Positions 1 through 64,000 of a DNA stretch of 64,000 bases are shown here, in pieces; position 1 is the stretch's first letter; the number at the start of each line of letters is the position of its first letter. Where the stretch lies: positions 1 to 64,000 of the forward strand of contig CAKZMU010000069.1 of the NCBI GenBank assembly GCA_937129145.1. The letters are read 5' to 3'. The translations under genes were made by a program, and so were the position numbers. This stretch comes from an uncultured Lacinutrix sp. (lineage in GTDB: Bacteria > Bacteroidota > Bacteroidia > Flavobacteriales > Flavobacteriaceae). Below the pieces are notes generated by a model. The model worked only from the letters and a program-made list of their open reading frames with translations, made no database searches and was not told the origin of the DNA.

Positions 1-752
1 AATATGTATTACTCATATTATTACCCTTATTTTTACTACAATGCAAAAAAACAAATACTAATAAAACAGAAATGACTTTGGAAAATACATTATACACTTA
101 TAAGGTTGAGAAATCTACGCAACTATTTGATATTAATGCAGACTGGGAAAAGGATATTTGGAAAAATACAAAAGCCATCGGTTTAAAAAACTTTATGGGA
201 GATAAGCCCTCTCACTTTCCAGAAACCAAGGTAAAGTTACGTTATGATGAAGATAATATATTTGTTATTTTTAGTGTTGATGATAACTACATAAAAGCTA
301 TAGCGACTGAAACACATGGAAATGTTTGGCAAGACAGCTGTGTTGAGTTCTTTTTTACACCTGGAACAAATACAGATATGGGTTATTTTAATTTAGAAGC
401 AAATTGCAAAGGTGTTTTTCTACTCGGATATCATCTTAACAATAGAGAAACAAATGGAAAAGTATCTCTTGAAGACTGTGAGAAAATTACAATCTCGCAT
501 TCGCTTAAGAAAAATGTAGAACAAGAATCTACGGAACCAGAAAATTGGACTATTGAATATAAAATACCTTTCTCAATCTTATCAAATTATATGAAAGTAG
601 ATCAACCAGAACCGGGTGTTAGTTGGCGAGCAAACTTTTATAAATGTGCTGATAAAACTTCACATCCGCATTGGCTTACATGGGCACCTATTGATTATCC
701 AAGACCTAACTTTCATTTACCTGAATTTTTTGGAGAACTAAATTTTGAATGA
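1..752 (+). CDS. CBM9-like carbohydrate-binding lipoprotein, 5' truncated by window edge
   Basis: The reading frame stays open upstream of the first internal ATG (72) to the left edge (first whole codon at 3). The upstream residues read as a hydrophobic stretch ending LLPLFLLQC followed by KKTNTNKTE, which is the end of a lipoprotein signal peptide with lipobox Cys at codon 42-44. The start codon therefore lies outside the window and ATG 72 is internal. The mature part resembles family-9-like carbohydrate-binding domains of Bacteroidota (DWEKDIW near the start, WQDSCVEFFF in the middle, WRANFYKC and a final FHLPEFFGEL). These are usually found as short lipoproteins next to sugar-metabolism genes. 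The ligand cannot be told from sequence. The assignment to the domain family is from pattern memory; the lipoprotein N-terminus is seen directly. Confidence 0.75.
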   Translation, partial: YVLLILLPLFLLQCKKTNTNKTEMTLENTLYTYKVEKSTQLFDINADWEKDIWKNTKAIGLKNFMGDKPSHFPETKVKLRYDEDNIFVIFSVDDNYIKAIATETHGNVWQDSCVEFFFTPGTNTDMGYFNLEANCKGVFLLGYHLNNRETNGKVSLEDCEKITISHSLKKNVEQESTEPENWTIEYKIPFSILSNYMKVDQPEPGVSWRANFYKCADKTSHPHWLTWAPIDYPRPNFHLPEFFGELNFE

Positions 753-754
753 AA

Positions 755-798
755 TTAAAAACCTCAACATATTAGTAATTTAATAGTTGAGGTTTTAA
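755..798. terminator. Hairpin between CBM9-like gene and tRNA-Leu
   Basis: The arms AAAACCTCAAC and GTTGAGGTTTT flank an AT-rich loop. It sits between convergent transcription units, so it can serve both strands. Confidence 0.6.
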
Positions 799-802
799 TA
801 TG

Positions 803-884
803 TACTCAAGGTGGGAATCGAACCCACACTTCCGAAGAAACTGGATTTTGAATCCAGCGCGTCTACCAATTCCGCCACTTGAGC
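803..884 (-). tRNA. tRNA-Leu(CAA)
   Basis: On the minus strand the gene begins GCTCAAGTGGCGGAATTGG and ends TTCGATTCCCACCTTGAGTA. The anticodon stem CTGGA/TCCAG closes the loop TTCAAAA, giving anticodon CAA. A short extra arm (TTTCTTCGGAAGTG region) fits a class II leucine tRNA. The acceptor stem pairs fully apart from a G-U at position 1-72, and CCA is not encoded. Confidence 0.95.
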
Positions 885-947
885 AAAACGGATTGCAAAA
901 ATAAAAAATAATTTAACTCCTAACTATTAAAATAGTCGCTTTTATCC

Positions 948-977
948 TTTTGGAATTCAAATAAATCCCTAAATTTG
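948..977 (+). promoter_or_regulatory. Candidate Bacteroidota promoter for prs
   Basis: TTTTG (948-952) lies 17 bases upstream of TAAATTTG (970-977), matching the -33 TTTG and -7 TAnnTTTG pattern of the primary sigma factor in this phylum. It is about 50 bases before the prs start. Confidence 0.55.
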
Positions 978-1029
978 CACCTCATTAAAAATAAGTAGAC
1001 TTTTTTGACTCATTAACAAACAGTTAGTC

Positions 1030-1971
1030 ATGACAAAAATAAAAACACGAGCCAAAATATTTGCCTGTACGCAAAGCACTGAGTTAGCAAAGAATATTGC
1101 TAAAGCTTATGGTGAAGATTTGGGTAACGTTATTACATCTACTTATAGCGATGGTGAGTTTCAACCTTCGTTTGAAGAATCGGTAAGAGGAACAAGAATT
1201 TTCATAATTGGTTCTACAAATCCCGGCCCACAAAATTTAATGGAAATGTTGTTAATGCTAGATGCAGCCAAACGTGCTTCAGCTAGACATATAACAGCTG
1301 TGATGCCATATTTTGGTTGGGCGAGACAAGATAGAAAAGATAAACCAAGAGTACCAATTGCTGCAAAGTTGGTAGCAAAAATGTTGGAAACAGCAGGCGC
1401 AACAAGAATTATAACCATGGACTTGCACGCCGATCAAATTCAAGGATTTTTTGAAAAACCTGTAGACCACCTATTTGCATCAACCATATTTTTACCATAC
1501 CTAAAGAGTTTAGGGTTAGATAATCTAACCATAGCGTCACCAGATATGGGAGGCTCTAAAAGAGCTTATGCATATTCCAAAGCATTGGAAAGTGATGTAG
1601 TAATATGTTATAAGCAACGAGCTAAAGCCAATGTTATTTCGCATATGGAACTTATTGGTAATGTTGAAGGAAAAAATGTAGTACTTGCTGATGATATGGT
1701 TGATACAGCAGGAACGCTTACAAAAGCAGCCGATTTGATGATGGAAAGAGGTGCATTAAGCGTAAGAGCCATTTGCACACATCCAATATTGTCTGGAAAT
1801 GCTTACGAGCGTTTAGAAAACTCTAAATTAGAAGAGTTAATCGTAACCGATTCTATTCCGTTATCACAAGAAAGCAGTAAAATAAGAGTATTAAGTTGTG
1901 CCGATTTATTTGCCGATGTTATGCACAAAGTGCACCATAACAAATCAATTAGCTCAAAATTTATAATGTAA
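1030..1971 (+). CDS. prs: Ribose-phosphate pyrophosphokinase (PRPP synthetase)
   Basis: This cytoplasmic enzyme transfers pyrophosphate from ATP to ribose 5-phosphate, giving PRPP for nucleotide, histidine, tryptophan and NAD synthesis. The 313 residues match the family length. Visible motifs are the flexible-loop/ATP region [10 protein letters not shown] (98-107), the catalytic [11 protein letters not shown] (131-141) and the PRPP-binding loop [14 protein letters not shown] (217-230). The gene starts a run prs-rplY-pth, a common bacterial arrangement, with 25 bases between prs and rplY, so co-transcription is likely. Nothing abnormal is seen. Confidence 0.97.
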
Positions 1972-1996
1972 ACAATTAATTTTATACAATTTCAAA

Positions 1997-2644
1997 ATGA
2001 AATCAATTACAATCAATGGATCGAAAAGAGAAAGCGTAGGCAAAAAATCAACAAAAGCCTTACGTAATGCTGGAGAGGTTCCTTGCGTATTATACGGAGG
2101 AGACAAGTCAGTACATTTCTCAGCACCTGAATTGGCATTCTCTAAACTAGTATACACGCCTAATGCGCATACAGTTGTGATTGCCCTAGAAAATGGAGAC
2201 ACTATGGATGCTGTGCTTCAAGACATACAATTTCACCCAGTTACAGACAGAATTTTACATGTTGACTTCTATCAATTATTCCAAGATAAGGAAATAGCTA
2301 TGGATATTCCTGTGCGTTTAGTTGGTAACTCAAAAGGTGTTAAAAATGGTGGTGTATTAAGAAAAAACAATAGAAAACTTCGTGTAAAAGCATTACCAAC
2401 GAACTTACCAGATTTTATCGAAATAGATATTACCCCGATGAAAATTGGTAGTAAATTCTATGTTGGTGATTTAGACCAAGAAAAATACAGATTCTTACAT
2501 TCAGACAATACAGTAGTTTGTCAAATTAAGACAGCTAGAACTGCTATTGTTGAAGAAGAAGATGAAGAAGAACTGGAAGAAGGAGCAGAAGGTGCAACTC
2601 CAGGAGAAGCGGCAGCTCCAGCTGCAGAAGCAACTCAAGAATAA
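1997..2644 (+). CDS. rplY: 50S ribosomal protein L25 (Ctc family)
   Basis: This 5S rRNA-binding protein of the large subunit starts [20 protein letters not shown], typical of the long two-domain TL5/Ctc form rather than the short E. coli L25. The N-terminal L25 domain covers about residues 1-95. The beta-rich C-terminal domain continues to about residue 180. An acidic, Ala/Pro/Glu-rich tail (about 183-215) follows. It lies between prs and pth, consistent with conserved gene order in many bacteria. A terminator follows 22 bases after the stop. Confidence 0.95.
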
Positions 2645-2666
2645 GAGTTTTCTTTTTAATAAAATT

Positions 2667-2698
2667 AAAAGCATTCTGTTAATTCAGGATGCTTTTTT
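2667..2698 (+). terminator. Rho-independent terminator after rplY
   Basis: The arms AAAAGCATTCTG and CAGGATGCTTTT (G-U tolerated) enclose a short loop and are followed by a T run, placed between rplY and pth. Confidence 0.75.
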
Positions 2699-2791
2699 AT
2701 TTTTACACGACATACTCAAATTTATATGTGTGATTTTTTTAATTGGATTTTTAGAAAAAAGAAACAATCTTTTAGAGAAGATGAAGAAATA

Positions 2792-3358
2792 ATGAAGAAG
2801 TTTTTAGTAGTTGGTCTAGGGAATATTGGCGAAAAATATCATAACACAAGACATAATATTGGGTTTAAAATTCTCGATTTTTTTGCATTAAAAGAAGCCA
2901 TAACTTTTGAAACGGTAAAACTAGCCGATAAAGCAAATTATAAGCTAAAAGGAAGAACGTTTATTTTTATAAAACCAAATACTTATATGAATTTAAGCGG
3001 AAAAGCAGTTAAGTATTGGTTGGAAAAAGAAAAAATCCCTTTGGAAAATTTATTGATAATAACCGACGACTTAAACCTCCCTTTCGGTGCATTAAGATTA
3101 AAAACCAAAGGAAGTGATGGAGGGCATAATGGACTTAAAGATATTCAAGAAAAATTAAACACTAACAAATACAATAGATTTAGGTTTGGTATTAGTGATG
3201 ACTTTGGTAAAGGCCGTCAAATTGACTATGTTTTAGGTGAATGGACAGCCAGTGAAAATGACAAACTAGACGAAAGATTAAACAAAAGTATTGAAATAAT
3301 TAAATCTTTTGGGTTGTCAGGAATGAATAATACGATGAACGGTTTTAATGGTAAATAA
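2792..3358 (+). CDS. pth: Peptidyl-tRNA hydrolase
   Basis: Pth releases tRNA from peptidyl-tRNAs that fall off the ribosome. From ATG 2792 the protein has 188 residues, the usual size, and begins with the conserved KKFLVVGLGNIGEKY. The catalytic histidine is in NTRHNIGF (His21), with the conserved PNTYMNLSG and TDDLNLPFGALRLK segments and GSDGGHNGLKDI. An in-frame ATG at 2726 would add 22 residues (MCDFFNWIFRKKK...), a lysine-rich extension of the kind seen in some flavobacterial annotations. I prefer 2792 because the family core starts there, but translation from 2726 cannot be excluded. Confidence 0.93.
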   Translation: MKKFLVVGLGNIGEKYHNTRHNIGFKILDFFALKEAITFETVKLADKANYKLKGRTFIFIKPNTYMNLSGKAVKYWLEKEKIPLENLLIITDDLNLPFGALRLKTKGSDGGHNGLKDIQEKLNTNKYNRFRFGISDDFGKGRQIDYVLGEWTASENDKLDERLNKSIEIIKSFGLSGMNNTMNGFNGK

Positions 3359-3406
3359 AAAAAACAGTAACTTTACGACTGCTTTAAATAGTTTAACCTA
3401 AAGATT

Positions 3407-5371
3407 ATGGATTTCAAGAAAACTACACGTAACATTTTGTTTTTGAGTTTCTTATTGTCGTGTATAACAACAATTGCTCAAGAAAAACAACCTGAGCATT
3501 GTGCTACAGATGAGTATAATAAAATGCTATTAAAAGACTACCCAAACATGATGGGAAGTAAAGCATTTGAAAAAGAACTTAGTAAACAAATTCAATTAAA
3601 TAAGTTAGAAAGAGGTGGTGTAAATGGTGCTTCAAACAGAAGAGTGGTTTATACAATTCCTGTGGTTGTGCATGTAATTCACAATGGTGAAGCTATTGGT
3701 GTAGGAGCAAATATATCTGATGCTCAAGTGCTATCTCAAATACAAGTATTAAATGAGGACTTTAGAAGGATGATGGGTACCAGAGGTCACAACCTTAATT
3801 TAGCTGGAGCCGATGTTGAAGTTGAATTTTGTTTAGCACAACAAACACCAGATGGCTGTGTAACTAACGGTATTAATAGGGTAGATATGTCTGGGGTTAG
3901 TACTTCGTGGTCAGGACCAGGGGGCAATACCGATACAGTTTTAAAACCTGCAACAATATGGGATGCCTCTAAATATCTAAACATATGGTCTCTTAATTTT
4001 GCAAATAGTACCACGCTTGGATTTGCACAATTTCCTGGAGGCCCAGCCAGCTCTGATGGTGTAGTTATTGGATACCAGTATTTTGGTTCAGATGATGACC
4101 CTAATGTAACCATTCCAGGAGATTTTAATTTAGGAAGAACTGGAACACACGAAGTTGGACACTACTTTGGTTTATATCATACCTTCCAAGGAGGATGTGC
4201 TGAAGTAGGAGGGGGAGACTTATGTGCTGATACTCCAGCTGTAGCGAGTCCTAACTCAAATAATGGTACTTGTAATGTAGGAAGCGATTCCTGCCCTGCT
4301 GGATTACCTGACATGGTTGAAAATTATATGGATTATAGCCAAGATTCCTGTATGAATGTATTTACCAACGACCAAAAAGCTAGAGTTGTAGCTACTTTAA
4401 CAAGTGCCGCTAATAGGCCAACAACATTAACATCTAATGTGTGTACACCATTGGCCTCTGTTAATGATGATGGTAGTGCCCAAATAGAAGGAATTGCAAT
4501 ACAAGATTGCGGTTATGGAGCAACTGCCTCAGTAAGAATTACCAATTGGGGAACCAACGCATTAACTTCTGCGACCATTACTTATGATGAAAATGGAGGA
4601 GCTCCTTCAAGCTATAGTTGGTCAGGGTCTTTAAATTATGGAGAGTTTGAAGTGTTTAATTTACCTATGTTAGTTTCAACTCCTGGAAGTCACACTTACA
4701 ATGTTTCAGTATCCAGTCCAAACGGAAATTCAGACTTGAGGAGCTGTAATGATGATACAAATGCATCATTTAGTGTAGATCCATCTTATGCATCAACAAC
4801 TCAAATACATTTAACTTTAAACACCGATGGTTTTGGAGGAGAAACAACATGGACCTTTAAAAATGGTGCAGGAACTCCATTATATAGTGGTGGGCCACAT
4901 CTAGATAATGTAACAATAAATGAGTCTTTTGATGTTGACCCTGATGAATGTTATACGTTTACAATTCTGGATTCTGCAGGTGATGGAATATGTTGTGGAA
5001 TTTTTGGGAATGGCTCCTATGAATTAAAAGCAGATGGTAATATTTTAATTGCTTCTGGCGGTGATTTTGACAGCTCTGAAGTAACTAGAATTTCTACGAT
5101 AACTCTTAAAAAGGATGGATATTTTGCTGATAATGGTGTTAGTATTTATCCAAACCCTACTAAAGATGTCATTAATATTAAGTTGGCTAATGGAAATGAT
5201 TTACCTGACGATTACAAGATATATAATTTACTAGGTCAATTAGTAAATGAAAAGCAAATTAACCATAGCTCACAACTAAAAATAGATGCCTCTAGTTTAA
5301 GCAATGGTATGTATTTTATTAAGGTTATAAAAGAAAACGCTTCAATCTCGTTACCGTTTATTAAAAAATAA
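3407..5371 (+). CDS. Secreted M43 (pappalysin-type) zinc metalloprotease with T9SS sorting domain
   Basis: This is an extracellular endopeptidase of 654 residues. An N-terminal signal peptide (about 1-24, ending TTIAQ) is followed by a propeptide-like region and the catalytic domain. The metzincin signature [11 protein letters not shown] lies at 248-258, with three zinc-binding His and the catalytic Glu249. The downstream Met-turn region contains [16 protein letters not shown], typical of M43. Beta-rich, possibly CARDB/adhesion-like, segments occupy about 345-565. The last ~80 residues (ISIYPNPT-like start, [17 protein letters not shown], basic end) form a type A T9SS C-terminal domain, which directs export and surface attachment. 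It stands alone between pth and ribF. The substrate is unknown. Confidence 0.9.
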
Positions 5372-5417
5372 AGTGTTTTTACTAACATAAAATCCTAATT
5401 TTGTAAAAAAGAATTAG

Positions 5418-6350
5418 TTGAAAATTAAAACCACTTTAGAGGCCTATCCTAAAACGGATTCAGTAGTTACTATTGGCACGTTTGATGGTGTACATATTGG
5501 GCATCAAAAAATTATTAAACGACTTGTTACAATAGCTCAAGAAGAAGGGCTGCAAGCAGTTGTGCTTAGCTTTTTTCCTCATCCAAGAATGGTGCTGCAA
5601 AAAGACACTAATATTAAGTTAATTAATACTATTGATGAAAAATCACAACTACTTGAAAACTTTGGTATTGACCACTTGGTTATTAAAAAATTCACAAAAG
5701 ATTTCTCTCGATTGGGAGCTTTGGAATTTGTAAGGGATATTCTGGTAAACAAACTTCAAGTAAAGCATATTATTGTTGGCTATGACCATAGGTTTGGTCG
5801 AAATCGAAATGCCAATATAGATGATTTAAGAGAGTATGGAGATGTATATGGTTTTAAAATCACTGAAATTACCGCACAAGAAATAGACGAAGTTGCTGTT
5901 AGCTCTACCAAAATTAGAAAAGCATTAAACGAAAGCGACATAGAAACAGCAAACGCTTTTTTAGGCTATAATTTTATGCTCACAGGGACTGTCGTTAAAG
6001 GCAAAAACCTAGGTAAAAAAATAGGTTTCCCAACAGCAAATATCAATATCGAGGAATCTTACAAACTCATACCAAAAAATGGCTCGTATATAGTAAGATC
6101 AATCATAGATAATAAAACTATTTATGGCATGATGAATATTGGTACCAACCCTACCGTAAATGGTGAAGGCCAAACTATAGAAGTTCATTTCTTCAACTTT
6201 AAAGAAGATATTTACGGAAAAAAGATTCAAATAGAACTCATAAAACGATTAAGAGACGAGCAAAAATTTGAGACTATTGATGCTTTAAAAGCACAATTAT
6301 ATAACGACAAACAAACTAGCCTAAACTTTTTAGAGCAATTCAATGCTTAA
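5418..6350 (+). CDS. ribF: Bifunctional riboflavin kinase/FAD synthetase
   Basis: RibF phosphorylates riboflavin to FMN and adenylylates it to FAD. The 310 residues include the N-terminal nucleotidyltransferase domain with TIGTFDGVHIGHQKI (about 18-32, HxGH motif) and VVGYDHRFGRNR. The C-terminal flavokinase domain contains GKNLGKKIGFPTANI and the MNIGTNPTV loop. The start is TTG at 5418, because a TAG stop immediately precedes it in frame and no ATG precedes the conserved domain. A -7-like TAATTTTG lies 15 bases upstream (5396-5403). The 3' end overlaps the next gene by 8 bases. Confidence 0.95.
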   Translation: MKIKTTLEAYPKTDSVVTIGTFDGVHIGHQKIIKRLVTIAQEEGLQAVVLSFFPHPRMVLQKDTNIKLINTIDEKSQLLENFGIDHLVIKKFTKDFSRLGALEFVRDILVNKLQVKHIIVGYDHRFGRNRNANIDDLREYGDVYGFKITEITAQEIDEVAVSSTKIRKALNESDIETANAFLGYNFMLTGTVVKGKNLGKKIGFPTANINIEESYKLIPKNGSYIVRSIIDNKTIYGMMNIGTNPTVNGEGQTIEVHFFNFKEDIYGKKIQIELIKRLRDEQKFETIDALKAQLYNDKQTSLNFLEQFNA

Positions 6351-7662
6351 CAAACTACTATTTAAACCAATAGACAACAGTGCACTAATTGCGTTTAGGG
6401 TATTATTTGGTTTACTTGTAGCTATAGAATCTTTTGGAGCCATATTTTCAGGCTGGGTTCATCTTGCTTTTATAGAGCCTAAATACGTATTTTCCTTTAT
6501 AGGTTTTGAATGGTTACAACCGCTTCCAGATTACTGGATGTATGTTTACTACGCAGTTATGGGAATATGTGGTTTGTTAATAATGGTGGGTTATAAATAT
6601 AGGTTGAGTATTATTTCGTTTGCCATTTTATGGTCAGGTACTTACTTCATGCAAAAATCGTCTTATAACAATCACTACTATTTATTAATTCTTATTAGTT
6701 TGTTTATGGCAGTAGTGCCTGCAAACGCTAATTTTTCACTAGACTCCAAAAACAGACCAAGCATAAAAAGTAGTATAATGCCACAATGGTGTACGGTAAT
6801 TTTTATTGTGCAAATGTTTATTGTGTACACTTATGCGTCGATAGCAAAATTGTATCCAGACTGGTTAGATACGACTGCTGTTGAACTTCTTCTTAAATCA
6901 AAAAGGGATTACTATATCATTGGAGATGTGCTGCAACAAAAATGGCTACATTATATAATTGCTTATTTCGGAATAGCTTTTGACCTACTTATTGTGCCAC
7001 TATTACTCTGGAAACGAACTAGAAAGTATGCGTTTTTAATAGCGATAGTATTTCATTTGTTTAATTCTATTGTGTTTCAAATTGGGATTTTTCCATATAT
7101 GTCTTTGGCTTTATGTGTTTTCTTTTTTGACCCCAAAATGGTAAGAAAAAAAATTTTCAAAACTCAAAAAGTTATCGAAAAAAGTAAGGATTCAACAGTT
7201 AGGAACAAAAGTATTATTATGATGTTACTAATTGGATATTTTGTGATTCAGTTGATATTGCCACTTCGTCATTGGGCCATTAAAGATGATGTGCTTTGGA
7301 CCGAAGAAGGACACAGACTATCATGGAGAATGATGTTAAGAGCAAGACAAGGCATCATTTCATTTAAAGCAATAGATAAGGCAAATAATCAAACTATTCC
7401 AATTCAATTAGATACTTATTTAACCTATAAACAGAAAAGGAGTTTTGCATCAAAACCAGATATGATTTGGCAATTTGCCCAGTTTATTAAAAAAACATAT
7501 AAAGAAGAGGTAAATAGAGATGTGATGGTGTTTGTAGATTGTCAGGTTAAAATCAACGGAAAGTCCTATAAACCTTTAATCGACCCTAAAGTAGATTTGG
7601 CTTCGGTTAAATGGAATGCTTTTAAACATTCACCATGGATTTTACCATCAAAACAAGACTGA
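6343..7662 (+). CDS. HTTM-domain membrane protein (vitamin K-dependent gamma-carboxylase-like)
   Basis: This 439-residue integral membrane protein has about seven to eight hydrophobic segments, followed by a soluble C-terminal part (about 330-439). The layout and sequences such as ALIAFRVLFG near the start, SYNNHYYLLIL and LPLRHWAIKDDVLWTEEGHRLSWRMMLR resemble HTTM proteins, the family of vitamin K-dependent gamma-glutamyl carboxylase. The bacterial role is unknown and no peptide substrate is visible nearby. It overlaps ribF by 8 bases, suggesting translational coupling, although a functional link to flavin synthesis is only inferred from position. Confidence 0.8.
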   Translation: MLNKLLFKPIDNSALIAFRVLFGLLVAIESFGAIFSGWVHLAFIEPKYVFSFIGFEWLQPLPDYWMYVYYAVMGICGLLIMVGYKYRLSIISFAILWSGTYFMQKSSYNNHYYLLILISLFMAVVPANANFSLDSKNRPSIKSSIMPQWCTVIFIVQMFIVYTYASIAKLYPDWLDTTAVELLLKSKRDYYIIGDVLQQKWLHYIIAYFGIAFDLLIVPLLLWKRTRKYAFLIAIVFHLFNSIVFQIGIFPYMSLALCVFFFDPKMVRKKIFKTQKVIEKSKDSTVRNKSIIMMLLIGYFVIQLILPLRHWAIKDDVLWTEEGHRLSWRMMLRARQGIISFKAIDKANNQTIPIQLDTYLTYKQKRSFASKPDMIWQFAQFIKKTYKEEVNRDVMVFVDCQVKINGKSYKPLIDPKVDLASVKWNAFKHSPWILPSKQD

Positions 7663-7741
7663 TTTTCTTTGTAATTCCTTAAATTTGTCGCTTCATTCAT
7701 CAAAACTATTTAAAGTGACGATGAACCTAAATTTTTAGTCA

Positions 7742-9013
7742 ATGTTACAAGTTCCCTTTATTAGAGAAAACCAAGATTTGGTAATAGCACGTTTAGCAAA
7801 ACGAAATATTGATGCTACCAAAATGATTTCAGAAGCTATTGAGCTTGATGAAGAACGAAGAAAAACCCAAACCGAATTGGATAATACGTTGGCTGAGTCT
7901 AATGCGCTTTCTAAAGAAATAGGAATGCTTTATAAATCGGGAAAGGCAGACCAAGCCAATGCCATTAAAGATAGAACTGCTCAATTAAAAGAGGATAGCA
8001 AAGCGTTAACCGAAAAATTAAATAATACATCTGAGAAACTAGAAGAATTACTTTTTAAAATTCCAAATGTACCTCATGAGTCTGTTCCAGCTGGAAATAC
8101 TGATGAAGATAACGAAGAAGTTTTCAGGGAAGGAGATATTCCAGTATTACACGAAAATGCCCTACCTCATTGGGAATTAGCAAAGAAATATGACATTATT
8201 GATTTTGAACTAGGTAATAAAATCACAGGTGCAGGTTTTCCTGTTTATAAAGGAAAAGGAGCAAAACTACAACGAGCACTTATAGGGTATTTTTTAGATA
8301 AAAATACAGCTGCAGGTTACCAAGAAGTACAAGTGCCACATTTGGTAAATGAAGCATCAGGCTTTGGGACAGGACAATTACCTGATAAAGAAGGGCAAAT
8401 GTACCATGTAACCGAAGATAATTTATATTTAATCCCTACGGCAGAAGTTCCAGCAACAAATATTTTTAGGGACGAGCTTTTAAAAGAAGATGAGTTGCCA
8501 AAAGCCTTAACAGGCTACACACCATGTTTTCGTCGTGAGGCTGGAAGTTATGGAGCGCACGTTCGTGGGTTGAATAGATTACACCAATTTGATAAAGTTG
8601 AAATTTTACGTGTAGAGCATCCAACACGTTCTTACCAAGCACTTGATGACATGGTTGCACATGTAAAATCAATATTAAAAGAATTAAAACTACCGTATCG
8701 TATTTTAAGATTATGTGGTGGCGATTTAGGATTTACATCGGCATTGACCTACGATTTTGAAGTATTTTCTACAGCGCAAGATAGATGGCTGGAAATTTCA
8801 TCGGTATCAAACTTTGAAACATTTCAAGCAAATCGATTAAAATTGCGTTTTAAAAACAGCAATGGTAAAAGTGAATTGGCGCATACCTTAAACGGAAGTT
8901 CTTTAGCATTACCTCGCGTGTTAGCAGGAATTTTAGAGAATTGTCAAACTGAAAAAGGCATAAAAATCCCAGATGCTTTAGTACCATACACTGGTTTTGA
9001 TTACATTAACTAG
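7742..9013 (+). CDS. serS: Seryl-tRNA synthetase
   Basis: This class II synthetase charges tRNA-Ser (and Sec-tRNA where present). The 423 residues match the family. The N-terminal long coiled-coil arm (about 28-110, rich in Glu/Lys/Leu) contacts the tRNA extra arm. The catalytic core carries motif 2 (CFRREAGSYG, RGLNRLHQFDKVEI) and motif 3 (NGSSLALPRVLAGILENCQ). The ATG start is at 7742; a -7-like TAAATTTG lies at 7680-7687. It appears to be transcribed alone. Confidence 0.97.
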   Translation: MLQVPFIRENQDLVIARLAKRNIDATKMISEAIELDEERRKTQTELDNTLAESNALSKEIGMLYKSGKADQANAIKDRTAQLKEDSKALTEKLNNTSEKLEELLFKIPNVPHESVPAGNTDEDNEEVFREGDIPVLHENALPHWELAKKYDIIDFELGNKITGAGFPVYKGKGAKLQRALIGYFLDKNTAAGYQEVQVPHLVNEASGFGTGQLPDKEGQMYHVTEDNLYLIPTAEVPATNIFRDELLKEDELPKALTGYTPCFRREAGSYGAHVRGLNRLHQFDKVEILRVEHPTRSYQALDDMVAHVKSILKELKLPYRILRLCGGDLGFTSALTYDFEVFSTAQDRWLEISSVSNFETFQANRLKLRFKNSNGKSELAHTLNGSSLALPRVLAGILENCQTEKGIKIPDALVPYTGFDYIN

Positions 9014-9085
9014 GGTTTTTTGATTGAGATTAAAGTGTTAAATTTTAACATTTCAATCGTTAAAATGCATAAAAAACACGTTGTT

Positions 9086-9106
9086 TGACGATTTTTTCGT
9101 CATTTT
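9086..9106 (+). terminator. Probable serS terminator hairpin
   Basis: The perfect 6-bp arms TGACGA and TCGTCA around a T5 loop are followed by TTTTCC, 72 bases after the serS stop. It is weak as a terminator and could instead be an operator for the small downstream gene. Confidence 0.4.
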
Positions 9107-9167
9107 CCTTTGATTTTTGAAAAAAATTGTAGAAGTTAGCATAACCAAATCTAATTAACCTACAGTT

Positions 9168-9239
9168 ATGAAAAATTTTAAACGAATATTTCTATTAGTA
9201 ACCCTTGTGGTACTGGTAGTTCAAGTAATATTTAATTAA
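9168..9239 (+). CDS. Possible 23-residue single-span membrane peptide
   Basis: ATG at 9168 opens MKNFKRIFLLVTLVVLVVQVIFN and stops at TAA 9237-9239. A basic N-terminus followed by an uninterrupted hydrophobic helix of about 16 residues is the pattern of a type-II-like small membrane protein. It lies in a 416-base gap between serS and the TPR gene and is followed by a strong terminator at 9351, so a dedicated short transcript is plausible. No family is recognised. It may be only an unexpressed chance ORF, or mark the 5' part of an sRNA. Confidence 0.4.
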   Translation: MKNFKRIFLLVTLVVLVVQVIFN

Positions 9240-9350
9240 CAAAGGGCTCAAATCGAAATAATTCCCTTAAGAAATTTAAAAAGACCACAACAGGATAATT
9301 GAATCATTTTGTGAAAATATGATTAATAGCACATTTATTTTGGATGGTTA
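9240..9350 (+). other. Untranslated stretch between small peptide and terminator
   Basis: No ORF of note is seen. Short complementary segments are present: AAGGG (9242-9246) with CCCTT (9264-9268), and AATCAT with ATGATT around 9303-9325. These could give local RNA structure in a 3' UTR or a small RNA ending at the 9351 hairpin. Confidence 0.3.
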
Positions 9351-9379
9351 TGCCTGAACTTCGGTTCAGGCATTTTTTT
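9351..9379 (+). terminator. UUCG-tetraloop intrinsic terminator
   Basis: A perfect 9-bp stem TGCCTGAAC/GTTCAGGCA with a TTCG tetraloop closed by C-G is followed by a run of seven Ts. It is among the best terminators in the window and lies about 50 bases before the next gene. Confidence 0.9.
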
Positions 9380-9429
9380 ATTAAAATATTCACATTATCA
9401 AAACACACATTTACTATATTTACAAAGCC

Positions 9430-11211
9430 ATGAAGTTTGTAATCTACATTTGTTGCTTTATTTTTTCAGTTACTGCATTTTCGCAGAATGACGAGTCGTT
9501 GGCTAAAAGCTATTTTGACCGTGGTGAATTTGAAAAAGCATTAATCTCTTACCAAAACCTATATCAAGAAAAGAAGAATAACTTAAATTATTTTTTCAGG
9601 ATTATTGAAATACATCAGCAATTAGAACAATACGATTTGGCCGAATTATTATTGAAGGAAAAAATAAATGGACAAAGAGATGGACAATTTATAGTGGAAT
9701 TGGGTTATAACTTTCAATTAAAAGGTAATCAAGAAGAAGCCGAAAAGCACTATAATGAAGCCATAAATAAAATTGAAGAAGACCCTCTTTTTGCTTATTT
9801 CATAGCACGTCGTTTTGAAATTCATGCACTTATAGATAAAGCAGCCATTGTTTACGAAAGAGCTATGGAATTACGCCCAGAATCTAATTTTTACAGGCAA
9901 TTAGCACGTATTTATGGTGAACAAGGAAAAGTTGATAAAATGTTTAATAGTTATGTCAACTATATTGAAGTAAACCCAACGTTCGTACACCAAGCAAAAC
10001 GATTGTTTAGCGAATACATTACCGAAAATGGTGACGACGAAAATAATAGTCATTTAAGAAAAGCCCTGTTGCGCAAAGCACAGCAAACCCCAGATATTAT
10101 TTGGAACCAATTATTAAGCTGGATGTTTATTCAACAAAGAGATTATGGTAAAGCATTTGCACAAGAACGAGCCATTTTTAAAAGAGCACCAGAATCTTTA
10201 AGAGGCATTTTAGATTTAGCAAGAATCACGATAGAACAGGAAGAGGTAGAAACAGCAAAAACTATTTTAAATTATGTCATCGAGAATGTCATGGAACCAA
10301 CCATTGTGCTTGACGCTCATAAAGATGCGTTGGAAATAGAGGCAAAACACACACCAAAAGATAATTACGCCTCAATTGATGAAAAATATAAAAGCCTATT
10401 GGAGTTTTACGGAAGAAACGTTCAAACCATTAATTTACAACTGTCTTATGGTAGGTTTATGGCTTTTTATAACGACAAACCCAAAGAAGCTATTTCCTTT
10501 TTAAAAGAAACACTAAACACTAGAACATCTAGAGTGCAAGAAGCAAGAGTTAAGCTGTTGTTGGGAGATGTTTTGACTCTTCAAGAAAAATTCAATGAAG
10601 CACTTATTTATTACTCGCAAATTCAAGCGAGTTTAAAAAATAGTATTATTTCTCAAGAAGCAAGATTTAGGGTAGCTAAGGCAAGTTATTACAAAGGTGA
10701 TTTTAAATGGGCCGAATCTCAGCTGAAAATTCTAAAATCTTCTACGTCACAATTAATTGCAAACGATGCTTTAGATTTGAAATTATTGATTTCAGATAAT
10801 AAATACGACGACTCCACACAAACAGCTTTAAAATTGTATGCAAAAGCAGATTTATTGGCGTTTCAAAATAAAACTAACGAAGCTATAACCAAGTTGGATG
10901 TGATTATTGCCAACCATAAAACGGAGTCCATTATGGACCAAGCTTTGTATAAACAAGCTAGATTGTTTGAAGAACTAAAAGATTACCCAAGAGCCGAAGC
11001 TAATTATCTAGCAATTATCGAAAACTACCGTGAAGATATTTTGGCAGACGATGCGTACTACAGGTTAGCCGAATTATACAGCAACCAATTGGCACAACCC
11101 GAAAAAGCCAAAGAATTTTACGAAAAAGTAATTTTCGATTATGCCGATAGTATCTTTTTTGTGGATGCTCGTAAAAAATATAGGGCTTTGCGTGGTGATG
11201 TTATAAACTAA
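9430..11211 (+). CDS. Exported tetratricopeptide-repeat protein
   Basis: This 593-residue protein has an N-terminal signal peptide (MKFVIYICCFIFSVTAFSQ) and helical repeats through most of its length. Typical TPR helices occur near the start (AKSYFDRGEFEKALISYQNLY) and near the C-terminus (ALYKQARLFEELKDYPRAEANYLAII, DDAYYRLAELYSN). A scaffold role in the periplasm or at the outer membrane is likely from the family. The specific partner is unknown. A single-gene unit between the 9351 terminator and the next small gene is likely. Confidence 0.85.
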   Translation: MKFVIYICCFIFSVTAFSQNDESLAKSYFDRGEFEKALISYQNLYQEKKNNLNYFFRIIEIHQQLEQYDLAELLLKEKINGQRDGQFIVELGYNFQLKGNQEEAEKHYNEAINKIEEDPLFAYFIARRFEIHALIDKAAIVYERAMELRPESNFYRQLARIYGEQGKVDKMFNSYVNYIEVNPTFVHQAKRLFSEYITENGDDENNSHLRKALLRKAQQTPDIIWNQLLSWMFIQQRDYGKAFAQERAIFKRAPESLRGILDLARITIEQEEVETAKTILNYVIENVMEPTIVLDAHKDALEIEAKHTPKDNYASIDEKYKSLLEFYGRNVQTINLQLSYGRFMAFYNDKPKEAISFLKETLNTRTSRVQEARVKLLLGDVLTLQEKFNEALIYYSQIQASLKNSIISQEARFRVAKASYYKGDFKWAESQLKILKSSTSQLIANDALDLKLLISDNKYDDSTQTALKLYAKADLLAFQNKTNEAITKLDVIIANHKTESIMDQALYKQARLFEELKDYPRAEANYLAIIENYREDILADDAYYRLAELYSNQLAQPEKAKEFYEKVIFDYADSIFFVDARKKYRALRGDVIN

Positions 11212-11239
11212 TTGTCAGCCAACATTAGAATATAATTCA

Positions 11240-11656
11240 ATGCATGAAAACTTTATTTATATTGAAAATGTCAAAGAAAGTGATTTGCTTAAAGCTCTTC
11301 AAGATTTAGCTAACCTCTATTCCGATACAGGTTATACTGACGAAATAGAGATATATCGAAAAAAAGACAAATATGATTCATTTTCAATAATATTTCCTAA
11401 ACTGCCTGATTTTGACAGATTTTCATATTTTGTTAACTATCTATACCTGCCTTTTGATTTAGATAAATTTGAACCAAGAGTGAAAGGATATTATAAAGTA
11501 AAAAACATAACAGATAATCTTGAATTCAAAACTGGAGATTGGGTTATTTTGTTTATGACAAAAAATGATACTGATTTAGATGAAGTGAGTTTGGTGAATG
11601 AAAAAGATGAAAATTACAATTTTGATTTCGGCGGTCGAGTAAAAAAAAATGAATAG
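11240..11656 (+). CDS. Uncharacterised acidic protein, 138 aa, ending in an A9 run
   Basis: No family is recognised. The sequence is Asp/Glu-rich with aromatic residues, has no signal peptide or membrane segment, and looks like a small globular cytoplasmic protein. The coding frame ends just after nine consecutive A residues (11641-11649). In the +1 frame an ORF continues for another 44 codons. Loss of one A, or slippage, would give a fused protein of about 180 residues. Which form is real cannot be decided here. Confidence 0.6.
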   Translation: MHENFIYIENVKESDLLKALQDLANLYSDTGYTDEIEIYRKKDKYDSFSIIFPKLPDFDRFSYFVNYLYLPFDLDKFEPRVKGYYKVKNITDNLEFKTGDWVILFMTKNDTDLDEVSLVNEKDENYNFDFGGRVKKNE

Positions 11657-11783
11657 AAAATTGGAAATGTACCGCTTTATAAATTTAGATTTAAATAATT
11701 ATTTTTTTGTCAAAGTCATAAGACCAAATGAAATGAAGAAGTCATTAAAATTAGAAAGTAAGCCTTGGTGGAAAATATGGTAA
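11649..11783 (+). CDS. Small ORF or frameshifted C-terminal part of the preceding gene, 44 aa
   Basis: ATG 11649 opens an ORF that overlaps the preceding gene by 8 bases and ends SLKLESKPWWKIW. The aromatic end KPWWKIW resembles C-terminal tails seen on various short bacterial proteins. It may be an independent small protein translated by reinitiation, or the true C-terminus of the 138-residue protein reached by a +1 shift at the A9 run. It is too short to assign a function. Confidence 0.4.
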   Translation: MNRKLEMYRFINLDLNNYFFVKVIRPNEMKKSLKLESKPWWKIW

Positions 11784-11790
11784 AAATATC

Positions 11791-12306
11791 ATGTCAATAA
11801 CAAAAACTAATCGCCTAATAATTTCCAAAGTTACTCTCAAAGACGCACCTTTTTTTCTTGAGTTAATGAATACACCACATTGGATTAAGTACATTGGCGA
11901 TAGGAATGTGAAAACAGTAAAAGAAGCAGAAACATATCTTAAAAATGGCATCCTAAAAAGCTATAAGGAAAGAGGATATGGTTTTTATAAAGTGGCATTA
12001 AAATCAAACCCAAATGCAGCTATTGGCATTTGTGGTTTAATAAAACGCGATGAATTTGATATTCCAGATATTGGCTTCGCTTTTTTACCACAGTTTGAAG
12101 GTGAAGGCTATGGTTATGAATCTTCGGTTACTATTTTGGAACAAGCAAGAAATGAGTTCGATGTAATTAAAGTTGGAGCAATTACTCTAGAATTAAATGT
12201 AAACTCCATCAAACTGTTAGAAAAACTAGGCTTTTCTTTCGAAAAAACAATAAAACCCTTTGATGATGACCAAGAACTTCTGTTCTTTGCAAAAGATTTA
12301 GTGTAA
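11791..12306 (+). CDS. GNAT-family N-acetyltransferase (RimJ/RimL type)
   Basis: This 171-residue protein carries the GNAT fold: beta strand TNRLIISKVTLKDAPFFLELMN at the start, and the central FAFLPQFEGEGYGYESSVTILEQA (acetyl-CoA-binding region of the RimJ-like group). A final LELNVNSIKLLEKLGFSFEKT segment is typical of the family. It probably acetylates an amino group of a protein or small molecule using acetyl-CoA. The substrate cannot be predicted. It starts 7 bases after the preceding small ORF. Confidence 0.88.
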   Translation: MSITKTNRLIISKVTLKDAPFFLELMNTPHWIKYIGDRNVKTVKEAETYLKNGILKSYKERGYGFYKVALKSNPNAAIGICGLIKRDEFDIPDIGFAFLPQFEGEGYGYESSVTILEQARNEFDVIKVGAITLELNVNSIKLLEKLGFSFEKTIKPFDDDQELLFFAKDLV

Positions 12307-12377
12307 ATCAAACTCAAAAACATAGTTAATGACCTTTTGGAATTTTGTTTTTGGGTTTTGGAATTTAAATAAGCAGT

Positions 12378-12701
12378 ATGATTATTTACAACGTAACCAC
12401 AAACATAGACGAAAGCATCCATCAAGAATGGTTAATTTGGATTAAAGAGCATATTCCTCAAGTATTAGCAACAGGAAAATTTACCGATGCAAAACTCACT
12501 AAAGTTTTGGTTGAAGAAGATATGGGAGGGGCAACCTATTCAGTGCAATATAGAGCCAAATCACGTGAAGCATTAGATGCTTATTACAAAGAAGATGCCG
12601 ACAGACTTAGAAAAGATGGCCTTTCAAAATTTGCAGATAAAATGCTTTCCTTTAGAACCGAATTAGAAATTGTCGATGAATACTCAGTAAGTTTCACCTA
12701 A
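12378..12701 (+). CDS. DUF4286 family protein
   Basis: This 107-residue protein starts MIIYNVTTNIDESIHQEWLIWIKEHIPQ and has the ferredoxin-like pattern of DUF4286, a small cytoplasmic family frequently found directly upstream of rsmA/ksgA in Flavobacteriia. The function is unknown. Its stop codon lies in the first unit of a 7-base tandem repeat that forms the whole spacer to rsmA. Confidence 0.8.
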   Translation: MIIYNVTTNIDESIHQEWLIWIKEHIPQVLATGKFTDAKLTKVLVEEDMGGATYSVQYRAKSREALDAYYKEDADRLRKDGLSKFADKMLSFRTELEIVDEYSVSFT

Positions 12702-12720
12702 CACCTAACACCTAACGCCT
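12695..12720 (+). repeat. CACCTAA tandem repeat in the DUF4286-rsmA junction
   Basis: Three perfect copies of CACCTAA plus a diverged CGCCT fill the space between the two genes. The first copy contains the DUF4286 stop and the last base abuts the TTG start of rsmA. Confidence 0.8.
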
Positions 12721-13496
12721 TGTCAGTAAGAGCTAAAAAACATCTTGGTCAACATTTTTTGCGAGACGAAAACATCGCAAAAAAAATAGCTGATACCTTA
12801 GCTTTAAAAGGATATTCTAAGGTGCTAGAAATAGGCCCAGGAATGGGAGTGCTTACTAAATATTTGCTCGAGAAAGACGTGACAACCTACGTCATTGAAA
12901 TAGATTCAGAATCTGTGGAATACCTTCAAGCAAACTACTTGAACTTAGCACCAAGAATTATAGAAGAAAACTTCTTGAAGTATGATTTAAATGACGTTTT
13001 TAACGAATCGCAATTTGCAATCATTGGTAACTTCCCTTATAACATATCAACTCAAATAGTTTTTAAAACCTTGGAAATGCGACATCAAATCCCTGAATTT
13101 TCAGGTATGTTTCAAAAAGAAGTCGCACAACGCATTTGCGAAAAAGAAGGCAGTAAAGCGTATGGAATACTTTCGGTATTAACACAGGCTTTTTATAAGG
13201 CTGAGTATTTGTTTACAGTACCACCTTCGGTATTTAATCCGCCGCCAAAAGTAGATTCAGGTGTATTACGTTTAACCAGAAAAGAAAATTTTAATTTGCC
13301 TTGTGATGAAAAACTATTCTTTAGGGTTGTAAAAACTGCATTTCAACAACGCCGAAAAACATTACGTAACAGCTTAAAAACCTTCAATCTTTCCGATAAT
13401 TTAAAAGCAAATGTTATATTTGGCAAACGTCCAGAACAATTAAGCGTTGAGTCTTTTATTGAACTCACACAATTAATTGAAAAGGACGAACAATAA
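12720..13496 (+). CDS. rsmA: 16S rRNA (adenine1518/1519-N6)-dimethyltransferase
   Basis: RsmA (KsgA) dimethylates two adjacent adenines in helix 45 of 16S rRNA late in 30S assembly, using S-adenosylmethionine. The 258 residues include [21 protein letters not shown] at the N-terminus and the SAM motif [14 protein letters not shown]. The catalytic motif IV is GNFPYNIS and the C-terminal part carries the [14 protein letters not shown] segment. The start is TTG at 12720, as the conserved KHLGQHF begins 6 residues later and no ATG precedes it in frame after the DUF4286 stop. The spacer is a CACCTAA tandem repeat. Confidence 0.95.
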
Positions 13497-13498
13497 AC

Positions 13499-13545
13499 GT
13501 CACTTCGAGTGTCCTGAGCTTGTCGTAGGATGTATCGAGAAGTAG
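13499..13545. repeat. REP-like palindromic element between rsmA and mgtE
   Basis: The sequence begins GTCACTTCGAGTGTCCTGAG and ends CGAGAAGTAG, with nested complementary arms CTTCGA/TCGAgAAG and TCCT/AGGA. It matches a well-known type of flavobacterial intergenic palindrome. It sits 10 bases before the mgtE start. Confidence 0.75.
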
Positions 13546-13555
13546 TGTAAGTGTC

Positions 13556-14923
13556 ATGTCAGAAGAAAAAGAAAACATACAATTTCAACTCACTGATGAA
13601 CTCATTGAACAGGTTGAACAACTTATCGCTGAAAATCACGATAAGGAATTACAACTATTATTAGATGAATTTCATTACGCTGATATTGCCGAAATTCTAG
13701 ATGAACTTGATTTAGAAGAGGCGACGTATGTCATTAAGTTACTCGATTCTGAGACGACTTCGGATATTTTGATGGAACTCGATGAAGACATCAGAGAGAA
13801 AGTCCTTGAAAATTTATCTGCCAAAGAAATTGCCGAAGAGGTAGAAGAACTTGATACCGATGATGCTGCCGATATGATTATGGAACTTCCTGAAGAACGT
13901 CAGGAAGAAGTTATTTCAAACATAGAAGATGAAGAACATAAGGCCGAAATTGAAGAACTTTTGGCTTATGATGAAGATACAGCTGGTGGACTCATGGCAA
14001 AAGAGCTTGTTAAGGTTTACGAAACTTGGACTGTTGCTGGATGTATGCGTAGAATTCGTGGTCAAGCCAAAGATGTAACCAGAGTGCACTCTATTTATGT
14101 AGTTGATAAACAAGAAAAACTTATTGGTCGCTTATCCTTAAAAGATTTAATTGTCGCTAAAAGTGAGACCAAAATTGCTGATATTGCTAAGGACAATGTA
14201 GATTATGTTAATGTAAATGACGATGCAGAGGATGTTGCAAAAGTGATGTCAAAATACGATTTGGAAGCCATTCCAGTAGTTGATGATAATCAAGCATTAG
14301 TAGGAAGAATTACCATTGATGATATTGTTGATGTTTTAAAAGAAGAAGCCGATAAAGATTACCAATTGGCAGCAGGTATTACAGGAGATGTTGATGCTGA
14401 AGACAGCATTTTTGAGCTTACTAGGGCGCGTTTACCGTGGCTATTTTTAGGACTAGTAGGAGGAATAGGGGCCTTTTTAATTATGGAAGGTTTTCAAGAA
14501 TCGTTCAAACAATATGCGGTTTTATTCTTTTTTACACCACTAATTGCTGCAATGGCAGGAAATGTTGGTGTACAATCAAGTGCGATTATTGTGCAAGGTT
14601 TAGCAAACGATGATGTAAAAGGAAGTGTAAATAGTAGATTGATAAAAGAAATGCTTTTAGCAGCACTTAATGGAGTGATACTAGCTTTATTTTTATTTCT
14701 ATTTGTGTGGTTAACAAAAGACCAAACAACTGCGCTTGCCATTTCAGTATCTTTAGTGGTAGTTATTATTGTAGCAGGTTTGATTGGGACGTTTGTGCCA
14801 TTGTTTTTAGACAAAAGAGGCATTGATCCAGCAATTGCCACGGGGCCTTTTATTACGACTAGTAATGATATTTTTGGAATCCTAATTTATTTCTGGATTG
14901 CAAAGTTGATTCTTAATATTTAG
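13556..14923 (+). CDS. mgtE: Magnesium transporter MgtE
   Basis: MgtE is a dimeric inner-membrane Mg2+ channel gated by its cytosolic domains. The 455 residues show a Glu/Leu-rich helical N domain (about 10-130; repeated EILDELD, ADMIMELPEE), a CBS pair (about 135-255) and a plug helix. About five membrane helices follow, containing the pore segment FFTPLIAAMAGNVGVQSSAI (about 325-344). The length and order match the family. Only a REP-like palindrome lies upstream; no magnesium riboswitch is visible. Confidence 0.96.
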   Translation: MSEEKENIQFQLTDELIEQVEQLIAENHDKELQLLLDEFHYADIAEILDELDLEEATYVIKLLDSETTSDILMELDEDIREKVLENLSAKEIAEEVEELDTDDAADMIMELPEERQEEVISNIEDEEHKAEIEELLAYDEDTAGGLMAKELVKVYETWTVAGCMRRIRGQAKDVTRVHSIYVVDKQEKLIGRLSLKDLIVAKSETKIADIAKDNVDYVNVNDDAEDVAKVMSKYDLEAIPVVDDNQALVGRITIDDIVDVLKEEADKDYQLAAGITGDVDAEDSIFELTRARLPWLFLGLVGGIGAFLIMEGFQESFKQYAVLFFFTPLIAAMAGNVGVQSSAIIVQGLANDDVKGSVNSRLIKEMLLAALNGVILALFLFLFVWLTKDQTTALAISVSLVVVIIVAGLIGTFVPLFLDKRGIDPAIATGPFITTSNDIFGILIYFWIAKLILNI

Positions 14924-14929
14924 ATTTTG

Positions 14930-14954
14930 TCATTCCTGCGGAGGCAGGAATCCA
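14930..14954. repeat. REP-like palindrome after mgtE
   Basis: A perfect 8-bp stem ATTCCTGC/GCAGGAAT around GGAG is preceded by TC and followed by CCA. The same arm sequence recurs at 22949-22968. Confidence 0.75.
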
Positions 14955-14970
14955 TTTTGAAACTTGAACT

Positions 14971-15768
14971 ATGATCAAATTCTTTAGAAAAATTCGTCAA
15001 AATCTACTTTCTGAAGGCAAAACAGGAAAATACCTCAAATACGCTTTAGGAGAAATAATCCTAGTAATGATTGGTATTTTATTGGCACTTCAAGTCAATA
15101 ATTTGAACGAACTCAGAAAAAGTAAACAAGCAAAAAGTACTTATATAGACCGTTTAATAAACGATTTGAAAGCTGACACTACTGCATTTTCATTTCATAT
15201 TAAAAATGTTCAAAGTAAGGCAAATGATGGTAAATACATCATGTCTGTTATTAATGAAAATAAAACGATAGTCAATAACAAGGTATTTGTTTTGAGGCTA
15301 CAGAATATTGGAAGAGTTAATGTTCCGAGGAAAGCAAATAACACATTTTTAGATTTACAAAGTTCTGGTAATTTAAAATTGTTTAATAACGACTCTATAG
15401 TTAATACCATTAGAAGTTATTATATAACTGAAGTCGAATTTTGGTTTGCAAGATATGTTGAACGAACCACTGAAGGTTATTTACCTATTGTTACCGATGT
15501 TCTTCCGTTTAGAATAGGTGAGGAAATAATTAATAGTGAAATAAAACAGGATCCAACCTTAAAGCCTTTATTAAAATATGAAAACTATGATGTTTCGGTT
15601 TTAGATGGAGATGTAGAATTAATTATTGAAAAAATTAATAACCAAAGTAACTTTGATTTTCATTTAAAAAATGGCACTAGAGCTCACTTGTTACAATTGC
15701 GCATTTTGCGTGAAAGTTATAATCAAGCTAATGAGTTAATTAAACTGTTGAAAGATTATAAAAAATGA
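14971..15768 (+). CDS. DUF6090 family membrane-anchored protein (first copy)
   Basis: This 265-residue protein starts with a basic amphipathic segment MIKFFRKIRQNLLSEGKTGK and a single membrane helix (about 27-42, GEIILVMIGILLALQVNN), the hallmark N-terminus of DUF6090. The remainder is a mostly helical, charged soluble domain with no recognised catalytic motif. The role is unknown. It overlaps the next gene by ATGA (4 bases), and a second DUF6090 protein follows the cupin gene, making a three-gene translationally coupled unit. Confidence 0.85.
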   Translation: MIKFFRKIRQNLLSEGKTGKYLKYALGEIILVMIGILLALQVNNLNELRKSKQAKSTYIDRLINDLKADTTAFSFHIKNVQSKANDGKYIMSVINENKTIVNNKVFVLRLQNIGRVNVPRKANNTFLDLQSSGNLKLFNNDSIVNTIRSYYITEVEFWFARYVERTTEGYLPIVTDVLPFRIGEEIINSEIKQDPTLKPLLKYENYDVSVLDGDVELIIEKINNQSNFDFHLKNGTRAHLLQLRILRESYNQANELIKLLKDYKK

Positions 15769-16130
15769 AACCAATAAACATTTCAGAGAAATTCACCAAA
15801 TTCTCAAAAAACTGGCACCCTCATCAAATTGCTGTAGTAGATGATATGCAAGTAATTTTAGCAAAGCTAAAAGGCGAATTTGTTTGGCACAGTCATGATG
15901 ATGAAGACGAACTATTTCAAGTTGTAAAAGGCACATTGTATATGCAATTTAGAGACAGAACTGAAGTGGTAAACGAGGGCGAAATTATAGTCGTTCCAAA
16001 AGGTGTAGAACATAACCCTTGTACTAAAAATGATGAAGAAGTTCATGTGTTGCTGTTTGAAAAATTAAATACTGCTCACACAGGAAAAGTTGAGCATGAA
16101 AAAACACAAACACATTATCCAAAGATTTGA
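15765..16130 (+). CDS. Cupin-domain protein
   Basis: This 121-residue single-domain cupin has motif 1 in VWHSHDDEDELFQVVKGTLYM (His-x-His-...-Glu metal-ligand pattern) and motif 2 near EIIVVPKGVEHNPC. Small cupins of this type may bind a metal and a small ligand, or act as dioxygenases or isomerases; the substrate is not evident. It overlaps both neighbours by 4 bases (ATGA upstream, TTGA downstream), so it is almost certainly co-translated with the two DUF6090 proteins. Confidence 0.88.
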   Translation: MKPINISEKFTKFSKNWHPHQIAVVDDMQVILAKLKGEFVWHSHDDEDELFQVVKGTLYMQFRDRTEVVNEGEIIVVPKGVEHNPCTKNDEEVHVLLFEKLNTAHTGKVEHEKTQTHYPKI

Positions 16131-16873
16131 TTAAATTCTTCAGACATATCAGAAAATCATTGCTTATGGAAAATAAAACAGGCAAATACTTTAAATATGC
16201 CATTGGCGAAATCATTCTTGTAGTTATTGGGATTTTGATTGCGCTTCAAATTAATAATTGGAATGAAAACCAAAAGCTAAAATCAAAAACACAAGAGTAT
16301 TACACACAATTATTAGAAGATTTAAATAAAGATGACATTTTTGCAGATCAAATCATCAATAAGTTTAAAAATTATTTGGAAGAGCTTACTAACTATGAAA
16401 ACTCTTATTATAAAGAAGAAACACTTACGCCATTAGAAGCTTACGAAAAAATTTCTAAACTTCCCGTACTATCAACTTCATTTACATTTAACTCTAGCAC
16501 TATTGAAACCCTTCAAAATAGTGGTGATATTAGTTTAATTCCGTCTGAGATAAGAAATCGATTAATTGATTTAAAACGGCAACAAGAATTAACTATGAAA
16601 AAAGCGAACTACACAGACGAAGGTAAGAATGGTGTAATACAACGATTAAATCCGTTGCTAGGCTCGACTACCTTGCCTAAGAGATTGGCTCATCAACCCA
16701 AAATGAAAGACTATTTGAATATTGAAAAAAATTTAAGAGAATTGATTTTGGTCTATGAAGGAGTACATCGTTGGAAAAGTATTTCTGAAGAAATCTCCAT
16801 TACAAGATTTGAAGAGATGAAAAAAGAAATTGATACCATTAAGACGTTAATTGATAATGAATTAAAAAAATAA
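16127..16873 (+). CDS. DUF6090 family membrane-anchored protein (second copy)
   Basis: This 248-residue paralogue of the gene at 14971 has the same N-terminal pattern: MIKFFRHIRKSLLMENKTGK then a helix GEIILVVIGILIALQINNWN. The C-terminal soluble parts have diverged strongly, suggesting old duplication or different binding partners. The start is TTG at 16127, overlapping the cupin stop as TTGA; the alignment with the other DUF6090 N-terminus supports it. A later ATG at 16166 would cut the basic segment. Confidence 0.83.
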   Translation: MIKFFRHIRKSLLMENKTGKYFKYAIGEIILVVIGILIALQINNWNENQKLKSKTQEYYTQLLEDLNKDDIFADQIINKFKNYLEELTNYENSYYKEETLTPLEAYEKISKLPVLSTSFTFNSSTIETLQNSGDISLIPSEIRNRLIDLKRQQELTMKKANYTDEGKNGVIQRLNPLLGSTTLPKRLAHQPKMKDYLNIEKNLRELILVYEGVHRWKSISEEISITRFEEMKKEIDTIKTLIDNELKK

Positions 16874-16878
16874 GCCTT

Positions 16879-16948
16879 TGTCATGCTGAATCTATTTAGC
16901 ATCTGAATAAAACTATAACTATAAAAAATTCTGAAACAAGTTCAGAAT
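16879..16948. repeat. Diverged REP pair upstream of serA
   Basis: A left half TGTCATGCTGAA...AGCATCTGAA and a right half ATTCTGAA-ACAAG-TTCAGAAT (16928-16948, 8-bp perfect stem) form a decayed head-to-head palindrome pair. It ends 7 bases before the serA start. Confidence 0.6.
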
Positions 16949-16955
16949 AATAATA

Positions 16956-17990
16956 ATGAAAAAAATACTACACCTAGATAAAAACCACGAATCACTCATA
17001 AATCAACTCAATGATTTAGGCTTTACCAATCATGAAGATTACATATCTTCAAAGTTAGCCATTGAAGCCAAAATATCAGATTATGATGGCCTTATAATTA
17101 GAAGTCGCTTTACTATAGACAAACAATTTTTAAACGCTGCAACTAATCTGAAATTTATTGGTCGTGTTGGTGCAGGATTAGAAAATATAGATTGCGATTA
17201 TGCAGAATCTAAAGGCATTGAATTATTTAATGCTCCAGAAGGCAACCGAAACGCAGTTGGCGAACATACGTTAGGAATGTTGTTATCATTATTCAATAAA
17301 CTCAATAAAGCTGATAAAGAAGTAAGACAAGGCAAATGGCTTCGTGAAGACAATCGAGGCATTGAGCTTGATGGAAAAACAGTTGGACTCATAGGTTATG
17401 GTAACATGGGAAAAACCTTTGCTAAAAAACTGAGAGGTTTTGATGTTGAGGTACTTTGTTATGATATAAAACATAATGTTGGCGATGAAAACGCTAAACA
17501 AGTATCACTTAAAGAACTTCAAAATAGAGCAGATGTGTTAAGCTTACATACACCACAAACAGCATTAACAACCAATATGGTTGATGAAGCATTTATTAAC
17601 GCTTTTAGTAAACCTTTTTGGTTAATTAATACTGCTAGAGGAAAAAGCGTTGTGACTTCTGATTTGGTGTCAGCACTAAAATCCGGAAAAATATTAGGTG
17701 CAGGTTTGGACGTGTTGGAGTATGAAAAAGCATCGTTTGAGAATTTGTTTAAAGATATATCAAGCCAAAAATGTCACCTCGAGCGGAGTCGAGAGGTAAA
17801 TAGAGGAGGTCTCGACTCCGCTCGACCAGACATTAAACAGGATAATCTGCCAAAGGCATTTCGATATTTAATTCAATCAGAAAATGTTTTGCTTACGCCA
17901 CATGTTGCAGGTTGGACTGTTGAAAGCAAAGAAAAATTAGCGCAAACCATTGTAGGTAAAATAAAGAAATTTGTCATTGCGAGGAGTTAG
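16956..17990 (+). CDS. serA: D-3-phosphoglycerate dehydrogenase-like 2-hydroxyacid dehydrogenase with in-frame REP insertion
   Basis: This NAD-dependent 2-hydroxyacid dehydrogenase is probably the first enzyme of serine synthesis in this organism. The 344 residues show the Rossmann motif VGLIGYGNMG (143-152), the catalytic Arg region NTARGK (225-230), GAGLDVLEYEK (248-258) and the catalytic His in LTPHVAGWT (His316). Residues about 273-293 (CHLERSREVNRGGLDSARPDI) are encoded by a long REP hairpin and have no counterpart in the usual family pattern, where FENLF is followed soon by PxAFxYL. The C-terminal VIARS and the stop are encoded by another REP-like element. The frame stays open, so it may still be active. 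Other 2-hydroxyacids are possible substrates. Confidence 0.85.
   Translation: MKKILHLDKNHESLINQLNDLGFTNHEDYISSKLAIEAKISDYDGLIIRSRFTIDKQFLNAATNLKFIGRVGAGLENIDCDYAESKGIELFNAPEGNRNAVGEHTLGMLLSLFNKLNKADKEVRQGKWLREDNRGIELDGKTVGLIGYGNMGKTFAKKLRGFDVEVLCYDIKHNVGDENAKQVSLKELQNRADVLSLHTPQTALTTNMVDEAFINAFSKPFWLINTARGKSVVTSDLVSALKSGKILGAGLDVLEYEKASFENLFKDISSQKCHLERSREVNRGGLDSARPDIKQDNLPKAFRYLIQSENVLLTPHVAGWTVESKEKLAQTIVGKIKKFVIARS
17772..17832. repeat. REP-like hairpin inside the serA coding region
   Basis: The inverted arms TCGAGCGGAGTCGAGA (17780-17795) and TCTCGACTCCGCTCGA (17810-17825) pair over 16 bp with a 14-base spacer. Outer TGTC (17772-17775) and GACA (17829-17832) also pair. Its GTCAcCTCGAG/CTCGAC makeup is that of an intergenic flavobacterial palindrome, here read in frame. 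Confidence 0.9.
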
Positions 17991-18005
17991 GCGACGTGGC
18001 AATCT
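17972..18005. repeat. REP-like element spanning the serA stop codon
   Basis: TTGTCATTGCGAGGAGTTAG followed by GCGACGTGGCAATC, with ATTGC/GCAAT ends, is the common TCATTGCGAGG...GGCAATC palindrome type. The serA TAG stop lies within it. Confidence 0.75.
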
Positions 18006-18036
18006 TTTTATACTTTAGTGATTGTTTAAAATTTAT

Positions 18037-18447
18037 ATGAAGAAGACCATTTTTGTTTTTGGCTTGCTTATAATTGCGTTGCTTTTATTGTTTCAGTTAA
18101 GTAAATACGCCATGATATCTGGTAATTTAAATTTTGAAATAACCATCGCCATTATTGCAGTTGTATTCTTTTTTGTTGGTATTTATATCAATAAAAAAAG
18201 TCTTCATAAAAGGAAAATTGCTTCAACCGAAATCAACCATCAAAAAATCAAGGATTTAGAAATTAGTAAACGTGAATACGAGGTGCTTCAAGCAATTTCA
18301 GAAGGCCTATCAAATAAAGAAATAGCCTATAAATTATTCCTTTCAGAAAGCACTATAAAAACCCATGTGTCTAGTCTTTTGATTAAGTTAAATGCAAAAC
18401 GACGCACACAAGCGTTGCAAATAGCAAAAGACTTTAATATTATTTAA
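18037..18447 (+). CDS. Membrane-tethered LuxR-type HTH protein
   Basis: From ATG 18037 the protein has 136 residues. Two hydrophobic helices (about 5-20 and 34-52) are followed by a linker and a LuxR/GerE helix-turn-helix near the C-terminus. The HTH pattern is LEISKREYEVLQAISEGLSN followed by KEIAYKLFLSESTIKTHVSSL. No receiver domain is present. A TTG at 18022 would add five residues, but ATG followed by KK fits a membrane start better. It probably senses a membrane state and regulates nearby genes. The following intergenic region carries repeated TACTTT/AAAGTA elements that could be its site. Confidence 0.8.
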   Translation: MKKTIFVFGLLIIALLLLFQLSKYAMISGNLNFEITIAIIAVVFFFVGIYINKKSLHKRKIASTEINHQKIKDLEISKREYEVLQAISEGLSNKEIAYKLFLSESTIKTHVSSLLIKLNAKRRTQALQIAKDFNII

Positions 18448-18453
18448 AAATGT

Positions 18454-18514
18454 TACTTTTAAGCTAAAGTATGAGTGGTTTGGTACTTTAGTATGAACAG
18501 TTTTCTTGGTACTT
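18454..18514. promoter_or_regulatory. Cluster of TACTTT/AAAGTA repeats before the VOC gene
   Basis: TACTTT (18454-18459) with AAAGTA (18466-18471), then TACTTT (18484-18489), plus the directly repeated pair AGTATGA...GGTACTT (from 18468 and from 18490), lie between the LuxR-type gene and the VOC gene. A -7-like TAACTTTG follows at 18519-18526. This looks like operator material. The binding protein is inferred only from proximity. Confidence 0.4.
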
Positions 18515-18549
18515 CTCATAACTTTGTTATAATATAAAAACTAATCAAT

Positions 18550-18924
18550 ATGAAATTAGGTGCATTTTCGGTGAGTTTGAATGTAAAAGATATTCATGCT
18601 TCAAAAACATTTTATGAAACTTTGGGTTTTTCAGTATTTGCTGGAGACATTGAGCATAATTATTTAATTATGAAAAACGGCGAGTCAATTATAGGTCTTT
18701 TTCAAGGGATGTTTCAGCAAAATATTTTAACCTTTAATCCTGGTTGGGACCAAAGTGCAAAAACGCTAGAAACTTATGATGATGTTAGAATAATACAAGA
18801 GCATCTTAAAACAAATACTATAAAACTTGAAAAAGGGATTGAAGACAATAACACTTCTGGCCCAGCTAGTATTGTTTTTTATGACCCTGATGGAAACACT
18901 ATTCTTATTGACCAACATGTATAA
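18550..18924 (+). CDS. VOC (glyoxalase/bleomycin-resistance fold) protein, first copy
   Basis: This 124-residue protein has the vicinal-oxygen-chelate pattern: MKLGAFSVSLNVKDIHASKTFYETLGF at the N-terminus and PASIVFYDPDGNTILIDQHV at the C-terminus. The family includes metal-dependent lyases, dioxygenases and drug-binding proteins; the reaction here is unknown. The next genes (DUF4199, DUF1801 and a second VOC protein) follow on the same strand at short spacing, so they probably share a transcript. Confidence 0.88.
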   Translation: MKLGAFSVSLNVKDIHASKTFYETLGFSVFAGDIEHNYLIMKNGESIIGLFQGMFQQNILTFNPGWDQSAKTLETYDDVRIIQEHLKTNTIKLEKGIEDNNTSGPASIVFYDPDGNTILIDQHV

Positions 18925-18945
18925 TACACACTAAACCATAATATT

Positions 18946-19410
18946 ATGAAACAAACAGTTTTAAAATATGGAATTTATGGCCTTATTACTGGCTTTATTA
19001 TTTTCACTCTACACCTTATTTTAGGAATAGATAATTTAGATTATTCTACAAACGAAATACTTGGGTATGTTTCAATTTTTCTCTCGCTTTCATTTATCTT
19101 TTTTGGTATAAAACACTATAGAGATAAAATTAATAATGGTGTAATTTCTTTAGGTAAAGCTATTATTATTGGGTTGTTTATTTCCCTATTAGTTGGGTTA
19201 GGTATTGCAATAGCAGATTTTGTTTACACAAAATTTATAGACCCTGCTTTCTTTGATAAATTTAAAAAATCCTTAATAGAACAAGGAAGAGAAAATGAAA
19301 TTATAGAAATGACAAGTGCAACAGCAGCAATATTTATGCTTGTGCTTGTTACAGTTATTGGATTTATTATATCTTTAATTTCTGCATTAATACTACAACG
19401 AAAAAAATAA
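18946..19410 (+). CDS. DUF4199 family membrane protein
   Basis: This 154-residue protein has four hydrophobic helices (about 8-26, 36-53, 66-90, 122-147) and a charged loop between the third and fourth (DPAFFDKFKKSLIEQGRENEI). This layout is that of DUF4199, a small inner-membrane family widespread in Bacteroidota with no known function. It ends 4 bases before the next gene. Confidence 0.82.
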   Translation: MKQTVLKYGIYGLITGFIIFTLHLILGIDNLDYSTNEILGYVSIFLSLSFIFFGIKHYRDKINNGVISLGKAIIIGLFISLLVGLGIAIADFVYTKFIDPAFFDKFKKSLIEQGRENEIIEMTSATAAIFMLVLVTVIGFIISLISALILQRKK

Positions 19411-19414
19411 CAAT

Positions 19415-19873
19415 ATGCAATACAAAGCAGATTCACCTGATGACTATATAAGTCAATTGCCTGAAGACAGACAAGGGCCAATTAAAAAACTGAATAATCT
19501 TATAAAAAAGAACATGCCAAAAGGCTTGGAAGCTGGCATGGGTTATGGAATGTTGGCGTACTACGTACCAAAATCCATTTATCCACCAGGGTATCATTGT
19601 AAACCATTTCCGCCTTTGCCATTTATTAATTTAGCTTCTCAAAAAAACTTTATAGCATTATATCACTCAGGATTATACACAAAAAAAGAATTGTATGATT
19701 GGTTTGTTTCAGAATACCCAAAACATTGTAAGTATAAGCTAGACATGGGAAAAAGTTGTGTTCGTTTTAAGAAAATGGATGATATTCCTTACGATTTAAT
19801 AGAAGAACTTTTAGGCAAAATGACAGTAGAAGAGTGGATTGATATTTATGAATCTGCAGTTAAGAATAAATAA
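19415..19873 (+). CDS. DUF1801 (YdhG-like) protein
   Basis: This 152-residue protein starts MQYKADSPDDYISQLPEDRQ and carries the conserved MGYGMLAYYVP, PLPFINLASQKNFIALY and FKKMDDIPYDLIEELL segments of DUF1801. Members are small cytoplasmic proteins sometimes linked to metal or redox stress (YdhG/YhhQ-type); the role is unknown. It follows DUF4199 with a 4-base spacer. Confidence 0.85.
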   Translation: MQYKADSPDDYISQLPEDRQGPIKKLNNLIKKNMPKGLEAGMGYGMLAYYVPKSIYPPGYHCKPFPPLPFINLASQKNFIALYHSGLYTKKELYDWFVSEYPKHCKYKLDMGKSCVRFKKMDDIPYDLIEELLGKMTVEEWIDIYESAVKNK

Positions 19874-19919
19874 TAATTTGTAACAAAAAGGATTAGATAA
19901 AGACTAATAAATTAAACGC

Positions 19920-20306
19920 ATGAAAAAAAGAGTCACTGGAATAGGAGGTTTATTTTTTAAAACAACCAACCCAAATACAACTAAAGAATGGTATAAAAAG
20001 CATTTAGGTTTTAATACCGATGATTATGGTTGTACCTTTTGGTGGAAAGACAAACAAGGCAAAGACTGTTCAACACAATGGAGCCCGTTTGCAAAAGACA
20101 CTAAGTATTATGAGCCATCAAAAAAAGATTTCATGTTTAATTATCGCGTTGAAAATTTACATGAATTATTAGCAACACTAAAAGAAGAAGGCGTGACCAT
20201 TATTGGAGATATTCAAGAATACGAATATGGAAAATTTGGGTACATCATGGACAACGATGGTAATAAAATTGAGCTTTGGGAGCCAGTAGACAGTGCTTTT
20301 CAATAA
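19920..20306 (+). CDS. VOC-family protein, second copy
   Basis: This 128-residue protein has one VOC domain: GIGGLFFKTTNPNTTKEWYKKHLGF at the start and GKFGYIMDNDGNKIELWEP at the end (the last Glu is the usual metal-ligand position). It differs clearly from the copy at 18550. Small-molecule binding or resistance is likely; the ligand is unknown. It sits in the same small-gene cluster. Confidence 0.88.
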   Translation: MKKRVTGIGGLFFKTTNPNTTKEWYKKHLGFNTDDYGCTFWWKDKQGKDCSTQWSPFAKDTKYYEPSKKDFMFNYRVENLHELLATLKEEGVTIIGDIQEYEYGKFGYIMDNDGNKIELWEPVDSAFQ

Positions 20307-20389
20307 ACTGAAAGTTTTTAACGAATAAAATAATAACTAACCAACCTTTATTTTTAGTATATTTATTCATCTAACCAAAATTATTTAAA

Positions 20390-20824
20390 ATGTCAGACGA
20401 AAAAAATTTAGGCGACGACCTTAACGATATGTTAGGAGACGCAAAAGAAAAAGCTAGCGAGTTTGCTGGAGAAGCCAAAGAGAAAGCAAGTGAATTTGCA
20501 AGCGAAGCAAAAGAAAGTGCTAAAGAGTTTACCGATGGTGCAAAAGAAGCATTTAATGAAGTTACAGCAGGCGATAATAAAAAAATATTAGCAGGAGTTT
20601 TAGCCATTTTGTTAGGAGCCTTAGGAATTCACAAGTTTATTTTGGGTTATAATAAAGAAGGAATTATAATGTTAGTGATAACACTAATTTTAGGAGTTAT
20701 TACTTGCGGTATAGCAGCGTCTGTCATGGGAATAGTTTCTTTGATAGAGGGAATTATCTATCTCACAAAATCAGACGAAGAATTTTACAACACATATCAA
20801 GTAGGAAAAAAACCTTGGTTCTAA
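20390..20824 (+). CDS. TM2-domain protein with amphipathic repeat N-terminus
   Basis: This 144-residue protein has an N-terminal half (about 10-60) made of near-repeats around AKEKASEF, AGEAKEKASEF, ASEAKESAKEF and TDGAKEAF, an 11-residue Ala/Glu/Lys pattern like LEA or apolipoprotein helices. The second half is a TM2 domain with two helices joined by a short turn (ILLGALGIHKFILGY, ITLILGVITCGIAASVMGIVS) and a final GKKPWF. Membrane anchoring of an amphipathic, lipid-binding or stress-related segment is plausible from this architecture. The function is unknown. An intrinsic terminator follows 13 bases later. Confidence 0.85.
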   Translation: MSDEKNLGDDLNDMLGDAKEKASEFAGEAKEKASEFASEAKESAKEFTDGAKEAFNEVTAGDNKKILAGVLAILLGALGIHKFILGYNKEGIIMLVITLILGVITCGIAASVMGIVSLIEGIIYLTKSDEEFYNTYQVGKKPWF

Positions 20825-20837
20825 AATAACTTTAAAG

Positions 20838-20866
20838 AAGGTCGAAAAATTATATTCGGCCTTTTT
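20838..20866 (+). terminator. Intrinsic terminator after the TM2 gene
   Basis: The nine-pair stem AAGGTCGAA/TTCGGCCTT (one G-U) is followed by T5. Confidence 0.75.
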
Positions 20867-20882
20867 AAAAATATTTATTATC

Positions 20883-20900
20883 GTAATATTGCAATATTAC
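20883..20900. promoter_or_regulatory. ArsR operator palindrome
   Basis: The perfect 18-base palindrome GTAATATTGCAATATTAC overlaps the presumed -33 TTG (20889-20891). Dyads of this AT-rich kind are the usual binding site of dimeric ArsR/SmtB repressors, so autoregulation of the operon is inferred. Confidence 0.8.
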
Positions 20901-20918
20901 ATTAAATTGTTATCTTTG
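20889..20918 (+). promoter_or_regulatory. Promoter of the arsenic-type operon
   Basis: TTG (20889-20891), 19 bases, then TATCTTTG (20911-20918) fits the Bacteroidota -33/-7 consensus exactly. The -33 element is buried in the palindrome, which would let the repressor block the polymerase. Confidence 0.75.
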
Positions 20919-20935
20919 TAATCTAAATAAGTATA

Positions 20936-21259
20936 ATGGGAGCATCAAAATTAGATATTTATTCAAACGACATCAACCAAATAGCAGCAGTTGCCAAAGT
21001 GTTTGCGCATCCAGCACGTGTGGCTATTTTGCAATACATTAGCAAGCAAGAAGCATGTATTTGTAACGATATAGTGGACGAAATCGGTTTGTCCCAACCT
21101 ACTATTTCTCAACATTTAAAAGTGATTAATAACGTTGGATTGCTTAAAGGTACTTTTGAAGGAAAAAGTCTGTGCTATTGCTTGAATGTAAAACGATTTC
21201 AAGAATTGCAAACCTTATTTAATCAGTTTTTTAATCAAACAAAATTGAATTGTTGCTAA
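20936..21259 (+). CDS. arsR: ArsR/SmtB-family metalloregulator
   Basis: This 107-residue winged-helix repressor has the recognition helix in GLSQPTISQHLKVINNVGLL (51-70). A CxC pair sits at Cys41 and Cys43 at the start of the DNA-binding helix region (QEACICNDI), the classical ArsR metalloid site position. Another pair, Cys80/Cys82 (LCYC), and a terminal Cys106-Cys107 are present. On binding As(III) or Sb(III) such repressors release the operator. The 18-base palindrome at the promoter is its likely site. It heads an operon of DUF6428, a membrane protein, an acetyltransferase and arsC. Confidence 0.92.
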   Translation: MGASKLDIYSNDINQIAAVAKVFAHPARVAILQYISKQEACICNDIVDEIGLSQPTISQHLKVINNVGLLKGTFEGKSLCYCLNVKRFQELQTLFNQFFNQTKLNCC

Positions 21260-21316
21260 TGTTTAATACATATTTAATTATCTCACTCAAGAGGAAAAGA
21301 ACTAAATAAAATAATT

Positions 21317-21814
21317 ATGAAGACAAACGAACTATTTGAAAGACTAAATGCACACAAAGACAAATCGCTGCTCTTTGAGTATAAACCAAATGAATTTGTA
21401 AAAGCAAATTATCATATTACTGAAGTAAAACATATAAAAATTGATTCGGTAGATTGTGGAGCAGGGACTGATGCTTGGAATGAAACAATCATACAGCTTT
21501 ATGAAAGCCCACTAGAAATAGGAAAGCGTGATTTTATGACAGTTTATAAAGCCTTGAGCATATTAAACAAGGTTGGAAAGATGAAACCGTATGACTTAGA
21601 TGCTGAAGTGAAAATTGAGTACAGCAATAAAACATTTCACACTGCGCAAATGTTTATAAACGATTTTGAAATACGTGATAACAATTTAATTATCAAGTTG
21701 GGTGTGGAAAAAACCGATTGCAAAGCCAAAACAGTTTGTGGTGTTGTTGAAAAAGTAAAAGAAGTTTTTGTGTCAGACGAACCTTGTTGTTCACCTGATG
21801 GAAATTGTTGCTAA
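21317..21814 (+). CDS. DUF6428 family protein with Cys-rich tail
   Basis: This 165-residue cytoplasmic protein has the flavobacterial DUF6428 pattern (ITEVKHIKIDSVDCGAGTDAWNETIIQL). This family usually lies in arsR/arsC clusters. The C-terminus ends DEPCCSPDGNCC, two Cys-Cys pairs that could bind soft metals or As(III). Buffering or delivery of a metalloid is an inference from this tail and from context; no enzymatic motif is recognised. Confidence 0.75.
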   Translation: MKTNELFERLNAHKDKSLLFEYKPNEFVKANYHITEVKHIKIDSVDCGAGTDAWNETIIQLYESPLEIGKRDFMTVYKALSILNKVGKMKPYDLDAEVKIEYSNKTFHTAQMFINDFEIRDNNLIIKLGVEKTDCKAKTVCGVVEKVKEVFVSDEPCCSPDGNCC

Positions 21815-21829
21815 TTTTAAAAATATTAT

Positions 21830-22399
21830 ATGGAAATTCTATTTGTTTTATCTGCTATTTGTTTGGTTCTGTTTATGATTTTAGCAACCTATGATGGTGC
21901 ATATCTTCATATTTGGAAGTATGAACTTTTTAATCAAAAAGACAGTGTTTTTGAACATAAAACACATACCATTAGGGCAGTATTATTCCCATTGATTGTA
22001 TGGTTGTTGTTTATTCAAACGGACTATTTTAGTTTTTTATTGGGCGTGTTTTTGGTACTTGTCGATTTAGTTGTATTGGCAATTGATGCTTATTCCGAAA
22101 AGGATAGTAGGAAATTTATGGGAGGTTTGCCAAAATGGGAATACATCATCCATTTATTTGCCAACGCTTTCCATTTTGCAGCCATAGTGCTGATTTTAGC
22201 AACGCGTTTAACAATCGTTGACGATACATTATTGTACGAGCCTTTTCTAGTTGATAGCATTGGGAAGCAAATATTCGATTTTGTGGCTGTAAATACAATT
22301 CCAGGAGGCATTGCCTTGGGAGTCATACATGTATTATTGATAACAGGCTACGGAAAAAATCTTTGGAATATTAATAGGTTAAAAATGACGTGCTGCTAG
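21830..22399 (+). CDS. Polytopic membrane protein of the arsenic-type operon, ending in Cys-Cys
   Basis: This 189-residue protein has about five hydrophobic helices (starting MEILFVLSAICLVLFMILAT) and ends RLKMTCC. I do not recognise it as Acr3, ArsB, ArsP or a known permease; it is much shorter than Acr3 (about 350 residues). The charged loops contain His and Tyr (AYLHIWKYELF, PKWEYIIHLFANAFH). Its position between DUF6428 and an arsN-like gene suggests a role in metalloid handling. It overlaps the next gene by 10 bases. Confidence 0.7.
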   Translation: MEILFVLSAICLVLFMILATYDGAYLHIWKYELFNQKDSVFEHKTHTIRAVLFPLIVWLLFIQTDYFSFLLGVFLVLVDLVVLAIDAYSEKDSRKFMGGLPKWEYIIHLFANAFHFAAIVLILATRLTIVDDTLLYEPFLVDSIGKQIFDFVAVNTIPGGIALGVIHVLLITGYGKNLWNINRLKMTCC

Positions 22400-22890
22400 A
22401 TAAACTTACCATACGTCCATTTGCAAATGAAGATTTTGAAGCTGTTCAGAATATTTATGCTGAAGGCATCGCCACTGGAATTGCAACCTTTGAAACTGAA
22501 GCACCAACTTTTGAATTGTGGACTGAAAAGTTTATTGACAAACCTCGTTTAGTTGCAGAATTAGATGAGAAAATAGTTGGATTTGCAGTATTATCGCAAG
22601 TATCAAAAAGAAAAGTATATAAAGGCGTAGCTGAAGTCACTATTTATATTGCAGAAAATAAGAGAGGAAAAGGCATAGGAAAACAACTATTGCAAGCATT
22701 GGTTAAAGGAAGCGAAAAAGAAGGATTTTGGACCTTGCAAGCAGGCATATTTTCAGTAAACAAACCAAGTATAGAATTACATAAAAAATGCGGTTTTAGA
22801 GTCGTTGGTATTAGAGAAAAAATAGGAAAGCGTGATGGAAAATGGCACGATAATCATTTTCTTGAAAGACGAAGTAATAAAATAAATTAG
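22390..22890 (+). CDS. ArsN1/phosphinothricin-type N-acetyltransferase
   Basis: This 166-residue GNAT belongs to the phosphinothricin acetyltransferase group. Features include the N-terminal TIRPFANEDFEAVQNIYAEG and TFETEAPTFELW, the acetyl-CoA loop AENKRGKGIGKQLLQALV, and C-terminal ELHKKCGFRVVGIREKIGKR. Homologues in ars operons (ArsN1) acetylate arsinothricin; others act on phosphinothricin or methionine sulfone. Context favours the arsenical role. The start is GTG at 22390, overlapping the upstream gene; an in-frame alternative is not needed. Confidence 0.85.
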   Translation: MLLDKLTIRPFANEDFEAVQNIYAEGIATGIATFETEAPTFELWTEKFIDKPRLVAELDEKIVGFAVLSQVSKRKVYKGVAEVTIYIAENKRGKGIGKQLLQALVKGSEKEGFWTLQAGIFSVNKPSIELHKKCGFRVVGIREKIGKRDGKWHDNHFLERRSNKIN

Positions 22891-22898
22891 AAATAGAT

Positions 22899-22972
22899 TG
22901 TCATTCCGCACTTGATGCGGAATCCACAAGAATAACGAAAGCAAATAGATTCCTGCCTACGCAGGAATGACA
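22899..22972. repeat. Head-to-head REP pair between arsN-like gene and arsC
   Basis: Hairpin 1 is ATTCCGCA-CTTGA-TGCGGAAT (22903-22923) and hairpin 2 is ATTCCTGC-CTAC-GCAGGAAT (22949-22968). Outer TGTCATTCC and GGAATGACA are also complementary, so the whole can fold back on itself. Confidence 0.8.
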
Positions 22973-22979
22973 GATAAAC

Positions 22980-23408
22980 ATGAAAAACATTCTAGTATTA
23001 TGCACAGGGAATTCCTGTAGAAGCCAAATGGCACATGGGTATTTAAACCATTTTTTGGATAATAGAAAAGTAAAGGTATATAGTGCAGGTATTGAAACAC
23101 ATGGCTTAAATCCAGGCGCAGTATCTATTATTAAAGAAGATGGTATTGACATTTCAAATCACACTTCAAACCATGTAGATGATTATAAAGACATTAATTT
23201 CGATTACATCATTACCGTTTGTGACCACGCCAACGAAAACTGCCCTTATATACCAAGTAAAAACGCAAAACGATTGCACCATAACTTTTTTGACCCTTCA
23301 AAAGTTAAGGGAACAGAAAGTGAGATTCATACGGCGTTTTTAAAGGCTAGAAATGAAATAAAAAATTATATGAGGGAATTTATAAGTAAAAATAATTTGA
23401 ACGATTAG
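22980..23408 (+). CDS. arsC: Thioredoxin-coupled arsenate reductase (low-MW phosphatase fold)
   Basis: This 142-residue enzyme reduces arsenate to arsenite. The phosphatase P-loop CTGNSCRS has the nucleophile Cys8 and Arg14. The relay cysteines Cys81 and Cys88 (TVCDHANENCP) have the seven-residue spacing of the Staphylococcus aureus enzyme, which passes the disulfide to thioredoxin. The Asp general acid is in FFDPSK. It closes the arsR operon; a REP pair separates it from the arsN-like gene, and its end overlaps the convergent olsF-like gene by 4 bases. No arsenite exporter of a known family is seen in the cluster. Confidence 0.9.
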   Translation: MKNILVLCTGNSCRSQMAHGYLNHFLDNRKVKVYSAGIETHGLNPGAVSIIKEDGIDISNHTSNHVDDYKDINFDYIITVCDHANENCPYIPSKNAKRLHHNFFDPSKVKGTESEIHTAFLKARNEIKNYMREFISKNNLND

Positions 23409-25225
23409 TTGTCATCACCATTGGTATTTTGCCCAGAAAACTTTCGTTCCAACTCCGCTTGAAACTCTTCCATAACAGGGCGTACAGTACTTTCGGGTAA
23501 GTCGGCAATTTTAATGTACATCAAGCCATCAACCGCATTGTTGAATAGTGGGTCTACATTAAATGCTACTAATTTGGCATTTTGTTTAATGTATTTTTTC
23601 AGTAGTACAGGTAAGCGTAAGGCACCTGGTTCTACTTCGTCAATAATTTTATCAAATTTATTTAAATCGGCTTCGGTAGCATCAAATACAAAATCCTTGT
23701 CGGCATCTTTCAGTTTTACCTTAAATTCTTTTTTAGGGTGAACATATTGCGCTACATAAGGGTCGTAGTAATGCGATTTCATAAACTCAATCATCAAACT
23801 CTTGGAGAAGTTTGAAAACTGATTGCTAATACTCACGCCACCAATTAAAAATTTATGCTCCGGAAAACGAAGCGTGGTATGCACAATACCTTTCCAAAGT
23901 AAAAATAAAGGCATTGGTTTTTGTTGGTATTCTTTAATAATGAACGCGCGTCCCATTTCTATAGACTGACTCATCATTTTATAAAGTTCAGGCTCAAACC
24001 TAAATAAATCTTGAAGGTAAAACCCATCAATACCATGTTTTTCGAAAATCTTTGAGCCCAATCCCATTCGGTAAGCACCTGCAATAACTTTTTTATCGGT
24101 ATCCCAAAGAAACATATGATGGTAATAGGTGTCAAATGTATCTAAGTCAATCGCTTCATTGGTACCTTCGCCAACTTCCCTAAATGTGATTTCTCGTAAA
24201 CGACCAATTTCACGTAAAATATTGGGTATTTGTTTGGCATGTGCTAAATAGACTTCGTAGTTTTTACTTCTCAAAAGTCTGCTATCGTTGTCATTTAAAG
24301 CAACTACTTCAGATATCATACTTTCGGTGCTTACTGGAGTGACAATGTTTTTTGGTGCTTTAGGTACTTTTAAACTCGACTGAAAATTATCAAGCCTCTT
24401 AGGTTTGTCAAAAACATTGGATAGCATATAGGTTTTTCTTCTAATAAATTCAGAAAAACTCTCTAGAGATTGGTGTTCTTTTTGGTCTTTGACTGAAATA
24501 GGTTTTCCAACCCTAACTTTTATGGTTCTGTGCTTTTGCGTTAATAATTCTGAAGGTAATTTTGCGGTGCGAAGTGTATCACTAATTTTAGATAATCTAT
24601 AAAACAAACGACTGTTTTTTGCATGAAAATAGATGGGAACCACAGGCACTTCAGCTCTTTTTACCAATTTCATAGCAGCTTCTTCCCAAGGTTTGTCAAC
24701 AACCAGTTTTCCATCTTTATAAGTCGATACTTCACCTGCTGGAAAAACACCTAAAGGGTGTCCTTCTCTTAAATGTAGCAGGGAATTTTTAAAACCTGCA
24801 ACACTGGATTTAATGTCTTTTCTATCCTCAAAAGGATTAACAGGCATTATATAAGGTCGTAAAGGCTCAATACGATGCAATAAAAAATTACCAATAATTT
24901 TAAAATCACTGCGTTGCTCAATCATTAATTTGAGCAGTAAAATACCATCAATACCACCAAGCGGATGATTGGACACCGTAATATAAGCACCATCTTTAGG
25001 TAAACGTTTTAAGTCTTCGTCTGGAATTTCAAATTTTATTTGAAAATCGTCTAATAAAGCGTTTAAAAACGGAAGGTCATTTAGGTGTTTATTTCTATTG
25101 TAAATCTTGTTTATAGTAGAAATATTAAGGACTTTCATTAACAGCCATCCAAAAAAAGTACCAATAAACCCATACTTATCAGCATGAATTGCTTTTGCTA
25201 CTTCTTTTGCAGTTACGAGTCCCAT
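23405..25225 (-). CDS. olsF: Bifunctional OlsF-type acyltransferase (ornithine/aminolipid synthesis)
   Basis: This 606-residue fusion has two acyltransferase regions. The N-terminal LPLAT/PlsC-like domain (about 75-290) contains ITVSNHPLGGIDGILLL (His87-Asp93) and FPAGEVSTYKDGK. The C-terminal GNAT-like domain (about 330-590) resembles the OlsB N-acyltransferase: REITFREVGEGTN, DTDKKVIAGAYRMGLG and IEMGRAFIIKEYQ. In Bacteroidota and Serratia, OlsF N-acylates ornithine with a 3-hydroxy fatty acid and then O-acylates it, forming ornithine lipid. The His-to-Asp spacing is one longer than the classical H-x4-D. It is membrane-associated and was assigned by domain order; glycine or other head groups are possible. 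Confidence 0.78.
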   Translation of the reverse strand: MGLVTAKEVAKAIHADKYGFIGTFFGWLLMKVLNISTINKIYNRNKHLNDLPFLNALLDDFQIKFEIPDEDLKRLPKDGAYITVSNHPLGGIDGILLLKLMIEQRSDFKIIGNFLLHRIEPLRPYIMPVNPFEDRKDIKSSVAGFKNSLLHLREGHPLGVFPAGEVSTYKDGKLVVDKPWEEAAMKLVKRAEVPVVPIYFHAKNSRLFYRLSKISDTLRTAKLPSELLTQKHRTIKVRVGKPISVKDQKEHQSLESFSEFIRRKTYMLSNVFDKPKRLDNFQSSLKVPKAPKNIVTPVSTESMISEVVALNDNDSRLLRSKNYEVYLAHAKQIPNILREIGRLREITFREVGEGTNEAIDLDTFDTYYHHMFLWDTDKKVIAGAYRMGLGSKIFEKHGIDGFYLQDLFRFEPELYKMMSQSIEMGRAFIIKEYQQKPMPLFLLWKGIVHTTLRFPEHKFLIGGVSISNQFSNFSKSLMIEFMKSHYYDPYVAQYVHPKKEFKVKLKDADKDFVFDATEADLNKFDKIIDEVEPGALRLPVLLKKYIKQNAKLVAFNVDPLFNNAVDGLMYIKIADLPESTVRPVMEEFQAELERKFSGQNTNGDDN

Positions 25226-25295
25226 TTAGCTATTTTAAAGAATAGAGTTACAAACCTAATCAAAATTTCAATACAATTAAAGACTACTTTGCGCC

Positions 25296-26546
25296 TTATT
25301 TTGTTACAATTTGAACGGTTTCTTGGTAAATTTGTTTTAGTAAAACTGTTTTATTTTCCTCTAAAGCTTTAATAGCTTGACTGTTATAATGACGAATGGT
25401 GTATAGCGATACGTTTTTATAATAATCTACCTTAAAAGTTGCTTTAAGGTGTAAAAGTAATTCTTCAAGATTATCATAGTTATTATCTACACACACCGAA
25501 AAACTTATGGCAGAGTTTTGAATAACATCAACCTTCATTTTATACTGATGCAGTAATTGAAATATATGACTGATATTTTTTTCAACTATAAAAGAAAAAT
25601 CCAATGAAGATAAAGAAAGTAATACCTGATTTTTCTTAACTATAAAACAAGGAATTTTTGGATCAATATTAATGCCTTTACTAACCGAAGTGCCTTTGCC
25701 TTCAGGGTTTTTAAATGATTTCACGAATAAAGGAATTTCCTTTCTTTGCAAAGGTTGTAATGTTTTTGGATGAATGACAGAAGCACCAAAAAACGCTAGC
25801 TCTATGGCTTCACGATAGGAAATGTTGTGCAATAATTGTGCGTTTTCAAAATACCTTGGATCTGCATTTAAAACACCAGGAACATCTTTCCAAATGGTTA
25901 CGCTATTGGCATTTAAACAATAAGCAAAAATGGCTGCTGTGTAATCACTTCCTTCCCTTCCTAGAGTAGTCGAAAAGTTGTTTTTATCACTCGCAATAAA
26001 ACCTTGTGAAATGTTTAAAACAGAGGTGTTTATTTTTTTTGAAATATTATTTTGGGTCGCATCCCAATCCACAGTAGCATTTCTGTAATAATTATCTGTT
26101 TTAATAAATTCACGAGCGTCCAATAGGTTGTTTTTTATTCCTAATTCATTGAGAAAACTACTAATAATAGTCGTTGATGCAAGCTCACCAAAACCAACAA
26201 CTTGGTCGTAAACAAAGTTGTAATTTGGCGATTTATTTCTGTCGAAAAATATATTTAACTCTTCAAATAAATTGGCTACAGTTTTAAAAATGGGATGGTT
26301 TTCATTTTCAAAAAGGTCTAATAAAATAGCATTATGAAACTTTTTAACTTCTTGAATAGAACTTTGTAGCTCCTTAATGTTGTTTAAGTAATTATCAATA
26401 ACACCTTCAAGCGCATTAGTGGTTTTGCCCATTGCCGAAACAATGATTAAGGTGTTATTGTAACCAACTGTTTGTAAGACTTTTGCAAGATTTTTTACAC
26501 CGTTGGCATCTTTAACCGATGCGCCTCCAAATTTAAATATTTGCAT
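25296..26546 (-). CDS. lysC: Aspartate kinase (monofunctional)
   Basis: The enzyme phosphorylates aspartate for lysine/diaminopimelate, threonine and methionine synthesis. The 416 residues start MQIFKFGGASVKDANGVKNL (kinase KFGG motif), with FGELASTTII and TLGREGSDYTAAIFAYCLNA in the catalytic domain. A C-terminal ACT-like region (about 300-400) probably gives feedback control. The sequence is a diverged flavobacterial type. It overlaps the upstream GNAT gene by one base (TAATG), so coupled translation is likely. Confidence 0.88.
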   Translation of the reverse strand: MQIFKFGGASVKDANGVKNLAKVLQTVGYNNTLIIVSAMGKTTNALEGVIDNYLNNIKELQSSIQEVKKFHNAILLDLFENENHPIFKTVANLFEELNIFFDRNKSPNYNFVYDQVVGFGELASTTIISSFLNELGIKNNLLDAREFIKTDNYYRNATVDWDATQNNISKKINTSVLNISQGFIASDKNNFSTTLGREGSDYTAAIFAYCLNANSVTIWKDVPGVLNADPRYFENAQLLHNISYREAIELAFFGASVIHPKTLQPLQRKEIPLFVKSFKNPEGKGTSVSKGINIDPKIPCFIVKKNQVLLSLSSLDFSFIVEKNISHIFQLLHQYKMKVDVIQNSAISFSVCVDNNYDNLEELLLHLKATFKVDYYKNVSLYTIRHYNSQAIKALEENKTVLLKQIYQETVQIVTK

Positions 26547-27028
26547 TAGCTTAGATTTGCTATATAGTTTTTAATTCCATTTTCATCTAGATGTACAACG
26601 TTCCAATCGCGTAATACTTTGGCGCCTTTGGCTTCGTATAGTTTTATGGCGCCTTCATTCCAATCCAGTACTTCCCAATTAATGCGTTTTACTCCAAGAT
26701 TATGGCCATGTTTTACAACTTCGTTAAGTAAAGAGCTGCCAATGCCATAATTTCTCATGTCTTGAGAAACAATTAAATCTTCAAGGTGAAGAATTTTACC
26801 TTTCCATGTTGAAAAACGGTCATAGACTATCGCTGCACCAACAACTACATTATTTACTTCGGCAACAAAACACTTAAAGGCAGGTGAATTGCCAAAACCA
26901 TCTTCAATTAAGCTTTTGGCTGTTACTTCAACAGCATCAGGTTCTTTTTCAAATTCTGCTAACTCTTTAATAAGCCCTAATACACTAGGCATATCGTTTT
27001 TTGTGGCATCTCTAATAGTAAAATTCAT
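26546..27028 (-). CDS. GNAT-family acetyltransferase (diamine acetyltransferase-like)
   Basis: This 160-residue single GNAT domain has TIRDATKNDMPSVLGLIKELAEFEK at the start and acetyl-CoA-binding DLIVSQDMRNYGIGSSLLNEVV. WEVLDWNEGAIKLYEAKGAKVL near the end resembles spermidine/spermine or thialysine acetyltransferases. A polyamine or lysine-analogue substrate is possible. It precedes lysC with a one-base overlap, which hints at amino-acid metabolism. Confidence 0.85.
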   Translation of the reverse strand: MNFTIRDATKNDMPSVLGLIKELAEFEKEPDAVEVTAKSLIEDGFGNSPAFKCFVAEVNNVVVGAAIVYDRFSTWKGKILHLEDLIVSQDMRNYGIGSSLLNEVVKHGHNLGVKRINWEVLDWNEGAIKLYEAKGAKVLRDWNVVHLDENGIKNYIANLS

Positions 27029-27109
27029 TGTAATTTTCTAAGAAATTAATAAAGTCAAAGATAGTTTAAAGTTGATAATATTGTTTATTTATTATATAAC
27101 GAAACCATA

Positions 27110-27117
27110 TAAATTTG
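27110..27117 (+). promoter_or_regulatory. Candidate -7 element of fbp
   Basis: TAAATTTG matches the TAnnTTTG consensus 43 bases before ATG 27160. A TTG that could be read as an earlier start (27115) lies inside it, which argues against that start. No clear -33 element is seen. Confidence 0.45.
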
Positions 27118-27159
27118 TTAAAAAGTACGATATTTGTCAAAACCACAACGCAAGTTTAC

Positions 27160-28167
27160 ATGTCTCAAAAAAATCAAACTTTAGGAGAGTTTATTATTGA
27201 AAATCAAACATCTTTTAAATATACTTCTGGAGAATTATCTCGTTTAATAAATTCTATACGATTAGCTGCTAAAGTCGTGAATCATGAAGTGAATAAAGCT
27301 GGATTGGTTGATATTATTGGAGCAGCTGGAGATACTAATATTCAAGGTGAAGACCAACAAAAATTAGATGTTTATGCCAATGATTTGTTTATCAAGGCAA
27401 TGACAAATAGAAATATTGTTTGTGGAATAGCAAGTGAAGAAGAAGATCATTTTGTGGCTATTAATAGTCAAGATGAAAATCATCAAAATAAATACGTGGT
27501 GTTAATCGACCCTTTGGATGGGTCGTCAAACATTGATGTTAACGTATCTGTTGGAACCATTTTTTCTATTTACAGACGTGTTACAGAAGTTGGTACTCCT
27601 GTAACTATTGATGACTTTTTGCAGAAAGGAAATCAGCAAGTAGCTGCTGGGTATGTTATTTATGGTACGTCTACCATGTTGGTGTACACAACTGGTGATG
27701 GTGTAAATGGCTTTACTTTAAACCCTGCAATTGGAACATTTTACTTATCACATCCTAATATGAAATTTCCTGAGAAAGGTAAAATATACTCAGTAAACGA
27801 AGGAAATTATATTCATTTTCCGCAAGGCATAAAAGATTATATAAAATACTGCCAAGAAGAAGAAGGAGATCGCCCTTATACGTCTCGATATATTGGTTCG
27901 TTAGTGTCCGATTTTCACAGAAACATGATAAAAGGAGGTATTTATATGTATCCTAAAAGTTCAATGAATTCTAACGGAAAACTACGATTATTATATGAAT
28001 GCAATCCCATGGCATTTTTGGCAGAACAAGCTAATGGTAGAGCTAGTGATGGATTTACAAGAATTATGGATATTCAACCAACCGAATTGCACCAACGTGT
28101 ACCTTTTTTATGTGGAAGTAAAGATATGGTTGAAAAGGTTGAAGAATTTATGGAAAAGGCTAAATAA
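27160..28167 (+). CDS. fbp: Fructose-1,6-bisphosphatase, class I
   Basis: This gluconeogenic enzyme hydrolyses fructose 1,6-bisphosphate. From ATG 27160 it has 335 residues, the class I length. It shows [21 protein letters not shown], the metal-binding [15 protein letters not shown] and the substrate-binding [12 protein letters not shown] with [10 protein letters not shown]-terminal [15 protein letters not shown] segment completes the class I set. An upstream TTG at 27115 would add 15 residues but lies within the promoter -7 box. Gluconeogenic capacity fits the peptide-degrading genes in this window. Confidence 0.96.
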
Positions 28168-28186
28168 AATATAGAATATAAGATAT

Positions 28187-28218
28187 AAAAAAAGCGAACT
28201 TTTCAGTTCGCTTTTTTT
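28187..28218. terminator. Bidirectional terminator between fbp and the TerB-like gene
   Basis: The perfect inverted repeat AAAAAAGCGAACT/AGTTCGCTTTTTT around TTTC has A and T runs outside, serving both convergent genes. Confidence 0.9.
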
Positions 28219-28232
28219 ATGGTGTTTTATAA

Positions 28233-28664
28233 TTATTGATTCATCGTTTTCATTTCTTCAGTAAACGTATCTAAATCAACATCTTGATGCACTAATTTAA
28301 GAGCTTTATCAGTAATATATTTGGCATTTTCTGCTCTAAAACCTAAACCAATAGCTAACTTCTTAAGCATTTTAACTTGGTCTTTCTCCTCAATATGATC
28401 TGCCCAAACCATTCTTGCCAAATCGAACAAACGCTCTAAACGCCTATCATACGATAAAGGAGGATTGATTGGATGTGTTTTATAATCTTTTAAAATTTGT
28501 TTATAATCGTGTTCCGAAATATTTAAATTTCGAGCTAAGCGATCTAAAAAGGCTTTTTCAGCATCGTTAATAATATCATCGCTCATAGCAATTCTTACAA
28601 TAGCTGCAAAATGATCTTCATTTCGTTTTCTAAAACCGCTATCGAATAAATCTGAAATTGACAT
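28233..28664 (-). CDS. TerB-like protein
   Basis: From ATG 28664 the protein has 143 residues. It is helical with the TerB-like pattern (HFAAIVRIAMSDDIINDAEKAFLDRLARNLNISEHDY), in which acidic residues of the helix pair may bind metal. TerB-like proteins occur well outside tellurite operons in Flavobacteriia and no other ter gene is nearby, so tellurite resistance is not implied. An upstream ATG at 28688 would add eight residues (MHHKKVQI) without family support. Confidence 0.82.
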   Translation of the reverse strand: MSISDLFDSGFRKRNEDHFAAIVRIAMSDDIINDAEKAFLDRLARNLNISEHDYKQILKDYKTHPINPPLSYDRRLERLFDLARMVWADHIEEKDQVKMLKKLAIGLGFRAENAKYITDKALKLVHQDVDLDTFTEEMKTMNQ

Positions 28665-28750
28665 AATTTGTACTTTTTTGTGATGCAAATATAATATTAT
28701 TAATATGTTTTTGTTCTAATAAAATGTAAAATTCTAATCAACATTTATTA

Positions 28751-28758
28751 TATATTTG
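28751..28758 (+). promoter_or_regulatory. Candidate -7 element of mfd
   Basis: TATATTTG lies 16 bases before the GTG start, implying a very short leader. No convincing -33 element is seen. Confidence 0.4.
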
Positions 28759-28774
28759 TCTCAAAATTTTCTTA

Positions 28775-31700
28775 GTGAGTAAAACAACAATCTCGCAAAC
28801 TTTATCACAGTCTTTGCAACAGCAAAAACTGCAAAATACTATTGCCAAAAATCAAACAAGAACACATTTAAAAGGACTTATTGGGTCTTCATTTTCGTTT
28901 GTGGTTACCAATGTTTTTAAAGAAGTAGATAAGCCTTTTCTACTGGTTTTTAACGATAAGGAAGAGGCCGCATATTATTTAAATGATCTTGAACAATTAC
29001 TAAACGAGAAAGACGTATTATTTTACCCAGGAAGTTATCGAAGACCTTACCAAATTGAAGAGACCGATAATGCCAATGTATTATTGCGAGCAGAAGTTTT
29101 AAACAGAATAAACTCCAGAAAAAAACCAGCCATAATAGTAACGTATCCTGATGCACTTTTCGAAAAAGTGGTAACAAGAAGGGAACTGGAAAAAAACACC
29201 TTAAAAATTTCAAAAGACGATAATTTAACTATCGACTTTGTAAATGAGGTGCTTTTTGAATACAAATTTAAGCGTGTTGATTTTGTAACCGAACCAGGAG
29301 AATTTTCGGTTAGAGGTGGTATTGTAGATGTGTTTTCTTTTTCACATGATGAGCCTTACAGAATTGAGTTTTTTGGAGATGAAGTGGATAGCATTCGTAC
29401 GTTTGATGTTGAAACACAATTATCGACAGAGCAGGTTAAAAAAATCAACATCATCCCCAATGTTGCCAATAAGTTTTTAGAAGAAAGCAGGCAAAGCTTC
29501 TTAAAATACATTGCTCAAAAAACAGTAGTTTTTACTAAGAATACAGATGTAATGTTTGAAAGAATCGATAGTTTTTACGATAAAGCTGTTGAAGCATTTA
29601 ATAACTTAACAAGCGATATTAAACATTCAGAACCTGAAGCACTTTTCTGTAATTCTGAATTGCTTAAAAAACAACTGTTAGATTTTAATTTGGTAGAATT
29701 TGGTAGCGTTTCTCTCTTGTCAAACACAGTCGACACGTCTCAATCTATTGAATTCAATATATCACCACAACCTTCATTCAATAAACAATTTGATTTATTG
29801 ATTGATAACTTAAACACCAATCATAATAAAGGGTACAATAATTATATAAGTTGCGTATCTGAACAGCAAGCAAAACGATTCCATGACATTTTTAATGATG
29901 TTGAGCAAGATGTGCATTACAAAACCTTTGTGCTGTCTTTACATCAAGGATTTATTGACCATGACAACAAAATTGTCTGCTATACAGACCACCAAATATT
30001 TGAACGTTACCATAAATTCCATCTTAAAAATGGTTACGCCAAAAAGCAAGCCATTACCTTAAAAGAGCTTGCTAATTTAGATGTTGGCGATTATGTAACG
30101 CATATTGACCATGGTATTGGTCGTTTTGGAGGTTTGCAAAAAATTGATGTTGAAGGTAAAAAACAAGAGGCTATTAAATTGGTGTATGGTGAGCGAGATG
30201 TACTGTATTTAAGTATTCATTCGTTGCACAAAATAACAAAGTTTAACGGTAAAGACGGTAAGCCTCCAAAGATTTATAAGCTAGGAAGTAAAGCATGGAA
30301 AACACTTAAACAAAAAACAAAATCTCGTGTAAAGGAAATTGCTTTTAACCTTATTAAATTATATGCCAAGCGAAAACTGGAAAAAGGCTATCAATATTTA
30401 CCAGATAGTTATATGCAACACGAGTTGGAAGCATCATTTGTGTATGAAGATACACCTGACCAAATCACAGCAACTGCCGATATTAAAGCAGACATGGAAA
30501 GCGAACAGCCAATGGACAGATTGGTGTGTGGTGATGTAGGTTTTGGCAAAACCGAAGTCGCTATTCGTGCGGCTTTTAAAGCAGTTGATAACGGAAAGCA
30601 AGTCGCTATTTTAGTGCCTACAACCATTTTAGCATATCAGCATTTTAGGACATTAACTGAACGCTTAAAAGACTTTCCAGTAACTGTAGATTATCTCAAC
30701 CGATTTAGAACAGCCAAACAAAAACGTGAAACTTTAGAAAATCTTGAAAAAGGAAGTGTTGATATTATTATAGGCACACATCAACTTGTCAACAAAAAAG
30801 TAAAATTTAAAGATTTAGGATTGTTGATTGTTGATGAAGAACAAAAATTTGGCGTGGCAGTAAAAGAAAAACTCAAAACCATTAAAGAAAATGTGGATGT
30901 GTTGACACTTACAGCAACTCCAATTCCTAGGACGCTTCAGTTTAGTTTGATGGCAGCTCGTGATTTATCAGTAATTACAACACCTCCGCCAAACCGTTAT
31001 CCAATTGAGAGTCATGTAATTAGATTTAATGAAGACACCATTCGTGATGCTGTGAGTTATGAAATTCAACGTGGAGGACAAATTTTCTTTATCCATAACC
31101 GTATTGAAAACATCAAGGAAGTTGCTGGCATGATTCAACGTTTAGTGCCTGATGCTAAAATTGGTATTGGTCATGGACAAATGGAAGGGAAAAAACTAGA
31201 ACAGCTTATGTTGGCATTTATGAATGGCGAATTTGATGTGCTGGTAAGCACAACCATTGTTGAAAGCGGATTGGATGTGCCAAACGCCAACACTATTTTC
31301 ATCAATAACGCCAATAATTTTGGCTTGAGTGATTTGCACCAAATGCGAGGACGTGTAGGTAGAAGCAACAAAAAAGCCTTCTGTTATTTTATCACGCCAG
31401 AATATTCCGCCATGACCAACGATGCCAGAAAACGTATTACAGCCTTGGAGCAGCATACCGAACTTGGAAGCGGTTTCAACATCGCTATGAAAGACCTTGA
31501 AATTAGAGGTGCAGGCGATTTGCTTGGAGGTGAACAAAGTGGATTTATAAATGAAATAGGTTTTGATACGTATCAAAAAATACTCAATGAAGCCATTGAA
31601 GAACTCAAAGAAAATGAGTTTAAAGACTTATATAAAGACGATAAAAAAGGCAAAACGTATGTTAAGGACATAACAATCGATACTGATTTTGAGTTATTAT

Positions 31701-32125
31701 TCCCAGATGATTACGTGAATAATATTGCTGAGCGTTTAAATTTATACACCGAATTAAACAATATTAAAACCGAAGAAGAATTAGAAAACTTTGAATCAAG
31801 ACTCCTGGACCGTTTTGGAGAATTACCAATACAAGTCGTGGATTTGCTAAATAGTGTTCGCATAAAATGGATAGCGACCAAGTTAGGTTTTGAAAAAATA
31901 ATAATGAAACAAAACAAATTAGTTGGTTATTTTATAAAAGACCAACAAAGTAGTTTTTACCAAAGTAATGGGTTTACCAAAGTATTGCAATACATTCAAA
32001 CGCATCCTACAAAATGCAAAATGAAAGAAAAACAAACACGTCAAGGTTTACGATTATTGCTTACTTTTGAAAACATTAAATCGGTTAATGACGCTTTAAA
32101 AGCATTACAACCTATTTTGGCGTGA
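28775..32125 (+). CDS. mfd: Transcription-repair coupling factor
   Basis: Mfd removes RNA polymerase stalled at DNA lesions and recruits UvrA. The 1116 residues show the UvrB-like N-terminal module (YPGSYRRPYQIEE, VTYPDALFEKV, EFSVRGGIVDVFSF) and the RNA polymerase-interacting domain (VGDYVTHIDHGIGRFGGL). The SF2 translocase follows, with Walker A GDVGFGKTEVA, DEEQKFG, TATPIPRTL and motif VI MRGRVGRSNKKAFCY. A C-terminal TRCF domain (about 980-1110) completes it. The start is GTG at 28775, close to the -7 element; family alignment tolerates it. Confidence 0.96.
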   Translation: MSKTTISQTLSQSLQQQKLQNTIAKNQTRTHLKGLIGSSFSFVVTNVFKEVDKPFLLVFNDKEEAAYYLNDLEQLLNEKDVLFYPGSYRRPYQIEETDNANVLLRAEVLNRINSRKKPAIIVTYPDALFEKVVTRRELEKNTLKISKDDNLTIDFVNEVLFEYKFKRVDFVTEPGEFSVRGGIVDVFSFSHDEPYRIEFFGDEVDSIRTFDVETQLSTEQVKKINIIPNVANKFLEESRQSFLKYIAQKTVVFTKNTDVMFERIDSFYDKAVEAFNNLTSDIKHSEPEALFCNSELLKKQLLDFNLVEFGSVSLLSNTVDTSQSIEFNISPQPSFNKQFDLLIDNLNTNHNKGYNNYISCVSEQQAKRFHDIFNDVEQDVHYKTFVLSLHQGFIDHDNKIVCYTDHQIFERYHKFHLKNGYAKKQAITLKELANLDVGDYVTHIDHGIGRFGGLQKIDVEGKKQEAIKLVYGERDVLYLSIHSLHKITKFNGKDGKPPKIYKLGSKAWKTLKQKTKSRVKEIAFNLIKLYAKRKLEKGYQYLPDSYMQHELEASFVYEDTPDQITATADIKADMESEQPMDRLVCGDVGFGKTEVAIRAAFKAVDNGKQVAILVPTTILAYQHFRTLTERLKDFPVTVDYLNRFRTAKQKRETLENLEKGSVDIIIGTHQLVNKKVKFKDLGLLIVDEEQKFGVAVKEKLKTIKENVDVLTLTATPIPRTLQFSLMAARDLSVITTPPPNRYPIESHVIRFNEDTIRDAVSYEIQRGGQIFFIHNRIENIKEVAGMIQRLVPDAKIGIGHGQMEGKKLEQLMLAFMNGEFDVLVSTTIVESGLDVPNANTIFINNANNFGLSDLHQMRGRVGRSNKKAFCYFITPEYSAMTNDARKRITALEQHTELGSGFNIAMKDLEIRGAGDLLGGEQSGFINEIGFDTYQKILNEAIEELKENEFKDLYKDDKKGKTYVKDITIDTDFELLFPDDYVNNIAERLNLYTELNNIKTEEELENFESRLLDRFGELPIQVVDLLNSVRIKWIATKLGFEKIIMKQNKLVGYFIKDQQSSFYQSNGFTKVLQYIQTHPTKCKMKEKQTRQGLRLLLTFENIKSVNDALKALQPILA

Positions 32126-32187
32126 TTATTGAAACCAAAAAGTGTGACCTTAAAACGATGTAAGGGTCTTAATAATAAATATTTATA

Positions 32188-33516
32188 ATGTTGAAAAAAC
32201 TAATTTTCGCCTTCTTAATCTTTCCAACTATTTTAATGGCGCAACACACCATTAAAGGTACTTTTTCGCCTGCCGAAGATTACCCTTTTGCAGTACTCTA
32301 CAAAGTAACGCCAACATCAACTCAATATGTGGCCAATACACAAATGGATGAGAAAGGAAATTTTCAATTTGACCTTGATTCTTCAGTTACAAAAGGCATG
32401 TATAGATTGGTGTATGCACTGCCACAAGAAGAGTTTAATTTCGATATAATTTACAATGCCAAGGAAGATATTTCATTAACTTTTAATGCTGAAACTGGTG
32501 TCGATTTTAAATCATCAGTAGAAAATACATTAATGAGTTCGTACACAAATAGCATGTCGCTTATTAGTCAAAGTATTGGAGATTTCTACAACCAACAAAG
32601 TCAGGATAGTTTAGCTTTAATGGAGATTTTTAAAACCCAAAAAGAGACGCAATTAGAATTTGAGAAAGCTGCTGAAGGCACTATAGTAAAGGATTTTATA
32701 ATAGCAAACAAACCTTATGTTCCAGAAGCTTACGAAGATATTTCTACTTACATAACCAACATTAAGAAACACTTTTTTGATTATGTGGATTTTAATAATG
32801 AAACACTACAAAGTTCAAATTTTTTAATCGACCGTGTGTCTAATTATGTATTTGGAATGGCATCTACCAATGAAGATGAAACCACAATTTACAAGCGTAA
32901 TATAGATGAAGTCGTTTCGGCAATGGAAAAAGCGCAACCAGAGATAAAAAGTTCCTTGTTAGAAATAATTTGGCAACAAATGGTAGATACTAACTTTGAT
33001 AGTGTTGCTAATTACATTTCAGACACCTATTTAATTGAATTGGCAGAATCTTTAAATGACACCGAATTGGTGAATGGACTTAATCAATTTAAAAGTTTGT
33101 CCATAGGAAATAAAGCACCAGAATTTGATGTGTTTATAGATGAAGATGGTATTAGAACACCAATATCGCTTTACGATTTAGATGTCGCTAAAAACTATAT
33201 AGTGGTGTTTTGGAGTAGTACGTGTTCGCATTGTTTAATGGAAATTCCGCAATTGCAAGCATATCTTAAAACCTTAAATAATCCAGACTATAAAGTAATT
33301 GCTATTGGTTTGGAAGACGATGCTTATTTATGGGAAAGTGAAATTAAAAAATACCCTGAATTTATGCATGTACTTGGTTTAGGGAAATGGGAAAATAAAA
33401 TAGGGAATAGTTACAATGTAAATGCAACGCCTACGTATTTTATTTTGGATAGCGAGAAGAAAATTACAGCTAAACCTTATGATATTACTGCTTTGAAAAA
33501 GTTTTTAAACAACTAG
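32188..33516 (+). CDS. Exported TlpA-like thioredoxin-fold protein
   Basis: This 442-residue protein has a signal peptide (MLKKLIFAFLIFPTILMAQ), an N-terminal DUF4369-like beta domain (about 20-130: IKGTFSPAEDYPFAVLYKV) and a helical middle. A C-terminal thioredoxin domain (about 305-442) carries VVFWSSTCSHCLMEIPQL with an active-site CSHC and the cis-Pro NATPTYFILD. It probably acts as a periplasmic thiol-disulfide oxidoreductase or assembly factor. Partners are unknown. Confidence 0.85.
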   Translation: MLKKLIFAFLIFPTILMAQHTIKGTFSPAEDYPFAVLYKVTPTSTQYVANTQMDEKGNFQFDLDSSVTKGMYRLVYALPQEEFNFDIIYNAKEDISLTFNAETGVDFKSSVENTLMSSYTNSMSLISQSIGDFYNQQSQDSLALMEIFKTQKETQLEFEKAAEGTIVKDFIIANKPYVPEAYEDISTYITNIKKHFFDYVDFNNETLQSSNFLIDRVSNYVFGMASTNEDETTIYKRNIDEVVSAMEKAQPEIKSSLLEIIWQQMVDTNFDSVANYISDTYLIELAESLNDTELVNGLNQFKSLSIGNKAPEFDVFIDEDGIRTPISLYDLDVAKNYIVVFWSSTCSHCLMEIPQLQAYLKTLNNPDYKVIAIGLEDDAYLWESEIKKYPEFMHVLGLGKWENKIGNSYNVNATPTYFILDSEKKITAKPYDITALKKFLNN

Positions 33517-33532
33517 TTGGTATTCATTTATA

Positions 33533-34210
33533 ATGAACCGAGAAATAATTAATATACTGAAAGATTTAAAAGAAGAACCATCAATCGAAAAAGTTGATCA
33601 TATTATCCTTTTAGAAAAAGTTTATTCTAAATACTCTAGCGGTATAAAAGAGCTAGAGCCAATTGCTCATTTCTATCTGAATGGATTTGACCACTTACCA
33701 GCGCTAAAAGAAAAGCATTTGTGGAATGAATCGAAATTTAATGAAATAAGAAAAAAATTTGTCAATGCTCATTACGAACTGATTCAACTAATTGATTCAA
33801 CAATAAACGACTTAAAGAATATTGAATCTGATTCATTTTATTACAAATTAACAAAAGTGAATTTTTTTGAGCAATTAAAAACTGGAAAAACAGTATTTAA
33901 AGAAATTGATTTAGAAAATATGGACTTGAGAAACGAGAATATTTCTGGGATAACTTTCAAAAATTGTATTATTTCAGCCGATTTCAGAAATTCTAATTTA
34001 AGTAGCACAAAGTTTATAAGAAGTAATATTAAAACTTCTGACTTTCGGAATGCAGATTTGACTGATGGGTTAATGGAGAATGTGTCTTTTGAAGCTACGA
34101 AATTTAAGGGAGCTAAAACGGATGGTTTTATATTTAACGATAATTATTGTCATTCAGTAGAAGGAATCGGACAAGTTGAATTTAATGATTGGATAGTAGA
34201 AACGGAATAA
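33533..34210 (+). CDS. Pentapeptide-repeat protein
   Basis: This 225-residue protein has an N-terminal helical half with no recognised domain and a C-terminal run of pentapeptide-like A(D/N)LxX units (about 124-205: ENMDLRNENISGITF, ADFRNSNLSSTKF, TSDFRNADLTDGL). The repeats form a right-handed square beta-helix. Some such proteins mimic DNA and protect gyrase; there is no basis to claim this here. It starts 16 bases after the TlpA-like gene. Confidence 0.7.
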   Translation: MNREIINILKDLKEEPSIEKVDHIILLEKVYSKYSSGIKELEPIAHFYLNGFDHLPALKEKHLWNESKFNEIRKKFVNAHYELIQLIDSTINDLKNIESDSFYYKLTKVNFFEQLKTGKTVFKEIDLENMDLRNENISGITFKNCIISADFRNSNLSSTKFIRSNIKTSDFRNADLTDGLMENVSFEATKFKGAKTDGFIFNDNYCHSVEGIGQVEFNDWIVETE

Positions 34211-34350
34211 AAGGCGAAACACCAACAAAACCTTGCGATTTATTATTAGTGTGAACTTTTATTCAATAAATCAATTCCCTAGCTCTTTTTACTTTTTTTT
34301 GTTTCTTAACTTGAGAGGATTTTCACGTAATCAAATTATACCAGAAGACG

Positions 34351-34710
34351 TTAAAAATGATAAAAAGCATTTTCCAAATGCTCGATATTATAATCTTTTC
34401 CTTGTTTTACTATAGCAATAATATCAAATCGAATCTCAACATCTAAGTCGTTTACAGTAACATATTCATCAACCGCTTTTACCAAACGTTGTATTTGTTT
34501 TGGTTTTACAAAATCTTGCGGATTACCAAAATCTACTGTAGAGCGGGTTTTTACTTCAATAATAGCCAATATATCTTTTTGCTGGGCAATAATATCAACT
34601 TCAGCTTTATCAAATCGGTAATTGCGCTCCACAATGGTGTAGTTGTTTTTTAGCAGAAAATCTACTGCAAGCTGCTCGCCTTTTTTACCTAGTTCGTTGT
34701 GTTTAGCCAT
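34351..34710 (-). CDS. YraN/UPF0102 family endonuclease-like protein
   Basis: From ATG 34710 the protein has 119 residues, the usual length. It begins MAKHNELGKKGEQLAVDFLL and carries the PD-(D/E)xK core RNYRFDKAEVDIIAQ...LAIIEVKTRS, with candidate catalytic Asp, Glu and Lys. YraN proteins are predicted Holliday-junction-resolvase-like nucleases of uncertain role. The frame is open to 34785, but the extra residues do not look like family sequence and overlap the LD-carboxypeptidase gene. Confidence 0.9.
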   Translation of the reverse strand: MAKHNELGKKGEQLAVDFLLKNNYTIVERNYRFDKAEVDIIAQQKDILAIIEVKTRSTVDFGNPQDFVKPKQIQRLVKAVDEYVTVNDLDVEIRFDIIAIVKQGKDYNIEHLENAFYHF

Positions 34711-34753
34711 CCTTAAAGTATTCAGTCCACAGTATTCAGTTTGCAGTATATAA

Positions 34754-35782
34754 TTAATTTTCAAACACAACCGAAGACTGCCCACTACTAACTGTCAACT
34801 GAATCGTTCTTCCTAAAATCAAGGCACGATTATCATTTTCGTGACCAGCTGGAAAATCAAATAATACAGGAAAATCATAGTCGGCAACCACGTCTAAAAT
34901 AAGTTGCTCTACAGATGTTCCCCAAGGTGTGGTGTTTTTACGCATATTGCTCATATCGCCTACAATAAGTCCTTTTAAATTATCAAAATAACCAGCGCGT
35001 TTTAAGCTTTGCAACATTCGGTCTATATGGTATTTATACTCCCCAATTTCTTCAATAAATAATATTTTTCCAGAGGTGTCAATACTTGTTTTTGAACCTA
35101 ACATCGTATGCAACAATGTTAAATTACCACCAACCAAAGGACCATTAACAGTTCCAGTTTTATTATATTTTGAGCCTTCAATGTCATAGCTGAGTGGTTT
35201 TCCGAATAAAGCACATTTAAACGTTTCTAAAGTATGTTCAATTTTAGATAAATCGTCAGTTAAACTTGTACACATCATGGCGTGTATGGATTCGCTACCT
35301 TCAATATTAAGTTGGTTATGAATGGCTGTAATATCAGAATAACCAATGACCCATTTAGGGTGTTCTTTAAATTTTGTATAATCAAGTTTGTCAATCATTC
35401 TAACCGTGCCATAACCACCACGAGCGCACCAAATGGCTTTAATATTTGGAGTGTCCAATGCTTTTTGGAAATCTTCGGCACGTTCATTATCCGTTCCAGC
35501 AAAATGATTAGCTTTTTTAAATACGTTATCGCCGACAACTACGTTAAGTCCCCAGCTTTTAAGTAATGCTTTAGCCTGATTTATTTCTTTTTCACGGTTT
35601 TTTAAAATTCCTGAAGGCGCCACAATTGCAACAGTATCGCCAGCTTTTAAGTAAGGTGGTTGTATTAATTTATTGGTCATTTTAGCGGTTTGTTCTATTG
35701 AGTTTGAAGATTGAGCGAACATTGAATTGTGACTAAAAAAAGTCAAAAGTAATAAGGCGCAAATAATACGTTTAAAAATCAT
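34754..35782 (-). CDS. ldcA: S66 family LD-carboxypeptidase
   Basis: The enzyme removes the terminal D-Ala from murein tetrapeptides during peptidoglycan recycling. The 342 residues start with a signal-like segment (MIFKRIICALLLLTFFSHNSMFA). The mature part has LKAGDTVAIVAPSG, the ARGGYGTVRMID turn, the nucleophile Ser in VIGYSDITAIH, the Glu region LFIEEIGEYKYHIDRML and a His in FPAGHENDN. The signal peptide suggests periplasmic action, unlike cytoplasmic E. coli LdcA. It stands upstream of yraN on the same strand. Confidence 0.9.
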   Translation of the reverse strand: MIFKRIICALLLLTFFSHNSMFAQSSNSIEQTAKMTNKLIQPPYLKAGDTVAIVAPSGILKNREKEINQAKALLKSWGLNVVVGDNVFKKANHFAGTDNERAEDFQKALDTPNIKAIWCARGGYGTVRMIDKLDYTKFKEHPKWVIGYSDITAIHNQLNIEGSESIHAMMCTSLTDDLSKIEHTLETFKCALFGKPLSYDIEGSKYNKTGTVNGPLVGGNLTLLHTMLGSKTSIDTSGKILFIEEIGEYKYHIDRMLQSLKRAGYFDNLKGLIVGDMSNMRKNTTPWGTSVEQLILDVVADYDFPVLFDFPAGHENDNRALILGRTIQLTVSSGQSSVVFEN

Positions 35783-35850
35783 ATAATAGGCTTTTGGTAA
35801 ATATAACGAAGTTCTAATTAATTTGGTTTCTTAAAGGTGGACAAATTATG

Positions 35851-35858
35851 TACTTTTG
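35851..35858 (+). promoter_or_regulatory. Possible -7 element upstream of metG
   Basis: TACTTTTG fits TAnnTTTG, with TTTG 25 bases upstream (35822-35825), which is longer than usual. The REP pair that follows would lie in the 5' leader. Confidence 0.35.
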
Positions 35859-35873
35859 TGCCTTCAAAATAAC

Positions 35874-35960
35874 TCGTCATTACGAGTGAAACGAAGTAAT
35901 CTGCTTGTTAGATGTTGTCATTATTGAGATTGCTTTGTCGTTTTACTTCTCGCAATGACG
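35874..35960. repeat. Head-to-head REP pair upstream of metG
   Basis: The left element starts CGTCATTACGAGTGAAACGA and ends AGTAATC. The right element is its diverged reverse complement, GAGATTGCTTTGTCG followed by CTTCTCGCAATGACG. The outer CGTCATT(A/G)CGAG and CTCGCAATGACG are complementary, so the leader can fold into a long hairpin. Confidence 0.8.
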
Positions 35961-35983
35961 TAATAATTTAATTTTTAAGATTG

Positions 35984-38053
35984 ATGAATCAACCAAAAAG
36001 ATATACCATAACAGCCGCTTTACCTTATACCAATGGTCCCATTCATATTGGTCATTTAGCAGGTGTATATGTGCCATCAGATATTTATGCACGTTTTCAG
36101 CGTCTTCAAGGTAAAGATGTCTTGTTTGTTTGTGGTAGTGACGAACATGGTGTACCTATTACCATTAAAGCAAAAAAGGAAGGCGTAACACCACAAGATG
36201 TAGTGGATAAATACCATGCAATCATCAAGCAATCTTTTGAGGATTTCGGAATTTCTTTTGATAATTATTCTAGAACATCTGCTAAGATTCATCACGACAC
36301 AGCATCAGAGTTTTTTAAAACATTGTATGATAAAGGCGAATTTATTGAAGAAGTAACCGAACAATTATATGACGCTGAAGCAAATCAGTTTTTAGCAGAT
36401 AGATTTGTGGTTGGAACCTGTCCAAAATGCGGAAACGAAGAAAGCTATGGCGACCAATGTGAAAACTGCGGAACAAGCCATAATGCAACCGATTTAATAA
36501 ACCCAAAATCAGCTATAACTGGAGCAACTCCAAGTTTAAAAGAAACGAAGCATTGGTTTTTACCATTAGATAAACATGAAGCATTTTTAAAAAAATGGAT
36601 TCTTGAAAGCCATAAAAAAGACTGGAAACCCAACGTTTATGGGCAATGCAAATCTTGGATTGATGATGGCTTGCGCCCAAGAGCAGTAACACGAGATTTA
36701 GACTGGGGAATTCCAGTACCTGTAGAAGGTGGCGAAGGTAAAGTATTGTATGTGTGGTTTGATGCGCCAATAGGCTACATTTCTGCGACAAAAGAATGGG
36801 CAGAACGCGAAGGGAAAGACTGGGAGCCTTATTGGAAAGATGAAGATACTAAGTTGTTGCATTTTATAGGGAAAGATAACATTGTATTTCACTGTATCAT
36901 TTTTCCAGCCATGTTAAAAGCAGAAGGCAGTTATATGTTACCGGATAATGTGCCTGCCAATGAGTTTTTAAATTTGGAAGGAAATAAATTATCAACTTCT
37001 AAAAATTGGGCGGTATGGTTGCACGAATATTTGCAAGAATTCCCAGACAAACAAGATGTATTGCGTTATGCATTAACAGCCAATGCACCAGAAACTAAGG
37101 ACAATGATTTTACTTGGAAAGATTTTCAAGCTAGGAATAACAATGAGTTAGTTGCCATTTTTGGAAACTTCATAAATAGGGTAGTAGTACTTACCAATAA
37201 GTACTATCAAGGTATAGTGCCAAAGCCTAGTGAATTTTCAGAAGTTGACGAAGAAACTTTAGCGACATTAAAAGCCTTTCCAGCAGTTATTGCAAGTTCT
37301 ATAGAGCGTTATCGATTTAGAGAAGCAAGTCAGGAATTGATGAATTTAGCAAGACTTGGCAACAAGTATTTAGCTGACGAAGAACCTTGGAAAGTAATAA
37401 AAGAAGATGAAGCTCGCGTACAAACAATTATGTATGTGGCATTGCAAATTGCTTCAGCTCTAGCTGTATTGGGTGAACCTTTTCTGCCTTTTACATCTGC
37501 AAAATTAAAGCAAATATTGAATGCTTCTGAATTAGAATCGCAATGGACTTGGAAAGGTATTTCTGAAGGACAAGAATTGCTTCCTGCAAATCATAATATA
37601 CGTAAAGCAGAACTATTATTCTCAAAAATTGAGGATAAGGAAATACAAGCTCAATTAGATAAACTTGAGGCAAATAAAAAAGCAAACGAAGCAGCTAACA
37701 AAAAAGTAGAACCACAAAAAGATGAAATTACTTGGGATGATTTCTCAAAGTTAGATATTCGTGTTGGAACTATTTTAGAAGCTGAGAAAATGCCAAAAAC
37801 TAAAAAGCTTCTAGTTTTAAAAGTGGATACAGGAATTGATACTAGAACTATTGTATCTGGTATTGCCGAAAGCTTCACGCCTGAAGAAGTTGTTGGTAAA
37901 AAAGTTACTGTATTGGTTAATCTTGCTCCTAGAGCTTTACGTGGTGTTGAGAGTCAAGGCATGATTTTAATGACTGAGGACGAATCAGGTAAATTAGTAT
38001 TTGTTAACCCTGATGATAATGATATAGTTAGCAATGGACTTAAAATAAGCTAA
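35984..38053 (+). CDS. metG: Methionyl-tRNA synthetase
   Basis: This class I synthetase charges initiator and elongator tRNA-Met. The 689 residues contain the HIGH-type motif [12 protein letters not shown], a zinc knuckle [18 protein letters not shown] (two CxxC pairs), the KMSKS-type motif [12 protein letters not shown] and an anticodon-binding helical domain. A C-terminal Trbp111-like tRNA-binding domain (about 580-689; [19 protein letters not shown]) promotes dimerisation. A TTG codon lies one codon upstream; the ATG at 35984 is preferred. A REP pair occupies the leader. Confidence 0.97.
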
Positions 38054-38162
38054 TTTATTTCTCTTAAGCATAAGTTTTATTTGATATGACAAAAGTCATA
38101 CCATAAACCCTTATATCATATTACATTTGAGAGATGTTTATCCTTTATTATTAAAATGTAAT

Positions 38163-38744
38163 ATGAACAACGCTACTTTAAACTATAAAAACATCTACTA
38201 TCCACCAGGAGGCATTTTAATGTGGATTATTATTTTTTTAGAACTGTTTACCTTTGGTATAGCCTTAATAGCCATGGTTTATAGTGGCAAGGAAACTCCT
38301 GAATTGTTTCACGAATCCAGCCAGTATTTAAATACAACTATTGGTGCTGTAAATACGGTATTTTTAATTATGAGCGGATTCTTTATGGCTACATCTGTTC
38401 ATTATTTAAAACAACAAAAGCTACATAAAACCAAGTTATTTTTAAAGCTTACTATGCTTGGAGGCTTCTTGTTTTTAGCACTTAAAGGCTTTGAGTATTA
38501 CGATAAAATTGATGCAGGATTTAACATTGGCTATAACACGTTTTTTTCCTACTACTGGATGCTTACATTGTTTCATGTGGTTCATGTATTGGTAGGCCTG
38601 GTTATTTTAGCATCTGTGCATTTTGGGCTTAGTAAAGCCAATTCAACAACCAAAAATGAAGATGTTGAGGCAAGTGCAGCGTTTTGGCACATGTGCGATT
38701 TAATATGGTTATTGTTGTTCCCAATAATTTATTTACTCTTTTAA
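38163..38744 (+). CDS. Heme-copper oxidase subunit III/NorE-like protein
   Basis: From ATG 38163 the protein has 194 residues with five hydrophobic helices. Typical subunit III features are FFMATSVHYLKQ, FFSYYWMLTLFHVVHVLVGL and the last helix AAFWHMCDLIWLLLFPIIYLLF, where the His/Trp pattern WHxxDxxW is conserved. Lacking the first two helices of classical CoxC, it resembles NorE, a subunit associated with nitric oxide reductase or alternative oxidases. No NorB or CoxA is in this window, so its partner must be encoded elsewhere. One base separates it from the next gene. Confidence 0.8.
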   Translation: MNNATLNYKNIYYPPGGILMWIIIFLELFTFGIALIAMVYSGKETPELFHESSQYLNTTIGAVNTVFLIMSGFFMATSVHYLKQQKLHKTKLFLKLTMLGGFLFLALKGFEYYDKIDAGFNIGYNTFFSYYWMLTLFHVVHVLVGLVILASVHFGLSKANSTTKNEDVEASAAFWHMCDLIWLLLFPIIYLLF

Positions 38745-38745
38745 G

Positions 38746-38979
38746 ATGAAAAAACTAGTAATAACATTAATTGTATTAATACTACTTACAATTGTTACAG
38801 CAATAACTTCAAATGGTAATACACATTTTACAATCATAACTATACTAATTTTAGCGGTGTTAAAATTTATTGGAGTAGCGTTTTATTTTATGGAAATGAG
38901 GAAAGCACATATTTTCTGGAAAACAAGTGTGATATTTTTTTTAATCATGTTTACAGCATTGGTGTTATTGCAATTTTAA
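38746..38979 (+). CDS. Cytochrome c oxidase subunit IV/NorF-like protein
   Basis: This 77-residue protein has three hydrophobic helices with the family segment IGVAFYFMEMRKAHIFWKTSVIF. It pairs with the NorE-like gene at a 1-base spacing, as in norEF units. Small subunits of this kind stabilise heme-copper oxidases or nitric oxide reductase. The frame continues open beyond the TAA stop for 43 more hydrophobic codons (see the next entry). Confidence 0.8.
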   Translation: MKKLVITLIVLILLTIVTAITSNGNTHFTIITILILAVLKFIGVAFYFMEMRKAHIFWKTSVIFFLIMFTALVLLQF

Positions 38980-38997
38980 TGCTTTATCATTCTAGGA

Positions 38998-39111
38998 TTG
39001 ATTTTATTTTACGCATCGATATGGCGTAATATAAAAAAACATAATTCCAAATTTGTTATGGCATTTGCCATTTTGGGCGTGGTGTTTTTGTATTTAGTAG
39101 GTTTAAAATAG
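38998..39111 (+). pseudogene. Remnant or TTG-started small membrane ORF, 37 aa
   Basis: The frame after the norF-like stop (no intervening stop to 39111) encodes hydrophobic sequence CFIILGLILFYASIWRNIKK and continues through FVMAFAILGVVFLYLVGLK. This is two membrane segments split by a basic loop. The nearest usable start in frame is TTG 38998. An ATG at 38979 lies in the neighbouring frame and would join it after a single-base change near 38989. A small two-helix oxidase-associated protein with a frameshift, or a TTG-started gene, are both possible. Confidence 0.35.
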
Positions 39112-39369
39112 TAGAACACTTTGAAGTCTACATAACATGTACAGGTTCTATTTTTCTAATTTGCGCTCATTTAAAAAATATAAGGTGTACTAAGCCATAA
39201 ATTAATATACTAAAAATGGGAGTTTCTAACGGACTTATAATAAGTTTGAGTTTTTTGTTTTCTAACACATCAAAATCTTTTAAATAATACACTTATATTT
39301 GGCATAATTATAGCTACTGTAGTGACTATCCGTCCTATTATTAAATGGATATGTCAAAAATATTAAGCA
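39112..39369 (+). other. Gene-poor stretch with decayed ORF fragments
   Basis: No intact gene is seen. ATG 39216 opens a 23-codon hydrophobic ORF (MGVSNGLIISLSFLFSN..., stop 39285-39287). The +1 frame after it gives another membrane-like piece, TLIFGIIIATVVTIRPIIKW (from about 39289 to TAA near 39366). Together they look like a short two-helix protein broken by a frameshift. Confidence 0.3.
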
Positions 39370-39819
39370 ATGAAAATTAAAACTGTATTATTCCTTTTCC
39401 TTTTTGTTTCACTTTCAAATAGTGTTTTTAGTCAAGAAAAAATTACTTGGAAAAATGTGTTGGAGATATATGCTAAAGAGTTTCGTCTTACCGAAAAAAA
39501 TCCTACATCTACAATCAATGAAAAGGCAATGACGCTGGAAGATATTGAAAATAAAAAAGTAACAATTACTGGCTATTTTCTGGATTTAGACCCAGATGGT
39601 GAATGGTATATTCTTTCAAAAAACCCGTTTGCTACCTGTTTTTTCTGTGGTAAGGCTGGTCCAGAAACTGTGTTGGAATTATTAGGGTATAAAAATGAAA
39701 AAAAGAAATTTAAATCTGATGACATGGTAGAGGTAACTGGAATATTCAATTCTATCCATGACCTTGAAGGTAAATTAAACTTTGTTTTAGAAAACGTAAG
39801 TGTTAAACATATAAAATAA
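39370..39819 (+). CDS. Exported OB-fold-like protein with CFFCG motif
   Basis: This 149-residue protein has a signal peptide (MKIKTVLFLFLFVSLSNSVFSQ). The mature part is beta-rich, with KKVTITGYFLDLDPDGEWYILSKNP, then ATCFFCGKAGPETVLEL and VEVTGIFNSIHDLEGKLNFVLENVSV. The CxxC pair within a CFFCG turn could bind metal or be redox-active. Proteins with this pattern in Bacteroidota have no established role that I know of; a link to copper or oxidase assembly is conceivable given the norEF-like neighbours but is speculative. Confidence 0.7.
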   Translation: MKIKTVLFLFLFVSLSNSVFSQEKITWKNVLEIYAKEFRLTEKNPTSTINEKAMTLEDIENKKVTITGYFLDLDPDGEWYILSKNPFATCFFCGKAGPETVLELLGYKNEKKKFKSDDMVEVTGIFNSIHDLEGKLNFVLENVSVKHIK

Positions 39820-39854
39820 ATAAAAAGCTACCTTAGGCAGCTTTTTATTTATTT
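39815..39854. terminator. Bidirectional terminator before ssb
   Basis: The long inverted repeat AATAAATAAAAAGCT/AGCTTTTTATTTATT around a short loop lies between convergent genes. Confidence 0.85.
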
Positions 39855-39875
39855 ATCACAGACAAGGTTTCTTTA

Positions 39876-40211
39876 TTATTTACCACCCAACATTAGCAGT
39901 TCATTACAAACAACTTCTGTAATGTATTTTTTGTTTCCATCTTTATCGTCGTAACTTCTTGAAGTTAATTTGCCTTCAATAGCCACTTCTTTTCCTTTGG
40001 TTACATACTTCTCAATTATTTGAGCTGTTTTTCCCCATGCAACTACATTGTGCCATTGTGTATCTGTAATTTTTTCACCAGCGGCATTTTTGTAACTTTC
40101 GTTGGTTGCAATGGCAAATTTCGCCAATGTTTTTCCTGAATCTAGATTGATAATTTCTGGGTCTTTTCCCAAGTTTCCAATCAACTGTACTTTGTTTCTA
40201 AGCGTGTTCAT
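39876..40211 (-). CDS. ssb: Single-stranded DNA-binding protein, short form without C-terminal tail
   Basis: This 111-residue OB-fold SSB starts MNTLRNKVQLIGNLGKDPE and has FAIATNESYKNAAGEKITDTQWHNVVAWGKTAQIIEKYVTKGKEVAIEGKL. The protein ends NELLMLGGK directly after the OB fold. It lacks the linker and the acidic DxIPF-type tip through which housekeeping SSB recruits repair proteins. It is therefore probably an accessory SSB, with a full-length ssb elsewhere. It is monocistronic. Confidence 0.92.
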   Translation of the reverse strand: MNTLRNKVQLIGNLGKDPEIINLDSGKTLAKFAIATNESYKNAAGEKITDTQWHNVVAWGKTAQIIEKYVTKGKEVAIEGKLTSRSYDDKDGNKKYITEVVCNELLMLGGK

Positions 40212-40320
40212 AATTTTAAATTTTCGTGTTAAACAGTTAATACTATCGAGTTCTTATGTTTCGACACTGCAAATATGCGACGCCAACAAAATATTAGTCG
40301 GTTATTACGCATTTAAAATC

Positions 40321-40369
40321 GTTTGTAAATGTTTGTAGTCGTTTGTAAACGAATAAAATGTTATATTTG
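40321..40369 (+). promoter_or_regulatory. GTTTGTA direct repeats and -7 element before the ureohydrolase
   Basis: Three ten-base units GTTTGTAAAT, GTTTGTAGTC and GTTTGTAAAC (40321-40350) are in helical phase. They are followed by TATATTTG (40362-40369). TTG of the third unit may act as the -33 element (16-base spacing). A repeated-site regulator is likely. Confidence 0.5.
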
Positions 40370-40395
40370 CTAAGAAAATCACACCTTAGCTAAAT

Positions 40396-41190
40396 ATGTT
40401 AAAACTCATAGGAATACCATACGACGCAAATTCTTCTTATAAAAGAGGGTCGGCTTTAGCCCCAAAACATATCCGATTAATGGATGAAGAAGGGTCGGCA
40501 AATAGATATTGTGAACATAGCAAAGAAATCATTGAAGGGAATAATTATAAAGATTGTGGCGATATAAAATTTACCGAAATTGATGCAGCCTTCGCCTATA
40601 GAAAAATAAAAGAAACCATAAGTAAGGAATTGGAAGATGGAAGCAAAATAATAAGTTTTGGAGGCGACCATTCTATATCATTTCCTGTTATTGAAGCCTT
40701 TTTAGAAAAGCACTCAAACTTAAACGTGTTGCATTTGGATGCGCATGCCGATTTGTATGATAATTTTGAAAACAATCCGTATTCGCACGCATCGCCTTTT
40801 GCAAGACTCATGGAAAAAGGCGCATTAAATTCATTGACGCAAGTTGGAATTAGAACCTTTAACACACATCAAAAAGAACAAGCAAAAAGGTTTGGTATTA
40901 AGGTCGTTGAAATGAAAGATTTTAATATGGATTTTATCAATGCGCTTGAAACGCCTTTATATGTGTCTTTAGATATTGATGTACTGGACCCTGCGTTTGC
41001 TCCAGGAATTTCACACCATGAACCAGGAGGTATGAGTACAAGACAATTAATAGATGTGATTCAGCAAATAAAAGTTCCAATTGTAGGAGCAGATATAGTG
41101 GAGTTAAACCCAAAACGAGATATAAATAATGTCACAGCAATGGTGGCTTATAAATTATTTAAGGAATTAGCCTCAAAAATGATAGATTAA
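40396..41190 (+). CDS. Arginase/agmatinase-family ureohydrolase
   Basis: This 264-residue binuclear manganese hydrolase has the metal motifs SFGGDHSISFPV (first His), VLHLDAHADLYD (three Asp/His ligands), and VSLDIDVLDPAFAPG (last two Asp ligands). It hydrolyses a guanidino or formimino group, yielding urea or formamide. The family covers arginase, agmatinase and formimidoylglutamase, and I cannot separate them by eye. The short N-terminus is compatible with arginase. A zinc-ribbon gene follows at 10 bases. Confidence 0.88.
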   Translation: MLKLIGIPYDANSSYKRGSALAPKHIRLMDEEGSANRYCEHSKEIIEGNNYKDCGDIKFTEIDAAFAYRKIKETISKELEDGSKIISFGGDHSISFPVIEAFLEKHSNLNVLHLDAHADLYDNFENNPYSHASPFARLMEKGALNSLTQVGIRTFNTHQKEQAKRFGIKVVEMKDFNMDFINALETPLYVSLDIDVLDPAFAPGISHHEPGGMSTRQLIDVIQQIKVPIVGADIVELNPKRDINNVTAMVAYKLFKELASKMID

Positions 41191-41200
41191 ATTTTAAAGT

Positions 41201-41551
41201 ATGAAAAGACAATGCCCAGAATGTGGTGATAAAATTGTAGGCCGCATAGATAAAAAGTTTTGTAGCGATGCTTGTCGAAACTCCTATAATAACAGAGTAA
41301 ATAAAGACAGTAAAAACTTAATACGCAATACAAATAATCGCTTACGTAAAAACTACAGAATCCTCGAAGAGTTGAATCCTAATCAAAAAACAAAAACCTC
41401 ACGAGCTAAACTGATAGAAAAAGGATTTGATTTTAATTATTTTACAAGTATTTATACCACCAAAGCTGGAGCTATATATTACTTTGTGTATGACCAAGGA
41501 TATTTACCTTTAGATAACGATTATTATGCTTTGGTGAAGCGTGATTCGTAG
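41201..41551 (+). CDS. Small zinc-ribbon protein, 116 aa
   Basis: The N-terminus MKRQCPECGDKIVGRIDKKFCSDACRN holds CxxC-x(12-15)-CxxxC, a treble-clef/zinc-ribbon type motif. A basic helical part follows (RNTNNRLRKNYRILEEL), then a C-terminal half with aromatic residues and no known domain. DNA, RNA or protein binding is plausible; the function is unknown. It lies 10 bases after the ureohydrolase and is probably co-transcribed. Confidence 0.65.
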   Translation: MKRQCPECGDKIVGRIDKKFCSDACRNSYNNRVNKDSKNLIRNTNNRLRKNYRILEELNPNQKTKTSRAKLIEKGFDFNYFTSIYTTKAGAIYYFVYDQGYLPLDNDYYALVKRDS

Positions 41552-41609
41552 AATTTGTAACATTAGCATGAAACTATATACTAATATATTACACTTATAA
41601 ACCATCAAC

Positions 41610-42317
41610 ATGCTACTAATTGCTGAAAAAGATTTAATGATAATTATTCCACTAATAATTGTAGTTGTTGGTTTAATTATATTCCTGTCGTATTACTTCT
41701 CTCAAAAACAAGTGGTTTTAAGAAAATTATCTAAAATCCCTTTTAAACCTGCAACAGGGTTAAAAACTAGTGAACTTACAAAAGTGAGTGGTAAAGCACT
41801 GCACGTTAAAGAGCCTTTATTGGCACCTTTAAGCGGAAGAAAATGTGTGTTTTACACCATTAAAATTGAAAAACGTGTGAGTACAGGAAAAAGCTCACAT
41901 TGGAAAACCATTATAGATGAAGAAAAAGCACAAGAATTCTTTATTGATAATCGTGGCGATTATGTGATTGTTAGACCAACACAATCACCTAAAAATTATT
42001 TAAGCTATTTAGTTAAAGATAAAAAAACATCGTCTGGAACATTTAACGACCCGACGCCAGAGTTTGAAACACTTTTAAAGCAATACAATATTGAACCTCA
42101 AAATCTTTTAGGTTTTAATAAATCACTTCGTTATAAGGAAGGCATTATTGAAATTGGCGAACAAATTACAGTTTCAGGGATCGCTAAATGGAAAACATTA
42201 AGCGAACCAATTCCAGGATACAACTATTCTAAAATTGCCGAATTGATAAGCGAAGGAAAAGAAAAATTAATAATTACAGACTTACCTTTAAAATCTGAAA
42301 AAAGGAATAGATTTTAA
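41610..42317 (+). CDS. GIDE-domain-like membrane protein
   Basis: This 235-residue protein has a single N-terminal membrane helix (about 9-30, MIIIPLIIVVVGLIIFLSYYF) and a soluble domain with KVSGKALHVKEPLLAPLSGRKCVFYTIKIEK. This resembles the GIDE domain found in eukaryotic MUL1-type E3 ligases and in bacterial proteins without a RING finger. A beta-rich region follows, with SGIAKWKTL near its end. No RING is present. The bacterial function is unknown. Confidence 0.7.
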   Translation: MLLIAEKDLMIIIPLIIVVVGLIIFLSYYFSQKQVVLRKLSKIPFKPATGLKTSELTKVSGKALHVKEPLLAPLSGRKCVFYTIKIEKRVSTGKSSHWKTIIDEEKAQEFFIDNRGDYVIVRPTQSPKNYLSYLVKDKKTSSGTFNDPTPEFETLLKQYNIEPQNLLGFNKSLRYKEGIIEIGEQITVSGIAKWKTLSEPIPGYNYSKIAELISEGKEKLIITDLPLKSEKRNRF

Positions 42318-42425
42318 ATTATTTACAAATAGATAACTTGACTTTAGGACTTTCTTACTAGCGTCTTTAGTGTGTTTCAAGTTGAATTTTCACTACTTTT
42401 ATAAAAACTAAGTAATTTTCCTAAA

Positions 42426-44744
42426 ATGATAAAAAAAGCAATTGCACTACTATTGTTAATTGTTGCTGTGTATTGGAGTTATTCAGCGATGATGCCCTCA
42501 AAAATTTCTGACTTAAATACCGATAAAAGTGCCTTTTCAACCGAAAGAGCGTTAGTTCACCTTAAAGAAATCTCTAAAGCACCACATTATGTTGGAAGCG
42601 ATGCGCATGAAAACGTAAGACATTATATCATTAACGAATTAGAACAGCTTGGTTTGGATGTCGAAATTCAAGAAAGTTTTTCTATGAGGGAATGGGGAAA
42701 TTTATCCAAACCCAAAAACATCATTGCAAAAATAAAGGGAAGTGATAATACCAAAGCATTATTACTATTATCACATTATGATAGTGCACCACAAGCATCT
42801 TTAGGCGCAAGTGATGCTGGCTCTGGAGTGGTGACTATTCTTGAAGGTGTTAGAGCATTTATTAATAGTGGAAAGCAACCAAAAAACGATATTATTATCC
42901 TTATAACTGATGCCGAAGAATTAGGACTTAATGGCGCAGATATTTTTGTAAATAAACATCCTTGGGCAAAAGATGTAGGTTTGGTGTTGAACTTTGAAGC
43001 TAGAGGAAGCGGTGGTCCTGCCGTAATGTGGCCAGAAACCAATGGAGGAAATGCAACACTTGTTGATGAGTTTGTAAAAGCAAATCCTCAATATCCAGTA
43101 GCATATTCCTTAATTTATAGTATTTATAAATTATTGCCTAACGATACTGATGCCACAAGATTTCGTGAAGATGGTGATATTGAAAGCTTCAACTTTGCAT
43201 TTATAGACGACCATTACGATTATCATACTGCTAACGATTCTTTCGAACGCTTAGATAGAAATACATTAGAGCATCAAGGGTCTTATTTAATGCCTTTGCT
43301 AAATCATTTTTCTGATGCTGATTTAAGCAACCTAAAAAGTACTGAGGATAAAGTCTATTTTAATGTGCCATTATTTAAAACAATAACATACGATTATGCA
43401 TTAATTTGGCCAATGCTAATAGTAGCTGTAATACTATTTATTGTACTTCTTTTTTACGGATTTAAAACGTCGAGATTAGCTAAAGGAGAGGTAATAAAAG
43501 GCTTTGCGCCTTTGTTACTTTCAATATTTGGCTGTTTAGTGGTTGGCTATATTCTTTGGGTAATCATTAAACTTTTAAACCCTCAGTATACCGAAATGCT
43601 ACATAAGTTTACTTACAATGGTTACATTTACATTACGGCTTTTTGTTTGGTTGCTATTGGTGTTTGTGCATTTATTTACAGTAAATATTACAAAGAAAAA
43701 AACACCGCAAGTTTGCTGGTTGCTCCAATTGCAATTTGGCTTATAATATGTGCCTTGGTTGCACAGTATTTAGAAGGTGCTAGTTTCTTTATAATCCCTG
43801 TATATTTTGCATTAATTAGTTTATTTGTTCTTATAAAACAGGAAAAGCCAAGTCTATTATTAATGGCACTATTGTGCTTTCCGTTGTTATGGATTTTTAG
43901 TCCGTTTTTAAAGCTCTTTCCAGTAGCCTTAGGGTTTTTTATGAAGATAGGCTCAGTTTCAATGTCTGTTAAACTAGTGTCCATGTTGCTTATTGCCTTG
44001 ATTTTTGGATTAATGATATCAATATTTGGATTCTTTAGGCATAAAAAACGTTGGTCGTACGTTTTATTTTTTATAGCATTTTGTTTTTTAGCTTCCGCAC
44101 AATTCAAATCTGGATTTAATGAAGAGCGACCAAAACCAAACAGCTTAGTATATGTTTTAGATGCTGATAATAACACCGCTAATTGGGCAACGTATGATAA
44201 AAAACTTGATGCTTGGACTAAGAATTTTATTGATGATGAAGCTGATTCTAGTAAAGAGAAAAATACGTTTAGTAGTAAATATAATTCTGGGTTTACCTAC
44301 ACAAAAAATACTGAAGCTAAACAAATTCCGCAATCAAAAATTAATATTCACAAAGACACTATAATTAATGATTTGCGCCATATTAATATGTCTATCATGC
44401 AACAAAGACGTATAAATAGGTTCGATGTTTATGCTGATAAAGATTTAAAGTTCAAGGATTTTGAAGCAAATGGTATTAAAGTGCCAAAAGGAAAAGAAGG
44501 GTTCGCTTATGAAAATAGATGGAGCACAAGGTTGTTTAGCTATTTCGTGTCTGATAACGATTCTTTAAACTTGAATTTTACAGTTCCTAAAAACCAAAAA
44601 ACACAGCTTAAAATTTATGAAGCCTCTTTTGATTTGTTGTCAAATGAATTATTTACTGTGCCAGAGAGAACAAAAGATATGATACCAAAACCATTTATTT
44701 TAAACGACGCAATTATAGTTGCCAGAACGATAGATATTAACTAA
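42426..44744 (+). CDS. Membrane-bound M28 family metallopeptidase
   Basis: This 772-residue protein has an N-terminal membrane helix (about 4-22), an M28 zinc aminopeptidase domain (about 35-300) and some eight hydrophobic helices (about 325-570). A C-terminal periplasmic domain (about 575-772) follows. Catalytic features: LLSHYDSAPQASLGASDAGSG (first His and bridging Asp), ITDAEELGLNG (catalytic Glu-Glu), NFEARGSGG and the late His in FIDDHYDYHTANDS. The architecture resembles ER-membrane Fxna/ERMP1-like M28 proteins. It probably trims peptides outside the cytoplasm. Confidence 0.88.
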   Translation: MIKKAIALLLLIVAVYWSYSAMMPSKISDLNTDKSAFSTERALVHLKEISKAPHYVGSDAHENVRHYIINELEQLGLDVEIQESFSMREWGNLSKPKNIIAKIKGSDNTKALLLLSHYDSAPQASLGASDAGSGVVTILEGVRAFINSGKQPKNDIIILITDAEELGLNGADIFVNKHPWAKDVGLVLNFEARGSGGPAVMWPETNGGNATLVDEFVKANPQYPVAYSLIYSIYKLLPNDTDATRFREDGDIESFNFAFIDDHYDYHTANDSFERLDRNTLEHQGSYLMPLLNHFSDADLSNLKSTEDKVYFNVPLFKTITYDYALIWPMLIVAVILFIVLLFYGFKTSRLAKGEVIKGFAPLLLSIFGCLVVGYILWVIIKLLNPQYTEMLHKFTYNGYIYITAFCLVAIGVCAFIYSKYYKEKNTASLLVAPIAIWLIICALVAQYLEGASFFIIPVYFALISLFVLIKQEKPSLLLMALLCFPLLWIFSPFLKLFPVALGFFMKIGSVSMSVKLVSMLLIALIFGLMISIFGFFRHKKRWSYVLFFIAFCFLASAQFKSGFNEERPKPNSLVYVLDADNNTANWATYDKKLDAWTKNFIDDEADSSKEKNTFSSKYNSGFTYTKNTEAKQIPQSKINIHKDTIINDLRHINMSIMQQRRINRFDVYADKDLKFKDFEANGIKVPKGKEGFAYENRWSTRLFSYFVSDNDSLNLNFTVPKNQKTQLKIYEASFDLLSNELFTVPERTKDMIPKPFILNDAIIVARTIDIN

Positions 44745-44784
44745 AATTTAGTCTTTGGCATACCTATTGTTTCGGTTAATTGTT

Positions 44785-44792
44785 TAGTTTTG
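44785..44792 (+). promoter_or_regulatory. Possible -7 element before the TPR gene at 44812
   Basis: TAGTTTTG fits TAnnTTTG; an upstream TTG (44767-44769) is spaced only 15 bases away. Confidence 0.35.
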
Positions 44793-44811
44793 AACCTTTA
44801 AATAAATAGAC

Positions 44812-45519
44812 ATGAAAAAAGTTATAGGAATTTTATTAGTACTAGTTGCATTTCAAGCGAGTGCGCAAACTAATTCTGAGTTATTAAAGCATTATGAAGC
44901 ATATTATGCTCAAATGAAAACTCAAGGAGATATGCAAGGCGTGGTTAATGCCTTAACACACTTAAATATATTATCGCCTAATCAAGCTAGATTAGACACA
45001 TTAGCAGTGTTATATATGAATGGAGGTAAGCATATGCAAGCTCTTAATACTATTGGTTTCGATAGTAACCCAAATGATTCTAATATGGCAGTTGAGGTGA
45101 AAGCAGTTAGTTTAAAAGCGTTGAATGAACCACAAAGAGCATTGGTTCACTTTGAGGAACTTTTTAAAAGAGCACCTAATGTTATGATTGCTTACGAAAT
45201 AGCAGACCTTAAAATTCAAGTAAATGATATTGCTGGTGCAACAGTGCAGATAGAATATGGTATTGCTAATTCCAAACCTGATGAAATGCGTGCATATTAC
45301 GATTCTCAAACACCTTATCAGGTACCTGCAAAAGCTGCATTTTTATATTTAAAGGGATTGGCAAAATATAAATTGAATCAAAATGATGTGGACGGAGCTA
45401 TGGTGTTACTAGATGAAGCCATTGCACTAGCACCAAATTTTAATATTGCTCTTGTTAGTAAAAAAGCTTTGGAAGCTATAAAAAATCCACCTCCACCACC
45501 AATAAAAAAAGATAATTAG
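44812..45519 (+). CDS. Exported TPR-like protein with Pro-rich tail
   Basis: This 235-residue protein has a signal peptide (MKKVIGILLVLVAFQASAQ) and helical repeats of TPR type (VVNALTHLNILSPNQARLDTLAVLYMNGG, QRALVHFEELFKRAPNVMIAYEIADL). It ends in a proline run (PPPPPIKKDN). A periplasmic interaction role is likely. It forms its own unit with a strong terminator downstream. Confidence 0.8.
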   Translation: MKKVIGILLVLVAFQASAQTNSELLKHYEAYYAQMKTQGDMQGVVNALTHLNILSPNQARLDTLAVLYMNGGKHMQALNTIGFDSNPNDSNMAVEVKAVSLKALNEPQRALVHFEELFKRAPNVMIAYEIADLKIQVNDIAGATVQIEYGIANSKPDEMRAYYDSQTPYQVPAKAAFLYLKGLAKYKLNQNDVDGAMVLLDEAIALAPNFNIALVSKKALEAIKNPPPPPIKKDN

Positions 45520-45530
45520 AATATAACTAG

Positions 45531-45567
45531 TATAAAAAAAGCAGCTTATTAAGCTGCTTTTTTTATA
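45531..45567. terminator. Bidirectional terminator between the TPR gene and M13 peptidase
   Basis: TATAAAAAAAGCAGCTT/AAGCTGCTTTTTTTATA around ATT is a near-perfect inverted repeat between convergent genes. Confidence 0.9.
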
Positions 45568-45584
45568 CGTTTTATTGTGGTTTT

Positions 45585-47648
45585 TTACCAAATACGTACA
45601 CGTTGTTCAGGAGCTAACCACATTTTATCTCCTTCTTTAATATCAAAAGCTTCATAGAATGCATCAATATTTTTTAAAGGTTGAATTGCTCTATTTAGCC
45701 CTGGAGAATGAGTGTCTGTTTTAATTTGAGTTCTTAAAGCATCTTCTCTAATTAATGTTCTCCAAACAGTTGCCCAAGACATAAAGAAACGTTGCTCTGC
45801 TGTAAAGCCATCTATATCATCTGGTCTCCCATTCCTTTCAAAACTAAGCTGTAAACCATCATAAGCACCAAGTAAACCACCTAAATCTCCAATATTTTCT
45901 CCAAGTGTATATTTACCATTTATATTTACACCTTCAAGAACTTCGATAGCACTATATTGATCTGCAAGGGCATCTCCTCTTTTTGTGAATTCTTCTAAAT
46001 CTTTAGATGTCCACCAATTTTTTAAGTTTCCATCTCCATCATAACGTGAACCAGAATCATCAAAGGCATGCGAAATTTCATGACCAATAACAGCACCTAT
46101 ACCTCCATAATTAACAGCATCATCAGCTGTGTAATTGTAAAAAGGAGGTTGTAAAATTGCTGCAGGAAATACTATTTCGTTGTTTACTGGATTAAAATAA
46201 GCGTTTACCATTTGTGGTGGCATTCCCCATTCGCTTTTATCTATTGGCTCATCTATTTCTGCTAAATTTTTATCTAGTGACCATTTTCCAACAGCCATCA
46301 TATTTTCTGCAAAAGTGTTTCCTTCTTTTACCATTAACTCTGAATAATCTTCCCATTCATCTGGATAAGCAATTTTTACTGTAAACTTGTTCAGTTTTTC
46401 AACAGCTTTGGTTTTTGTGCTATCACTCATCCAATCTAGCTTTTGAATTCTATTTTGAAAAGCTTTAATAACATCTGCTATCATTGTTTCAGCTTTTTCT
46501 TTAGCTTCTGGAGGGAATTTTGCTTCAACATATAATTGTCCAATAGCTTCTCCAACTGTTCCAGTAACTGTCTGTAAGGCTCTTTCTTCAGCAGGACGCA
46601 TAGCTTTTGCACCTCTCATTGTCTTGGCATAAAAATTCCAATTTGCTTTTTCCATATCTGTAGTTAAAAATCCTGAAACAGATCTAAGCGTACTCCACGT
46701 CATAAGGGTTTTTATATCTTCAATTGATGTAGTTGTTAAAAACTCATCTAGAGCTTTCATGTATTTAGGTTCCATGACATTTACTCTAGTTATAGTTTTA
46801 GTTATCCCCATATCTTTCATGAATTTATTCCAATTAATTGATGGAGTTAATTCTTGCAATTCGGTAACCGACATAGGATTATATCTATTACGAGCATCTC
46901 TTCTTGCTACTTTGTCCAGTCTAGGTTCTGCTAACTGTGTTTCTAAGGCTAAAATCCTCTCAGCACTAGATTTTGAAGTAGCTTCATCATAATTAATAAA
47001 TTGTAGCATCTCTGAAACGAAGTCAAGATATTGAGCTCTTATTTTTTTAGAATTATCATCTTCATCTAAATAATAATCTCTCGATAGTCCAAGACCTCCA
47101 GAAACAACCCAGGCCATATTCATAGAGCTATCATTATAATCTGGACCAGCACCTATCCCAGTAAAAGGAGAATCAACGCCTAAGGTTGTTGCTAATACAG
47201 TTTGCATATCGTTAAGATTATTGATGCCATTAATTGCATCTAACAAAGGTTGAAGAGGCTTAATACCAGCTTCATCTCTAGCTACGGTATCTAGTTTTGT
47301 TTCAAAAATTAATAAAGCTTTCTTTTGGTCTGTTCCTTCTGCATATTTGCCAAGTTCTTTAGATGTTTTAATAATCTTTAGGACATCCTCATCGGTTGAT
47401 TTACTCAATACACCAAATCCACCCCAACGAGTTCTATCGTCTGGAATAACATTGGTTTTCATCCAATTACCATTTACGTAATTGTAAAAATCGTCTTTAG
47501 GGCTTACATCTTTATCCATGTTTTCAAGGATAATTCCTGGAATTTTTTCTGCTTCAGCAGTGTCATTTTTTGCATCTTCTTTACAAGCCATAAGCCCAAT
47601 AAAGGCAAACATAGTTGCAAAAAGCAATTTAATTTGATTGATTTTCAT
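45585..47648 (-). CDS. pepO: M13 (neprilysin/PepO-like) metallopeptidase lipoprotein
   Basis: This 687-residue oligopeptidase has a lipoprotein signal with lipobox GLMAC (Cys about residue 22). The large alpha-helical M13_N domain (about 45-430) precedes the catalytic domain, with the zinc motif GAVIGHEISHAFDDSG (HExxH), the third ligand region GENIGDLGG and a C-terminal CxxW-like end (MWLAPEQRVRIW). It degrades peptides outside the cytoplasm, consistent with the DPP-IV, M1, M24 and M28 genes around it. The tail lacks the usual Cys of the CxxW motif. Confidence 0.93.
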   Translation of the reverse strand: MKINQIKLLFATMFAFIGLMACKEDAKNDTAEAEKIPGIILENMDKDVSPKDDFYNYVNGNWMKTNVIPDDRTRWGGFGVLSKSTDEDVLKIIKTSKELGKYAEGTDQKKALLIFETKLDTVARDEAGIKPLQPLLDAINGINNLNDMQTVLATTLGVDSPFTGIGAGPDYNDSSMNMAWVVSGGLGLSRDYYLDEDDNSKKIRAQYLDFVSEMLQFINYDEATSKSSAERILALETQLAEPRLDKVARRDARNRYNPMSVTELQELTPSINWNKFMKDMGITKTITRVNVMEPKYMKALDEFLTTTSIEDIKTLMTWSTLRSVSGFLTTDMEKANWNFYAKTMRGAKAMRPAEERALQTVTGTVGEAIGQLYVEAKFPPEAKEKAETMIADVIKAFQNRIQKLDWMSDSTKTKAVEKLNKFTVKIAYPDEWEDYSELMVKEGNTFAENMMAVGKWSLDKNLAEIDEPIDKSEWGMPPQMVNAYFNPVNNEIVFPAAILQPPFYNYTADDAVNYGGIGAVIGHEISHAFDDSGSRYDGDGNLKNWWTSKDLEEFTKRGDALADQYSAIEVLEGVNINGKYTLGENIGDLGGLLGAYDGLQLSFERNGRPDDIDGFTAEQRFFMSWATVWRTLIREDALRTQIKTDTHSPGLNRAIQPLKNIDAFYEAFDIKEGDKMWLAPEQRVRIW

Positions 47649-47763
47649 CTTGTTTAGTATTTATTTAGTGTACAATTTACTTATTATTTAGAAGCCTAAA
47701 AACTTTTTTTGTTACAGGATTATCAAAATTTAACTTTTAAAGGGGTAATAGTTAGTGGTGAAT

Positions 47764-48300
47764 TTATGGCTTAATAATTTGTTGCGAAGCTTTTTCAATA
47801 ATCTTATTTATTTGGTAAATACAGTTGTTATAAGCTAAAAGAAGGTTTTCTATATCTTGTATAACCGCTTCTTTTGATGAACTTTCTAGATTTATGGTTT
47901 CATCTAGTTTGAGCATTGCAGTTTCTAATACCGAAAGACGCACGATAATTGATGAGCTATTTAAGCTTTCTGGAATATCATTTTTAACATCAGTAATAAG
48001 TGCTTGAAGAATGGTTTTATCGTCTTTAAAAAATGAAATTTTCCCATCTTTTAGGTTATTAATTTCTGTACTTAAATCATTAAATTTTGTCCAGTTAGTA
48101 GCTTCTTTTTTTGCTAAGTCGCTTAAAACAAACTCGGTAAACTTGATGTCTTTTATATCTTGAGAGGTGATTTTGGTGAATTTGTTTTGCGATTCTTGGT
48201 TAGTAGCCAAAGTTTCATTTTCATTGTTCTTACATTGAATATTAAAAAGCAATATTGCTAACAATGTGAAACGAAAATAAACGGAATGTAATCTAAACAT
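47764..48300 (-). CDS. Uncharacterised lipoprotein, 178 aa
   Basis: From ATG 48300 a signal peptide MFRLHSVYFRFTLLAILLFNIQC ends with a lipobox Cys. The mature part is predicted helical, rich in Lys, Glu, Asn and Ile, with no recognised domain. The frame is open to 48321, but the longer start (MILSFVF) only lengthens the signal. It lies upstream of the M13 gene on the same strand at about 115 bases. Confidence 0.65.
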   Translation of the reverse strand: MFRLHSVYFRFTLLAILLFNIQCKNNENETLATNQESQNKFTKITSQDIKDIKFTEFVLSDLAKKEATNWTKFNDLSTEINNLKDGKISFFKDDKTILQALITDVKNDIPESLNSSSIIVRLSVLETAMLKLDETINLESSSKEAVIQDIENLLLAYNNCIYQINKIIEKASQQIIKP

Positions 48301-48391
48301 AAAAACAAAACTTAAAATCACACAAATATATTGCTAAAGCAGCATTGTAAAAAGTTTTTATCTTATTTTCATTCAATGCTAAAAAACTTGT

Positions 48392-48399
48392 TATTTTTG
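48392..48399 (+). promoter_or_regulatory. Candidate -7 element of tdh
   Basis: TATTTTTG fits TAnnTTTG 20 bases before the ATG; no clear -33 element. Confidence 0.35.
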
Positions 48400-48419
48400 A
48401 TGACGACTAAAGTTGAATA

Positions 48420-49373
48420 ATGGTATCAAAAATTTTAATCATTGGAGCCTGTGGGCAAATAGGTTCTGAATTGACCAATAAATTAAGAGCAGAACTTGGT
48501 GTAAACAATGTTATTGCTAGTGATATTAGAGAGAGTAATGTGGAACTTGTAGCCTCTGGTCCATTTGAAATTATTGATGCAAAAAACTTAGACCAAATTA
48601 GTGATTGTGTTAAAAAGTATGACATTAATACGGTTTATTTAATGGCAGCTTTGTTGAGTGCAACTGGAGAAAAATATCCTGAAAAAGCATGGAATTTGAA
48701 TATGGAATCTTTGTTAAATGTGCTTAATTTGGCAAAAGAAAGACTGATTGATAAAGTATTTTGGCCATCAAGCATTGCTGTTTTTGGACCGACTACTCCA
48801 AAAGTAAATACACCACAAAAAACCATTATGGAGCCAACAACGGTGTATGGAATTACCAAACAAGTTGGCGAACGATGGTGTGAGTATTATCATAATAATT
48901 ATGGTGTTGATGTTAGGAGCCTTAGATATCCAGGTATTATTAGTTGGAAAACCTTACCAGGTGGAGGTACTACCGATTATGCTATAGAAATTTTCCATAA
49001 AGCCATTAAAGATGGTCATTACAATTGTTTTTTAACTGAAAATACAGCATTGCCAATGATGTATATGGAAGATGCGGTTAAAGCAACTTTGGATATTATG
49101 GAGGCAGATGCAGAAGATGTAAAAATCAGGTCGTCTTATAATTTATCGGCAATAAGTTTTACGCCCAAAGAGTTAGCTTTAGAAATCACCAAACAACTCC
49201 CAGAATTCACCATTAGTTACAAACCAGATTTTAGACAAAAAATTGCTGATTCTTGGCCTAGTTCTATAGATGATAGTTCAGCAAGAGGCGATTGGAATTG
49301 GAATCATTCTTACGATTTAGAAGCCATTACCAAAGAGATGTTACTACAATTAAGAGAAAAAGCTGTTTCTTAG
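48420..49373 (+). CDS. tdh: L-threonine 3-dehydrogenase, SDR (GalE-like) type
   Basis: This 317-residue extended SDR oxidises L-threonine to 2-amino-3-ketobutyrate with NAD. The Rossmann motif is ILIIGACGQIGSELT (about 5-19), the active site is TVYGITKQVGERWCEYY (Tyr-x3-Lys) and the substrate region RYPGIISWKTLPGGGTTDYA matches the GalE-like threonine dehydrogenases described from cold-adapted Flavobacterium. Other NAD-dependent epimerases are the alternative. It overlaps the convergent aminopeptidase gene by 4 bases. L-serine ammonia-lyase at 51718 completes a hydroxy-amino-acid degradation theme. Confidence 0.85.
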   Translation: MVSKILIIGACGQIGSELTNKLRAELGVNNVIASDIRESNVELVASGPFEIIDAKNLDQISDCVKKYDINTVYLMAALLSATGEKYPEKAWNLNMESLLNVLNLAKERLIDKVFWPSSIAVFGPTTPKVNTPQKTIMEPTTVYGITKQVGERWCEYYHNNYGVDVRSLRYPGIISWKTLPGGGTTDYAIEIFHKAIKDGHYNCFLTENTALPMMYMEDAVKATLDIMEADAEDVKIRSSYNLSAISFTPKELALEITKQLPEFTISYKPDFRQKIADSWPSSIDDSSARGDWNWNHSYDLEAITKEMLLQLREKAVS

Positions 49374-50830
49374 TTTTTCTTAAGTGGTAATGATTTAGCA
49401 GGTCTAAACTCAGTCAACCCTTTTTCTTTTATTGTTTTTTCAACATCGCTTATTTGTGATGGTACAAAAGCACTTAAATTTTCAACACCAGTTTCTGTGA
49501 CTACAGCCATATCTTCAATTCTAATATATAAACGTTCTTCTGGAATCCATATCATTGGGTCGATGGTAAAAACCATACCTGGTTCTAGTTTTACATTTCC
49601 TCTAACGCGTCCAACATCGTGAACAGCCATACCAACTGGATGTTGAAAATGACCTCTAAATTTTATACCATTTTCCACAGCTTTTAAGTGGGCAGGTTTT
49701 GCAAAGGTTTTTCCAACTAAATATTGTTTCATATCTGCTGCTGCTTTATCCATAACTTCATTGGCAGTGGTGCCTGGTTTTATATATTTAAACAAGGCTT
49801 TGCTGTAAGCAAGAATATACTCGTATAATGCAGTTTGCTCTTTATTGAATGTTCCGTTTACTGGCCAAATTCTGGTTACATCGCTTGTGTAATTATGATA
49901 ATCTGGTGCGTAATCCATAAGGACTAAATCACCATTATTTAACACATCGGTTTTTCTAAAATAATGTCCCATAAATGCATTGGTGCCACCACCAATTATG
50001 GCAGGATAACCATCACCTTGAGACCCATGTTGGTAAAATACATATTTAGCAGCTGCGTCCAATTGATATTCGTAAACACCTGGTTTGGTCGACCTCATGG
50101 CTTCCATAATAGCAAGACCAGCTATTTCGGTAGCTTTTCTAATAACCTCAATTTCTTTTTCGCTTTTTATTAAGCGCATAGAGTCTAAAAGTGGTGATAA
50201 ATCTTTTACTTCAAATTCTGGAAAACGCTCATTTATAAGTTTAATAAATCGTGCTTCTCTAGTGGTTTGCGAATCCCAAGGGTCGGCAGCTGCACGCGCA
50301 TGACCATGAAGTATTTCATCTCTACTGTCGTTTCCAGTTTCTGCTGGACTAAAAGGCGTATATAACGTTGGTGTACTTCCTTTAATGAGTCCAGTACCCA
50401 CTAAATCGTTTCCTAGAAATTCTATAGGGCGAACACGATTTACACCAGTTAATTCTATTATTAAATCTGCATCTTCAACCGATAAAATTTTACCTTGACT
50501 TTTTTCTCTACCTTCTTCTCGATGAGGTAAGTAAAGGGTAGTGCTTCTATTTTTTCCGTTTAATAATAAATAGGCGTGCCCTTCTTCCAATCCGCATAAA
50601 TAATAAAAGGTATTTGATTGTCTAAATACCTTAAAACCAGCAACACTTGGCGCACTTTGTATGAGTGCAATGGCGTTGTTGCCAATCTCGTTGAATATTT
50701 TGGTTCGTCTAGCTTCAAATTCTTCTATTGGAAAATCGGCTTGGTAATAATGTTTTTCTTGTGCTTGAACTATCGTGTTTAAGACTATTGATAAGAATAG
50801 TAAAAGGTGAAAATGTTTTTTTGAAAACAT
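49370..50830 (-). CDS. Exported Xaa-Pro aminopeptidase (M24B)
   Basis: From ATG 50830 the protein has 486 residues: signal peptide MFSKKHFHLLLFLSIVLNTIVQAQ, N-terminal creatinase-like domain, then the pita-bread catalytic domain with metal ligands in VLMDYAPDYHNYTSDVTRIWP (Asp, Asp), FQHPVGMAVHDVG (His) and EPGMVFTIDPM...RIEDMAVVT (Glu, Glu). It releases N-terminal residues preceding proline. The frame is open to 50947, but the signal peptide fixes 50830. It complements the DPP-IV at 54043 in breaking down proline-containing peptides. Confidence 0.93.
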   Translation of the reverse strand: MFSKKHFHLLLFLSIVLNTIVQAQEKHYYQADFPIEEFEARRTKIFNEIGNNAIALIQSAPSVAGFKVFRQSNTFYYLCGLEEGHAYLLLNGKNRSTTLYLPHREEGREKSQGKILSVEDADLIIELTGVNRVRPIEFLGNDLVGTGLIKGSTPTLYTPFSPAETGNDSRDEILHGHARAAADPWDSQTTREARFIKLINERFPEFEVKDLSPLLDSMRLIKSEKEIEVIRKATEIAGLAIMEAMRSTKPGVYEYQLDAAAKYVFYQHGSQGDGYPAIIGGGTNAFMGHYFRKTDVLNNGDLVLMDYAPDYHNYTSDVTRIWPVNGTFNKEQTALYEYILAYSKALFKYIKPGTTANEVMDKAAADMKQYLVGKTFAKPAHLKAVENGIKFRGHFQHPVGMAVHDVGRVRGNVKLEPGMVFTIDPMIWIPEERLYIRIEDMAVVTETGVENLSAFVPSQISDVEKTIKEKGLTEFRPAKSLPLKKN

Positions 50831-50969
50831 AATGTGAATTTTGGTTGGTTGAAAAATGATGTTCGGTTTTGTGTATGATTTAGTTGCACGTTTCAGCATT
50901 AAAGTTAGCAAATATATCACAGATAGAAAGTGTGCTGTAACTTGCAATGGATTATATACTGTGTTGCGA

Positions 50970-51692
50970 TTAGCTTTTTATTCTTTTAGTTAATAGTTCA
51001 ATTTCTATTTCAGAGTTTATTTCTTTTTTAAAATGTTCTTTTAACCAAAATTCAGCCGATTTAATATTTCCTTGTTTTCTATATAGAAAAGCTAAAATAT
51101 ATTCTGACGAAATTATTCTTTGTCCGATTTCAAATGTAGGATTTTTTATGTCTTCAAGAAGTCCTGAAATGTTTTCTTCCATTGTGGTTTTTTCATTGAA
51201 CCAATTTTTAATTTTCGGAATGTTTGTAAACAGTACACGTTCCAAACTCTTCCTAAATTTATGTTCGTTTATCGTGCTTATTTTATCAGGATTAATAGGG
51301 TTGTTTTTTGCAAAACTTTCTTGCAAATCTTCTAAGCGTTTGAAATAAATAATTTTCGTAGATTTTTCTGTTCGGTGATTAATGAGTTTTCTTCCAGAAA
51401 TTGTTGGAACACAATCAAAGCAATTTCCAAACGAAAAAGAACCACCGAAACCTTTAAGAACGTTGTATTCAACCACGTGTTTTATTCCCTCATCATTAAA
51501 GTCACTAAACCAAGTATATTTTCCATTCCAGTTTTTAAGTCCGATTTTGGTTAGCCTTGGCGAGACGACTTCTTGAAAAATCTCCAATCTTTTGTCCAGA
51601 AGAACTTCATCCAAATTTTCAACATCATCATAGAATTCCTCTATAACCTTCTGTCTCTCTATTATGTTTTTTATTCTGTCGAAAATGTTCAT
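50970..51692 (-). CDS. Uncharacterised protein, 240 aa
   Basis: No domain is recognised. The sequence is cytoplasmic in character, starts MNIFDRIKNIIERQKVIEEFYD, and includes a Gly/Cys segment FGGSFSFGNCFDCVPTISGRK. A C-terminal helical part ends NIKSAEFWLKEHFKKEI and is TPR-like. It lies 25 bases upstream (in transcription order, downstream) of the serine ammonia-lyase gene and may share its transcript. Confidence 0.6.
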   Translation of the reverse strand: MNIFDRIKNIIERQKVIEEFYDDVENLDEVLLDKRLEIFQEVVSPRLTKIGLKNWNGKYTWFSDFNDEGIKHVVEYNVLKGFGGSFSFGNCFDCVPTISGRKLINHRTEKSTKIIYFKRLEDLQESFAKNNPINPDKISTINEHKFRKSLERVLFTNIPKIKNWFNEKTTMEENISGLLEDIKNPTFEIGQRIISSEYILAFLYRKQGNIKSAEFWLKEHFKKEINSEIEIELLTKRIKS

Positions 51693-51717
51693 TCGTCAAA
51701 TTAATTGAAAAAATAAT

Positions 51718-53298
51718 TTAAGAATAATTTTTAACTGTTTTTAATTTCATTTGCTCTTTTAAAGCACAAGCTGTTTTTGTAACTGCGAGCCCTCCTTTTC
51801 CTGTGCACTTTACACATGTCGGCATTTGGAGACTTACCGATGAGACTGTTTCTATAACTTCATTTAAAGGAATAAGTGCATTATAACCAGAACACGCCAT
51901 GGTTGCCGACGATAGTGCATTGACTGCAGCACTCACATTTTTACCTAAGCAAGGGGCTTCAACACGGTCTGCAATGGGGTCGCAAACTAGTCCAATCATG
52001 TTTTGAATTGCCATAGACGCTGCATCAATAGCTTGTTTAGCAGTACCACCAAATAGTTGCACTATTCCAGCAGCTGCCATTCCTGCAGAAGCACCACATT
52101 CTACTTGACAACCGTGTTCTTCAGCCGAAAAACCAGGGCCTTTTGCAAAATAGACACCTATAATGCCTGCCGCAAAATATGCTTGGATTAATTCGTTATG
52201 CGTAGCTTTTATATCGTCGGCTACAGCTCTAAAAACGCCACCAACCACTCCACAGGAGCCAGCTGTTGGATTTGCAACCACAACTTCCATCGCGCTTTTG
52301 GATTCCATGACGGCTGATACATTAGAAATAATACTATTTATGATAGAATTTTCAAGAATCTTCTTTTTCTTTTCGGCTTTGGCAATTAAATGAGATTGTT
52401 GAGGTAAAAGTCTATCTTCATATGTTGTGCCTTTTAATCCGGTTGTAATACTATCCTCAATTATGCCAACAACCTGTTCCATTTTATTAATGACTTCTTT
52501 GGAATTTAATCCACTTTGATGTTGTTCATATAATAGCCCTAATTCACCTAAATCAAGACGTTGTTTTTCGGCATATTCTAAAAGAGAATCTATTGTCGAA
52601 AATGGCAAATCTGTTTCATTGCCCATTATTATTGGTAAAACAGGGGTTGTTATAATGAGTTCATCAAAATTGAAACTACTTTTAATTCTGTCGATTATAT
52701 CATTAGAAATTTCTTCTGAAAATTTCAAATTAATTAAACGTTTACCATCTTTAAAGGATTCAAAAACTGATTTACATTCTGGAAATGAAGATTGTAAATC
52801 ATCAAGTGAAATATTTGAATTAACATTCATAAGAATTACCTCATAAAACCCACCATTAATATGAACTTCAAAACCATTTAACTCTTGAATTTCAAACGAA
52901 CCACCACCAATTGAAATGGCAGTTACAAGTATTTGCTTACCAAGAGTGCCTTCTAAGGCTAATCTAAAAGTATTCACGTGATTTGTTGGATAACTAGTTA
53001 CTTCATAGGTGATTGAAATACCTCTTTCACTTGCAATTTGTTCGGTATTTTTTATTCTGTCATCTGCCATGTTCAAGCCCAATAATCCGCCATCTATACC
53101 AATGGTTGTGCCTTGTTCTCTATAGTTTGGCGCCCAAGCACCATCTTTATCAAAATCAATTACAGCTTTTTTAAGAGGTTCATTTAATATGTTCATACTT
53201 ATTTTTGCTGCACGCCACGAAGCTGCTGTGTGTGAGCTGGAAGGCCCTCTCATTATTGGCCCAATAACATCATTAAAAATTCCAGGTCTATTTTCCAT
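51718..53298 (-). CDS. sdaA: L-serine ammonia-lyase, single-chain iron-sulfur type
   Basis: This enzyme deaminates serine to pyruvate and ammonia. The 526 residues fuse the beta domain (IFNDVIGPIMRGPSSSHTAAS at the N-terminus, ACT-like middle) and the alpha domain. The alpha domain contains NPTAGSCGVVGG, EVECGASAG-like CQVECGASAGMAAAG and CDPIADRVEAPC. The Cys residues at these positions ligate the 4Fe-4S cluster. The C-terminal MPTCVKCTGKGGLAVTKTACALK is also Cys-rich. The sequence differs from E. coli SdaA in several places but the order of motifs is right. Oxygen-sensitive cluster chemistry is expected. Confidence 0.9.
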   Translation of the reverse strand: MENRPGIFNDVIGPIMRGPSSSHTAASWRAAKISMNILNEPLKKAVIDFDKDGAWAPNYREQGTTIGIDGGLLGLNMADDRIKNTEQIASERGISITYEVTSYPTNHVNTFRLALEGTLGKQILVTAISIGGGSFEIQELNGFEVHINGGFYEVILMNVNSNISLDDLQSSFPECKSVFESFKDGKRLINLKFSEEISNDIIDRIKSSFNFDELIITTPVLPIIMGNETDLPFSTIDSLLEYAEKQRLDLGELGLLYEQHQSGLNSKEVINKMEQVVGIIEDSITTGLKGTTYEDRLLPQQSHLIAKAEKKKKILENSIINSIISNVSAVMESKSAMEVVVANPTAGSCGVVGGVFRAVADDIKATHNELIQAYFAAGIIGVYFAKGPGFSAEEHGCQVECGASAGMAAAGIVQLFGGTAKQAIDAASMAIQNMIGLVCDPIADRVEAPCLGKNVSAAVNALSSATMACSGYNALIPLNEVIETVSSVSLQMPTCVKCTGKGGLAVTKTACALKEQMKLKTVKNYS

Positions 53299-53326
53299 AA
53301 TTCTACCTATCGTGTTTGTGTATAGT

Positions 53327-53875
53327 TCATTTTATTATTTCAATTCCTTTAGTAACATCTCTGAAAAATGATTCTAATTCTGATTTAGCTTTTTCAATTT
53401 GTTCAGATTCTGCGATTTCTGCTTTATTTATGTCGAATAACTTTGTTTCAGAATCGGAATACGATAAATAATGAATTATTGAATCCGTTTTATAACCTTC
53501 CATATAATATGGTTTATCATAATCGTACTTGAGTTGCTTTACAAATATGAAATCCATGTTTTCGTTTTTTTCCGTCCAATACGTATAATTCAGTTTTCCA
53601 GTTTCTCCATACAACCAAAAGTCCAATACAATGTAATCAAAGTTTTTATCGTGGAATACTGTTAATTCTCCGCCATCAGCAGAATGGTCGTTAAGTTCAA
53701 AAGTATCTGTTCCGAATTCCGCTTTATTTTTGTCAAAATCTTGAAGTAATCCAAAATCTTTAAGTTTAGAAACTGTTTTTTCTGTTGTGACAATTTCAGT
53801 TTCCTTTTCAGAGTTCTGTTTTTCTCCGCAAGAGTAAAATCCGATTATTAGAAAAATGGTAAAAATTCTGTTCAT
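53327..53875 (-). CDS. Uncharacterised lipoprotein, 182 aa
   Basis: From ATG 53875 the signal peptide MNRIFTIFLIIGFYSC ends in a lipobox Cys. The mature part is acidic, with no recognised domain (FDYIVLDFWLYGETGKLNYTYWTEK). The frame is open to 53965, but the extra N-terminus (MKFFVIFHSNNN...) destroys the lipoprotein pattern. It starts divergently from the DPP-IV gene. Confidence 0.65.
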   Translation of the reverse strand: MNRIFTIFLIIGFYSCGEKQNSEKETEIVTTEKTVSKLKDFGLLQDFDKNKAEFGTDTFELNDHSADGGELTVFHDKNFDYIVLDFWLYGETGKLNYTYWTEKNENMDFIFVKQLKYDYDKPYYMEGYKTDSIIHYLSYSDSETKLFDINKAEIAESEQIEKAKSELESFFRDVTKGIEIIK

Positions 53876-54042
53876 AGGTTTTCGGATATTGATGCCAACT
53901 ATATAATTGTAAGTAATGTAGTGAATGATATTATTATTTGAATGAAATATTACAAAAAACTTCATTTTGATTAGAAAGTAAATATTAAGCGTTTATACTT
54001 GATTTAATTTAGTAATTTTAGTAACCAACTAAAAATACATTT

Positions 54043-56256
54043 ATGAAGCGCATTTTACTATGCTATTTAGTTTTAGCAGTATCACTCCCATCCCTATCTC
54101 AAGAAAAATTAACATTAGAAGACATCTTTAAAAATGGCACTTATAGCTCGAAAGGTTATGGACCTGTAAGATGGATGAAAGATAATAAAGGCTACTCTAC
54201 CCTTGAAAGTAATAATGATGTTGGAGGGCGGGATATTGTTAGGTACGAAGCAAAATCTGGTAAAAGGTCGGTTTTAGTATCTGCTGATAAATTAATTCCA
54301 AAAGGCAAAACAAAACCTCTATCCATTAGAAATTATGAATGGTCCATCGATAATTCAAAATTATTGGTGTTTACCAATACAAGAAAAGTTTGGAGAAGAC
54401 ACACTAGAGGCGATTATTGGGTGTTAGATATGGATTCTGGTAAGCTAACCCAATTAGGTAAAAGTGTTGAGCGTACAACAATGATGTTTGCAAAATTTTC
54501 GCCTGACGCATCAAGAGTGGCTTATGTAAGTAAAAATAATATCTATGTTGAAAATATTGATTCTGGCAAAATAGAGCAATTAACATCTGATGGTAGTGAT
54601 TCGATAATCAATGGCACATTCGATTGGGTATATGAAGAAGAGTTAGGTTGTAGAGATGGATTCCGTTGGAGTCCTGATGGTGAGCAAATAGCGTATTGGC
54701 AATCGGACACCAAAAATATTGGCACATTCTATATGATTAATAATTTGGATTCAATTTATTCTAAAATAATTCCGCTGCCTTATCCAAAAGTTGGAACTAA
54801 GAACTCAGATGTAAAAGTTGGTGTTGTAAATGCTTCAGGAGGAGAAACAAAATGGTTTGATGTGCCTGGAGACCCAACAAACAATTATATAGCTAGAATG
54901 GATTTTATACCAAACTCAAGTGAGGTTATGATTCAGCAACTCAATAGAAGACAAAATGCAAATACGGTTTGGATTGGTAACACAAAAACGATGTCTCTAA
55001 ATACTATTTTTACAGACAAAGATGATGCTTGGTTAGACATTCATGATAACATAATGTGGCTGGAAAACGAGAAGTATTTTACTTGGACTAGTGAAAAAGA
55101 TGGTTGGCTGCATCTTTATAAAGTGTCTAGAGATGGAAAAGAATTTAGCACGATTACCAAGGGAAATATGGATGTAGTTCGTATAAATTGCATAGACCCA
55201 AAAGGTGGTTATGTGTATTATATTGCTTCACCCGAAAATTTCACCCAACGTTACTTGTATAGAAGCAAAATTGATGGAAGTTCTAACCCAGAGCGCGTTA
55301 GTCCTAAAGATATGTCTGGTCAGCATGCTTATCAAATTTCAGCAGATGCAAAGTATGCAATTCATACGTTTCAAAATTCTAAAACACCTAATAGAATATC
55401 ACTTATAAATCTTCAGAAGCATAAAACAATTAGAGTGCTTGAGGACAACAACGAGCTATCAGAAAAAGTAAATGAATTAGGACTCAATCCTAAAGAGTTT
55501 ATTAAAATTGACATTGGCGATGTTGTATTTGATAGTTGGATGATAAAACCTGCAAATTTTGATGCGTCTAAAAAATATCCAATAGTGTTTTATGTGTATG
55601 GCGAACCTGCTGGCTCAACTGTTCAAGATGCTTGGCAAGGAGGCGATTTGTGGCATCATTATTTAGCACAACAAGGATATGTAGTTGTGAGTATTGATAA
55701 TAGAGGCACCAAGACACCTAGAGGTAGAGATTGGAGGAAATCTATTTATGGTCAAATAGGAATATTAGCAGCACACGACCAAGCAGCCGCAGCTAAAAAA
55801 TTATTCGAGACCTATAGCTTTATTGATACCGACAAAGTTGGAATTTGGGGTTGGAGTGGTGGAGGTCAAATGACTATGAACTGCCTATTTAGATATCCTG
55901 ATATTTATAAATCTGGGTTGGCCGTAGCGTTTGTTGCTGACCAGAGATTGTACGACAATATTTATCAAGAACGCTATATGGGATTATTAGAAGACAATGA
56001 AGCTAATTATATAGCTGGTTCGCCTATTAGTCATGCTCAAAAACTAGAAGGCAACCTGATGATTATGCATGGAACAGCCGACGACAATGTGCATTATCAA
56101 AGCTTTGAAAGACTTGCAAATAAATTAATAAAACATAATAAAATGTTCGATATGATGTCGTATCCAATGCGAGCACATGGAATTCGTGAACGCGAAAATA
56201 CCTCATTGCATGTAAGGGAAACAATGGCTAGATATTGGAAACGTGTATTTGAATAA
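54043..56256 (+). CDS. Dipeptidyl peptidase IV (S9 family)
   Basis: This 737-residue exported serine peptidase has a signal peptide (MKRILLCYLVLAVSLPSLSQ), an eight-bladed propeller region (about 35-490) and an alpha/beta-hydrolase domain. The nucleophile is Ser in VGIWGWSGGGQMTMN, Asp in MHGTADDNVH and His in YPMRAHGIRER. The acidic pair in FDWVYEEELG (about 193-202) fits the DPP-IV Glu-Glu site that binds the free N-terminus. It removes Xaa-Pro dipeptides. The gene end overlaps the frame of the next gene, with 46 bases to its proposed start. Confidence 0.93.
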   Translation: MKRILLCYLVLAVSLPSLSQEKLTLEDIFKNGTYSSKGYGPVRWMKDNKGYSTLESNNDVGGRDIVRYEAKSGKRSVLVSADKLIPKGKTKPLSIRNYEWSIDNSKLLVFTNTRKVWRRHTRGDYWVLDMDSGKLTQLGKSVERTTMMFAKFSPDASRVAYVSKNNIYVENIDSGKIEQLTSDGSDSIINGTFDWVYEEELGCRDGFRWSPDGEQIAYWQSDTKNIGTFYMINNLDSIYSKIIPLPYPKVGTKNSDVKVGVVNASGGETKWFDVPGDPTNNYIARMDFIPNSSEVMIQQLNRRQNANTVWIGNTKTMSLNTIFTDKDDAWLDIHDNIMWLENEKYFTWTSEKDGWLHLYKVSRDGKEFSTITKGNMDVVRINCIDPKGGYVYYIASPENFTQRYLYRSKIDGSSNPERVSPKDMSGQHAYQISADAKYAIHTFQNSKTPNRISLINLQKHKTIRVLEDNNELSEKVNELGLNPKEFIKIDIGDVVFDSWMIKPANFDASKKYPIVFYVYGEPAGSTVQDAWQGGDLWHHYLAQQGYVVVSIDNRGTKTPRGRDWRKSIYGQIGILAAHDQAAAAKKLFETYSFIDTDKVGIWGWSGGGQMTMNCLFRYPDIYKSGLAVAFVADQRLYDNIYQERYMGLLEDNEANYIAGSPISHAQKLEGNLMIMHGTADDNVHYQSFERLANKLIKHNKMFDMMSYPMRAHGIRERENTSLHVRETMARYWKRVFE

Positions 56257-56302
56257 TAATCGAATATTTAAACATAATAAAACTATCCACAAACCAACCA
56301 TT

Positions 56303-57955
56303 ATGAAAAACTTTAAAAAGGGCTTGCTGTTAAGTTTAATGCTTGTGACTTTTATGTCGCTTAACGCAATTGCATTAACAGATGGCTATCCAAAAAACCC
56401 AAAAATTGACGCTTTAAATTATATCTTCAAGATTGAATTGTCTGATAATACAGATGTTATCATTTGTCAAGTCACAGTCGATATTCGTTTTAAAGGCGCA
56501 GGTGTTCAAAAATTACGATTGGATTTAATAAATGCCTCTAGTGCTTTAAACGGAAGAGGAATGGTGGTTAGTAGTGTGGAATCAAATGGTAGTGCGTTAA
56601 AATTCACTCATGAAAATGACGAGTTGTTTATTCATCTTCCTGAACCATCAAAACTCAATCAACGTGCGCAATATATTATTCATTACAAAGGTATTCCAGC
56701 AAGCGGATTAAAAATTGCTGATAATAAACATGGAGACAGAACATTTTTTAGCGATAATTGGCCAAATCGTGGGCGTCATTGGTTATCGACGATAGACCAT
56801 CCTTATGATAAAGCGATGTGTGAATTTATTGTGACTGCTCCCAATCATTATCAAGTAGTGTCTAACGGATTGAAAATTGAAGAAACAAATCTTGATAATA
56901 ATATGAAGCAAACGCATTGGAAACAATCTGTGCCAATAGCTTCATGGTTGTATGTACTAGGTGTTGCTGAATTTGCTGTGCAATATGTAGATGAGTTTGA
57001 TGGCAAATCCATTGAAACATGGGTATTTAAACAAGATAGAGATGCAGGGTTTTACGATTTTGCTGAACCAACAAAACAAGCACTGGAGTTTTACAGTGAC
57101 TATGTTGGACCGTTTTCGTATGAAAAATTGGCAAACATACAGTCCAATAGTGTAAGTGGTGGCATGGAAGCAGCTTCGGCAATTTTGTATAGTGCAAGTT
57201 CGGTCGTTGGCGATAGAAATACGCGTTGGCGTAATGTGGTAATTCACGAAGTGGCACACCAATGGTTTGGTAATGCTGTCACGGAGTATGATTGGGACGA
57301 TATTTGGTTAAGCGAGGGTTTTGCTACCTATTTCACACTGCTTTTTATTGAACATCAATATGGTAGGGATGAGTTTGTAGATGGACTTAAATCAAGTCAA
57401 AAAAGAGTCGATACATTTTATGAGAAAAACCCAGAGTATACTATTGTTCATGATAATTTAAAAAACATGAAAGATGTAACAACATCGCAAATCTACCAAA
57501 AAGGAAGTTGGATTTTACACATGTTGCGAGGTGTAGTAGGAACTGATACTTTTTGGGAAGGCATACAAATGTATTACAACCAATACAAAGATTTGAATGT
57601 TAACACTGATGGTTTTAAAAGAGTGATGGAAGAAGTGTCCGGAAAAGATTTGGATGTCTTTTTCGAGCAATGGTTGTACAAACCAGGAATACTACAAATT
57701 GATGGACATTGGAAGTACAATAAAAAAACCAACGAAGTAATTATCAATTTAAACCAAGTGCAAACAGATGGAAGCCTATTTGAAATGCCTATCGAAATAG
57801 GTATTGATTTTGGTGACAAACCACAACACATAGAGTTGGTTAAAATAACAGGAAAATCAAATAGTTTTAAGATAAAAGTCGATAAAGAGCCTAAAAATGT
57901 TATACTTGACCCAAATTATTGGGTATTGATGAATGCGGAGTTTAGGAAAGGTTAG
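56303..57955 (+). CDS. Exported M1 family aminopeptidase
   Basis: From ATG 56303 the protein has 550 residues. Signal peptide MKNFKKGLLLSLMLVTFMSLNAIA is followed by the beta-saddle domain (about 30-220). The catalytic domain has NSVSGGMEAASAIL (exopeptidase GxMEN-like motif), VVIHEVAHQWFGNAV (zinc HExxH) and LSEGFATYF (third ligand Glu). The C-terminal domain is short. It trims N-terminal residues of peptides in the periplasm. The frame is open to 56243; the signal peptide fixes the start. Its 3' end abuts the tRNA-Phe-derived repeat. Confidence 0.93.
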   Translation: MKNFKKGLLLSLMLVTFMSLNAIALTDGYPKNPKIDALNYIFKIELSDNTDVIICQVTVDIRFKGAGVQKLRLDLINASSALNGRGMVVSSVESNGSALKFTHENDELFIHLPEPSKLNQRAQYIIHYKGIPASGLKIADNKHGDRTFFSDNWPNRGRHWLSTIDHPYDKAMCEFIVTAPNHYQVVSNGLKIEETNLDNNMKQTHWKQSVPIASWLYVLGVAEFAVQYVDEFDGKSIETWVFKQDRDAGFYDFAEPTKQALEFYSDYVGPFSYEKLANIQSNSVSGGMEAASAILYSASSVVGDRNTRWRNVVIHEVAHQWFGNAVTEYDWDDIWLSEGFATYFTLLFIEHQYGRDEFVDGLKSSQKRVDTFYEKNPEYTIVHDNLKNMKDVTTSQIYQKGSWILHMLRGVVGTDTFWEGIQMYYNQYKDLNVNTDGFKRVMEEVSGKDLDVFFEQWLYKPGILQIDGHWKYNKKTNEVIINLNQVQTDGSLFEMPIEIGIDFGDKPQHIELVKITGKSNSFKIKVDKEPKNVILDPNYWVLMNAEFRKG

Positions 57956-57956
57956 A

Positions 57957-58040
57957 AAACAAAAAACCCTGAAAACAATAAAGTTTCAGGGTTTTAATGT
58001 GGTGCCTCCAGCTCCGAAGCGTCGGAGGAACCAGGGACAC
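57957..58040. repeat. Distal copy of the tRNA-Phe 3' end plus terminator (direct repeat A)
   Basis: Bases 57957-58011 are identical over 55 bases to 58338-58392 (terminator hairpin plus the 3' end of tRNA-Phe). Then CTCCGAAGCGTCGGAG (58012-58027) stands where the gene has GAATC, and GAACCAGGGACAC (58028-58040) is again identical to 58398-58410. It is the displaced, no longer functional 3' part of tRNA-Phe. Confidence 0.95.
57961..57996. terminator. Terminator hairpin (copy 1) shared by M1 peptidase and the GIY-YIG unit
   Basis: The stem AAAACCCTGAAA/TTTCAGGGTTTT lies 6 bases after the M1 gene stop. It terminates the plus-strand gene and the minus-strand unit. Confidence 0.85.
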
Positions 58041-58043
58041 TAT

Positions 58044-58325
58044 TTATCTGTTTTGTAAAATATCAGTTAAAATAAGAGGGCTTTGAATTACCTTGGCGAT
58101 AAATTTTTTGCTTTTCATTCGTTTAATGAAACTTTCAAGAAATAAGGCTTCATTTCTTGATGAACACTCAAAATTTAAAACCACTGTCCAGTCATTGGCT
58201 ATTTTAGTATAACTTCCTTTATAAGAATGATTATTATGTTTATTGAGCCTTTCAACAACATCATCTGTTTCACCAACATAATACTTTTCTTTTGATGGAC
58301 TGTAGATAATGTAGAGGTAATGCAT
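58044..58325 (-). CDS. Small GIY-YIG nuclease next to tRNA-Phe
   Basis: This 93-residue protein begins MHYLYIIYSPSKEKYYVGET (GIY-YIG core at residues 4-18), with the helix ERLNKHN (Arg26 as candidate catalytic Arg) and Glu64 in EALFLESFIKRMKSKKF. It belongs to the UvrC-like/YhbQ-like single-domain group. The frame is open upstream into the tRNA, but the conserved start is ATG 58325. Its stop abuts a partial tRNA-Phe copy and its ATG follows the tRNA terminator hairpin by 12 bases, leaving no room for a normal promoter. Expression by read-through from tRNA-Phe is the simplest view. DNA cleavage at the tRNA gene is inferred from the flanking repeats. Confidence 0.88.
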   Translation of the reverse strand: MHYLYIIYSPSKEKYYVGETDDVVERLNKHNNHSYKGSYTKIANDWTVVLNFECSSRNEALFLESFIKRMKSKKFIAKVIQSPLILTDILQNR

Positions 58326-58337
58326 TTTGATTAAATT

Positions 58338-58410
58338 AAACAAAAAACCCTGAAAACAATAAAGTTTCAGGGTTTTAATGTGGTGCCTCCAGGAATCGAA
58401 CCAGGGACAC
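58338..58410. repeat. Proximal copy of the tRNA-Phe 3' end plus terminator (direct repeat B)
   Basis: This is the intact partner of 57957-58040. It contains the terminator hairpin (58342-58377) and the functional tRNA-Phe 3' half. The two copies flank the GIY-YIG gene as direct repeats about 381 bases apart. Confidence 0.95.
58342..58377 (-). terminator. tRNA-Phe terminator hairpin (copy 2)
   Basis: The stem AAAACCCTGAAA/TTTCAGGGTTTT with a T run on the minus strand starts 4 bases after the tRNA 3' end. Confidence 0.85.
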
Positions 58411-58453
58411 ATGGATTTTCAGTCCATTGCTCTACCAACTGAGCTAAGGCACC
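58381..58453 (-). tRNA. tRNA-Phe(GAA)
   Basis: On the minus strand the 73-base gene starts GGTGCCTTAGCTCAGTTGGT and ends TTCGATTCCTGGAGGCACCA. Anticodon stem ATGGA/TCCAT encloses CTGAAAA, anticodon GAA. The acceptor stem GGTGCCT/AGGCACC pairs perfectly. Its 3' half is duplicated beyond the GIY-YIG gene. Confidence 0.97.
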
Positions 58454-58552
58454 TTCTGCATAAATGCGGTTGCAAATATATATTCTTTTTATCATCTGCC
58501 AAAATAAAAAGATAAAAAATGGTTTTGTAAATTTACACCTTTTATTTTGCAG

Positions 58553-59284
58553 ATGAATTTAATTATAGATGTAGGTAATACCAATGTGAAACTTGCTGTT
58601 TTTCAAGACAATGAGATTGTCAACAAGCAAATAGTTGACTTAGATGCAATCGATATTAAAATTATTGAGCTTACGAAAAAATATAATAATTTGGGCAAAG
58701 CTATTATATCTTCAGTTGGACGTTTAAGTGAACCACAAATAGCAAATATTTCAAATTGTATTAGCACTATTGTATTAGATTCAAAAACCAGAGTGCCATT
58801 TAAAAACAAATACAAAACACCCGAAACACTTGGTGTAGATAGAATTGCATTAGTAAGTGCTTCGGTATTAAAATATTCTAAAAACAATGTATTGATTATT
58901 GATGCTGGAACCTGCATCACTTACGATTTTATCAATACCAAAAACGAATATCTGGGTGGTGCCATTTCACCTGGAATTTCAACACGCTACAAGTCCTTAA
59001 ATAATTTAACAGCCAACTTACCGTTATTGAAAAGAAAAGCACCAAAAAAATTAATTGGAAAATCTACAAAGCAATCCATTCATTCGGGAGTTATTAATGG
59101 AATTTCAATGGAAATAGATGGAATTGTTAATAAATACCGAAAAAAATATAAAGATTTAACAGTTATTTTAACAGGAGGAGACGCAGATTTCTTGTCAAAG
59201 CGATTAAAAAGTAGCATATTTGCGAACTCTAATTTTCTTTTAGAAGGTTTGAATTTCATATTAGAATATAACACAAACGAATGA
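58553..59284 (+). CDS. coaX: Type III pantothenate kinase
   Basis: CoaX catalyses the first step of coenzyme A synthesis. From ATG 58553 it has 243 residues starting MNLIIDVGNTNVKLAVF (phosphate 1 motif), with ISSVGRL, TLGVDRIALVSAS, the catalytic DAGTCITYDF and GGAISPGISTRYKSL. A C-terminal VILTGGDADFL completes the ASKHA fold. Two codons upstream a TTG exists, but the ATG matches the family start. Unlike types I and II it is not feedback-inhibited by CoA. It overlaps the next gene by 4 bases (ATGA). Confidence 0.95.
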   Translation: MNLIIDVGNTNVKLAVFQDNEIVNKQIVDLDAIDIKIIELTKKYNNLGKAIISSVGRLSEPQIANISNCISTIVLDSKTRVPFKNKYKTPETLGVDRIALVSASVLKYSKNNVLIIDAGTCITYDFINTKNEYLGGAISPGISTRYKSLNNLTANLPLLKRKAPKKLIGKSTKQSIHSGVINGISMEIDGIVNKYRKKYKDLTVILTGGDADFLSKRLKSSIFANSNFLLEGLNFILEYNTNE

Positions 59285-60579
59285 TTAAAAAACTCTATTT
59301 AGTATTTATAGCTTTTTTAGCATTAAATACTCATGCTCAAGAAGGAACAACCTCGCCATATTCATTTTATGGACTAGGCAGTTTGAAATTTAAAGGTACT
59401 ACCGAAAATGTGAGCATGGGAGGCTTAAGTATTTTTACAGATAGCATTCATGTTAATTTACGCAATCCTGCGTCTTATGCAGGAAGAATGGTAAATGAAA
59501 CAGGATTAGGGCATATTGTAAAATTTGCTGTGGGAGCAAGTAGCCTAAATAACACTTTAAAAACCAGTACAGTATCAGATAAAGCAAATACAGCTACTTT
59601 TGATTATCTAGCAATATCATTGCCAATGGGAAGATTTGGTATGGGTCTTGGTTTGATGCCTTATACATCGGTTGGATATAGATTAGAATCTATTACTGAT
59701 GAAGATGTTTTGGATTATAGATATAGAGGAGAAGGAGGCGTTAATAAAGCATTTTTTGGTATTGGTTATTTACTTGCCGAAAATTTTAGAATTGGCGTTG
59801 ATGCTCACTATAATTTTGGAAACCTTCAAAATAACGTTGTCAATTTTAGATATGACGACGAAGGCAACCCACTGCAATACCATAGTAGAGAAATTAATAG
59901 ATCTGATTTGAGCGGATTAAATTTTAATTTAGGGCTTACATACACACCAATGATTTCTGAGAAATTGCAATTAACATCATCTTTTACATTTTCTCCAAAA
60001 GCAGATTTAACATCAGCTAACCAAAGAACTTTTGGGAGTGTTTTGGTAAACTCTTCTGGTCAAGAATTTCCTATAAACGAAATTGAAGAAGACTTAGAAG
60101 CACTTGGTTTAGATGAAACAGTTTTAACTCTACCAACCAAAACAGCTTTTGGGCTGGGTATTGGAGAGCCAAGAAAATGGTTTTTAGGTGCCGAATATAC
60201 CATGTTAAAGACGAGTGAGTTTACAAACGAGATTTTTAGCTTCGACAATGCAACGTATCAAGATGCTTCAACAGTATCTGTTGGAGGATTTTTTATACCA
60301 CAACACAACTCTTTTACTTACTGGAAAAGAGCCGTTTATAGAGCAGGAATTAGGTTTGAAAACACAGGTTTAAAAATAGAGAATCAGTCAATAAGCGAGT
60401 TTGGCATGTCTTTTGGAGTAGGTTTACCAGTTGGAGATTTCTTATCTAATGTAAATATTGGAATTGAAGTTGGGCAAAGAGGAACAACTAGCCAAAATTT
60501 AGTAAAAGAAAATTTTGTAAATTTCCAGCTTAGTCTATCATTAAACGATAGATGGTTTGCAAAAAGAAAATATAACTAA
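59281..60579 (+). CDS. Outer-membrane beta-barrel protein
   Basis: This 432-residue protein has a signal peptide (MIKKLYLVFIAFLALNTHAQ) and then beta-strand-rich sequence with alternating hydrophobic residues and Gly-rich turns (TSPYSFYGLGSLKFKGTTENVSMGGL, MGRFGMGLGLMPYTSVGYRLE), ending in an aromatic/basic strand NFQLSLSLNDRWFAKRKYN. This is the pattern of FadL/OmpP1-like or related barrels in Bacteroidota. It is coupled to coaX by an ATGA overlap and precedes a TPR gene and lptC, so a role in envelope biogenesis is likely. Confidence 0.8.
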   Translation: MIKKLYLVFIAFLALNTHAQEGTTSPYSFYGLGSLKFKGTTENVSMGGLSIFTDSIHVNLRNPASYAGRMVNETGLGHIVKFAVGASSLNNTLKTSTVSDKANTATFDYLAISLPMGRFGMGLGLMPYTSVGYRLESITDEDVLDYRYRGEGGVNKAFFGIGYLLAENFRIGVDAHYNFGNLQNNVVNFRYDDEGNPLQYHSREINRSDLSGLNFNLGLTYTPMISEKLQLTSSFTFSPKADLTSANQRTFGSVLVNSSGQEFPINEIEEDLEALGLDETVLTLPTKTAFGLGIGEPRKWFLGAEYTMLKTSEFTNEIFSFDNATYQDASTVSVGGFFIPQHNSFTYWKRAVYRAGIRFENTGLKIENQSISEFGMSFGVGLPVGDFLSNVNIGIEVGQRGTTSQNLVKENFVNFQLSLSLNDRWFAKRKYN

Positions 60580-60598
60580 TTAATTAACAACTAGAATT

Positions 60599-61990
60599 AT
60601 GAAGACGAAAATTACACTGTTAATAGCAATGCTTTTTCTTGGGTTTAACGCAATTAATGCACAATGCTCGCAAGAAGACAACATAAATGACTTGTCTATA
60701 ATGACCGAATACGCAAAGGCTAAAAATTATGAAGCAGCTTATGGACCATTTATGAAGCTAAGAGAATGTAATCCTAAATATAACAGAGCAATTTTTACTT
60801 ATGGTGAACGTATCCTAAAAGATAAAATCAAAAAATCTTCAGGAGCTGAAAAAGCGGATTTTGTTAGAGATTTAGTAAAAATGTGGGACGAAAGACGCAC
60901 GCATTTTGCAAGTAAAACTCCTCAAGGTGAGTTTATGGCAAAGTCTAGTCAATTACAGTATGACCATAGAAAAACATTGAATTTAACCGATAGTCAATTG
61001 TATGATAATTTTGACAATGCGTTTAAAACTGATGCTGAGACATTTAAAAATCCAAAATCACTATATACGTATTTTAAGTTAATGGTAAATCTTTATGATG
61101 CTAAACAAAAGCCTGCAGAAGTTTTATTTACAAAATACGATGAGGTGTCTGAAAAAATTGAAGCAGAGGTGAAGCACTATACTAACTTATTAAACAAGTT
61201 TGTCCCTACAGGTGATAGTGAAGAAGAAGTGAAATTAAGCAAAAAAGACGCTGGTAAGGTAAAATCTTACACTAGCTATTTAAAAGCTTATGACCAAATT
61301 ACTTCTGGTATGGATAGAGATTTAGGTGACCGTGCAAACTGTGAAAACTTAGTGCCTCTTTATGAAAGAAACTACGAAGAAAACAAAAACGATGGTTTAT
61401 GGTTGCAAAGAGCTATGAACAGATTGTACACTAAAGAATGTACAGATGACCCATTGTTTGTTAAAATAGTAGAACAAAAAAATAATTTAGAACCAAGTGC
61501 TAGCACAGCATATTACCTAGGAATATTAAAAGATAAAGATGGAGATAGTGCTGCTGCATTAACCTATTACAATCAAGCTGTAGAATTAGAAACAGACAAC
61601 TTTGAAAAAGCTAAGATTTTATACAGAATTGCAGCTGGATTTAAAAAGAAAAGAAGTTATGGTCAAGCAAGAACCTATTACCAAAAAGTACTCGTTGCTA
61701 ATCCTTCTTACGGTAGAGCACATTTAGCAATAGCTCAAATGTATGCTTCTAGTGCTAATAGCTGTGGTACAGATAACTTTAGCAAAAGAGCTGTATATTG
61801 GTTAGCTGCTAGAGAAGCAAGAAAAGCTGGTAGAGTTGACCCTAATTTAAAGAAAGCGGCATCTCAAAATGTTGCTAACTATATGGCAAAGGCACCTACT
61901 AAGAGTGAGATATTCTCTAAAGGTAATGCAGGAGAAACAATTAAAATTGGATGCTGGATAGGTAGAAGTGTAAAAGTGCCAAACCTTTAA
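60599..61990 (+). CDS. Exported TPR protein
   Basis: This 463-residue protein has a signal peptide (MKTKITLLIAMLFLGFNAINA) and helical repeats, clearest in STAYYLGILKDKDGDSAAALTYYNQAVEL and AKILYRIAAGFKKKRSYGQARTYYQKVL (about 300-365). It ends SEIFSKGNAGETIKIGCWIGRSVKVPNL, a conserved beta end seen in flavobacterial homologues. It follows the barrel protein by 19 bases and is probably its co-transcribed partner. Confidence 0.85.
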   Translation: MKTKITLLIAMLFLGFNAINAQCSQEDNINDLSIMTEYAKAKNYEAAYGPFMKLRECNPKYNRAIFTYGERILKDKIKKSSGAEKADFVRDLVKMWDERRTHFASKTPQGEFMAKSSQLQYDHRKTLNLTDSQLYDNFDNAFKTDAETFKNPKSLYTYFKLMVNLYDAKQKPAEVLFTKYDEVSEKIEAEVKHYTNLLNKFVPTGDSEEEVKLSKKDAGKVKSYTSYLKAYDQITSGMDRDLGDRANCENLVPLYERNYEENKNDGLWLQRAMNRLYTKECTDDPLFVKIVEQKNNLEPSASTAYYLGILKDKDGDSAAALTYYNQAVELETDNFEKAKILYRIAAGFKKKRSYGQARTYYQKVLVANPSYGRAHLAIAQMYASSANSCGTDNFSKRAVYWLAAREARKAGRVDPNLKKAASQNVANYMAKAPTKSEIFSKGNAGETIKIGCWIGRSVKVPNL

Positions 61991-62025
61991 TGAATTGAAT
62001 TCAATAGTAAAAAATAGTATAATTT

Positions 62026-62061
62026 ACATGGTCACAGTTTTAACTGTGACCATGTTTTTTT
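62026..62061 (+). terminator. Intrinsic terminator after the TPR gene
   Basis: The perfect 14-bp stem ACATGGTCACAGTT/AACTGTGACCATGT is followed by a T run. Confidence 0.93.
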
Positions 62062-62086
62062 CATATGATAATTAATAAATTAAAAA

Positions 62087-62638
62087 ATGGTCATATGTAA
62101 TTCGCATAAAAATGTTTTTGTTTTGAGTCTTATTTTGGTAATGCTCATTTCATGTAAAGACAACTTTAAAGACGTTCAAAATATTGGCTTATTAAGTGAT
62201 AAACCAGTAACTGAAGCGGAAAATATAAATACAAAATATACCGATTCCGGAAGGTTAAAATCACACTTAGTAAGCTCTAAAATGTTGGATTTTTCTAATA
62301 GAAAGTTTTCATTTGTCGAATTTCCAGAAGGTATCAATTTTACCATTTACGACGAAAATGGTAATAAAAATAATGTGGTTGCAGATTTTGCCATGATTTA
62401 TAACGATACCGATTTAGTGGATTTACAAGGAAATGTTGTGGTAACAACACATACTAACGATACCCTATTTACCGAGCAATTATTCTACGACCAAAAACGA
62501 GAATGGATGTTTACCAACAAACCTGTAAAATTCCGACGAGGAAACAGCATTGACTTAGGTACAGGTTTCGATGCGAATAGAGATTTTACAATTGCCGACG
62601 TTTTAGAGTATTCTGGCACCATTTATTTAGACGAATAA
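62087..62638 (+). CDS. lptC: LPS export periplasmic protein LptC
   Basis: This 183-residue lipoprotein has the signal MVICNSHKNVFVLSLILVMLISC with lipobox Cys23. The mature part matches LptC-like beta-jellyroll proteins (TKYTDSGRLKSHLVSSKMLDF, VVADFAMIYNDTDLVDLQGNVVVTTHTNDTLFTEQLFYDQ). LptC takes lipopolysaccharide from LptBFG to the periplasmic bridge. The gene is separated from the TPR gene by a terminator, so it probably has its own promoter. Identification is from the repeated strand pattern with NDTDLVDLxGNV. Confidence 0.88.
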   Translation: MVICNSHKNVFVLSLILVMLISCKDNFKDVQNIGLLSDKPVTEAENINTKYTDSGRLKSHLVSSKMLDFSNRKFSFVEFPEGINFTIYDENGNKNNVVADFAMIYNDTDLVDLQGNVVVTTHTNDTLFTEQLFYDQKREWMFTNKPVKFRRGNSIDLGTGFDANRDFTIADVLEYSGTIYLDE

Positions 62639-62642
62639 TGCG

Positions 62643-62650
62643 TATCTTTG
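62643..62650 (+). promoter_or_regulatory. Candidate -7 element before the small membrane gene
   Basis: TATCTTTG matches the consensus, 41 bases before ATG 62692; no clear -33 element. Confidence 0.4.
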
Positions 62651-62691
62651 TGCTGTTATAATTTACAATAATCACTAATTCATTTTTAGTA

Positions 62692-62883
62692 ATGAAAGTA
62701 TTACAGCTTTTTCAATATGCGTATATAATTTTCGCAGTATTGTTTTTGTACGACGCCATAAGCAATTGGAATGTAGAAGGAAAAAGTCCTTATATATCAT
62801 TAGCACTTGCAGCCTTAGCAATATTTATGTTCTTTTTTAGAAAGAAATTTAGAAAGCGTTTCGAAGATAGAGGCAAGCTTTAA
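62692..62883 (+). CDS. Small two-helix membrane protein, 63 aa
   Basis: Two hydrophobic helices (about 5-20 and 32-48, LALAALAIFMFFFRKKF) are followed by a strongly basic tail FRKKFRKRFEDRGKL. It lies 2 bases from the CNNM/CorC-type gene start. Small proteins of this type are often found between lptC and the CNNM gene in Flavobacteriia. The function is unknown. Confidence 0.75.
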   Translation: MKVLQLFQYAYIIFAVLFLYDAISNWNVEGKSPYISLALAALAIFMFFFRKKFRKRFEDRGKL

Positions 62884-62885
62884 AA

Positions 62886-64000
62886 ATGAGTTCCGAAACC
62901 TTAATAATAATTATCTCGTTGTTATTTTCGGCTTTTTTCTCAGGAATGGAAATAGCCTATGTCTCTTCAAATAAAATTCACATTGAAATTGAGAAAAAGC
63001 AAAGCGGATTTCTAGCCAAAATACTTACAAAACTCACGGCAAAACCTTCAAAATTTATAGCTACTATGCTTATTGGAAACAATATAGCCTTGGTTATTTA
63101 TGGGTTTTATATGGGCGATGCGCTCATGCAATGGTTTCAGGGTATGACGCTAGATAATGTGTTTCTAAATGTATTAATTACAGATTTTAGCTTATTAACA
63201 CAAACCGTTATTTCTACTTTGGTTATATTAATTACTGCCGAGTTTTTGCCTAAAGTATTCTTTCAAATTTATTCTAACTTGTTGTTAAAGCTGTTTTCAA
63301 TTCCAGCTTATGTGTTTTTTGTGTTGTTTTCATTGATTTCCGATTTTGTTATTTGGATTTCAGATGTAGTCCTAAAAACCTTTTTTAAAACAGATGGCGA
63401 CCAAGTACAGTTGGCATTTACCAAAGTGGAACTGGGACATTACATAAGCGAGCAAATGGAGTCGGTTGAAGATGATGACGATGTGGATAGCGAAATTCAA
63501 ATTTTTCAAAATGCTTTAGAATTTTCCGAAGTGAAATCGCGGGAAGTCATGATACCACGAACCGAATTGGTGGCTGTAGAAATTCATGATAGCATAAAAA
63601 CGTTAAGCGAACTTTTTATATCAACAGGCTATTCTAAAATTTTGGTTTACAAAAATACCGTTGATGATATTTTAGGATATGTACATTCTTTCGACCTTTT
63701 TAAAAATCCTAAGACCATAAAATCTATTATCATGCCTGTTGAGTTTGTTCCAGAAACAATGCTTATAAAGGATGTTTTAAATGTGCTCACAAAAAAACGT
63801 AAAAGTGTTTCGGTGGTGTTGGACGAATATGGAGGGACCTCAGGAATAATGACCATTGAGGATATTGTTGAGGAGCTATTTGGCGAAATCGAAGATGAAC
63901 ATGATAGTATAGAATTACTTGAAGAAAAGATTAGCGATATAGAGTTTAATTTTTCGGCGAGGCTGGATGTAGATTATATAAACGAAACCTATAAACTAAA
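62886..64000 (+). CDS. CNNM/CorC (hemolysin-family) membrane protein, truncated by window edge
   Basis: 371 codons are visible and the frame runs out of the window. The N-terminal DUF21/CNNM membrane domain (about 1-175) starts MSSETLIIIISLLFSAFFSG and contains MEIAYVSSNK and FIATMLIGNNIALVIYG. A CBS pair (about 215-340) has SREVMIPRTELVAVE, GYSKILVYKNTVDDILGYVHSFDLF and VSVVLDEYGGTSGIMTIEDIVEELFGEI. A C-terminal CorC_HlyC domain would follow outside the window. Such proteins are linked to Mg2+ and Co2+ transport; hemolysis is only a historic name. Confidence 0.93.
   Translation, partial: MSSETLIIIISLLFSAFFSGMEIAYVSSNKIHIEIEKKQSGFLAKILTKLTAKPSKFIATMLIGNNIALVIYGFYMGDALMQWFQGMTLDNVFLNVLITDFSLLTQTVISTLVILITAEFLPKVFFQIYSNLLLKLFSIPAYVFFVLFSLISDFVIWISDVVLKTFFKTDGDQVQLAFTKVELGHYISEQMESVEDDDDVDSEIQIFQNALEFSEVKSREVMIPRTELVAVEIHDSIKTLSELFISTGYSKILVYKNTVDDILGYVHSFDLFKNPKTIKSIIMPVEFVPETMLIKDVLNVLTKKRKSVSVVLDEYGGTSGIMTIEDIVEELFGEIEDEHDSIELLEEKISDIEFNFSARLDVDYINETYKL

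Follow-up and report, generated by a model that had tools for sequence, protein, structure and literature searches.

The 64,000-nucleotide stretch of DNA from an uncultured Lacinutrix sp. analysed here (the window) carries, directly behind its tRNA-Phe gene, a 381-bp unit which, from sequence comparisons, probably belongs to a family of very small mobile elements that lack an integrase, reside in tRNA genes and spread by nuclease-driven homing. On the minus strand the order is tRNA-Phe, terminator, GIY-YIG gene, crippled tRNA-Phe 3' end and second terminator (Table 1). A sequence-only reading of this DNA had proposed the same order, with a gene of 93 aa, and it was confirmed by ARAGORN, Pfam and the repeats. 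That reading had also taken a 55-base identity and a shared 13-base piece to be direct repeats flanking the gene in a unit of about 381 bases. The repeats at 57957-58011 and 58338-58392 are indeed 100% identical over 55 nt with a spacing of 381 bp, and the 13-mer common to both tails (58028-58040 and 58398-58410) sits 5' of the 55-mers. An exact 55-nt repeat inside 1.5 kb is not a product of chance.

Table 1. Features of the tRNA-Phe locus in the window
Feature	Position	Strand	Evidence
Intact tRNA-Phe(GAA)	58380..58453	-	ARAGORN (gaa); Rfam tRNA, 71.3 bits
Terminator hairpin, first copy, behind intact tRNA	58338..58379	-	Inverted repeat 58344-58355 / 58365-58376, then T run
GIY-YIG nuclease gene, 93 aa + stop	58044..58325 (ORF 58047-58325, stop to 58044)	-	PF01541, E 9.9e-14
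13-nt tRNA-Phe piece GTGTCCCTGGTTC, start of crippled copy	58028..58040	-	Direct repeat D2
Palindrome (hairpin) CTCCGACGCTTCGGAG replacing T-loop	58012..58027	-	Sequence; core once in window; both-side hairpin changes in relatives
Displaced tRNA-Phe 3' end CTGGAGGCACCAC	57999..58011	-	Part of 55-nt repeat
Terminator, second copy	57957..57998	-	Part of 55-nt repeat
Whole unit, 381 bp (gene, hairpin tail, terminator)	57957..58337	-	381-bp repeat spacing

In the crippled copy, the T-loop between the 13-mer and the 55-mer has been swapped for CTCCGACGCTTCGGAG, a perfect hairpin whose core occurs at one place in the whole window, allowing up to one mismatch. This hairpin in the displaced copy, tandem arrays and a mirror-image (upstream) form of the unit go beyond the sequence-only reading. 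As that reading held, the unit encodes no integrase and the GIY-YIG nuclease is its only protein, from the only ORF of ≥ 60 aa on its strand. Group I intron RNA is likewise absent, tRNA being alone above the Rfam gathering score in 57800-58600. The window genome has a single tRNA-Phe (one genome match to the tRNA-Phe pattern used) and one copy of the GIY-YIG gene; its other five protein matches are weak (E 5e-4 to 0.5), with no tRNA within the fetched stretches. The arrangement would fit read-through of the gene from tRNA-Phe.

Elsewhere in the same genome (G000:C46, L116), two near-identical stretches at 11749 and 14662, about 2.9 kb apart and with no tRNA near, share the hairpin core of the window unit. 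The window tRNA-Phe (58380-58453) is unlike that of its five congeners at base-paired sites in the acceptor and anticodon stems (GGTGCC/ATGG compared with GGTACC/ACGG); the gene, or part of it, looks as if it were of outside origin.

The layout of the window is seen again at tRNA-Phe in other genomes. At the family level, at least 87 of 397 genomes have a homologue at E ≤ 1e-10, often several in tandem, and a tRNA gene was present in 73 of 81 loci (80 fetched stretches and the window), on the same strand every time. Named genomes with Phe-type relatives (titled groups: Flavobacteriaceae and other Bacteroidota) gave 78 loci, with tRNA-Phe upstream in 60, tRNA-Leu(UAA) upstream in six, tRNA-Cys downstream in two and no tRNA in ten, eight of which sit less than 700 bases from a contig end. 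At the phylum level, at least 233 of 395 genomes have a family member at E ≤ 1e-8; 25 of the 29 best-match loci (window included) and 36 of the 40 next-ranked places lie by a tRNA, all on the same strand. When pooled, 208 loci (profile or homology hits, not a random draw, with 20 duplicates removed by hand and some overlaps between named and unnamed records perhaps remaining) had a tRNA gene in the fetched stretch in 185 cases. All 185 were on the same strand and 182 of the 208 within 500 bp, bearing out the expectation that homologues adjoin tRNA genes; for scale, sequence no more than 500 bp from either of the two tRNAs makes up 3.4% of the window. The nearest tRNA may differ from the host tRNA (L069 is labelled Ser and has a crippled copy that resembles tRNA-Pro), and ARAGORN took the crippled copies of L099 and L114 for tRNAs.

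Fifteen of the 23 pooled loci with no tRNA lie less than 700 bases from an end. The eight interior exceptions comprise four with clear tRNA fragments (L108, L113, L319 and L339, scores 30-33), two with the Phe hairpin tail (L204 and L237) and two with weak fragments only (L103 and L290, scores 14 and 16, no control). Two or more copies are present in 70 of the 208 loci, with a median step of 370 bp; 381 bp is also the period of a tandem array in G157 (five successive 381-bp steps among the matches listed). In the array at L162 (G157:C1 544200-547500) the first nuclease copy is cut short near its start, and a stretch of different sequence, about 1.5 kb long, separates it from the next G157 copy. 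At a tRNA-Met locus of G123 (L074), a five-copy array is separated from further copies by about 7 kb (4470-11550) that include a phage-integrase ORF (PF00589); an island may have used a crippled tRNA tail as its attachment site. The window protein had no match in plasmids or phages, nor, in a search for close relatives only, in viral contigs, which counts against homing. No paper on this bacterial family was found by title or start of abstract in the open-licence PubMed Central literature.

The units take two forms. In the 3' form, the intact tRNA and a terminator are followed by one or more repeats of gene, crippled tRNA 3' part and terminator. The mirror-image form lies upstream, where one or more repeats of crippled tRNA 5' part and gene precede the intact tRNA; it occurs mostly at Pro and at some Asn tRNAs, and also at Arg(CCU) and single others. 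The repeats of the mirror-image loci L091 and L112, as read, take in the stretch ahead of the tRNA, and in L068, L071 and L093 the ORF terminates within tRNA-Pro, whose TAG serves as stop codon. A fragment of the locus's own tRNA was found on the far side of the gene, above all 20 shuffles, in 165 of 179 testable loci (137/150 for the 3' form, 28/29 for the mirror-image form), and above other-isotype controls in 158; in 45/179 loci such a control, taken as the best among at most 40, reached a score of at least 12. The 14 of 179 loci with no clear own-tRNA fragment count against homing as the best explanation.

A perfect stem of six or more is present in the crippled stretch of 142 of the 154 loci with a clear fragment (10.8 expected from shuffles) and in 44 of 179 intact tRNAs. 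Hairpins differ in sequence across units, and so does the part replaced, as read by eye among the copies listed (part of them, including the Asn copies, being left out). It is the T-loop in Phe and Leu, the anticodon loop (L074 and L107) or T-arm (L055) in Met, the anticodon arm in Arg(UCU), Ala (L070) and Pro(GGG), the T-arm in Pro(UGG), and the anticodon arm with or without the T-loop in Val. A clear crippled copy is absent from L050 and L072, and L045 has three hairpin tails and no gene. At Phe loci a strict hairpin pattern was matched in 55 of 64, and in three of the nine misses (L213, L218 and L230) a hairpin next to an altered base is recognisable by eye. Two pairs of the Phe-type hairpin vary on both sides: among 46 sequences, C-G is replaced by T-A in 19 at one pair and in 5 at the other, and half-changes (G-U) are absent from both; both-side cells number 25 in all, compared with 7.9 when shuffled (0/500 shuffles as high). 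In some loci the terminator of the crippled copy bears an additional hairpin that the terminator of the intact tRNA lacks; it is located within the loop in L209, L211, L213 and L218, and at the foot in L200 and L222.

A further palindrome, CCCGATAGCTATCGGG, is dispersed in 11 of 15 genomes, at 1 to 18 copies each. The idea that it is the nuclease's own dispersed repeat was set aside, 15 genomes being too few to tie it to carriage of the nuclease. At L119 1062 it lies inside an apparent tRNA-Asp terminator loop, and at L126 323, L134 474 and L131 876 it is in crippled tRNA-Asn, Phe and Pro copies, respectively; L131 has a family nuclease gene and the stretches L119, L126 and L134 have none.

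Comparison with unoccupied sites reveals the direction of insertion of the 3' form in two genera. In the genus of G152 (eight genomes, tRNA-Phe), the sites of G799 and G794 are empty. In the carriers G152, G796 and G797 another terminator follows the intact tRNA, and the empty-site type is found only after the outermost hairpin copy; scored against the empty-site terminators, outer terminators reach 29-33 of 38 and inner ones 20-21. G334 has kept an inner terminator together with a truncated gene fused to the flank, and G795 and G798 have a different Phe unit. In the genus of G123 (18 genomes, tRNA-Met), where the tRNA was readable in 10 of 15 fetched loci, a terminator is common to five unit-less sites, the flank too in L191 and L193, and three others differ. 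In the carriers G123 and G416 the inner terminator is foreign, whereas the outer one and its flank are those shared by unit-less sites. The outermost copy in G123 has the T-stem of four of the five empty sites, and its intact tRNA has another. In these two genera the 3' part of the intact tRNA and its terminator arrive with the element, the native ones being left outermost, past the hairpin. In a third genus, that of G302 (tRNA-Arg), the outermost terminator matches none of the congeners, which counts against homing.

Within the window's own genus (six genomes), the four other members without the gene have an empty tRNA-Phe site with one terminator each and no second repeat in 560 bases, as the sequence-only reading predicted; three of these terminators are of the window's type, and that of G398 is not. 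The remaining member, G399, is a second carrier, on two contigs, with the same hairpin as the window. That reading had also claimed that the 3' end and terminator were replaced and the originals displaced. This is seen directly in the two other genera but is unreadable in the window itself, since both its terminators are identical; that they are also of the type of three of the four empty congeners counts against homing there. Recombination between repeats could remove a unit exactly, so that a site may be empty either through loss or because it is ancestral. Even so, the foreign inner end means that insertion occurred.

The protein belongs to the GIY-YIG nuclease superfamily by its PF01541 match (E 9.9e-14) and invariant Y5, Y16, R26 and E64. 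Across 26 diverse family members Y5, I6, S9, Y16, R26, H30, W46, E64 and K68 are invariant, of which Y5, Y16, R26 and E64 correspond to the catalytic Tyr, Tyr, Arg and Glu of GIY-YIG enzymes. The ratio dN/dS was 0.09-0.20 in 7/12 pairs, indicating that the nuclease is under purifying selection; it was 0.48 in L044/L040, and 4/12 pairs, including the window's own with G399, were saturated. A tree built from 79 proteins, on few alignment columns and with many forks weakly supported, required 20 changes of tRNA label, compared with a minimum of 13 and a shuffled mean of 52.7 (0/200 shuffles as low), with Phe and Val each split in two by naming and 'none' counted as a group. Each nuclease lineage is tied to one tRNA identity. 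A role in defence was considered and rejected, as PADLOC yielded weak partial matches only, and so was a link to the SOS response, the GIY-YIG protein in the available part of that account (PMC8565304) being a different one.

If the unit is a homing element, its nuclease would cut the uninterrupted tRNA gene in or near the replaced loop, and the break would be repaired from an element-bearing copy with conserved tRNA sequence serving as homology, so that the element is copied in and the tRNA remains whole. The hairpin may destroy the cut site or disarm the displaced half, and recombination between repeated tRNA ends could produce both arrays and precise losses. Like a homing element, the family has a fixed site and alleles that lack the gene (the empty tRNA-Phe and tRNA-Met sites in congeners). 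Also in favour of homing are the same-strand tRNA at 185 of 208 loci, the own-tRNA fragments, the excess of perfect stems, the agreement of the nuclease tree with tRNA identity, the displaced native ends in two genera and the selection on the nuclease. Two further points weigh against homing. At tRNA-Phe the homology on the right-hand side extends over a mere 13 nt or so. In addition, the intact tRNA-Phe T-arm is identical in 75/75 matching genomes (of 80), carriers and non-carriers alike, in a comparison whose pattern itself fixed GGTTC and two further bases. In the occupied allele the displaced copy is broken by the hairpin, yet the T-arm of the intact copy is unchanged, and the intact copy should still be a target. 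The idea of a resistant allele was dropped for the same reason, no T-arm difference separating carriers from non-carriers of the Phe type in those 75 of 80 genomes.

The chief alternative to homing is cleavage of the hairpin itself. A structure-specific, SLX1-like nuclease would cut the hairpin or cruciform of its own crippled copy, the break driving tandem amplification and the ends invading tRNA genes. Tolerance of the unchanged intact tRNA would then be explained, and the perfect hairpin, altered on both sides with no half-changes at its varying pairs and differing in sequence between units, is in keeping with recognition of structure. The nearest solved relatives of the protein, for which the structure model is confident (pLDDT 95.6), are UPF0213 and then the structure-specific SLX1 nucleases (1zg2, 1ywl, SLX1). 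However, Foldseek gave no match at E ≤ 0.001 and the likeness of fold concerns the catalytic domain. Cutting at the hairpin alone also leaves both the restriction of each lineage to one tRNA and the first entry into an empty site unaccounted for, and we consider this alternative unlikely.

Integrative elements that target tRNA genes restore their 3' ends, and the unit could be the cargo or relic of such an element, placed by a recombinase acting in trans, with the repeats as attachment sites. The phage-integrase ORF in the stretch that separates unit copies in L074 favours this. Nevertheless, the 381-bp unit contains no integrase, the same layout is found at many tRNAs and on either side of them, the crippled copy contains a hairpin and the nuclease lineage follows tRNA identity; an origin of this kind is improbable. 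A system working at the level of RNA, with a toxin-like nuclease directed at its tRNA and the hairpin-bearing mimic of that tRNA serving as decoy or antitoxin, appears more improbable still. The crippled copy is predicted to form a stable RNA fold (its 80-nt tail, terminator included, has a z of -4.9), and one Pro crippled copy still scores as tRNA in Rfam (39.3 bits). Against this, foreign terminators and displaced native ends are not predicted by such a system, half-changed (G-U) hairpin pairs are missing and the PADLOC matches were weak. The identity of the two 55-nt copies in the window might speak for a simple tandem duplication, in which a tRNA tail was doubled on either side of an ordinary chromosomal gene. 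This is hardly credible, being contradicted by the empty-site comparisons with their foreign inner terminators in two genera and by the same design at many tRNAs.

If homing is correct, many small GIY-YIG genes in the phylum would be accounted for, a member being present in the majority of genomes searched. It would add a way of living in tRNA genes, one of them single-copy here, that needs neither integrase nor intron. It also implies that some tRNA genes have foreign ends and terminators and that annotation nearby will meet crippled tRNA copies. Nuclease lineages dedicated to one tRNA each are direct test material for specificity and self-protection.

It is tentatively proposed, at a little short of even chances, that these units form a separate class of mobile element. 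Such an element would be 0.3-0.4 kb long with a single-domain, SLX1-like GIY-YIG nuclease, would use the conservation of one tRNA as homology arms across species and would exchange either half of that tRNA. The hairpin on the displaced half would be part of its life cycle (cut site, block or origin of amplification), and its lineages would be specialised on many tRNA identities of one phylum.

Among known systems, a tRNA-targeting integrative element has a site-specific recombinase, and none is found here. UPF0213 and SLX1-type single GIY-YIG domains are the nearest in solved sequence and fold; unlike here, a tRNA-linked repeat unit is not part of the descriptions of those structures. REP-like palindromes resemble CCCGATAGCTATCGGG in being short and dispersed, but here such hairpins also occupy the arms of crippled tRNA copies. 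Bacterial tRNA genes are also occupied by group I introns that carry homing endonucleases (PMC3984707) and, in the available part of that account, are likewise selfish, nuclease-encoding and compatible with a functional tRNA. They splice out and disrupt the cut site, whereas here intron RNA is absent by Rfam and the intact copy keeps the site. SegB, a free-standing GIY-YIG homing endonuclease of T-even phages, is reported to promote amplification of itself with a tRNA segment (PMC13096335). The adjoining GIY-YIG and tRNA genes and their joint amplification are points of likeness that favour homing; SegB is a phage gene, and a replaced tRNA half and a hairpin copy are absent from its description in the text available. 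Mobile endonuclease ORFs of fungal mitochondria (Glomus and Allomyces) replace the 3' ends of host genes and leave the native end downstream, unused (PMC3630166). As in those ORFs, judged from the portion of the source at hand, a nuclease ORF brings a replacement host-gene end and the native end persists as a downstream duplicate, a foreign gene end with the native one beyond the nuclease gene being found in the genera of G152 and G123. The fungal ORFs are in mitochondrial protein genes and mostly of the LAGLIDADG type, whereas the units described here are in bacterial tRNA genes and, compared with that same portion, differ in having a terminator in the replacement, an upstream form, a hairpin in the displaced copy and tandem arrays. 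The finding is filed among the gene-end-replacing homing elements, as a variant not described before in the literature searched.
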